DNA from: Acidobacteriota bacterium
GTDB taxonomy: Bacteria; Actinomycetota; Acidimicrobiia; Acidimicrobiales; RAAP-2
NCBI GenBank assembly: GCA_018970215.1
Contig: JAGWWX010000011.1
Span: forward strand, 1-33,276
Direction: 5' to 3'
DNA length: 33,276 nt
Made by a program: the position numbers and the translations under genes. The first letter of the stretch is position 1. Every line of letters starts with the position of its first letter. This document shows positions 1-33,276 of the stretch, one piece after another. The notes under the pieces were generated by a model, which was given only the letters and a program-made list of their open reading frames with translations, had not been told where the DNA came from and ran no database searches.

Positions 1-1
1 G

Positions 2-628
2 GACTACTTACCCGACCACCCCAGTGACGTCATTGCGATGTTGTTTGGGGAGGGTCAAAATGACGTTGCCGGCTACACCATTGCCCGACCGCTGGCGCAC
101 ACACCGGGTGAAGTATGGAACTACTCCAGTGGAACAACCAACATTATCTGTCGAATGTTGGCTGATGCTGTAGGACCGGGTTCCATTTTCCACGACTTTA
201 TGACTCAACGCCTCTTCGAACCACTCGGGATGCGAAGTGCTGTTCCCAAGTTTGATACTTGCGGGACTTTCATTGGGTCAAGTTACGTCTACGCCACCGC
301 ACGAGATTTCGCGCGATTCGGCTACCTCTATCTACGAGGTGGTGAATGGGACGGCCGACAACTCGTTTCTCGCGAATGGTGCGACACTGCGCAGATTCCC
401 TTAAGTCGTGACGATGAGTCGGGGGCTTTCTACTCGTTGCAGTGGTGGGTCACGGGTGACAAGTTTGGTTCATATTGGGCCAACGGATATGAAGGTCAAC
501 TCATCACGATTGTCCCGACCCTTGATGCGGTCATCGTGCGTCTCGGAGCCACGGATGCCTCACGATACCCAGCTCTGCGGAATTGGAGAAACGATTTACT
601 CCACGCGATGCACCACGCAGATCACTAG
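2..628 (+). CDS. Serine beta-lactamase-like hydrolase (class C / S12 type), C-terminal part
   Basis: The frame is open from the first complete codon at base 2 and ends at TAG 626-628, so the true start lies outside the window; 208 codons are visible. The segment with PGEVWNYSSGTTNI fits the second active-site region (Tyr-x-Asn/Ser) of class C beta-lactamase, penicillin-binding-protein and esterase relatives (COG1680-like). The later ANGYEGQ segment sits where the third motif (HxG/KTG-like) usually lies. The nucleophile motif SxxK would be upstream, outside the window. Members hydrolyse beta-lactams, D-amino-acid peptides, esters or 6-aminohexanoate oligomers, so the substrate cannot be named. 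The next gene is convergent, 124 nt away. Family assignment is fairly sure; specific function is unknown. Confidence 0.75.
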   Translation, partial: DYLPDHPSDVIAMLFGEGQNDVAGYTIARPLAHTPGEVWNYSSGTTNIICRMLADAVGPGSIFHDFMTQRLFEPLGMRSAVPKFDTCGTFIGSSYVYATARDFARFGYLYLRGGEWDGRQLVSREWCDTAQIPLSRDDESGAFYSLQWWVTGDKFGSYWANGYEGQLITIVPTLDAVIVRLGATDASRYPALRNWRNDLLHAMHHADH

Positions 629-752
629 GTATCAGCGTGTAGTACGACACTCGGTCAATTTTGATGGTGCATTGCAATGTGCTCTGCGAAACACCACTTG
701 CACCACAAGCTCGATGAATGCGCCGGCGAAATCGGCTCACTCAGTTCGCTAC

Positions 753-1697
753 TTAGAGTTTGAGAAGCGCGGCGAGCCCTTGCCATACGTACTCGGAATA
801 TCGCCTATTGATATGCCATCGATCGGCGTACACCAATGTTCCATCAACTTGAACGGGGCATATGGTTGCTGCGGTAACCGATGAGCTCGTGCAGAACAGC
901 GACAGGGTGTTGATGGTTGGAACCTTGGCCGCGGCCGCGGCCTGGTCATCGGCATCCTTTGCCGTTCTGATAAACCCCGCCGAGGCGGGAAAGTTACATT
1001 TGGTAGAAGTTCGAGAATTTTGACTCAGACATGTCGCTGCGTCAATCGGGTCGACGGGCGCCGGCTCGATAAACGCAACCGTTGCTCCGGCGGCTTTTAG
1101 TTTGGAGTAGAAAGTTTTCATCGCCGATATCCACTCCGTCGACGTGACTGGGTGACCCGAGGCCGTGACAGGATTACGGTTTTGCTGGACAATAAAAACC
1201 TGGGGCTTTTGCAGATTCTTGATGAAATCTACGGCAGCGGACCGGAAAACGGCACACTGTGGATCAACCGCTCCGGTCCATGACTTGAGAATGATGCCAT
1301 GAAGGTTGCACCCGATTCGTGCGAGGAGTATCACATGGAACTGATGTGCCCGACCTGCAGCGTCAAAGGCCGGAAGCCACATGGCGGCCGTGGAGTCTCC
1401 GAGTAAAACGACAATTTTTTTGGCACTCACGGCACCGAAATCACACTGAGAGAACTGATTTCCTGGTGTGGACTGCTCCTGGAAACAAGGGCCGTCCTTA
1501 TAACTTGACCGTTGCGCCGCCTGAATCTGAGAAGCAAGGTTGACTTTTGTGGGTGTCGTCGTCGCAGTCTTGATTTTGATAGCTAACTGCTGTGCAGTCG
1601 GAGCAGCGCTAACCGCCGAAGCCGTCACCGGAAGTGCAAGACCAAACACGACGATCGCAAAAAAAGAAAACTTGGGTCTCAAATACGTCCGGCCCAA
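753..1697 (-). CDS. Secreted SGNH-hydrolase-like protein (GDST variant), fourth paralogue
   Basis: The 314-residue protein starts with a basic, hydrophobic signal peptide (about residues 1-31, probable cleavage after VSA). The mature part resembles the extracytoplasmic SGNH domain found fused to acyltransferase-3 (OafA-like) membrane proteins, here without the membrane domain. VVLLGDSTAAMW carries the nucleophile motif (Ser102) and DRWH gives Asp292/His295. Eight cysteines occur in the same order as in the three tandem paralogues at 23685-26691. Unlike them it keeps the canonical GDS motif. The start is uncertain: TTG at 1695-1697 follows AGAAAGG (1708-1714) by 10 nt, but an in-frame TTG at 1680-1682 is also possible. 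It lies 221 nt downstream of the GT87 gene. Likely an esterase or acetyl-transfer enzyme on cell-surface glycans (inference). Confidence 0.7.
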   Translation of the reverse strand: MGRTYLRPKFSFFAIVVFGLALPVTASAVSAAPTAQQLAIKIKTATTTPTKVNLASQIQAAQRSSYKDGPCFQEQSTPGNQFSQCDFGAVSAKKIVVLLGDSTAAMWLPAFDAAGRAHQFHVILLARIGCNLHGIILKSWTGAVDPQCAVFRSAAVDFIKNLQKPQVFIVQQNRNPVTASGHPVTSTEWISAMKTFYSKLKAAGATVAFIEPAPVDPIDAATCLSQNSRTSTKCNFPASAGFIRTAKDADDQAAAAAKVPTINTLSLFCTSSSVTAATICPVQVDGTLVYADRWHINRRYSEYVWQGLAALLKL

Positions 1698-1918
1698 ATT
1701 CCAGCAACCTTTCTTTCCTGCATTTGAGTTACCTGTTTCGAACTAACAGCGCTTACATCCAACAGTAGCAGTTGCCCTGTTTAATTTTCGTTGCGGCTCC
1801 TGTGTCGACATATAACTTCGGGATCAATTGATTGATTCACATTCGTCATACGAAGGACGTCGTTTTAACGAGCAGGACGTGTGGCGCACGGTCGCGAGGT
1901 ACGTTCAAATTTGGGCGG
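1698..1918. other. Intergenic stretch between two minus-strand genes
   Basis: No gene is supported. It holds a perfect 10-bp palindrome ATCAATTGAT (1823-1832), a short inverted repeat TTCGT-CAT-ACGAA just after it, and on the minus strand a 14-codon reading frame beginning ATG near 1724 whose TGA overlaps the alternative TTG start of the SGNH gene. No clear terminator for the GT87 gene was seen. Confidence 0.4.
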
Positions 1919-3166
1919 CTAATTCACTTGCGCATGTTGATGGACTTCACGCGGTCGAGTAAACCACCCCGTCAACATGACGGCGAGAGTCGTGAATAGC
2001 AACGCATTGCGCGAAAAGAATAGAAGTATTGTGATGGCGTCAAAGCCGACATAAGAAAAATTCTCGTCTCGGGCCATCCCCCAAGGAACCAAAAGTGCGA
2101 CGAGCGCAGTAGTTGCCGCAAGTCCCAGTGGACGCTTCCACCCCACTTCGAGTGCTACTAGAGGTAGCAGTACGGCCCACGCAAAATAGTGATCCCACAC
2201 CACGGGAGCCGCCAATGTCGAGCCCATCACGCCCACCACGAACGCTGACAACTCGTAGCCCCTCCGGTACAGCCGCACCGCAACCACCATTCCGAGAATC
2301 GCAACTGCTATCACGGCAATCATGCCGAGTGTGCTTCCAAGGGCACCACCGTGGAAAGGTGGGCGATAGAAAAATGAGTACGGACTTGAAGACGACGAAC
2401 GCCAATGAATGTTGTTATGGAAATGGCTGATTTCTTTTCCTGAAGAAAGGCGCTCGAAGAAGAAGCGATAGGAATGCTGTGGCCACAGCACCCACGCCAC
2501 CAGCGTCGTAGTCGCGCCCGATACCAGAGCTGTGAATGCGGGTCTCCATTCGCGACGTACAACCCAAAACCCAATGAAGAATGCGGGGTAGATCTTGAAT
2601 GCGGCGGCGATACCTGTCAACACACCCTGTCGCCTCCCTCGAAGCACAAGGGCATCGAGGGCGACCATAAGAGCAAGAATTGATGCCGTCTGACCTTGGG
2701 ATAACAAGATTGACATCGTCGGCAGCAGCATCACGGCGCCGGTTGCCGCCAACATCGAGATTCCAATCATCCGCAGAGAAACTGTCCTACGTATCCACCA
2801 CCAGCCGATCAGGATCAAACCACCGTACGACGCAATCGACACCACGCTCCACAGATAAATCGCCACCATTTTCGGTGCCAAAGTCAACGGAAAGAAAAGA
2901 AAGAGAGCAGCCGGCGGGTATGTGAAGTACTGCTTGTGGGGGTAAAACGTGTAGAGGACTCGACCTTGTCGGACATTCCATACATCGCTAATTCGGGATT
3001 TAATATCACAGAACTGACAGGCGTAGTGACCGGTAAAGAACCAGTTCCCTCGTGGAATCTGGTACACGGCCACACCGGCCATTGCCAGCACGGCGAGCAC
3101 TCCCGCGGCTATCCATAGTCGCCCGGCACGCGAACTGTCCTCGCGAAGGACCTTAGGCACCTTCAT
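1919..3166 (-). CDS. GT87-type polyprenol-phosphate-sugar membrane glycosyltransferase (DUF2029-like)
   Basis: About 415 residues with some ten hydrophobic segments. The FTYPPAALFLF segment and the later GQTASILALMVALDAL...GIAAAFKIYPAFF region are typical of GT87 alpha-mannosyltransferases (PimE-like), GT-C fold enzymes that use polyprenyl-phosphate mannose outside the membrane to extend lipoglycans or polysaccharides. The start is set at ATG 3164-3166, which overlaps the pyrE stop (TAA 3153-3155) by 14 nt; a longer in-frame extension would run further into pyrE and has no family support. It is the last gene of the purF-purM-pyrE unit, so it is probably co-transcribed with nucleotide synthesis. 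Donor and acceptor are not known. Confidence 0.75.
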   Translation of the reverse strand: MKVPKVLREDSSRAGRLWIAAGVLAVLAMAGVAVYQIPRGNWFFTGHYACQFCDIKSRISDVWNVRQGRVLYTFYPHKQYFTYPPAALFLFFPLTLAPKMVAIYLWSVVSIASYGGLILIGWWWIRRTVSLRMIGISMLAATGAVMLLPTMSILLSQGQTASILALMVALDALVLRGRRQGVLTGIAAAFKIYPAFFIGFWVVRREWRPAFTALVSGATTTLVAWVLWPQHSYRFFFERLSSGKEISHFHNNIHWRSSSSSPYSFFYRPPFHGGALGSTLGMIAVIAVAILGMVVAVRLYRRGYELSAFVVGVMGSTLAAPVVWDHYFAWAVLLPLVALEVGWKRPLGLAATTALVALLVPWGMARDENFSYVGFDAITILLFFSRNALLFTTLAVMLTGWFTRPREVHQHAQVN

Positions 3167-3707
3167 AGTCAAACCCCAAATCAGGCGCGGTGAAGAGTGC
3201 CGTGAAGGGGATATTTTCCGCCGCGGCCATCTCAGCGGCCGTTCCTCCACGGTCGACTACCGCAATGAGCTGGACGACTTCACAACCAAACTCACGTACC
3301 GTACGTGCCGCCTCCAGCAGACTCGTTCCGCGTGTCACCGTATCTTCAGTAATAACGACAACATCGGTGGGATTGAGGCGACCCGCAATGCGACCGCCGG
3401 CGCCGTGATCTTTTGCTTCTTTCCTCACTGAAAACGCTGAGAGGTGTCGTCCCCGAAGTCCGGCCACACCAGCGGTAATAAACGAGACACCATCTGCGCC
3501 CATGGTGAGACCACCGATAGCCGTCACGCGTGGATCGAGGACCTGCAAGACGAGGTCAGCAACATCGACCATCGCCTCCGACGAACAGATTGTCTGCTTC
3601 GAATCGATAAACCAGTGAGACTGTCGGCCACTCTTCAATGTGAAGTTTCCGGTTTTTACCGAATGCAAGAGAAGATGTTCGCGGACTCGCTCACGAATTT
3701 CGCTCAT
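3153..3707 (-). CDS. pyrE: Orotate phosphoribosyltransferase
   Basis: 184 residues, slightly short for the family. It makes orotidine 5'-monophosphate from orotate and PRPP, the fifth step of pyrimidine synthesis, in the cytoplasm. Seen: FTLKSGRQSHWF near the N terminus (orotate/PRPP contact region), FSVRKEAKDHG (catalytic Lys loop) and the PRPP-binding segment VVVITEDTVTRGTS. The last differs from the common E-D-V-x-T-T-G-G-S form at the T-R-G-T positions, a variant to note but not a loss of the acidic pair. ATG 3705-3707 overlaps the purM TGA (3704-3706), which indicates translational coupling. Its place in a purine operon links both branches that draw on PRPP. Confidence 0.92.
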   Translation of the reverse strand: MSEIRERVREHLLLHSVKTGNFTLKSGRQSHWFIDSKQTICSSEAMVDVADLVLQVLDPRVTAIGGLTMGADGVSFITAGVAGLRGRHLSAFSVRKEAKDHGAGGRIAGRLNPTDVVVITEDTVTRGTSLLEAARTVREFGCEVVQLIAVVDRGGTAAEMAAAENIPFTALFTAPDLGFDYEGA

Positions 3708-4762
3708 TGGAACTCCACTTCGCCGCTGCCCTCACGGACGTATCCCACGAGATTCGCCGTCACGCCATGTTCGTGTGCAATCGAAACTGCTTCGTCCACG
3801 AAGCCCGGCTCGAGAGCCAGCACCATACCGAGTCCACAGTTGAAGACCCTCAGCATTTCGTCGGTGGCTACCGAACCTCGGCGTTGAATCTCGAAAAATA
3901 TTTCTGGTGTCTCAAAGGCTGACATATCAATCACGGCATCACAGTGTGCTGGCAGCATGCGGGGGATATTGCCCACAAGGCCGCCGCCCGTAATGTGCGC
4001 CACCCCGTGCAGCGCCTCACCCAGTGTGGATTTCATCGCTACCACGGCTGGTGCGTAGACAACTGATGGCCGCAGGAGCTCATCGGCCAGACTCGCTGAC
4101 GAGCCAGTCCACGCCGGCTCATCCAGCGAACGATCGCCGAGTAAAACGGCGCGAGCTAGCGAATAGCCGTTAGATCGAATGCCTGGAGAATGAAACCCCA
4201 ACAACGCGTCTCCCGAACGAACCCTATGGGATCCCAATTGTGTGCCGTCTTCGAGCACACCAACGGCGAACCCAGCGACATCGATGTCATCCTCCCCCAT
4301 AATTCCACCGTGCTCAGCCGTCTCCCCACCCAACAACGCGGTATTCGCACGGCGACAAGCGGTGGCGATTGAGGACACGATTGAGGCAATGCGGTCCGGA
4401 ACCACTTTGCCCACAGTGATGATGTCGAGCAAAAAGAGTGGTTCGGCGCCGACGCACACCAAATCGTCTACCAACATCGCGACAAGGTCGTCACCCACAC
4501 CGTCGAATCGCTGCAGCTTTTGAGCGATATGTAGCTTCGTGCCGACTCCATCAGCACTCGCAACAAGGACGGGACTCGACATCTTGAGAGAAGCAAGATT
4601 AAATAGTCCACCAAAATCACCTATGGAGCCCATCACTCCGAGGCGATGGGTTGAGCGTACCGACTCCTTCATCTTTTCGACAGTGGCATCCCCCGCATCG
4701 ATATCGACACCAGCAGCGGAGTACGTCGCTCCACCGGTTCCAATATCAAGAAGTCTGCTCAC
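3704..4762 (-). CDS. purM: Phosphoribosylformylglycinamidine cyclo-ligase (AIR synthetase)
   Basis: 352 residues, full length. It closes the imidazole ring: FGAM plus ATP gives AIR, step five of purine synthesis. The N-terminal YSAAGVDIDAGD segment, GDFGGLFNL, VASADGVGTKL and the C-terminal HITGGGLVGNIPR are diagnostic for PurM and its PurL-like ATP-binding fold. The start is GTG 4760-4762, which overlaps the purF stop TGA 4759-4761 (GTGA), so the gene depends on coupling to purF. Gene order purF-purM-pyrE matches transcription from the promoter near 6174. Confidence 0.95.
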   Translation of the reverse strand: MSRLLDIGTGGATYSAAGVDIDAGDATVEKMKESVRSTHRLGVMGSIGDFGGLFNLASLKMSSPVLVASADGVGTKLHIAQKLQRFDGVGDDLVAMLVDDLVCVGAEPLFLLDIITVGKVVPDRIASIVSSIATACRRANTALLGGETAEHGGIMGEDDIDVAGFAVGVLEDGTQLGSHRVRSGDALLGFHSPGIRSNGYSLARAVLLGDRSLDEPAWTGSSASLADELLRPSVVYAPAVVAMKSTLGEALHGVAHITGGGLVGNIPRMLPAHCDAVIDMSAFETPEIFFEIQRRGSVATDEMLRVFNCGLGMVLALEPGFVDEAVSIAHEHGVTANLVGYVREGSGEVEFQ

Positions 4763-6159
4763 GTCGAGCTTTTCGCTTGACGAACACCGACGGGGACGGG
4801 CGCGGGATAGTTACCCGTCAAACACGCGTCACAGCACTCCGAGTCCAATCCAATCGCTGAGCGCAGATTTTCCATCGAAATAAAGGCGAGGGAGTCAGCC
4901 CCAATAAAGGCGCGCATCTCCTCAACGCTATGACGCGAGGCCAGCAACTCATCTCTCGTTGGTGTATCGATACCGTAGAAACAGGGCCACGCGAATGGCG
5001 GCGACGAAATTCGTAAATGGACTTCCTTCGCACCAGCGTCGCGCAACATGGCCACGAGCGCCTGAGTTGTGGTGCCCCGAACAATTGAGTCGTCAACCAC
5101 CACAAGGCGACGACCCTCAATGTTTTCACGCAGCGGGTTGAGTTTGCGCCGCACTCCCTTTGATCGGCTGATCTGATCGGGAGCGATGAAGGTTCTCCCG
5201 ATGTAGCGATTTTTCACCAGACCGAATCCAAAAGGTATGCCGGACGCCGCCGCAAAACCCTCGGCCGCCGGCACGCCGGAGTCGGGTACGCCCATAACGA
5301 GGTCGGCGTCCACGAAGCTCTGCTTCGCAAGCGCTTCGCCCATACGATGACGCGCCGAGTGAACTTGGTGTCCCATGAGATACGCATCCGGTCGCGCAAA
5401 GTAAACGAATTCAAAAATGCAGAGTTTCTCATCGCTCGACTGAGGAGACAGTAACTGAACACTTGACACCACATTGTCAGAAATGGTGATGAGCTCGCCC
5501 GGACGGACCTCACGCACAAACGACGCGCCGATGACTTCTAATGCTGGCGTCTCGGACGCGAGGACCCAACCTTCGGGAGCATCTGGCGTTCCAAGTCGTC
5601 CGAGACACAGAGGGCGAAATCCAAAAGGATCGCGGACTCCATGCAACACGCCGTCGCCCAAGATGACGAGTGAGTACGCACCTTCTACATCAACCAAGAC
5701 ATCGCTCAGTGCGTCGGTGAGCGTGCGGCCTTCCTCGCAGCGAAAAGCGATGAGCTGAGCCAGCACGTCGGAGTCTGATATGAGCATTCCGGGCAGCACC
5801 CCTGCGCGAGTGGCCAGCACGTCGGTGTTGGTTAAGTTGCCGTTGTGACCGAGGGCGAACCCTACGCGACCCGCCGATCGGTAGACCGGTTGCGCTGCCG
5901 TCCAATTTGCACTGCCTGATGTGGAGTATCGAGTGTGGCCAATCGCGAGGTCACCACGCAATGAGTGCAGAGACTGTTCGTTGAACACCGAGGCCACGAG
6001 GCCGTTGTCTTTAAACACGGTGATTCCTTCGTGGTCCCACGTCGCCATTCCCGCGGACTCTTGACCACGATGCTGGAGCGCCACAAGTGCGTCGTAGACA
6101 AGGTGCGACACGGCACGACCGGGAGCCATAATTCCAACGACACCGCAGGCTTCTTTCAT
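4759..6159 (-). CDS. purF: Amidophosphoribosyltransferase
   Basis: 466 residues. This is the committed step of purine synthesis: PRPP plus glutamine gives 5-phosphoribosylamine. The N terminus MKEACGVVGI has a short propeptide before Cys5, the catalytic cysteine of the Ntn glutaminase domain. HRGQESAGM and GHTRYSTSG follow. The C-terminal phosphoribosyltransferase domain has VVVDDSIVRGTTT. Cysteines in CFYGIDTPT and CCDACLTGNYP fit the [4Fe-4S] ligands of the Bacillus-type enzyme. A stop lies just upstream in frame, so ATG 6157-6159 is the only good start. No Shine-Dalgarno sequence is visible; TAGCGT 9 nt upstream suggests a leaderless or nearly leaderless mRNA. First gene of purF-purM-pyrE-GT87 and divergent from the PHP gene. 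Confidence 0.96.
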   Translation of the reverse strand: MKEACGVVGIMAPGRAVSHLVYDALVALQHRGQESAGMATWDHEGITVFKDNGLVASVFNEQSLHSLRGDLAIGHTRYSTSGSANWTAAQPVYRSAGRVGFALGHNGNLTNTDVLATRAGVLPGMLISDSDVLAQLIAFRCEEGRTLTDALSDVLVDVEGAYSLVILGDGVLHGVRDPFGFRPLCLGRLGTPDAPEGWVLASETPALEVIGASFVREVRPGELITISDNVVSSVQLLSPQSSDEKLCIFEFVYFARPDAYLMGHQVHSARHRMGEALAKQSFVDADLVMGVPDSGVPAAEGFAAASGIPFGFGLVKNRYIGRTFIAPDQISRSKGVRRKLNPLRENIEGRRLVVVDDSIVRGTTTQALVAMLRDAGAKEVHLRISSPPFAWPCFYGIDTPTRDELLASRHSVEEMRAFIGADSLAFISMENLRSAIGLDSECCDACLTGNYPAPVPVGVRQAKSST

Positions 6160-6168
6160 GCACCGTTC

Positions 6169-6174
6169 ACGCTA
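6169..6174 (-). promoter_or_regulatory. Putative -10 element of purF (TAGCGT)
   Basis: On the minus strand TAGCGT ends 9 nt before the purF ATG and no ribosome-binding site is present. The expected transcription start would lie two or three bases before the ATG. No good -35 was found. It shares the 96-nt divergent region with the PHP promoter. Confidence 0.35.
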
Positions 6175-6241
6175 CGGGTTGTTCGCGCGCTCCTCACCAG
6201 TAGGTAGTTTCGCACAACTCGAGCCTGTGAGAGGTGGTCGG

Positions 6242-6247
6242 TACGCT
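6242..6247 (+). promoter_or_regulatory. Putative -10 element of the PHP gene (TACGCT)
   Basis: TACGCT ends 8 nt before ATG 6256, and TAG lies in frame immediately before that ATG, so no longer start exists. No Shine-Dalgarno sequence is seen. The same hexamer stands before gpmA and purS. Confidence 0.4.
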
Positions 6248-6255
6248 GTATTTAG

Positions 6256-7206
6256 ATGATCGATCTCCACATGCACTCCAACTTCTCGGACGGTTCCGAC
6301 GATCCCGAGGTCCTCGCGGTAGCAGCCCGAAAAGCGGGGCTCTCTACCATCGCCCTGACCGACCACGACACCACGGACAGCCACGAACGCATGGCGGCCG
6401 CCTGCGCGGCAGAGGGCATCGAATTAATACCGGGGGTGGAAGTATCACTTACCGACCCGACGGCGACCAAGGTTCGCGACGACGGAACGACTGAAAAGAG
6501 CGTGAGCGTTCACGTTCTTGCCTATTTCGTCCCCCTAGACCCCGTCCATCCATTTCAGCAAAAGTTGCTTCAGCTCCGTCATGATCGCCAAAAGCGGAAT
6601 ATTGCACTGGTCTCGCTTCTCCACGAGAACGGATTTACACGCCTCAACTACGAAGAGATTCTTCAGCGGGCTAAGTCGGAGTATTCGGTCGGGCGACCCC
6701 ATTTTGCCCAAGCCATGTTCGATTACCACCCCGAAATTGTTGGTGAGCAAACACCCGAGAACTGGCAGAAACTCTTTAATGAATGGCTCGGTCAGGGCGG
6801 CAAGGCATACTTGCGTAAAACCGAACTAACAATCTCTTCCTTTGTCGAAGCGGGCCGCGGATCTGGCGTCGTGTTTTCGATTGCACATCCGACCTTGAAC
6901 TATTTCGGTCATTCAGTGTCCGATCAGGAAATTGCGGAAAGGTTTCCGGCAATCCTTGCCTCACTACATACCCAGGGGGTCAAAGGTGTCGAATGTTTCT
7001 ACGGTTCGTGGCCCGAGCGACGTCGACAACTACTACTCTCGCTCGCTCGTAATGAAGGAATGATTCCGACCGGTGGTTCGGACTATCACGGCACCGTCAA
7101 GAAGAATGTTCACATCGGCCGTGGACTAGAGGGCGACCTACACGTGCCCGATTCAGTGTTAGACGAACTTCGCACCGCGAGTGCGGCCAACTACTTCACC
7201 GCGTGA
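6256..7206 (+). CDS. PHP-domain phosphoesterase (RNase AM / 3',5'-nucleoside bisphosphate phosphatase type)
   Basis: 316 residues. The metal-binding PHP motifs are clear: HMH at residues 5-7, Asp12, TDHD at 35-38, Glu62 in PGVEVS, a late IAHP and GGSDYHG near the C terminus. The set and length match the TrpH/YciV group, which removes 3'-phosphate from nucleoside 3',5'-bisphosphates and can trim RNA 5' ends. A histidinol-phosphatase-like or other phosphatase role is possible. The start is fixed by the preceding in-frame TAG. The gene is divergent from purF, and its last 16 nt (7191-7206) overlap the 3' end of purL on the opposite strand. Recycling nucleotides beside purine synthesis makes sense, but the link is inferred from position only. 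Confidence 0.82.
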   Translation: MIDLHMHSNFSDGSDDPEVLAVAARKAGLSTIALTDHDTTDSHERMAAACAAEGIELIPGVEVSLTDPTATKVRDDGTTEKSVSVHVLAYFVPLDPVHPFQQKLLQLRHDRQKRNIALVSLLHENGFTRLNYEEILQRAKSEYSVGRPHFAQAMFDYHPEIVGEQTPENWQKLFNEWLGQGGKAYLRKTELTISSFVEAGRGSGVVFSIAHPTLNYFGHSVSDQEIAERFPAILASLHTQGVKGVECFYGSWPERRRQLLLSLARNEGMIPTGGSDYHGTVKKNVHIGRGLEGDLHVPDSVLDELRTASAANYFTA

Positions 7207-9449
7207 AGAGCGTCTTCTAACGCCGAGACACGTCGCCGTCGAACATCGGCGACATCAACTGAAAGTGCGGACCCCACCGTGACGCGCGAGCCTCCGGCCT
7301 GACCGAGAACGTGAAGAGGCACTCCCGCTCGCTCAGCACGCTCTCTCAGTGCGGCGATGTCTCGAGTGGCCAGTACAAATCTTCCGGGAGTTTCCGTGAT
7401 GAGATCTGCTCCCGTTAGAGGGAGATCACTAGAGATCCCAATCTCGGACGCCGCCGCCATCTCCAACAGCGCCTGTGCGAGACCACCGCCGGAAACGTCG
7501 TGCACCGCCACCACATCACTTGGCTCGCCCGCACAGTGGCGGGCGACTTCAGACGTCACAAATCGCGCGGTGGCCGCAAACGTCGGGCCATCGAATGCCG
7601 TAATTACACCGCCTCGCCAGCCGCGAGAGGTTGCCCAGCGACTCCCAGCGGCACTTGCCGTGGGTGTCGCACCCACGACAACCACGGTGTCACCGTCACG
7701 CCACGTCCAACCTGGAGGGGCTGCAACTAACCGATCAACGAGTCCGAGTAGTCCGATCGTGGGTGTGGGATCAATATCGCGCCCACCCGATTCGTTGTAG
7801 AGAGAGACATTGCCGCCTATGACGGGTAGGTCCAGCGCTCGACACGCATCGCTCATTCCGTCGATTGACTCTGATAGTTGCCACATCACCTCGGGGTGTT
7901 CGGGGTTGCCAAAGTTCAGACAGTTCACGACTGCGACAGGCGTGGCGCCCACGCATGCGAGATTCGCAACTCCCTCAGCCACGGTCCACGCCGTCCCGTG
8001 ACGTGGATCAAGAGCACACCATCGAGGATTGGAATCTGTCGAGAGTGCCACACCTCGCTGCGAAGCGGGGAGCCCCGGACCGGCGAGACGTAAGAGCGCG
8101 GCATCGCGCCCCGGGCCCACCACCGTGTTCAAAAAGAGCTGGCTGTCGTACTGGCGATACACCCATGCGGGGTCGATGAGTAGCTCCGCTACGTCATCAG
8201 AGATATTCGCCGGAACGCGCGACGTTGGATCATCGGCTCGTAGTGCGTCTAAGTCGGCTGGCCGCTGACGCGGACGGTCGTACAAGGGGGCGTCATCAGC
8301 CAGGGCCGAGGCGGGTACTTCGGCCAACACCTCACCATCGAATCCACGCCGAACACGCAACATGCCGACACGCTCACCTGAGGAAGTCACCGCCGGCTCA
8401 GTAACCCGACCCACCACGGTGGCGCGAACCTCCCACTTGTCGCAGAGAGCCTTGACCGCGTCCCACGAGGATGGTTCAATAATTGCCAGCATTCTTTCTT
8501 GTGACTCACTCGTCATGATTTCGTAGGGCTGCATGTTGGGTTCACGCTGAGGCACGGCCGTGACATCAACATCCATGCCCACGCCACCTCGAGCCGCGGT
8601 TTCACTCGTCGCACACACGAGTCCCGCTCCACCAAGATCTTGGATCCCCACTACGTATCCGTGATCAAGAAGAGCGAGGCATGCTTCAATGAGCCGTTTT
8701 TCCTCGTAGGGATCGCCGACTTGCACACTTGGACGCTTCGCATCGTCTAGCGACGCCGCACCGTCATCACCTGCGAAACCAGCCGAAGCGAGAACGGAGA
8801 CACCGCCAATGCCGTCGCGTCCCGTGGTTGAACCCAGCAGCACGGCCAAATTTCCCACGCCCGACGCGCGACCCAACACCAGGCGATCAACCGGGAGAGC
8901 ACCAGCACATAGAACGTTCACTAAGGGATTTGTGGCGTAGCACTCATCAAAAGTGAGCTCACCACCGATGGTCGGGACACCGACTGAGTTACCGTAACCA
9001 GAAATACCTGCCACGACTCCTTCAACGAGCCACCGCGAGCGGGCGTCGCTGAGTGGGCCGAAGAATAGAGGATCCATGACGGCGAGGGGTCGGGCGCCCA
9101 TCGTGAAGACGTCACGCAATATCCCTCCCACGCCCGTGGCGGCTCCCTGATACGGCTCGATGGCGGACGGGTGATTGTGACTTTCAATACGAATCGCTAC
9201 AGCAATCCCGTCGCCCGCGTCGATCACACCTGCGTTCTCGCCTGGACCGACAAGAACGCGTTCGCCTTCGGTGGGTAGGCGACGCAAGTGAATTCGTGAC
9301 GACTTATAGGAACAGTGTTCGCTCCACATCACTCCAAAGAGGGCGAGCTCGAGGGGATTTGGTTCGCGGTGAAGGACCTCTCGGATGTCATCGAGTTCAG
9401 AGTCGGTAAGACCTAAAGCTCGATGAAGTGGACCGCTGTCATTTGCCAC
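7191..9449 (-). CDS. purL: Phosphoribosylformylglycinamidine synthase subunit PurL (small type)
   Basis: 752 residues, the small PurL that needs PurS and PurQ. It uses ATP and ammonia to convert FGAR to FGAM. Seen: MWSEHCSYKSS near the N terminus, VGPGENAGV, IRIESHNHPSAIEPYQGAATGVGGI, IGGELTFDECY, QDLGGAGL and two tandem PurM-like halves (second with VIGGNVSLYNE and VHDVSGGGL). Start is GTG 9447-9449; TAGTTT 6 nt upstream and no Shine-Dalgarno sequence suggest a leaderless message. Although purQ and purS are nearby on the same strand, an opposite-strand gene (9755-10183) separates them, so purL has its own promoter. The 3' end overlaps the PHP gene by 16 nt. Confidence 0.96.
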   Translation of the reverse strand: MANDSGPLHRALGLTDSELDDIREVLHREPNPLELALFGVMWSEHCSYKSSRIHLRRLPTEGERVLVGPGENAGVIDAGDGIAVAIRIESHNHPSAIEPYQGAATGVGGILRDVFTMGARPLAVMDPLFFGPLSDARSRWLVEGVVAGISGYGNSVGVPTIGGELTFDECYATNPLVNVLCAGALPVDRLVLGRASGVGNLAVLLGSTTGRDGIGGVSVLASAGFAGDDGAASLDDAKRPSVQVGDPYEEKRLIEACLALLDHGYVVGIQDLGGAGLVCATSETAARGGVGMDVDVTAVPQREPNMQPYEIMTSESQERMLAIIEPSSWDAVKALCDKWEVRATVVGRVTEPAVTSSGERVGMLRVRRGFDGEVLAEVPASALADDAPLYDRPRQRPADLDALRADDPTSRVPANISDDVAELLIDPAWVYRQYDSQLFLNTVVGPGRDAALLRLAGPGLPASQRGVALSTDSNPRWCALDPRHGTAWTVAEGVANLACVGATPVAVVNCLNFGNPEHPEVMWQLSESIDGMSDACRALDLPVIGGNVSLYNESGGRDIDPTPTIGLLGLVDRLVAAPPGWTWRDGDTVVVVGATPTASAAGSRWATSRGWRGGVITAFDGPTFAATARFVTSEVARHCAGEPSDVVAVHDVSGGGLAQALLEMAAASEIGISSDLPLTGADLITETPGRFVLATRDIAALRERAERAGVPLHVLGQAGGSRVTVGSALSVDVADVRRRRVSALEDALHAVK

Positions 9450-9455
9450 AGGTTC

Positions 9456-9461
9456 AAACTA
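9456..9461 (-). promoter_or_regulatory. Putative -10 element of purL (TAGTTT)
   Basis: Minus-strand TAGTTT is separated by exactly 6 nt from the GTG start of purL, which would place the transcript start at or next to the first base of GTG. No ribosome-binding site is seen. Confidence 0.45.
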
Positions 9462-9692
9462 CCCTCAGAGCCCATCAGCACGACTCGCTTCACACCTTCG
9501 CCGCTGAGCGTCCGATGAGTTCTCAAATTTTGTGGCATAGGATGTGGATTCCTGCTGCACTTGACGACACCGCGATCTGAAGAGTCGAGACGAGCGCAAT
9601 AAATGAACCGTAATAATCCGACGGGGGTGTTAATCCCTGCAGAAAGTACCTAAACCGTCGTCCTAGTCGTCAATAAATCTTTGTGAGATGAA

Positions 9693-9721
9693 TTCAAAAT
9701 TCTGTCTCATTCGCCTATTAT
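9693..9721 (+). promoter_or_regulatory. Putative promoter of the small basic gene
   Basis: TTCAAA (9693-9698) and TATTAT (9716-9721) are spaced by 17 nt and lie 33 nt upstream of the chosen ATG, leaving room for a leader with the ribosome-binding site AAAGGA. The -35 match is only partial. Confidence 0.35.
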
Positions 9722-9754
9722 GAGAAGTCCACCGACAGTTGTTAAAGGATGATG

Positions 9755-10183
9755 ATGGCAACGAGTGTAAAGAAAAGTGTCAAAAAGCGACCAATGTCCG
9801 ATGATCACAAGGCCAAGTTGGCTCAAGGGCGCACTGAATCTCGGGCCGTATCTCGTTATCTTGAAGCGGTCGTAGCCGGCAAAGGCAAAAGGGGCCGAAA
9901 GCGTACCCCGCAATCAATTGCCGCCCAAATTCACCGCATAGACCAAGACTTGACAGACGCAGCGCCACTGCGACGCCTTGAACTCATCCAGAAGCGAACC
10001 GACCTACAAGCTGAAAAAGAGCGTCTCTCCGCGCGAGTGGATATCGCCGCTCTCGAAAAAGGTTTTGTGAAGGTTGCGAAGTCGTACGCCACGCGCAATG
10101 GGATCACATATGGATCATTTCGAGCTTTAGGAGTTCCTGCAGACGTCCTAAAGAAGGCGGGGATACCTCGAACTCGGGGTTAA
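9755..10183 (+). CDS. Small basic conserved-looking protein of unknown function
   Basis: 142 residues from the third of three consecutive ATG codons (9749, 9752, 9755). That start is preferred because AAAGGA (9744-9749) stands 5 nt before it. The N terminus is Lys-rich, an AT-hook-like stretch KGKRGRKR lies at residues 43-50, a charged helical and probably coiled-coil region covers about 52-95, and the C terminus (about 100-140) has the pattern of a small helix-turn-helix or Lsr2-tail-like fold. I do not recognise a named family. A DNA- or RNA-binding role is only an inference from charge. The stop codon overlaps that of purQ (convergent, 4 nt), and the gene splits purQ from purL. Confidence 0.75.
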   Translation: MATSVKKSVKKRPMSDDHKAKLAQGRTESRAVSRYLEAVVAGKGKRGRKRTPQSIAAQIHRIDQDLTDAAPLRRLELIQKRTDLQAEKERLSARVDIAALEKGFVKVAKSYATRNGITYGSFRALGVPADVLKKAGIPRTRG

Positions 10184-10851
10184 TGTCGAGCAAACGTGCC
10201 GGCAACAAATCCCGATAACAGAATTTTTCCGTCGGCGCTACCCAAAAGCTCCGACATCGAACGTTCGGGGTGCGGCATCAAACCCACGACGTTCTTGTTC
10301 TCATTACACACTCCCGCAATATCGTCGCGTGAACCATTGGGGTTTTCCACGTAGCGAAGGACAATCTGATCCTTCTCCACCATTGATTGGTATGTCAGGT
10401 CGTCGCAGGTATACGACCCCGAAAAGTGATTGATAGGGATTGATAACTCTTGACCAACGAATGACTGGTGCGTTAAGACGGAATCTGTCGTGACCACACG
10501 AACGCGAGACGGCTGACAGAGAAAAGTTAAGCCACGATTCTTCTGAAGAGCACCCGGCAGGAGCCCAGCCTCGGTAAGAACTTGAAACCCATTACAGATG
10601 CCGAGGACTGGACCACCACTGTCGGCAAAATCGCGCACGGCTTCCATGACCGGTGAAAAACGGGCGAGAGCGCCAGGTCGTAAGTAGTCGCCGTGGGCGA
10701 ATCCCCCGGGCAAAATAATTGCGTCAAAGCCAGAGACATCTGTTGCCGTGTGCCACACCATCTCCGAGTGCGCTCCAACCGCATCCACTGCCGCGGCGGC
10801 GTCGTACTCACAGTTCGAGCCAGGGAAAACAACGACGCCTACACGCGTCAC
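10180..10851 (-). CDS. purQ: Phosphoribosylformylglycinamidine synthase subunit PurQ (glutaminase)
   Basis: 223 residues, a class I glutamine amidotransferase that frees ammonia for PurL. The N terminus VGVVVFPGSNCEYDA, the LPGGFAHGDYLRPGA segment, nucleophile Cys86 in VLGICNGFQVL and the C-terminal MPHPERS (catalytic His and Glu) are all present. Start GTG 10849-10851 overlaps the purS TGA (10848-10850), so PurS and PurQ are translationally coupled, as suits subunits of one complex. It converges on the small basic gene, with 4 nt shared. Confidence 0.96.
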   Translation of the reverse strand: MTRVGVVVFPGSNCEYDAAAAVDAVGAHSEMVWHTATDVSGFDAIILPGGFAHGDYLRPGALARFSPVMEAVRDFADSGGPVLGICNGFQVLTEAGLLPGALQKNRGLTFLCQPSRVRVVTTDSVLTHQSFVGQELSIPINHFSGSYTCDDLTYQSMVEKDQIVLRYVENPNGSRDDIAGVCNENKNVVGLMPHPERSMSELLGSADGKILLSGFVAGTFARH

Positions 10852-11102
10852 GCGGCAACCTCAACGCGAACAATCGATTGTTCGATCACGGGATTAGACA
10901 GCAGGCGATCAGCGATGGATTGACCCACAGCGTGTGCCTCTTCCGCTGTTTGCGCAGAAACCTCAAACCGAAAGGCTTTTCCCGAACGCACTCCGTTGAC
11001 ACCGGTGAAACCGAGGGCCGGCAAAGCCCGTTCGATAGTCGCACCTTCGGGGTCGGCAATTCCAGGACGAAGTGAAACTTCAACGAAGATGGAAAACGTC
11101 AC
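10848..11102 (-). CDS. purS: Phosphoribosylformylglycinamidine synthase subunit PurS
   Basis: 84 residues, the expected size. PurS is the small dimeric subunit that bridges PurL and PurQ. MTFSIFVEVSLRPGIADPEGATIERAL and the later VRSGKAFRFEV match the family. Start is GTG 11100-11102. TACGCT lies 6 nt upstream inside the 21-nt gap after purC, with no Shine-Dalgarno sequence, so purS-purQ may also be transcribed from their own promoter as well as by read-through from purC. Confidence 0.93.
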   Translation of the reverse strand: MTFSIFVEVSLRPGIADPEGATIERALPALGFTGVNGVRSGKAFRFEVSAQTAEEAHAVGQSIADRLLSNPVIEQSIVRVEVAA

Positions 11103-11108
11103 GATGTG

Positions 11109-11114
11109 AGCGTA
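11109..11114 (-). promoter_or_regulatory. Putative internal -10 element before purS (TACGCT)
   Basis: Minus-strand TACGCT followed by 6 nt and the purS GTG. It sits between the purC stop (11124-11126) and purS. The identical hexamer precedes gpmA with the same 6-nt spacing. Confidence 0.45.
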
Positions 11115-11123
11115 CCGGTTAGT

Positions 11124-12011
11124 TCACTCGTTGCCGTACCACGCATCAAGCGAAAGCCCCGTTACTCGTTCATAGGCCGCGACGTATCTTTCCGATGTTG
11201 TTTGCACAATCTCACCGGGCACTGGCGGAGGTGGCGGAGTTCGGTCCCACGTCTGGGATGCGAGCCAATCTCGAAAAGGTTGTTTGTCGAAGGACGGAGG
11301 GGTGACTCCGGGGGTGACTCCATCACGGGGCCATATTCGGGAACTGTCGGGAGTAAGTACTTCGTCACACACCACTAACTGACCATCGATGACCCCCACT
11401 TCAAACTTGGTATCAGCTAAGACCAAACCAACCGCACTCATGGCGGAGGCGGCGCGCTGGAACAGGGCGCCGCAGAAGGCCTCGATGTGATCCACAGTTT
11501 CACTTCCGACTATCGCCACTGCGGCATCGCGGCTGATGTTGACGTCGTGACCTGTCGTGGCCTTCGTTGATGGGGTAAACCACGGTTCAGGAAAGGGATC
11601 CGTGAGTGACATGCCTACCGGGGCTTTCATGCCATGAACCGTTCCCGATACTTGGTACTCATCAAACGCCTGACCGGCGAGACGTGCTCGCACTATGCAC
11701 TCGAGCGGCAGCATCTCCGCTCGGCGAACCAACATCGTGCGACCGTGCCACTCTGAGCACTCCAAGAATCCCGCCACGTAGGTATCGATAACCCGTGGAT
11801 CACAGCTAATGAGAGCTCGAGGAACGTCGGGCATCGATGTCAGCCAGTAGTCCGTCAGCGCGGTCAGTACACGGCCCTTGTGAGGAATCGTCTCATGCAT
11901 CACCACATCAAATGCGCTGAGGCGGTCTGAAGCGACCATCAACATATGGTGTTCATCCACCTCATAGAGATCGCGAACTTTGCCACTGTACAGATGGCGC
12001 AAGCCGTTCAT
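11124..12011 (-). CDS. purC: SAICAR synthase (phosphoribosylaminoimidazole-succinocarboxamide synthase)
   Basis: 295 residues from ATG 12009-12011. It joins aspartate to CAIR with ATP. LYSGKVRDLYEVD (ATP loop), ASDRLSAFDVVMHETIPHKGRVLT, VRARLAGQAFDEY and VGLVLADTKFEVG are characteristic. An earlier in-frame GTG at 12027-12029 exists, but the ATG overlaps the purB stop (TGA 12008-12010) in an ATGA arrangement like its neighbours and begins just before the conserved start of the family. Slightly long at the C terminus, as in other SAICAR synthases of this type. Confidence 0.95.
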   Translation of the reverse strand: MNGLRHLYSGKVRDLYEVDEHHMLMVASDRLSAFDVVMHETIPHKGRVLTALTDYWLTSMPDVPRALISCDPRVIDTYVAGFLECSEWHGRTMLVRRAEMLPLECIVRARLAGQAFDEYQVSGTVHGMKAPVGMSLTDPFPEPWFTPSTKATTGHDVNISRDAAVAIVGSETVDHIEAFCGALFQRAASAMSAVGLVLADTKFEVGVIDGQLVVCDEVLTPDSSRIWPRDGVTPGVTPPSFDKQPFRDWLASQTWDRTPPPPPVPGEIVQTTSERYVAAYERVTGLSLDAWYGNE

Positions 12012-13324
12012 GTCGACGGTGCATCCCACGTCAACGCGTCAAGGAAACGATGCTGATGGGCGAGCATGCGATTGAGATCAAAAACGTGATCCATCTCATG
12101 CGCGGACAATGTGACGTGAGCATCGTTTTCGATCACTTGGCGGAAGGACGTGCGTGTTGCCATGGCCGTCTGAGCGGCACTCTGAACTATGCGGTACGCG
12201 TCGTCACGCGACATTCCCGAATCCACGAGCGCCAAGAGTACGGACTGCGAATACAGGAGTCCAAGGGAGTGAACTTCAAGATTTTCGCGTGCGCGATCAG
12301 GGTGTAGAACGAGTTGTGAAACCAGTCGGGTGGTGGTTCGCAGCATGTAAGCGGTCAGGGCGAACGCATCGGGGAGAATCACTCGCTCTACCGAGGAGTG
12401 GGAGATGTCACGCTCGTGCCAGAGAGCGACGTCTTCTAATCCCGAGGCAAGGTACCCCCGCAAAACCCGAGCGAGTCCGCACATTCGTTCCGATAGCACC
12501 GGGTTTCTCTTATGCGGCATCGCCGACGAACCCTTTTGACCAACGCTAAAGAACTCTTCGGCTTCGCCAACTTCGGTGCGTGCTAGGTGCCGAATTTCAA
12601 GAGCTATCTGCTCGATAGTGGTTCCCACGGCGGCGAGGGTGTAGAGCACTTCAGCGTGTCGATCACGGGCGATGACTTGTGTCGCAGGAACGGGTCGAAG
12701 CCCCAACTTCGCACAGACATACTCCTCAACTGATGGGGAGATGTTCGAGTAGGTTCCCACGGCGCCCGAGAGTTTGCCGACGGCAATTTCGTGACGGGCG
12801 CGCTGCGCGCGCTCCACATCGCGTTGCGCCTGCAAAGCAAAGAGCGCAAACTTTGCTCCATACGTCGTAGGTTCAGCGTGCATGCCATGAGTGCGACCGG
12901 CGAGCGGAATATCAATAGTCTCCTTTGCTCGCATGGTGAGTGCATCGCGCAAGGCGACGATGTCGCGGATGATGACGTCCATCGCATCGGACAAGACTTT
13001 GCACAGAGCCGTGTCAACAACATCCGACGACGTCAAGCCGTAGTGAATCCAAGCACCTTCCGGCATACCAATGCGGCTCTGCACCGTGTCGACAAACGCA
13101 GCCGTGTCGTGATGTGTCACTGCTTCCCTCTCAGCCACATCAGCCACAAATGCTCCATCAACAACGGGCCGTCGGCTCCTCAGAGCAGCGGCATCCGAGG
13201 CAGGAATGACGCCTTCCGCCACCAACGCTTCGGCGGCGAGGAGCTCTACTTCCAGCATGGTGTCAAATCGGTGCTCATCAGAAAAGAGTTCAGAAATATC
13301 ACCTGGTGAGTAGCGAGGAATCAC
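12008..13324 (-). CDS. purB: Adenylosuccinate lyase
   Basis: 438 residues. It splits SAICAR to AICAR and adenylosuccinate to AMP, releasing fumarate. The fumarase/aspartase superfamily signature SSAMPHKRNPVLSERM is present, with GRTHGMHAEPTTYG and HYGLTSSDVVDTAL upstream. Two starts compete: TTG 13328-13330 overlapping the purD stop, and GTG 13322-13324. The GTG is chosen because GAGAAGGG (minus strand, 13331-13338) is 6 nt before it but directly abuts the TTG, and because the product then begins MIPRYSP, the usual N terminus of the family. It follows purD by 2 nt. Confidence 0.95.
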   Translation of the reverse strand: MIPRYSPGDISELFSDEHRFDTMLEVELLAAEALVAEGVIPASDAAALRSRRPVVDGAFVADVAEREAVTHHDTAAFVDTVQSRIGMPEGAWIHYGLTSSDVVDTALCKVLSDAMDVIIRDIVALRDALTMRAKETIDIPLAGRTHGMHAEPTTYGAKFALFALQAQRDVERAQRARHEIAVGKLSGAVGTYSNISPSVEEYVCAKLGLRPVPATQVIARDRHAEVLYTLAAVGTTIEQIALEIRHLARTEVGEAEEFFSVGQKGSSAMPHKRNPVLSERMCGLARVLRGYLASGLEDVALWHERDISHSSVERVILPDAFALTAYMLRTTTRLVSQLVLHPDRARENLEVHSLGLLYSQSVLLALVDSGMSRDDAYRIVQSAAQTAMATRTSFRQVIENDAHVTLSAHEMDHVFDLNRMLAHQHRFLDALTWDAPST

Positions 13325-13326
13325 GG

Positions 13327-14568
13327 TCAACCCTTCTCGGCAATGTCAGTACGCATCACCATTCCAGCAAACGAAATCTGTTGCGCGGCGTCATAGGCCA
13401 TCCGGCGCGCCACGGAGCGCTTCTCCGCTACCGCCGTGATAGCCAGTACTCGGCCACCGGCCGTTTCAAACTCCCCCGTGGGACGTTGACGGGTCCCAGC
13501 GTGAAAGATGATGACGCCATCGCGGGGATCCTTCAGTTGTCCGTCGGGGGCAAGGCCCTCAATGACGTCTCCCGTGCGAGGTGAGGAGGGGTAGCCGTCC
13601 GCCGCGAGCACGATGGTCACACACGCCGAGTGCTCGGTCGTTACCTGATCGGGCACGGTGCCACGGGCCGTGGCGTGGAGCGCCGCAAAGAGACCGTGGC
13701 CCATCAACGGCACGATGACTTCTGTCTCGGGATCGCCGAAGCGAACGTTGTATTCAAGAAGTTTGGGTCCCTGCGAAGTCACCATCAAACCGGCATACAG
13801 CACCCCGCGGTAGTTGATAGCGCGGCGACGCAACTCGCGCATCGTTGGTTCAATAATGGAAGTCATCGTCGCATCTATCAGCGAGTCAGCCACATTCAGT
13901 GGTGCAAACGCGCCCATCCCCCCGGTATTCGGTCCGCTATCACCGTTCCCCACACGTTTGAAGTCCCGAGCGGGGACGAGCGGCACCGCCCGCTGACCGT
14001 CGACGAGCACCAGCAGCGAACACTCCTCGCCGATCAAACCTTCTTCGATGACCACGGTGGTACCGGCGGGTCCAAAGGCCGCACCCGATAGTTTTTCTCG
14101 AATGTCGTTTTCAGCCTCCGTGAGTGAGTGAGTGACAAGAACACCCTTGCCCGCTGCAAGACCGTCCGTTTTTATGACATACGGTGGCGACATCGACCGT
14201 ACGTAACGAAGAGCGTCGTCGAGATCGTCAAACGCTCCATAGGCGGCGGTCGCCACATTGGCGTCCGCCAGGAACTTCTTCATGTACGCCTTCGATCCTT
14301 CGAGTTGCGCACCGTCGGCACCGGGACCAAACACCACTTTCCCCTGCTGACGCAAAACATCGGCCAGGCCTGCAACGAGGGGGACTTCGGGGCCAATCAC
14401 GAAGAGATCAGCGGAAAGGTCCACCGGTGAGGTCGTGACACAGCGGAACCCGTGCGCTGCCATTCCGGCATTACCCGGGGACACCGTGACCTCAATTCCG
14501 TCCTGACGCAGACCCCATGCCAACGCGTGTTCCCGAGCCCCCGACCCGACAACAACGGCAGTGGTCAC
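13327..14568 (-). CDS. purD: Phosphoribosylamine-glycine ligase (GAR synthetase)
   Basis: 413 residues, an ATP-grasp ligase joining glycine to phosphoribosylamine, the second step of purine synthesis. [13 protein letters not shown] at the N terminus, [25 protein letters not shown] (ATP-grasp lysine), GGMGAFAPL and [16 protein letters not shown] are diagnostic. Start GTG 14566-14568 overlaps the purA stop TGA 14565-14567. No Shine-Dalgarno sequence is evident, consistent with coupled translation from purA. Confidence 0.96.
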
Positions 14569-15842
14569 GATGGGGTGACGAACTGTTCGCGGCCCGGTCC
14601 CACACCGACCACGGAGATAGCTACACCGGTCGTCGTAGCGAGAAAGTGAATGTAGTCCTGCGCATTCTTCGGCAGTTGATCAAAGGAAGTACAACTGGAA
14701 ATGTCTGTCTGCCAGCCAGGTAGTTCTTCGTAGACCGGCGTCACTTCGTGAAGTGTTGACTGGTGATATGGCGGGTAGTCGTACCGTACGCCGTTCGCTT
14801 CATACGCCACGCAGACCTTGATGCTGGGCAGGGTGTCAAGAACGTCAAGTTTGGTTATGGCAATATCCGTCAATGAATTGAGACGAGCGGCCTGTCGCAA
14901 CATCACGGCGTCAAACCAGCCCACTCGACGGCGGCGACCCGTGTTCGTCCCGTATTCATGGCCGCGATCGACGAGCAGTTCCGCCAGTTCTCCATCTAGT
15001 TCGGTGGGGAAGGGACCCGCGCCCACACGGGTGATGTACGCCTTTGCGATACCCACAATGCGCGAAAGATCGCGCGGCCCAAGTCCCGCACCGACACAGG
15101 CGCCGCCGGCCACGGGGTTCGACGATGTCACAAACGGATACGTCCCGTGGTCAAGATCGAGAAACGTCGCCTGGGCGCCCTCCAGCAAAATGCGTTCACC
15201 GCGCGACAAGGCGTCGTGCACAATGGTCACCGTGTCACCAATCATCGGTGCGATGCGAGGCGCCAATTCACCGAGATAGAGGTCGAGTATGTCATTCATT
15301 TTGAGCGGCAAACGGTTGTAGACCTTGGACAACACGGAGTTCTTCTCGCGCAACACCACATCGAGCTTCTCTCGAAATATCGCCGGGTCGAGCAGATCTT
15401 GCACCCGCAGGCCAATACGCGTGGCCTTATCGGCGTAGGCCGGGCCGATCCCACGCTTGGTCGTTCCGAGAGCATTCTTTCCGAGGAATCTTTCAATCAC
15501 TCGGTCGAGCTCTTGGTGGTACGGCATGATGAGGTGAGCATTGCCGGACACCACTAGTCGTGACGTGTCAACGCCTTTGCTCGCGAGCGTGTCAATTTCT
15601 TTCAAGAGAACTGCGGGATCCACCACGACACCGTTACCAATTACCGGAGTGAGGTGCGGGTACAGCACGCCGGACGGAACGAGCTGAAGAGCGAATGCCT
15701 CTCCATCCACCACGATGCGGTGACCGGCATTGTGCCCACCCTGATAGCGGACCACCATGTCCATTTCGGCGGCGAGTAGGTCGGTGAGTTTGCCCTTCCC
15801 TTCGTCGCCCCACTGGGTCCCCACCACGACGGTTGCTGGCAC
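14565..15842 (-). CDS. purA: Adenylosuccinate synthetase
   Basis: 425 residues. It condenses IMP with aspartate using GTP to give adenylosuccinate. [18 protein letters not shown] (P-loop-like, catalytic Asp13), [44 protein letters not shown] and the GTP-binding TKLDVLD are present. Start GTG 15840-15842 has AGAGAG about 5 nt upstream. It follows the GT39-like gene by 40 nt, and a small hairpin (15858-15873) lies in that gap. First purine gene of the purA-D-B-C-S-Q block. Confidence 0.96.
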
Positions 15843-15857
15843 GAGATCTCTCTTTCC

Positions 15858-15873
15858 GGAGTATCTCTACTCC
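15858..15873 (-). other. Small hairpin in the purA leader with GNRA-type loop
   Basis: On the minus strand GGAGTA-GAGA-TACTCC gives a perfect 6-bp stem with a GAGA tetraloop. It ends 15 nt before the purA GTG, next to the ribosome-binding region. It may affect purA translation or RNA stability; no T-run follows, so it is not a clear terminator. Confidence 0.35.
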
Positions 15874-15882
15874 CCTGTGAGT

Positions 15883-17163
15883 TTAGGCGGTGGGGTAGTT
15901 CGCCCGGCTCCGACGCCCATCGAGCCAGAGAGCAACCGCCATGAGTGCAACGACGTCGAGGCCAAGGCGATATCGCCAGTGACCCACGAAGACCCCTGCG
16001 AGTGCCATCGAGAACAGCGCCGTGAGGACGAAGAGGCGACGAGCGAGCCGTTCATCCCCCATCGCCCGACGCCGACGTTGCCACAACGCCCAAAGGAAAC
16101 TTGGGAATAATAGGTAGCCACCCACCGCTTGAGCCCACGACGCCCACACTCGTTGGCCGGCACCCTTCGACATGTAGACCACCCAGTTGGGACGATAGAG
16201 ACCGAAGAACCACGCTTCGCGCGCGGCGACCACGATGGGCCAACGGGCGATGTGCGTCGTGGCGTACTCCCAGGCATCTCGGGTCATCCCACTGGAACGA
16301 ACAGACTCGTCAAGTGAGGGATGCGCCTTGGCGGCTGCCGACCAACATCCCAAATCGTCGTAGCCGATGAATCGACCGTCGTAGTACGCGAGATGGCAGT
16401 TTGCTCCGGCGAGCGTGATGCCCAGATTTGTTGACAGGTAGACCGGCTTCTCAAAGCGTCCCTGGTTATAGACCACCCACGGTGCACACACAATTCCCGC
16501 GACACACAACACGGCAAGTCCTCGCAGAACCGGAATGCTCTCCCGGTACCACCACCACGACACCACCACCACGATGAGGGCCAACGCAAGTAGTTCGGCA
16601 CGCGCCAAGGCCACCATGGCGACTAAGACTCCAAGGAACAACGTATGGCGCCATCGCCGTTCGGACTTCCAGTTGGGAAGAAGGGCGAGTAGCCACACGA
16701 ACGCCGCAATGGCGAAGGGCTCTGATACCACCAAACCGTCGCGCACCCAGAGGCCCGGGTAGGCGGACGCCAATCCCGCCGCGATGAGGGCGGCCCGATC
16801 ACTACCGCTGACCCGTCGAACGAACGTTGCAATACCGAGAATTGATACGGTACCGACGAAGGGAATGAGATAGCGCAGTCCCGTCATTGCATTGGGGAAG
16901 AACCACGCGAACGGCGCAATGGCCACTGAAACGAGTGGCCCGTGGGAGGCGGAGGGGATATCGGTATTGAAAATACTCGACCACGGATGACCGTCAACGA
17001 GGCGATGCGCCTGGGTCATGTACCAGTGTTCATCGGACCAGATTCGAAGGGGGCGTTCAAAAGGAACGTACACGAGACGCCACAACAGACCGACGAGCGC
17101 CACGGACACGAGTTGTCGGCGATACGACCACGAGTTCCACGCGGAGAGAAGCCGTTGTCTCAC
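15883..17163 (-). CDS. GT39/ArnT-like polytopic membrane glycosyltransferase
   Basis: 426 residues with about ten hydrophobic segments. Residues 42-56 (WSDEHWYMTQAHRLV) place an acidic Asp-Glu pair (44-45) in the first outer loop, as in GT-C enzymes of the PMT/ArnT group (Dolichyl-P-mannose mannosyltransferase-like) that use polyprenyl-phosphate sugars. The C terminus ends in a basic tail. Start GTG 17161-17163 is supported by TAAGAT exactly 6 nt upstream; no Shine-Dalgarno sequence is seen. It lies 40 nt after clpB and 40 nt before purA, so it probably heads the purine transcript. Substrate is unknown. Confidence 0.75.
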   Translation of the reverse strand: MRQRLLSAWNSWSYRRQLVSVALVGLLWRLVYVPFERPLRIWSDEHWYMTQAHRLVDGHPWSSIFNTDIPSASHGPLVSVAIAPFAWFFPNAMTGLRYLIPFVGTVSILGIATFVRRVSGSDRAALIAAGLASAYPGLWVRDGLVVSEPFAIAAFVWLLALLPNWKSERRWRHTLFLGVLVAMVALARAELLALALIVVVVSWWWYRESIPVLRGLAVLCVAGIVCAPWVVYNQGRFEKPVYLSTNLGITLAGANCHLAYYDGRFIGYDDLGCWSAAAKAHPSLDESVRSSGMTRDAWEYATTHIARWPIVVAAREAWFFGLYRPNWVVYMSKGAGQRVWASWAQAVGGYLLFPSFLWALWQRRRRAMGDERLARRLFVLTALFSMALAGVFVGHWRYRLGLDVVALMAVALWLDGRRSRANYPTA

Positions 17164-17169
17164 GCGAGC

Positions 17170-17175
17170 ATCTTA
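17170..17175 (-). promoter_or_regulatory. Putative -10 element of the GT39-purA-purD-purB-purC unit (TAAGAT)
   Basis: Minus-strand TAAGAT, then 6 nt, then the GTG of the GT39-like gene. It lies in the 40-nt gap after clpB and fits the leaderless pattern of other genes here. Confidence 0.45.
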
Positions 17176-17198
17176 GAAACGATTGTGCGATGGTCGAG

Positions 17199-17250
17199 GT
17201 TTGCTACGCAAACGTCAATACACCATCAACTTCATCGATGGTGATGGTGT
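17199..17250 (-). terminator. Two hairpins at the clpB 3' end, possible operon terminator
   Basis: ACACCATCA (17220-17228) and TGATGGTGT (17242-17250) form a perfect 9-bp inverted repeat inside the last clpB codons. GTTTGC-TAC-GCAAAC (17199-17213) forms a second 6-bp hairpin across the clpB TAG stop. No U-rich tail follows, so factor-independent termination is doubtful; mRNA 3'-end protection is another option. Confidence 0.35.
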
Positions 17251-19693
17251 CGCCGTCACGGTACACCCCCTGGAGCACGGCCAAGGCCAGCGGATCTTCG
17301 ACTTTGCGCTGGAGTACCCGCTTGAGCGGGCGTGCGCCGAAGGCCGGGTCAAACCCCTCGTGGGCTAAAAAGGCGGCCGCCGCGTCTGTCACGTGAAGAG
17401 TAAGACGTCGTTCCGCCAGACGAGCGCGAAGACGTTGTAACTGAATGCCCACAATGACGGCGAGGTCGCTTTCTCCGAGCGAACGAAAGCGCACAATCTC
17501 GTCAATACGATTCACAAACTCCGGACGGAAGAAGTCCAAAGGGTCTCCGGGCAGATTGCTCGTCATAATGAAGATCACGTTCGTAAAGTCAACGGTACGC
17601 CCCTGACCATCCGTTAGTCGTCCGTCGTCAAGTACCTGCAGTAAGAGGTTGAAAACGTCGGGATGCGCTTTTTCAATTTCGTCAAGTAGCACGACGGCGT
17701 AGGGACGGCGGCGCACTGCTTCAGTGAGCTGCCCTCCTTCTTCGTACCCGACGTAGCCCGGGGGCGCTCCCACGAGCCGCGACACCGCAAACTTTTCCAT
17801 GTACTCCGACATATCAACACGAACCATTGCCTTGTCGTCGTCAAAAAGGAATTCAGCCAACGCTCGAGCGAGTTCCGTCTTGCCGACTCCCGTCGGACCG
17901 AGAAAGAGGAAGGAACCGATGGGTCGTTGAGGATCACCGAGGCCCGCTCGTGACCGACGTATGGCGTTACTCACCGCCACCACCGCCTCGTCTTGACCGA
18001 CGACCCGGGAGTGCAAGAGCTCTTCCATACGGATCAACTTGTCAACCTCACCCTCGAGGAGTTTGGCCACCGGTACTCCCGTCCAGCGGCTGACGACTTC
18101 GGCGACATCTTCGGCGTCAACCTCTTCTTTCAGAAATGCGCCATTCCGTTGAAGTTCCGCGAGCTCTGACGTCGCTTGGTCGATGTCTGACTCGAGAGCG
18201 GGGATGCGACCGTAACGAATCTCCGACGCTCCCGCGAGGTCTCCCTCGCGTTCCAGACGTTCGGCCTCGACGCGTCGATCTTCCAGGTCTTGCTTCGCCG
18301 TCCTAATTCTTTGAATCGCGTTCTTCTCCACCTGCCAGCGAGCCGACATGGCGTCTGACGTCTCGCGCTGCTCCGCTAACTCTTCGTCGAGCTTCGCGAG
18401 GCGCTCACGGGAGGATTCGTCGGTCTCCTTGTCGAGAGCCACTCGTTCAATCTCTAATTGGCGTATGCGACGGATGACGACGTCAAGTTCTGTGGGGACT
18501 GAATCAATTTCTATTCGTAGACGACTGGCCGATTCGTCAATGAGGTCAATTGCTTTGTCGGGTAAGAAGCGATTGGGCACATAGCGATGCGACATCATGG
18601 CCGCAGCAACGAGCGCCGCGTCTTGAATTCGCACCCCGTGATGAACTTCGTACCGTTCTTTCAGGCCACGAAGTATCGCCACCGTATCTTCAACCGATGG
18701 CTCGCCAACGAAGACCTGTTGGAAGCGTCGTTCTAACGCTGCGTCTTTTTCAATGTACTTGCGATATTCGTCAAGCGTCGTGGCGCCAATCATGCGTAGT
18801 TCGCCTCGCGCCAAGAGCGGCTTGATCATGTTGCCAGCGTCCATCGCCCCTTCGGCCGCCCCCGCGCCCACGATGGTGTGAATTTCGTCGATAAACGTAA
18901 TGACTTCACCTTCGGCGTCCTGAATCTCCTTCAAGACGGCCTTGAGTCGTTCCTCAAACTCTCCGCGGTACTTCGCTCCCGCCACCATGGCGCCGAGGTC
19001 GAGTGCAATGACGCGACGATCCCGCAAACTTTCGGGTACATCGCCCTCCACAATCCGTTGAGCGAGGCCTTCCACAATTGCCGTCTTCCCCACGCCCGGC
19101 TCCCCAATCAAGACGGGGTTGTTTTTGGTACGACGTGAAAGAACTTGGATGACACGACGTATCTCTTCATCGCGACCAATGACAGGGTCTAGCTTTCCCA
19201 GTCGAGCAACCGCCGTGAGATCGCGGCCGTACTTTTCGAGTGACTGAAATGTGTCTTCAGGATTTTCGGACGTAATCCGTGCACTCCCACGAATCGCTCG
19301 AAGAGCGGAGAGGAGCGCTTCGGTCGTTGACCCGACGAGAGGTGCCCAAGTAATAACAACGTGATCTACGGAGAGAAAGTCATCGCCCAGAGAAGCTCGT
19401 AGTTGATCGGCCGATTCAAGGCCCTCGCGCGCTTCACGTGAAAGTCCCGCCGTTGAGCCGCCTACGGTACGGGGCTCTTTTGCTACGAGATCATTCAAAG
19501 TGCTCGCGGCGGCAGCGGGATCGACCGATGCCGCTTGTAGTAAAGATCGAGCGACACCGTCGGCTTGATTCAGCGCGGCGAGCAGGAGGTGCGCTGGGGT
19601 GACGTAGGGATTACCCGCCGCGGTTGCTTGAGTTTCAGCAGCTTGGAACGCTTCGCGAGTCTTGATCGTCCACTTCTGGGGGTCCAACGTCAT
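17204..19693 (-). CDS. clpB: ClpB/Hsp104 disaggregase
   Basis: 829 residues. This AAA+ hexamer extracts proteins from aggregates together with DnaK. Order: Clp N-domain (about 1-145), first ATPase module with Walker A GEPGVGKT at 197-204, a long charged coiled-coil middle domain (about 400-525) specific to ClpB, and a second module with GPTGVGKT near residue 595 and [13 protein letters not shown]. It is shorter than the usual 855-870 residues. Part of the shortening is visible after sensor-1 TSNL, where only PGDPLDF separates it from [16 protein letters not shown] 19691-19693 has GAGGAG upstream and follows hspR by 10 nt, so it belongs to the HspR-controlled operon. Confidence 0.96.
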
Positions 19694-19703
19694 GTGTTAC
19701 TCC

Positions 19704-20096
19704 TCACTTTCCGCGCTGTGGACCACTGGTTCCAAAGACAACGATGGACTGAGTGACGGGGACGAGGTCACGGCGGTGCTGACGATGTGCTTCGGCCACC
19801 GCCGCCCGAAGTTCCTCGCGCAAATGTGCAATCTCTGAATGTGCCGCGTCCAACTGTGCTTCGAGCACCAACACCCGCTTGACACCTTCCAAGTTGAGTC
19901 CCGCATCGGTGAGCTCTTGGATACGACGCAGCCGCGCGAGATCAACATCCGAATAGCGTCGGGACCCGCCCGCGGTTCGCGATGGATCCAGGAGTCCCGT
20001 ACGTTCGTAGTTACGAAGCGTTTGGGGGTGTACGCCGGCGAGCTGAGCGGCCACTGATATGACATACAGTGCGCGAATCTCTTGGTGTGATGTCAT
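19704..20096 (-). CDS. hspR: HspR heat-shock repressor (MerR family)
   Basis: 130 residues. The N-terminal MerR-type winged helix-turn-helix reads ALYVISVAAQLAGVHPQTLRNYERTGLLDPSRTAGGSRRYSDVDLARLRRIQELT, followed by a helical coiled-coil (about 75-115). In Streptomyces, HspR binds HAIR inverted repeats upstream of the dnaK operon, with DnaK as co-repressor; the operator-like repeat at 23556-23582 fits that. ATG 20094-20096 follows the dnaJ stop by 2 nt, with GAGGAG at the end of dnaJ as ribosome-binding site. Sitting inside the operon it represses implies autoregulation. Confidence 0.93.
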   Translation of the reverse strand: MTSHQEIRALYVISVAAQLAGVHPQTLRNYERTGLLDPSRTAGGSRRYSDVDLARLRRIQELTDAGLNLEGVKRVLVLEAQLDAAHSEIAHLREELRAAVAEAHRQHRRDLVPVTQSIVVFGTSGPQRGK

Positions 20097-20098
20097 TC

Positions 20099-21154
20099 TT
20101 ACTCCTCCGAGGTAAGGCTGGCGGCTAATTTCTCAACGAGATCACGCTGGGTCTCGTTCAGATTCGTCGGAATTTCAATCTGTACGGTGACGAGCAAGTC
20201 ACCAGCAGCGTGTTTGCCGTGAGCGGGCACACCGCGACCTTTGACTCGCATGGTCGTGCCGGGCTGCGTACCTGCGGCAATCTTGAGAGTAACCGGGTCG
20301 TCCAGTGTGGGTACTGACACGGTCGAACCCAATACAGCATCGGTGAAAGGAACTGACACGGTGGTCGTGACGTGACGTCCCCGACGAGCGAATCGCTGAT
20401 CCGACGTCACGTGGACGTCGACGTAAAGGTCACCAGCCGGTCCACCGTGGCTCCCGTGGCCGCCTTTGCCTTTTACACGAATCCTCTGTCCGTCCTCAAC
20501 GCCGGCGGGAAGCCGCACTTGCACCGAGCGAGAGCTTGCCTGACGACCGGACCCCCCACACGAGGTACACGGTCTCTCTAGGCGTCCACCGCGGCCGTGA
20601 CAGGTAGGGCAGGTTCGAGAAAGGCTAAAGGGTCCCTGGTCATCGGCGAGAACGCCCCGTCCCTGACAGGTAGTACACGCAATCATTGACGTTCCCGGTG
20701 CCGCCCCTGAACCGTGGCAGGCTGAGCAGTTTTCGTGACTAGGCAGTGATACCGACGTTGTCACCCCAAAGACGGCATCGCGAAAATTGAGATGGAGCGC
20801 TGTTTCAATATCTTCACCTCGGCGCGAACGAGTCGGTCGAGCGGACCGTCCAAAAATTCCTCCAAGAATGTCACCGAGGTCGCCAAAGTCGCCAAACTGC
20901 TGACCACCCGGGAAACCACCCGCCATGGGGCCCAGTCGACGAAGTTCGTCATACTCTTTCCGTTTTTCGGCATCGCCAATCACGTCGTACGCGGCCGTTA
21001 CTTCCTTGAACTTCTCTTCGGATCCGGGGTGCGTATCGGGGTGTAGTTCCTTCGCCAACTTGCGATAGGCACGAGTGATGTCCTTATCGGATGCGGTCTC
21101 CGACACTCCCAGGACTTTATAAAAGTCCTTTTCCAACCACTCGCGCTCGGCCAT
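20099..21154 (-). CDS. dnaJ: DnaJ co-chaperone (Hsp40, zinc-finger type)
   Basis: 351 residues from ATG 21152-21154. It stimulates the DnaK ATPase and delivers substrates. J-domain residues 10-75 with HPD at 38-40, a Gly/Phe-rich linker, four CxxCxGxG zinc repeats (CSACHGSG, CTTCQGRG, CPTCHGRG, CTSCGGSG) and the C-terminal peptide-binding domains are complete. A longer in-frame start at 21202 would add 16 residues that overlap grpE and do not fit the family; the ATG overlaps the grpE stop in a TAATG junction. Confidence 0.95.
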   Translation of the reverse strand: MAEREWLEKDFYKVLGVSETASDKDITRAYRKLAKELHPDTHPGSEEKFKEVTAAYDVIGDAEKRKEYDELRRLGPMAGGFPGGQQFGDFGDLGDILGGIFGRSARPTRSRRGEDIETALHLNFRDAVFGVTTSVSLPSHENCSACHGSGAAPGTSMIACTTCQGRGVLADDQGPFSLSRTCPTCHGRGGRLERPCTSCGGSGRQASSRSVQVRLPAGVEDGQRIRVKGKGGHGSHGGPAGDLYVDVHVTSDQRFARRGRHVTTTVSVPFTDAVLGSTVSVPTLDDPVTLKIAAGTQPGTTMRVKGRGVPAHGKHAAGDLLVTVQIEIPTNLNETQRDLVEKLAASLTSEE

Positions 21155-21669
21155 TATCCCTTGACACGCACCATCGCGGGACGAACGATGGCGCCCTTCC
21201 ACTGGTAACCCGCTCGCATTACGTCGTCAACGACTTGTTCGCCGTCGCCGTCAACGTGTGCCACGGCGTCGTGAATTGTGGGATCGAAGAGTGCACCGAC
21301 TTCATCAATACGAGTGAGCCCTTCTTTCGCCAGAGTGTCGAGCAACAAACTTCGTGCCTGCACCAGCGCTTTGGACTCGACAGTGTCCAGTTCGTCGGTA
21401 GAGGCGGCCCCAAAGTGAGCTTGCGCTAAATCCAGGGCATCGAGAACGGGGAGTAGTTTGGCCACCACTTCAGCCACGGATCGAGCAACAACTTCATCAG
21501 TCGTTCGCGCTACCCGCTTGCGGTAGTTCTCGAAGTCGGCTTGAAGACGTTGGAGGGCGTCGCGAAAGTCATCGCGTTCGCGCTCCGCATCACTCCTCTC
21601 GTCGAGCACGGCTTCCGACGGATCAATATTTTCAGCATCGGATGAGAGTTTGTTAACTTCTTCGGTCAC
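21154..21669 (-). CDS. grpE: GrpE nucleotide-exchange factor
   Basis: 171 residues. It releases ADP from DnaK. The acidic N terminus, a long coiled-coil with [22 protein letters not shown] (about 40-60), [12 protein letters not shown] and the C-terminal beta-domain end [16 protein letters not shown] match the family. Start GTG 21667-21669 overlaps the dnaK stop TGA 21666-21668 (GTGA), so its synthesis is coupled to DnaK. Confidence 0.94.
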
Positions 21670-23486
21670 TTCTCGTCCACAATCTCAGCATCAACAATCG
21701 TGTCGTCGTCCGCATTACCACCAACGGAACCTTCACCCGAATTATTCTTCGCGGCCTCTTCGTAGAGTCGCTGACTAAAGCTCTGGCTGACGCCCACGAG
21801 CTTCTCCGTCGCACTCTTGACGGCGTCACTGTCGTCTCCGTTGAGCGCTTCCTTCAAGGCGGTCAGTTCTCGTTCAACATCGTCACGCTCTGATCCCTGG
21901 AAGCTTTCGCCCTGTTCCTTCAACAACTTCTCGGTCGAGTACACGAGGCTGTCGGCCTGGTTACGAATTTCAGCTTCCTCACGGCGCTTGCGGTCATCCT
22001 CCGCGTGCGCTTCGGCGTCACGGACCATGCGGTCAATGTCGTCCTTCGACAGACTTGATCCGCCCGTGATTGTCATCGATTGCGTGGCTCCGGTCGCTGT
22101 GTCTTTGGCCGATACATGCACAATGCCGTTGGCGTCGATGTCGAAGGTGACCTCAATCTGCGGCACGCCCCGCGGGGCGGGTGGAATACCAACGAGTTGG
22201 AACTTGCCCAGGGTCTTGTTGTAGGAAGCCATCTCACGCTCACCTTGCAGAACGTGGACTTCCACGGACGGCTGATTGTCGTCGGCCGTTGTGAAGGTCT
22301 GGCTCTTCTTCGTCGGGATGGTCGTATTACGTTCAATGAGCTTCGTCATGACGCCACCCTTGGTCTCGATACCGAGCGAGAGCGGGGTGACATCGAGGAG
22401 CAGAATGTCCTTGACATCGCCCTTTAGTACGCCCGCTTGGATGGCGGCACCGACGGCCACTACTTCGTCGGGATTCACGGTCTTGTTGGGCTCCGTCCCT
22501 GTGAGCTTGCTGACCAGCTCTTGCACCGCAGGAATACGAGTCGAACCACCGACCATAATGACGTGATCAATCTTGTTCAGCGTGAGACCAGCGTCTTTAA
22601 TCGCCTGATCGAAAGGCTTGCGGCAACGCTCTACCAAGTCGGCCGTGAGTTCATTGAACTTGGCTCGAGTGAGCTTCAGATCCATGTGCTTCGGGCCATC
22701 ATTGGTCGCGGTAATGAATGGAAGATTGATCTGCGTTTCTTGCAAGCTCGATAGCTCAATCTTCGCCTTCTCGGCTGCCTCCTTCAAACGCTGCTCGGCC
22801 ATCTTGTCCGTCGACAGATCGACACCCTCGGTGTCCTTAAACGACTTAATGAGCCACTGCATGATGGCCTCATCCCAGTCGTCACCGCCGAGGTGTGTAT
22901 CACCGGCCGTTGACTTCACCTCAAAGACTCCATCCGCGATTTCGAGAACGGAGACGTCAAAGGTTCCACCACCGAGGTCAAAAACGAGGATTGTCTGTTC
23001 GGCGGATCCCTTGTCAAGGCCGTATGCGAGTGCGGCGGCTGTTGGCTCGTTAACGATGCGGAGTACTTCCAACCCGGCAATCTGTCCCGCCTCTTTTGTC
23101 GCCGTACGTTGTGCGTCGTCGAAGTACGCCGGAACGGTAATGACTGCCTGAGTTACTGGTTCACCGAGATAGGCCTCAGCGTCTCGCTTGAGCTTCATGA
23201 GCACGCGCGCAGAGATTTCTTGTGGGGTGTACTTCGTGCCATCAATATCAATCGACCAGGACGTACCCATGTGCCTCTTGACCGATCGGATCGTTCGGTC
23301 GGGGTTCGTAATTGCCTGGCGCTTCGCGACTTCACCGACTAACACCTCGCCGGTCTTCGAAAAGCCCACGACCGAAGGGGTCGTCCGAGCGCCTTCTGAA
23401 TTGGGGATGACAATGGGTTCGCCGGCTTCCAAGATGCTGACGACTGAGTTGGTGGTTCCGAGGTCGATTCCGACTGCCTTCGCCAT
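21666..23486 (-). CDS. dnaK: Molecular chaperone DnaK (Hsp70)
   Basis: 606 residues, full length though at the short end. The ATPase domain shows [65 protein letters not shown] and [13 protein letters not shown]. The substrate domain includes [16 protein letters not shown] and the C terminus ends in the acidic [14 protein letters not shown] tail recognised by co-chaperones. ATG 23484-23486 has AAGGAG (23495-23500) in good position. First gene of the chaperone operon; the promoter overlaps a HAIR-like operator. Confidence 0.98.
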
Positions 23487-23547
23487 GTTCTGTACTCCTT
23501 ACGGGTAATTTCCCAGTATTTCTGGTCTTTTCCTGTATGCAGTAATA

Positions 23548-23578
23548 AGTATAGCAAACTTGATAAGACTTGTGTCAA
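23548..23578 (-). promoter_or_regulatory. dnaK operon promoter
   Basis: On the minus strand TTGACA (23573-23578) and TATACT (23548-23553) are spaced by 19 nt, with TG one base before the -10 (extended -10). The -35 overlaps one half of the HAIR-like repeat. The expected start near 23541 gives a leader of about 55 nt with a good ribosome-binding site. Confidence 0.7.
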
Positions 23579-23582
23579 GTTT
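23556..23582. promoter_or_regulatory. HAIR-like operator for HspR
   Basis: AAACTTGA (23556-23563) and TCAAGTTT (23575-23582) are a perfect inverted repeat. The core CTTGATA-N7-TGTCAAG (23559-23579) has the spacing of the HAIR consensus CTTGAGT-N7-ACTCAAG and matches 10 of its 14 positions. It covers the -35 of the dnaK promoter, and hspR is in the operon. Confidence 0.8.
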
Positions 23583-23648
23583 ATTTCTAATTGGAATAGG
23601 AAGTTTTGACCCATTCCGAACCACCAAAACACCCAAACACCGCCCGAC

Positions 23649-23658
23649 TCGCCGGCGA
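23649..23658. repeat. 10-bp palindrome TCGCCGGCGA near the SGNH gene start
   Basis: A perfect palindrome whose right edge is 13 nt upstream of the putative -10 of the first tandem SGNH gene, about where a -35 would be. It could be an operator for that gene; chance occurrence cannot be excluded. Confidence 0.3.
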
Positions 23659-23671
23659 TAGTCGTCATTGT

Positions 23672-23677
23672 TATCGT
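23672..23677 (+). promoter_or_regulatory. Putative -10 element of the tandem SGNH genes (TATCGT)
   Basis: TATCGT, 7 nt, then ATG 23685. The only purine-rich stretch (AAAGG) is one base from the ATG, too close for a ribosome-binding site, so a leaderless start is likely. Confidence 0.4.
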
Positions 23678-23684
23678 CAAAGGC

Positions 23685-24695
23685 ATGGTTTGGACTTCTC
23701 GACCCGTCCGGCGATGGTCCGGCCTTGCGATCGTCGGTCTCCTGCTCGTCAGTTGGTTGCCACGGGCTGATGGCGCCACTCCTGTCACCTCCACCAGCCT
23801 GCAAAGCCAGATTCGGGCTGGCGTGTCTACGAAGTCCCCGGGGACCGTGCTGCCCTCCCCCAAGAGCGTTCTCAAGGGTCCGGCCTGGAGTTTTGTGGGC
23901 AATACCTTGGTGACAAATAGTTGCAACCCCCGCCAAACCCCCAGCCTGATTTCGCAACCGAAGCCTTGTAGCTTCGGCAACCCTCGAGCCAAGAAAACGG
24001 TCGTGTTGGTGGGTGCCTCACATGCCGGCATGTGGATGCCCGCATTCAAATCAATGGCGTCAACGGACTTTTATCAGTTCAAGGCATTTATCTACGCAGG
24101 ATGTCCCCCACTGCTCGTTGATTTCAGTTCACCACCGTTTGACCGCGATAGTAAGTACGTCACAGCCACGCAGTGCGCGACCTGGAATGCAAACGTCGCC
24201 ACCGCCGTGAATGCCCTACACCCCGACGCCGTCATTTTTGCGGGTGGAAGCCAGTCGATGACATCTGATCCCGGCGTACTGAATCAGTGGGTAGTAGGTA
24301 TGAGTGCGTTTATTAATTCATTCACGGTATCGAAGAAGATCATCATCGGATCAACGCCCGTCTTAAACATCACCACAGAAATGGCAAAGTGCGTTAGCCA
24401 AAACCCGTCAAACGTTGCGACCTGCAATACGACTTATAACTCAACCAGCAACACCGATGTCACGAAGCTCCTCTTGGATCGTGATGTTCAAGTCGCCGCC
24501 GCGACAGGCGCTTCGCTCGTTCCTGTGATTTCACTGGTCTGCACACCAACAACTAGTGCAACACCCATCGGTACGTGCCCTGCGGTTATCAATCACAATC
24601 TTGTGTATGTCGACGATAATCACCTCACCGCAGTTTTTGTCACGTACGTCACCCCCGTTTTTCGTGCCCTGATCAACATTCCGCTAAAAAGCTAA
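23685..24695 (+). CDS. Secreted SGNH-like protein, tandem copy 1 (GASH variant)
   Basis: 336 residues. A signal peptide covers about 1-30 (basic start, hydrophobic core, end near ADG-A). VVLVGASHAGMWMPAF has Ser112 at the nucleophile position but Ala instead of Asp before it. DDNH near the end supplies Asp310 and His313. Eight cysteines, arranged in pairs through the mature chain, match the other three copies and suggest four disulfides. The fold is like the SGNH domain attached to OafA-type acyltransferases but stands alone here. An in-frame stop upstream (23658-23660) and lack of other codons support ATG 23685. Divergent from dnaK. Probable extracellular esterase or acyl-transfer protein on glycans; activity is unproven. 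Confidence 0.7.
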   Translation: MVWTSRPVRRWSGLAIVGLLLVSWLPRADGATPVTSTSLQSQIRAGVSTKSPGTVLPSPKSVLKGPAWSFVGNTLVTNSCNPRQTPSLISQPKPCSFGNPRAKKTVVLVGASHAGMWMPAFKSMASTDFYQFKAFIYAGCPPLLVDFSSPPFDRDSKYVTATQCATWNANVATAVNALHPDAVIFAGGSQSMTSDPGVLNQWVVGMSAFINSFTVSKKIIIGSTPVLNITTEMAKCVSQNPSNVATCNTTYNSTSNTDVTKLLLDRDVQVAAATGASLVPVISLVCTPTTSATPIGTCPAVINHNLVYVDDNHLTAVFVTYVTPVFRALINIPLKS

Positions 24696-24701
24696 ACCGC
24701 T

Positions 24702-25676
24702 GTGAAATTTAAGGTCTTCGTAGCCGCATTGGTATTTCTATCGATGTCGACAACTATGGCCGGCGCCGAGATCCGTTTGACGAGCGAAAGTCTTGCTCAA
24801 GAAGTAGCCGACGCCGCACAACAAAAGGTTGTGGGTGCAGTCCTGCCACCCTTAGAAACGGTGCTTTCCAGCCCGCCAGGCACGTACACCGCCAGTAACT
24901 CTTTGCCTAAATCATGTAGTGCTCGCTACAACGTGGCGTTAATTGCCAGCCCGAAGCCCTGCACCTTGGGCGACGCCACCAGTGCAACCACCGTCGTTCT
25001 CGTGGGCTCCTCCCACGCCGGCATGTGGAGCCGAGCTCTCGGGAAAGTGGCGTTAGACAACCACATCGCCCTGAAGACTTTCATTTACACCAGTTGTGTT
25101 CCACTCATTCTTCCGACACCAGTACAGGCGTTTCAGCCCGATGATCCCAAGATTTCCCCTACAACGTGTGCAACATGGAACGTTCGTGTCGGCAAAGCCA
25201 TTGATGCCCTCCGACCCGCTGCAGTCATAATCGGGAGTGGCACCGAATTCGACATTTCCGGTGAGGCGTACAGTCAATGGGTCGCGGGTTTGACGGCATT
25301 CGTTGACTCAATTCACGCCAGCCGGAAGTACATTTTGGGTAGTTCGCCCCGCGTCACGACTCCTGGCGAAGTTGCCCGTTGTCTTCTCAACAATCAAACA
25401 AACCCAACCAACTGTGCGACGCGGGTAGACCTTCGTCGGCTCCTCGATCCGACGACGGCACTCTTGCGAGCTGACCGAGTTGTCGCCAAGACAACAGGAG
25501 CAGAACTGCTCGACGTCACTCCGCTTCTGTGCGCACCGAAATCAACAGGATCGACCACGCTCATCTGCCCCGGTGTCATTGATGGACGCCTGGTCTACGT
25601 CAACGGGTCGCATCTAACGCTCGGCTTCACTAACCACGTACAGTCGGTATTCCAGTCAGTGATGGCGAGGGTGTGA
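24702..25676 (+). CDS. Secreted SGNH-like protein, tandem copy 2 (GSSH variant, Asp lost)
   Basis: 324 residues from GTG 24702-24704, 6 nt after copy 1. The signal peptide is about 1-22 (cleavage near AGA-E). VVLVGSSHAGMW puts Ser104 at the nucleophile position with Ser replacing the usual Asp. In the C-terminal block the sequence is NGSH: Asn301 stands where the catalytic Asp would be, with His304 kept. The eight cysteines are all present. This is the most diverged active site of the four, so it may be catalytically weak or a binding protein. Ribosome-binding site is poor; translation is probably coupled to copy 1. Confidence 0.68.
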   Translation: MKFKVFVAALVFLSMSTTMAGAEIRLTSESLAQEVADAAQQKVVGAVLPPLETVLSSPPGTYTASNSLPKSCSARYNVALIASPKPCTLGDATSATTVVLVGSSHAGMWSRALGKVALDNHIALKTFIYTSCVPLILPTPVQAFQPDDPKISPTTCATWNVRVGKAIDALRPAAVIIGSGTEFDISGEAYSQWVAGLTAFVDSIHASRKYILGSSPRVTTPGEVARCLLNNQTNPTNCATRVDLRRLLDPTTALLRADRVVAKTTGAELLDVTPLLCAPKSTGSTTLICPGVIDGRLVYVNGSHLTLGFTNHVQSVFQSVMARV

Positions 25677-25677
25677 G

Positions 25678-26691
25678 ATGCGGAGTACCCAGCGGCAAAT
25701 TCGTTCAATCGTGAGCGGTATTTTTCTCATCGGAACCATATACGCATCATCGATAGCGAGCGCCGCACCTGCACCCGTTTTGACTGCCGAGCAGCTCGCC
25801 AGCCAGATTTCTGGTGCAAGTCGTAGTAATTCCGTCGGAGCAATTCAACCGACTCTCAAAGAAGTCTTGGCCAAGCCCGCGTGGACATTTGTGGGCCTCG
25901 ATCGCTTAGATGTTGGTTGTAATCCACGTCTCGCAACGTGGATTGTCGACAACCCCATTCCTTGCAACTTTGGGCCAAGTTCCGCAACCAAGACAGTGGT
26001 ACTCGTGGGCGCATCCCATGCGGGCATGTGGCTTCCTGCACTGATTGCCATGGCGGCTCAGGACAAGTTCCAGCTGAAGTCGTTCATCTACGCCGGCTGC
26101 CCGCCCGTCATCATGGACTTCACCACCGGTCTCATCAAGTTCGAAGGATTAGTGGTTTCAGCAGCATCGTGTCACGCGTGGAATGAAAATGTTGCATCCG
26201 CAATCAATGCGCTTCACCCTGACGCCATCTTGATTGGTGGAAGTACTGAAGCAGCAACAAGTGTGCCGTCGACCTTTACGGCGTACGCCGACGCGATGTC
26301 TGACTTTGTGACACGCTTAAGTGCGCCAAAAAAAGTAATTCTGGGTTCAACGACAATGCGGACGGCAGGACAGGAAACCGCACGCTGTGTCAACAGTCAT
26401 CTCACTACTGTCACGGCATGCAACGCGGTCTATAACGGCAGCAATACGAATGATCCAACAATGCTCTTGTTACGTCGTGATCAATTGGTCGCCAAGTCGA
26501 CTGGTTCGCGCCTCGCTCCGCTGATCTCACTCACGTGCACGCCGTCCACGAAGATGAAGCCACTTGCCCAGTGCCCGCCGGTTGTGAACCACAAGTTGGT
26601 TTATACCGACCGCAGTCACCTGTCGAGTGCCTATGTCACCTACGTCACCCCGGTCTTTCGATCCCTTGTCAATGCCGAGCTCACGCCATAG
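25678..26691 (+). CDS. Secreted SGNH-like protein, tandem copy 3 (GASH variant)
   Basis: 337 residues from ATG 25678, one base after the TGA of copy 2, with GAGG about 7 nt upstream. The signal peptide is about 1-30 (IASA cleavage region). VVLVGASHAGMWLPAL has Ser113; DRSH gives Asp311/His314. Segments such as IYAGCPPV, WNENVASAINALHPDAILIGGS and YVTYVTPVFRSLVN are close to copy 1, so these two appear to be the most recent duplicates. All eight cysteines are kept. Same functional reading and limits as copy 1. Confidence 0.7.
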   Translation: MRSTQRQIRSIVSGIFLIGTIYASSIASAAPAPVLTAEQLASQISGASRSNSVGAIQPTLKEVLAKPAWTFVGLDRLDVGCNPRLATWIVDNPIPCNFGPSSATKTVVLVGASHAGMWLPALIAMAAQDKFQLKSFIYAGCPPVIMDFTTGLIKFEGLVVSAASCHAWNENVASAINALHPDAILIGGSTEAATSVPSTFTAYADAMSDFVTRLSAPKKVILGSTTMRTAGQETARCVNSHLTTVTACNAVYNGSNTNDPTMLLLRRDQLVAKSTGSRLAPLISLTCTPSTKMKPLAQCPPVVNHKLVYTDRSHLSSAYVTYVTPVFRSLVNAELTP

Positions 26692-26706
26692 TGGATTTGC
26701 ACTTAC

Positions 26707-26712
26707 TACGCT
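26707..26712 (+). promoter_or_regulatory. Putative -10 element of gpmA (TACGCT)
   Basis: TACGCT, 6 nt, then ATG 26719, in the 27-nt gap after the third SGNH gene. No Shine-Dalgarno sequence is present. It is identical in hexamer and spacing to the purS element. Confidence 0.45.
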
Positions 26713-26718
26713 AAGAAC

Positions 26719-27471
26719 ATGCCGCAGCTAGTTCTCATGCGCCACGGGCAATCTGAGTGGAACGTTGCCAATCTCTTTACCGGTTGGCATGATGTCGACC
26801 TTACGGCACAAGGAGAAGCGGAGGCAAAGGCGGGAGGCAAACTTCTCGCCGACGCTCAACTTGACCTTCGACTCGTCCATACATCGGTACTAACACGGGC
26901 AATTCGCACCGCCAATATCGCCCTCCACGCCGCCGGACGTTCGTGGCTCACCGTCGAGCGGTCCTGGCGTCTCAACGAACGCCACTACGGCGATCTCACC
27001 GGGAAGGATAAGAAGCAGACGGCGGAAGAGTTCGGGATGGAGCAACTCAAGCTGTGGCGACGGAGTTTCGATGTGCCGCCCCCCGCCATGGCCGCCGACG
27101 ACCCTCGAGTGGTGCATCACGACCCGCGGTATCGCGACGTCCCGTTGTCGTCGCTCCCTTTCACGGAGTGCTTGAAAGATGTTGTGGTGCGGGTCGAGCC
27201 GTATTTCCGCGACGCAATCGCCCCCTCTTTACAACGCGAAGGTGCGAAGGGCGGCGCGATCTTGGTCGTCGCTCACGGGAATTCACTGAGAGCCTTACGG
27301 ATGATGATGGAGGGCATCAGCCCCTCCGACATCACCGAACTCGAAATTCCCACCGGAATTCCCTATCTTTACGAACTCGATGACGCTCTCGCCGTCACGA
27401 GCGGCCGCTACCTGGGAGACCCGGCGGCTGCGGCGGCTGCGGCGGCAGCCGTAGGAAAACAGGCGGGCTAA
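26719..27471 (+). CDS. gpmA: 2,3-bisphosphoglycerate-dependent phosphoglycerate mutase
   Basis: 250 residues. It interconverts 3- and 2-phosphoglycerate in glycolysis and gluconeogenesis. LVLMRHGQSEWNVANLFTGWHDVDLT carries the phospho-histidine motif RHG, followed by LNERHYGDLTGKDK, and VVAHGNSLRAL gives the second catalytic His. The C terminus has nine consecutive Ala codons (27424-27450) in a GCGGCTGCG repeat, a flexible tail seen in other actinobacterial versions. Probably leaderless. Its TAA overlaps the potC TAG on the other strand (4 nt shared, convergent). Confidence 0.95.
   Translation: MPQLVLMRHGQSEWNVANLFTGWHDVDLTAQGEAEAKAGGKLLADAQLDLRLVHTSVLTRAIRTANIALHAAGRSWLTVERSWRLNERHYGDLTGKDKKQTAEEFGMEQLKLWRRSFDVPPPAMAADDPRVVHHDPRYRDVPLSSLPFTECLKDVVVRVEPYFRDAIAPSLQREGAKGGAILVVAHGNSLRALRMMMEGISPSDITELEIPTGIPYLYELDDALAVTSGRYLGDPAAAAAAAAAVGKQAG
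27424..27450 (+). repeat. 9-nt tandem repeat coding for poly-alanine in gpmA
   Basis: Two copies of GCGGCTGCG followed by a diverged third (GCGGCAGCC) encode nine Ala residues close to the GpmA C terminus. Such a tract can change length by slippage in steps of three residues without a frameshift. Confidence 0.7.
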
Positions 27472-28274
27472 ACCGACTTCACTGCACGTCGACTCATCGC
27501 CAAACTGGCGATTGCTCCGGCAAAACCGAGCAAGAAAATGATGGTGCCGAACACAAAGACCTGTGGCGGAACGCCCATGCGCGAGGCGCCATAGACCCAT
27601 ACGGGGAATGGAAGTGTTGTTCCCGAAACGAAATTCGAGACCACAAAGTCGTCCAACGAAAGGGCGAAGGCCATCATGGCACCAGCCAAGACTCCCGGCA
27701 TAATCATCGGCAATGTCACGAGCCGGAAAGTGGTGAGAGGAGTAGCGCCGAGATCTCCGGCCGCTTCTTCAAGGTGACGGTCAAAACCCTGCAGCCGTGC
27801 CCGTACGGTGACCGTGACGTAGGCAATTGAAAACACTGTGTGACTCAAGAGCAGCGTCAAAAATCCTCGCGCTACGTGATAGCTCGCAAAGAGTCCTAGT
27901 AGTGACGCACCCATCACAATTTCCGGTGCAGCAATATTCATAAACAACGTCTGATCAATAGCCGTACGACCACGAAAGCGCTTGCCCTCGTACCGAACTA
28001 AAGCGAGGGCGAGCAAGGTACCGATCACTGTGGCCGCCACCATTGACGCAAGTGCCAGTCGAATAGAGAGCCAAAACGCCTCGGGGAGGCCCACGACATT
28101 CGTGAGTTCCCGATACCAGCGCAACGTCGCACCATTCCACTCAAAAGTCACCGTAGGCCGGCCCGCAAGGACATCGTTAAAGCTAAAGAAAATCATCCCC
28201 ACAATTGGGACGAGAAGATAGGCAAGGAGAAGCCACGAGTAGAGCCCGAGCCAACGGCCACGCTTCGCACTCAT
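27468..28274 (-). CDS. potC: Polyamine-type ABC transporter permease PotC
   Basis: 268 residues with six predicted membrane segments. The EAA loop EEAAGDLGATPLTTFRLVTLPMIMPGV (about 175-200), which docks on the ATPase, and ALSLDDFVVSNF are typical of the PotC/YdcV class of spermidine/putrescine permeases. ATG 28272-28274 overlaps the potB TGA 28271-28273. Last gene of potA-potD-potB-potC. The exact substrate (spermidine, putrescine or a related cation) cannot be read from the sequence. Confidence 0.88.
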   Translation of the reverse strand: MSAKRGRWLGLYSWLLLAYLLVPIVGMIFFSFNDVLAGRPTVTFEWNGATLRWYRELTNVVGLPEAFWLSIRLALASMVAATVIGTLLALALVRYEGKRFRGRTAIDQTLFMNIAAPEIVMGASLLGLFASYHVARGFLTLLLSHTVFSIAYVTVTVRARLQGFDRHLEEAAGDLGATPLTTFRLVTLPMIMPGVLAGAMMAFALSLDDFVVSNFVSGTTLPFPVWVYGASRMGVPPQVFVFGTIIFLLGFAGAIASLAMSRRAVKSV

Positions 28275-29149
28275 ACAAAGTCTCCGATCGACTTTGAACC
28301 CAAGAGGCGTCCATAGGCCAGAATCCCAATAAGCGAAATTCCCATCACGATCGCCGAGAGTGCGGAACCTCCGGGGAAGTCATTGCTCACCAAGAAGAGA
28401 TTTTGAATGACCGTACCTACCATCGTGTTGGTAAATCCTCCCAGTACCTGCTGGTTGACATAGTCACCGAAGGCTGGGATGAACGTGAGTAGGAAAGCCG
28501 CAAAGATTCCTGGCGCGCAGAGGGGGAGAACGATCTTCCGGAACGTCGTTATTCGACCGGCGTAGAGGTCATGAGAGGCCTCCAGTAGGGCGGGATTCAG
28601 CCGTTCGAGAGACACGTATAAGGGAAGTGCCGTAAAGGGAAGGAAGTTGTAGGCCAGTCCGGCCACGACCGCAAACGTCGTTCCCAAAATCTGGTAGTCC
28701 GACGACACCAGATGCAGGTTTTGCAACGTGTGAATGATGAGCCCGTCAGAGGAGAGAAGAAACTTCCAAATCACCGTCCGGATCACGAAAGAGACAAAGA
28801 ACGGCACCAGCAACATCATTAAGAAGAAGTTCTTTCGCCGGCCCGCGTAGAAAGCAATCCAATAGGCGATAGGGAAACTAAGAACAAGATCAATGACAGT
28901 GGCCGCTAGGGCGTAGCCCAAACTACGAAAAATGATGGTCGATGAACTGGACCACGCGTCGGAAAGGGAAGCAAAGTTCCACGACATGGTGCAGACGCCC
29001 GTCGCTGGGTTGCACTCTTGCAACGCCTTCGCCAACATCAATACCAAGGGAACGACGAAGAAGACGGCCAGCCACACAATGGCAGGCAGACCGAGCAGAT
29101 ACGGCGTGAGCCGACCTAATCGCGGTGACTTTGAGGTGGTAGTGGTCAC
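28271..29149 (-). CDS. potB: Polyamine-type ABC transporter permease PotB
   Basis: 292 residues from GTG 29147-29149. Six membrane segments; the EAA loop is EASHDLYAGRITTFRKIVLPLCAPGI. The first outer loop contains a pair of cysteines (ECNPATGVC) that could form a disulfide. The GTG overlaps the potD TGA 29146-29148; a longer in-frame start at 29185 would run 39 nt into potD and lacks support. Partner of PotC in the membrane channel. Confidence 0.88.
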   Translation of the reverse strand: MTTTTSKSPRLGRLTPYLLGLPAIVWLAVFFVVPLVLMLAKALQECNPATGVCTMSWNFASLSDAWSSSSTIIFRSLGYALAATVIDLVLSFPIAYWIAFYAGRRKNFFLMMLLVPFFVSFVIRTVIWKFLLSSDGLIIHTLQNLHLVSSDYQILGTTFAVVAGLAYNFLPFTALPLYVSLERLNPALLEASHDLYAGRITTFRKIVLPLCAPGIFAAFLLTFIPAFGDYVNQQVLGGFTNTMVGTVIQNLFLVSNDFPGGSALSAIVMGISLIGILAYGRLLGSKSIGDFV

Positions 29150-30420
29150 GAACCGGTGGGAATACCAGCGAACTTCTCGTTCCACGTGTCAATTTCACCT
29201 TGGGTCTTGAATGCGTAGTACGACTTCAACTTGTAGGTCGACGTCGGGAATACCTCGGGGGCACTCGCGATCACACTCGCTTTGACCTCAATGTCCTTTA
29301 ACAGATTTGCCATCGTGGTTGCCTGCCAGCCCTTAGTCGGCGCCAGCATCTTCGCCTTGGCACCCGGAACGGGGGTCATGTAGTTAACGTAGTACGCCAA
29401 TACTGCGGCGACCGCCGGGTCGTAGAAGTAATCGATAGCGATCATGGCATCGCGGGGATGTTCGGCCCCCTTGGGAATGCACATGTTGTCGGTCCACAAC
29501 AGCACTCCTTCTGTAGCGTTCATCAGAACAAGATTCTTATTCCCGCCAATACGCGCCTGAAAAACGTCGCCCGAGTACACCTGGCCAACCCAGAGATTGC
29601 CTTGCTTGAGCTCGTTAATAATGTCGTTGCCGTAATACTGTTTCACCAGCCCGCTATCGCGTTGCTCGCGTAACTTTGTCGCCGCAGCCTGCCAGTCAGT
29701 CGGTGTTGACGTCGCGGGGTTCTTGCCAATGGCGAGTAGTGCCAAGTTCCCCAACTCAATGGGGTCACTCAGCATTCCCACTCGATTTCGTAACTTCGCC
29801 ACGTTCGACCTCGACGTATCGAATGCCATTTTCAATGACGTCTTGTTCGTTGTTACCTTCGACTTGTTGTAGGCAAGGGTCGTCATTCCCGACTGCCACG
29901 GAACGATGCGCTTTCCGCTGTCGGTGTACACCTTCTTCGCCGCCGCGCTCGCATTGGCCTTAAATTTTGACAATTGAGAGTCGTCTAACGGAATGAGATA
30001 GTTATTGTTCAGCAGGTAGCGCAAACCGACCGAGTTGTCGGTCATCACAATAATGTCATAGCCGGTGGGATCTCCCGACTGCAGGGCCGGACGGATCTGT
30101 TGATAGAACGTCGGATTATCTTCAATCACTTCGCTGTACGTGGTTGTAATGCCCTGAGTGGTCTTAAGGTTGTCCAGCGTCGGGTGCTTACCGTTGTAGG
30201 TGTCGATGTAGTACGGCCAGTTGGCAAAGTTCAAGACCCCCGTCTTGTTCTTCGATGCCCACCACGCAGAATCACCGACGGCGGCCTCGGCTGATGCGGG
30301 AAGGATGAGGGAAGCAGCACCGGCAATGGCGCCAGCTTGCAGTGCGGCACGCCGTGTGATCCGCGGTGACAACAGACCTCGGAGAACCGAGGGATCAATG
30401 TGTTCGGGGAAGTTAGTCAT
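29146..30420 (-). CDS. potD: Extracytoplasmic polyamine-binding protein PotD-like
   Basis: 424 residues from ATG 30418-30420, preceded by GAAGGAGA and overlapping the potA stop by 8 nt. The N terminus has [20 protein letters not shown], a twin-arginine (Tat) style signal, cut probably after AEA. The mature part, with [43 protein letters not shown] and [18 protein letters not shown], belongs to the spermidine/putrescine-binding family. Tat export would mean the protein folds before secretion. Upstream start candidates lie inside potA and are not favoured. Confidence 0.87.
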
Positions 30421-31549
30421 CACTGTCTCCTTCTGCTGGTACTGCCTTGCTTGGTTGTACAACAAATGTGTGCTCAACGGGCCACGTCATCACGACGTCC
30501 TCCCCGCTCCGAGGAGCAAAGGCTTGTCCCGAGTTTTGAGCGTAGACCACAAACTGCTCACCGTGGGGTGCGGCCACCAGATACTGATTACCAACGCCCG
30601 TAAAGGTCGACACGATGACGGTGCCCGCCAGGGAGTTATCCGAGTCGGCGACGGGACTTCCGGCGGGTTGCAGGGCCATCTTTTCGGGGCGGACTCCCAC
30701 TTTGACCGAGCCCGAGAGCCCGGCCGGTGTTCGATGGCGAGGGCTCCGGAACGACCCGTACGCGTGCCGCGTTACGTCAAATTCGCCCGTTGCCGTCTCC
30801 AGAGTTCCCGCGAGGAGATTTGAGGCTCCGAGGAAGGTCGCGACGAACTCAGTGGCCGGGTGTTCATAGACCTCACGTGGCGACCCAGAACCTTCTATCC
30901 GACCGTGATTCATCACCACGATGCGGTCAGACATCGTCATCGCCTCTTCCTGGTCGTGCGTAACGTAGAGAAACGTAATTCCTACCTGCGTCTGAATTCG
31001 CTTCAATTCGATCTGCATGGTCTTACGGAGCTTGGCGTCAAGTGCCGACATGGGCTCATCAAGTAACAGAAGTTTGGGGTGATTCACCAGTGAGCGTGCC
31101 AATGCAACACGTTGTTGCTGACCACCCGAGAGCTGGGTCGGCTTGCGATCACCGCGACCTTCGAGGTCGACGAGGGTGAGCATGTCGGCGACGGTGCCGG
31201 CCGCGTCCCATTTGCTCATGCCCTTTCGACGCAGACCGAAGGCAATATTGTCGGCCACGCTCATGTGGGGGAATAGAGCGTAGGACTGAAAAACGGTATT
31301 GACGTCCCGGCGATGGGGAGGCACGTGCGTCACATCAACATCGCCGAAGTAGATGGAGCCCGATGTGGGTTCTTCGAAACCGCCCAGCATTCGCAGCGTC
31401 GTTGTCTTTCCACACCCCGATGGTCCCAGAAGACTCAGGAACTCTCCTTCGCGAATCTCCAGTGACAGGTCATCAACGGCGGTGACGTCACCGAAGGACT
31501 TGGTGACGCGATTGAGTCGGATGGTCGACGAGCGATTCTCGGTAGTCAC
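30413..31549 (-). CDS. potA: Polyamine-type ABC transporter ATPase PotA
   Basis: 378 residues. Walker A GPSGCGKT at 42-49, Q-loop [12 protein letters not shown], signature [11 protein letters not shown] at 140-150, Walker B LLLLDEP at 160-166, then H-loop VTHDQEEAM; the C-terminal 120 residues form the TOBE regulatory domain. It powers import through PotB/PotC. Start is GTG 31547-31549, with TAAGGT 7 nt upstream and no ribosome-binding site, so the operon mRNA may be leaderless. The strong hairpin at 31574-31614 lies just upstream. Confidence 0.93.
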
Positions 31550-31556
31550 TCGGAAA

Positions 31557-31562
31557 ACCTTA
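31557..31562 (-). promoter_or_regulatory. Putative -10 element of the pot operon (TAAGGT)
   Basis: Minus-strand TAAGGT, 7 nt, then the GTG of potA. A -35 at normal spacing would fall in the stem of the glnB-potA hairpin. Confidence 0.4.
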
Positions 31563-31573
31563 GACCAGAAGGA

Positions 31574-31614
31574 GGCCCCTATGAGGTTCGGCGCGGCCGT
31601 TCCTCATAGGGGCC
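31574..31614 (-). terminator. Strong hairpin after glnB, probable terminator of amt-glnB
   Basis: GGCCCCTATGAGG (31574-31586) and CCTCATAGGGGCC (31602-31614) are a perfect 13-bp inverted repeat. The loop itself contains CGGC-GCG-GCCG, so the stem continues after a 2x2 TT mismatch. It begins 7 nt after the glnB stop. On the minus strand it is followed by TCCTTCTGG, only a weak U-tract. Confidence 0.7.
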
Positions 31615-31621
31615 GTCACCC

Positions 31622-31975
<354 letters not shown>

Positions 31976-33276
31976 TTATCGCGACAGAGCGCTCACGCGC
32001 TCCGCAAAGGTCTCAGTAGGGAATGCTTCTTCATCGTGGATGGCCAAGTCGCCTACCTCCAGGACGTCGTCGCTCTCGCGCAAGCCTCGCACAAGAAGTT
32101 TCGCGAGGAGGAACACCGCGGTCGTGCCCACCGCGGTGTAGCCAATGACCCACACCGCAGCAATGAACTGTTCCCAGAGCTGGTGGAAAGAGTGCGTGTA
32201 GAACCAGCCGCCCACGCTGAACGCCGGTGATGTGCCGTCATCGGCGAGATACACCGCCATCTTGGGATCAGCGAACAGCCCCACGGCGAGACCGCCTGCG
32301 AGACCGGCAAATCCGTGTGTAAAGACAACACCGAGCGCATCGTCAACGTTTCGAAACGGGCGCAAACGACTCAGGTAGTTCCATGCGACCCAGACAATGG
32401 CCGAGCAGAGAAATCCCACACCGATGGCTCCGAGCGCATTGACGAAGCCAGCCGAAGGTGTGATGCCCACCAGACCGCAGATCATGCCGTTGATCGCACC
32501 GAGAAATGTGGGTTTCTTTTGGTGAGAAAACAGCATGTCAAAAATGAGCCACGTGAGCAGTGCCACGGCGGTCGCCACATTGGTGTTCAAAATCGCCGAT
32601 GCCGTGTCCGCACCCGCGTAGTACGGCGCCCCACCGTTGAACCCATTCCAACCGAGCCAGAGAATTCCGGCACCGATGGCCACCATCATGAGATTGCTCG
32701 GGACCGTCGTGCGATCGCGTCGAATTCGTGGTCCAATGAGTGCCGCGCCCACAAAAGCCGCTACACCGGCGGAGAGGTGAATTACGAAACCACCAGCGAA
32801 GTCAACGGCTCCCTTGAGGGCGAAGAAACCGCCGCCCCACATCAGTTTGGCGTTGATGGCGTAGACGAAGGTGATCCACAAGGGAACGATCACCAGCCAC
32901 GCTTTGAACTTCAATCGACCAATGAGCCCACCCAGGAATAGCAGTGGGGTAATTGCCGCGAAAGCGAACTGGAAGTACGCCAAAGTGGCCGTTGAAAAGT
33001 GGAAGGGCACCACCGTGTTGGTGTCCGACACTGCCTGACCCTGCGACGCCGCGGCGCTGAGCAGAGTGCCGGGTGCACCGACCAAATTATTGAAGAAGTC
33101 GTTCCCCCCGAGATGGGCAGCCGGTCCAAAGGCCATTTTGTAGGCCCACAGAACCCATACCACCAAGGTAAGAGAAAATCCCGTGAACACCATCAGCATG
33201 GTGTTCACCACCCACTTCTTTTGAATCAGTCCGCCGTAGAGGACCGCGAGGGCGGGTATTGACATGAGCCCCACCA
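31976..33276 (-). CDS. amt: Ammonium transporter (Amt/MEP/Rh family), 5' end missing
   Basis: 433 codons are visible; the frame is still open at the window edge, so the signal or first membrane segment lies beyond it. Segments such as ALAVLYGGLIQKK, VDFAGGFVIHLSAGVAAFVGAALIGPR (first pore His region) and ALGVVFTHGFAGLAGGLAVGLFAD (second pore His region) are typical of Amt. The C-terminal cytoplasmic tail (about 35 residues) is the part that binds PII. Pairing with glnB supports control of ammonium uptake by nitrogen status. Confidence 0.93.
   Translation of the reverse strand, partial: VGLMSIPALAVLYGGLIQKKWVVNTMLMVFTGFSLTLVVWVLWAYKMAFGPAAHLGGNDFFNNLVGAPGTLLSAAASQGQAVSDTNTVVPFHFSTATLAYFQFAFAAITPLLFLGGLIGRLKFKAWLVIVPLWITFVYAINAKLMWGGGFFALKGAVDFAGGFVIHLSAGVAAFVGAALIGPRIRRDRTTVPSNLMMVAIGAGILWLGWNGFNGGAPYYAGADTASAILNTNVATAVALLTWLIFDMLFSHQKKPTFLGAINGMICGLVGITPSAGFVNALGAIGVGFLCSAIVWVAWNYLSRLRPFRNVDDALGVVFTHGFAGLAGGLAVGLFADPKMAVYLADDGTSPAFSVGGWFYTHSFHQLWEQFIAAVWVIGYTAVGTTAVFLLAKLLVRGLRESDDVLEVGDLAIHDEEAFPTETFAERVSALSR

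Follow-up and report, generated by a model that had tools for sequence, protein, structure and literature searches.

The window analysed here is a 33,276-nucleotide stretch of DNA. The host is a small-genome environmental bacterium. The initial annotation described three adjacent genes and a fourth elsewhere in the window, each encoding a secreted SGNH-like protein, and open reading frames were found for all four. These genes and the two that border the array are as follows.

23685-24695, + strand: tandem copy 1, stand-alone PF19040 SGNH protein, 336 aa; block I GASH, block V DDNH; secretion-type N terminus
24702-25676, + strand: tandem copy 2, stand-alone PF19040 SGNH protein, 324 aa, GTG start; block I GSSH, block V NGSH
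25678-26691, + strand: tandem copy 3, stand-alone PF19040 SGNH protein, 337 aa; block I GASH, block V DRSH
753-1697, - strand: fourth copy, stand-alone PF19040 SGNH protein, 314 aa, TTG start; block I GDST, block V DRWH
21666-23486, - strand: dnaK, recognized from its sequence; borders the array on the left
26719-27471, + strand: gpmA-like phosphoglycerate mutase, recognized from its sequence; borders the array on the right

Identity to copy 1 is 36% for tandem copy 2 and 45% for tandem copy 3, and all three tandem frames are open. The fourth copy pairs with a protein from another genome, G015 (support 1.00), apart from the tandem copies. None of the other genomes sampled was found to have the array, and the corresponding junction carries no SGNH genes at the relatives' loci examined. 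No AT3 gene was found within the window. A contig scan queried with tandem copy 1 found no relative, and a PDB sequence search with the same query returned a single chance match (E 0.54).

Family, Fold, and Predicted Secretion

All four proteins match the Pfam family PF19040, named "SGNH domain (fused to AT3 domains)," scoring 76.9-82.1 bits where the curated cut-off is 27, in agreement with the SGNH assignment of the initial annotation. The sole other Pfam match at E values up to 1 was a chance zinc-ribbon match to the fourth copy (E 0.55). Because PF19040 is the only significant match, the window proteins are without an AT3 domain (Pfam, E up to 1). None of the copies matched the DUF459/PatB profile PF04311 at E values up to 1. 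N-terminal hydrophobic stretches were judged by eye across 27 proteins, and a crude hydropathy rule was satisfied by 91 of 109 stand-alone frames. On this N-terminal hydrophobicity the window copies are apparently secreted, as first proposed.

AlphaFold2 models of tandem copies 1 and 2 had mean pLDDT values of 89.5 and 90.3. The closest structural match to both was the SGNH domain of OafB with its extension (PDB 6se1), with Z-scores of 18.5 over 239 residues for copy 1 and 18.3 over 242 residues for copy 2. The expected SGNH fold is thus predicted, in OafB-type form, for tandem copies 1 and 2. The second-best match was PatB (Z 14.2 for the copy 1 model and 14.6 for the copy 2 model). Esterases also matched at Z 11-14, among them peptidoglycan O-acetylesterases, sialate esterases, and a CE2 enzyme at Z 11-13.

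Distribution and Linkage to AT3 Genes

The SGNH half is usually joined to a membrane protein. Among the matches listed for the rest of the order, 112 of 125 PF19040 frames are fusion-sized; in the lineage of the host the frames are mostly stand-alone, and seven small genomes carry the amplified stand-alone form at 7-15 places each. The genome survey therefore upholds the suggestion of a lineage-specific set with variable copy number.

Linkage was surveyed in 99 genomes of the genus, scoring a stand-alone AT3 within 1.5 kb of a stand-alone SGNH cluster. Such an AT3 adjoins 11 of 90 stand-alone PF19040 clusters versus 0.42 expected under uniform placement, a model that takes no account of glycan-gene clustering or shared ancestry. 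Five same-strand SGNH/AT3 pairs lie 4-11 bp apart, taking the first possible start codon (L072, L074, L086, L088, and L110), and all 10 neighbors tested, from three linked loci, have matches to glycan-related families. Every genome with a stand-alone PF19040 protein (21/21) also has a stand-alone AT3 among the matches listed. AT3 is present in 55 of 55 genomes with stand-alone PF19040 or DUF459 versus 27 of the 44 others (Fisher P 1e-7, relatedness ignored); G332, excluded from this test, and G370, counted via DUF459 only, have an AT3 fusion as their only PF19040 match.

The R-X10-H motif is kept in the complete PF19040-linked AT3 proteins; their other conserved columns show sporadic changes. 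In quick FastTree trees (midpoint root, several weak nodes) the linked AT3s do not form one clade; the trees omit L167, L168, L270, L271, and L272, whose PF01757 matches were missed by the AT3 profile used. Stand-alone AT3s linked to neither PF19040 nor DUF459 SGNH genes account for 78 of the 150 listed. No listed AT3 lies beside 79 of the 90 stand-alone PF19040 clusters, and none was found beside the stand-alone loci examined from G015 and G098. As none was found in the window either, the AT3 link of the window copies is by family only.

These unlinked clusters bear on an alternative that we regard as rather unlikely but still serious, namely that the window proteins are secreted carbohydrate O-acyl esterases, removing acetyl or other acyl groups from the bacterium's own or environmental glycans. 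SGNH proteins with Ser and His, esterase-like in part of their structural matches and mostly without an adjoining AT3, are consistent with such a role. However, the structure that matches them best is a transferase domain together with its extension, their Pfam family is named for AT3 fusions, the AT3 linkage of their relatives is far above the uniform expectation, and a stand-alone AT3 accompanies them in all 21 genomes.

Cysteines and Catalytic Motifs

Each window protein has exactly eight cysteines (4/4), which align in the order originally described and occupy equivalent positions. Of the landmarks given for them, IYxGC is present in copies 1 and 3 but reads IYTSC in copy 2 and is missing from the fourth copy, where the WN segment is replaced by FR. 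Motifs were counted over 114 aligned PF19040 domains from 24 genomes, 8 of the domains being AT3-fused. Cys occupies each of the eight columns in 111-114 of the 114 domains, the fused ones included. By this alignment the eight cysteines are a family trait common to AT3-fused members, and we rejected them as a distinguishing feature, contrary to the prominence first given to the scaffold. Three of the four cysteine pairs, by order, match the disulfide pairs listed for OafA in Table 2 of PMC7448272; the window proteins add a middle pair. Of the 114 domains, 70 have Gly immediately ahead of the third cysteine, a possible block II position.

The tandem copies read GASH, GSSH, and GASH, as had been noted, and the fourth reads GDST. 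This altered GDS motif is not supported as a special class; the Asp is missing in 14 of 111 Ser-bearing domains, 3 of them fused. In the alignment GAS/GSS is a mild variant, with the nucleophile Ser kept in 111 of 114 domains (105/106 stand-alone). The block V His is kept in 110 of the 112 domains having that region (104/104 stand-alone), and all four window copies have both residues. The block V Asp (DxxH) is kept in copies 1, 3, and 4 and is Asn in copy 2. For comparison, the OafA D587A variant retains about 10% of signal (PMC7448272, Table 2). Replacement of a water-coordinating Asp is described in PMC9487903 as raising the activity of Staphylococcus aureus OatA; that residue may not be the GDS Asp, and we draw no conclusion from it.

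The AT3-SGNH fusion encoded on contig C19 of the host genome (G000) has lost the His of R-X10-H in its AT3 half (L instead) together with other conserved residues, and so has a related fusion in G387. We considered whether the stand-alone copies serve the C19 fusion in trans in place of a dead SGNH half, and rejected this because the AT3 half is degraded too; the fusion therefore looks like a two-domain pseudoenzyme. Its presence, and the loss of the block I Asp from all three tandem copies and of the block V Asp from one, would suit non-catalytic glycan-binding or structural surface proteins that keep the fold alone. The near-complete retention of Ser and His in stand-alone domains is what would be expected of an enzyme, and we judge the non-catalytic reading very unlikely.

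Between two relatives, dN/dS was 0.03-0.22 across 13 ortholog pairs, of which one is fused, and these relatives are under purifying selection. That result also weighs on whether the array is a functionally trivial amplification heading for decay, as its absence from other sampled genomes and the SGNH-free junctions might suggest. Copies 2 and 3 have diverged far from copy 1 yet remain open with Ser, His, and eight cysteines, and decay is thus an even poorer explanation.

DUF459 and MBOAT Genes

A second SGNH family shows a similar arrangement. Within the genus, an AT3 is found no more than 800 bp from DUF459 (PF04311, the PatB family) at 43 of 56 places, 42 of them convergent, and at L054, L089, and L115 PF19040 takes the usual place of DUF459, mostly convergent with the AT3. 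Outside the genus, 0 of 28 DUF459 loci across the phylum show an AT3 in their short flanks (AT3 profile built in this analysis, cut ORFs; four loci under 2.7 kb), so the AT3-DUF459 pairing is not general. There, MBOAT proteins make up 9 of the 10 hydrophobic neighbors of DUF459 tested.

A search for the MBOAT family PF03062 at E 1e-5 found it in none of the 99 genomes of the genus, the host genome included, many of the assemblies being incomplete; 3 of 14 control genomes were positive. We therefore rejected, as contradicted and scarcely credible, an MBOAT membrane protein as partner of the window copies in the manner of PatA with PatB, although PatB is their second-best structural match and separate SGNH proteins that pair with MBOAT are described in PMC12148441.

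Proposed Mechanism

Our preferred reading, probable with some reservation, is a split AT3/SGNH surface-glycan system in which the products of the tandem array and of the fourth gene are the secreted serine O-acyltransferase modules. In the fusions OafA, OafB, and OatA both steps take place on one chain. In the split system a separate stand-alone AT3 membrane protein would take an acyl group from cytoplasmic acyl-CoA and present it outside; the secreted SGNH protein would receive it on the block I serine and hand it to a hydroxyl group on a surface-glycan sugar, and the N-terminal extension (SGNHext) may help to position the acceptor. With the SGNH half multiplied, a few AT3 donors would then probably serve several acceptors or positions. 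We infer acyl transfer by the window copies, as well as the identities of the acyl group and the glycan acceptor; candidates for the AT3 serving these copies are encoded on contigs C59 and C119 of the same genome.

The initial annotation proposed extracellular de-acylation or a structural role. An extracellular, lineage-specific set still seems right, but acyl transfer is the likelier activity because the relatives are linked to stand-alone AT3 genes, and it is favored also by the DUF459-AT3 linkage, the lack of a detectable MBOAT, and the near-invariant Ser and His. Set against the split transferase are the absence of an AT3 from the window, the 79 clusters and 78 AT3s without linkage, the Asn of copy 2, the esterase-type structural matches, and the statement in a review that common AT3-only proteins strongly indicate that AT3 can work alone (PMC9558356).

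More tentatively, and with the balance of probability against it, the AT3-SGNH enzyme may have been split in this lineage, with AT3 donors that became shared and now supply a large, diverging set of exchangeable secreted PF19040 modules as well as DUF459 modules, the latter having changed partner from MBOAT to AT3, so that acyl groups drawn in trans form a combinatorial, lineage-variable surface acylation code. If so, this layout would be a third architecture beside the two bacterial ones named in a 2025 paper, MBOAT with a separate SGNH protein and AT3 fused to SGNH (PMC12148441), and at least some stand-alone AT3 proteins would thereby gain a partner.

Comparison with Known Systems

The window proteins share with OafA, OafB, and OatA an SGNH domain with a Ser-His active site, probably the same chemistry, and in the case of OafB the extension. 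Unlike these fusions they have no AT3 on the chain, have a secretion-type N terminus of their own, and occur in many copies per genome. Like PatA/PatB and other MBOAT/SGNH pairs they would act as one of two proteins, a membrane acyl carrier and a separate SGNH transferase, but the membrane partner would be an AT3. DUF459/PatB proteins are likewise SGNH proteins on their own chain, though of a different Pfam family.

The stand-alone AT3 proteins Oac, WecH, and TmaT, as covered in PMC9833829 and PMC9558356, similarly carry no SGNH domain of their own; some members of the genus differ in that an SGNH gene adjoins the AT3. The former source allows that a stand-alone AT3 may have an as yet unnamed partner, and the latter raises the question of how such a protein finishes transfer, while holding that AT3 probably can act alone. 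In the parts of the open-licence literature searched, we found no account of a pairing between an AT3 gene and a separate SGNH gene. What is new here is the setting, stand-alone amplification and AT3 adjacency in one genus. It bears on how stand-alone AT3s complete a transfer for which the AT3-SGNH fusions require both of their halves, and it provides a natural experiment on how a small number of acyl donors might supply many acceptor-specific surface modules in small-genome environmental bacteria. Since AT3 genes of the genus adjoin separate SGNH genes of two families, the partner question can be tested on defined pairs.

The window proteins are PF19040 SGNH domains

The window encodes four SGNH proteins. 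Three of the genes abut one another, with dnaK on one side of the array and gpmA on the other.

23685-24695, + strand, SGNH ORF of 336 aa (copy 1)
24702-25676, + strand, SGNH ORF of 324 aa (copy 2)
25678-26691, + strand, SGNH ORF of 337 aa (copy 3)
753-1697, - strand, SGNH ORF of 314 aa (fourth copy)

A Pfam profile scan matched all four proteins, which the initial annotation had supposed to be SGNH-like, to the family PF19040, "SGNH domain (fused to AT3 domains)", with scores far over the cut-off; none of the four matched an AT3 domain in that scan. Each protein contains exactly eight cysteines in identical order, and block I reads GASH in copies 1 and 3, GSSH in copy 2 and GDST in the fourth copy. 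With the ORFs, PF19040 matches, cysteines and block I motifs all found, the earlier description of the four genes was right apart from small motif errors. Elsewhere in the window, a 426-aa ORF (15883-17163, - strand) flanked by adenylosuccinate synthetase and a Clp-type ATPase had no Pfam match at E 0.001.

AlphaFold2 models of copies 1 and 2, each built from a 26-sequence alignment, had mean pLDDT values of 89.5 and 90.3. The top-ranked Foldseek match of the copy 1 model was the periplasmic domain of Salmonella OafB (6se1, E 2.4e-7). VIA-align superposed copy 1 on 6se1 with a Z-score of 18.5 and 3.2 Å over 239 residues (model residues 58-335), and copy 2 with a Z-score of 18.3 and 3.5 Å over 242 residues. 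The runner-up was Campylobacter PatB (Z 14.2 and 14.6, respectively). The models thereby predict for copies 1 and 2 the SGNH fold anticipated for these proteins. The range aligned with 6se1 takes in the extension (SGNHext) too, which in OafB limits acceptor choice according to section 10 of PMC7448272.

Cysteines and catalytic residues across the family

We aligned 114 PF19040 domains, eight of them AT3-fused, from 23 genomes of the genus and one of a sister genus. Each of the eight cysteine columns holds Cys in 111-114 of the 114 domains. The scaffold noted initially is therefore equivalent in position, but it is not special to the window copies, as fused relatives have it; judged from the alignment, it is a family-wide trait. 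Table 2 of PMC7448272 lists three conserved cysteine pairs mutated in OafA (C383/397, C439/453 and C567/572). By order, the family's cysteines would correspond to these three pairs plus one extra middle pair.

Among the 111 domains that bear the block I Ser, 97 have GDS, 7 GNS, 5 GSS and 2 GAS. Fourteen thus have no Asp, three of them in fused proteins, and the altered motif that was noted initially in the tandem copies is nothing special within the family. The block V Asp is replaced by Asn in 11 and by Glu in 3 of the 114. Three domains lack the block I Ser: two belong to related fusions (own genome, contig C19; genome G387, contig C2), and the third is that of a stand-alone G374 protein. 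The block V His is absent only from the two fusions, and two further rows stop short of the position. These fusions, L056:7251-9353 (-) and L158:4314-6476 (-), are intact, yet the His of the AT3 motif R-X10-H has been lost from both, as have the SGNH Ser and His; they probably represent a conserved two-domain pseudoenzyme. R-X10-H was retained in all of 55 AT3 sequences except L056, L158 and the partial rows L116 and L102.

Copy number and separation from AT3

In the own genome, an assembly of 1.54 Mb in 119 contigs with 97.8% completeness, PF19040 is present at 13 places, including one AT3 fusion and one fragment at a contig end. PF19040 was found in 23 of 99 genus genomes and in none of the other 76. 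Seven (G000, G015, G098, G344, G374, G385 and G387, with G344 just 65% complete) have 7-15 places, and sixteen have 1-4. Copy number thus varies among the related genomes, from 0 to 15. Mean genome size is 1.56 Mb for the seven rich genomes versus 2.07 Mb for the remaining 92.

The 118 places listed for the genus comprise 106 in frames below 520 aa, counting at least one fusion that is truncated where its contig stops (G370) as well as two rows from one gene (G098 C5), and 12 in longer frames. That gene, at L126:4331-5463 (-), is spread over two overlapping frames and is probably broken, or else contains a sequencing error. An order-wide survey covered 298 genomes, 87 matching at E 1e-10. Among the 150 places listed, short frames account for 24 of 25 in the host's family versus 13 of 125 in other families (some truncated by contig ends), where the other 112 are longer. 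All seven long frames tested from other families hold AT3 and SGNH (L024, L025, L027, L032, L039, L040 and L045). The predominance of short stand-alone frames in the one family and of long frames in the others shows splitting to be concentrated in the host's lineage.

In AT3 trees, which were midpoint-rooted, lacked five fetched AT3 loci and had support of 0.56-0.93 or none at several relevant nodes, stand-alone AT3s of the genus were interspersed among fusions, the pattern expected after a split. PF19040-linked AT3s fell in three places: a group of thirteen, L054 with L115, and L113 beside fusions. Nine of the thirteen are PF19040-linked; the others (L263, L274, L275 and L276) were included expressly as AT3s without a listed SGNH neighbor.

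AT3 genes beside stand-alone PF19040 genes

At least 11 of the genus's 90 stand-alone SGNH clusters have a stand-alone AT3 no more than 1.5 kb away, where uniform placement would predict 0.42. A would-be twelfth pair, L116 of G340, was left out of this count; its downstream AT3 is broken. This AT3 (2808-3965, + strand, contig C99) adjoins two SGNH genes and appears broken across two frames where bases are ambiguous, so the break may stem from the assembly. At L072, L074, L086, L088 and L110, the two genes share a strand and have gaps of 4-11 bp using the first possible start codons. At L109 the AT3 is divergent from three tandem SGNH genes, a layout that parallels the window's array.

At linked loci L072, L110 and L074, all ten neighbors tested matched glycan-related families. 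Eight of nine other ORFs listed for L072 are a flippase-like fragment, four GT2, two GT4-type and one GH26-like; L110 has one GT2 neighbor and L074 one GH26-like neighbor. With fused AT3s counted, AT3 occurs in 23/23 PF19040 genomes of the genus versus 59/76 others, the mean number being 3.48 versus 1.14. Two own-genome AT3 proteins, L164:1972-4044 (-) (C46, 691 aa) and L165:694-2706 (-) (C72, 671 aa), have C-terminal segments of ~300 residues without a Pfam match at E 0.01.

DUF459 genes and a change of membrane partner

All seven neighbors tested of AT3s fetched mainly from PF19040-free genomes (G009, among the seven, has PF19040 too) were DUF459 (PF04311, PatB family). DUF459 occurs at 56 places in 46 of 99 genus genomes. 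Among the matches listed, at least 43 of the 56 lie within 800 bp of an AT3 (about 0.10 expected), 42 of them convergently, and no AT3 is linked to both DUF459 and PF19040. Convergent pairs with stand-alone AT3s occur genus-wide, for example at L259, L262, L264, L265, L266, L269 and L273. In one AT3 tree, fourteen stand-alone AT3s grouped together (support 0.96), and their sister was L054 with the G387 counterpart; among the matches listed, 13 of the fourteen adjoin DUF459, the exception being the own-genome AT3 on C119. No DUF459 was found in the own genome, where a PF19040 gene beside the C59 AT3 (L054) occupies the convergent position held elsewhere by DUF459.

Outside the genus, AT3 was found in the flanks of 0/28 DUF459 loci, and nine of ten hydrophobic neighbors picked from 17 listed loci were MBOAT, the tenth having no match. 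MBOAT was found in 0/99 genus genomes. It therefore seems that in the genus MBOAT gave way to AT3 as the membrane partner of a separate SGNH protein, DUF459, as would be expected were AT3 able to supply SGNH proteins on another chain.

Predicted function

We favor, with some reserve, a role for the window copies in acyl transfer in trans, together with a separate AT3 protein. Genomes with a stand-alone PF19040 or DUF459 gene have AT3 in 55/55 cases versus 27/44 for others, these being related and non-independent genomes. As the window yielded no AT3 gene, relatives are the basis for inferring the partner. That the window copies are secreted esterases we consider rather improbable. For acyl transfer in trans, the candidate partners would be the own-genome AT3s on C59 and C119.

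Origin of the tandem array

Copies 1-3 form a single group in the tree of 114 domains (support 1.00), with long branches and nothing from any other genome among them. Identity to copy 1 is 36% for copy 2 and 45% for copy 3. Both dnaK and gpmA were present in 36 of 42 junction loci examined (at least two pairs probably from the same genome), and none of the 36 had an SGNH or AT3 match inside the gap. The private tree group and array-free junctions indicate that the array was probably gained in the host's lineage, at a spot variable among relatives.

The junction is ~200 bp in many relatives; that of the window (23487-26718) and those of L189, L190, L192, L199 and L210 carry differing genes. ORFs were listed in nine junction loci and described by a look at the sequence; some gaps seem to contain a protein resembling a membrane glycosyltransferase, one that resembles a serine hydrolase and has a secretion-type start, or small proteins of secretion type. 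Junction genes differ by species and are apparently envelope-related.

For 13 ortholog pairs between G098 and G385 (12 stand-alone, one fused), dN/dS was 0.03-0.22, ratios that are rough because dS was 0.8-1.9. PF19040 genes are maintained in these two relatives; no close ortholog of the window copies was found. The best matches of the gpmA product (67-73% identity) are from metagenome-assembled genomes labelled Acidimicrobiaceae, Actinomycetes or uncultured actinobacterium, a few of them Acidobacteria; some are, by title, from bog and palsa soil and others, going by isolate names, presumably lake-derived.
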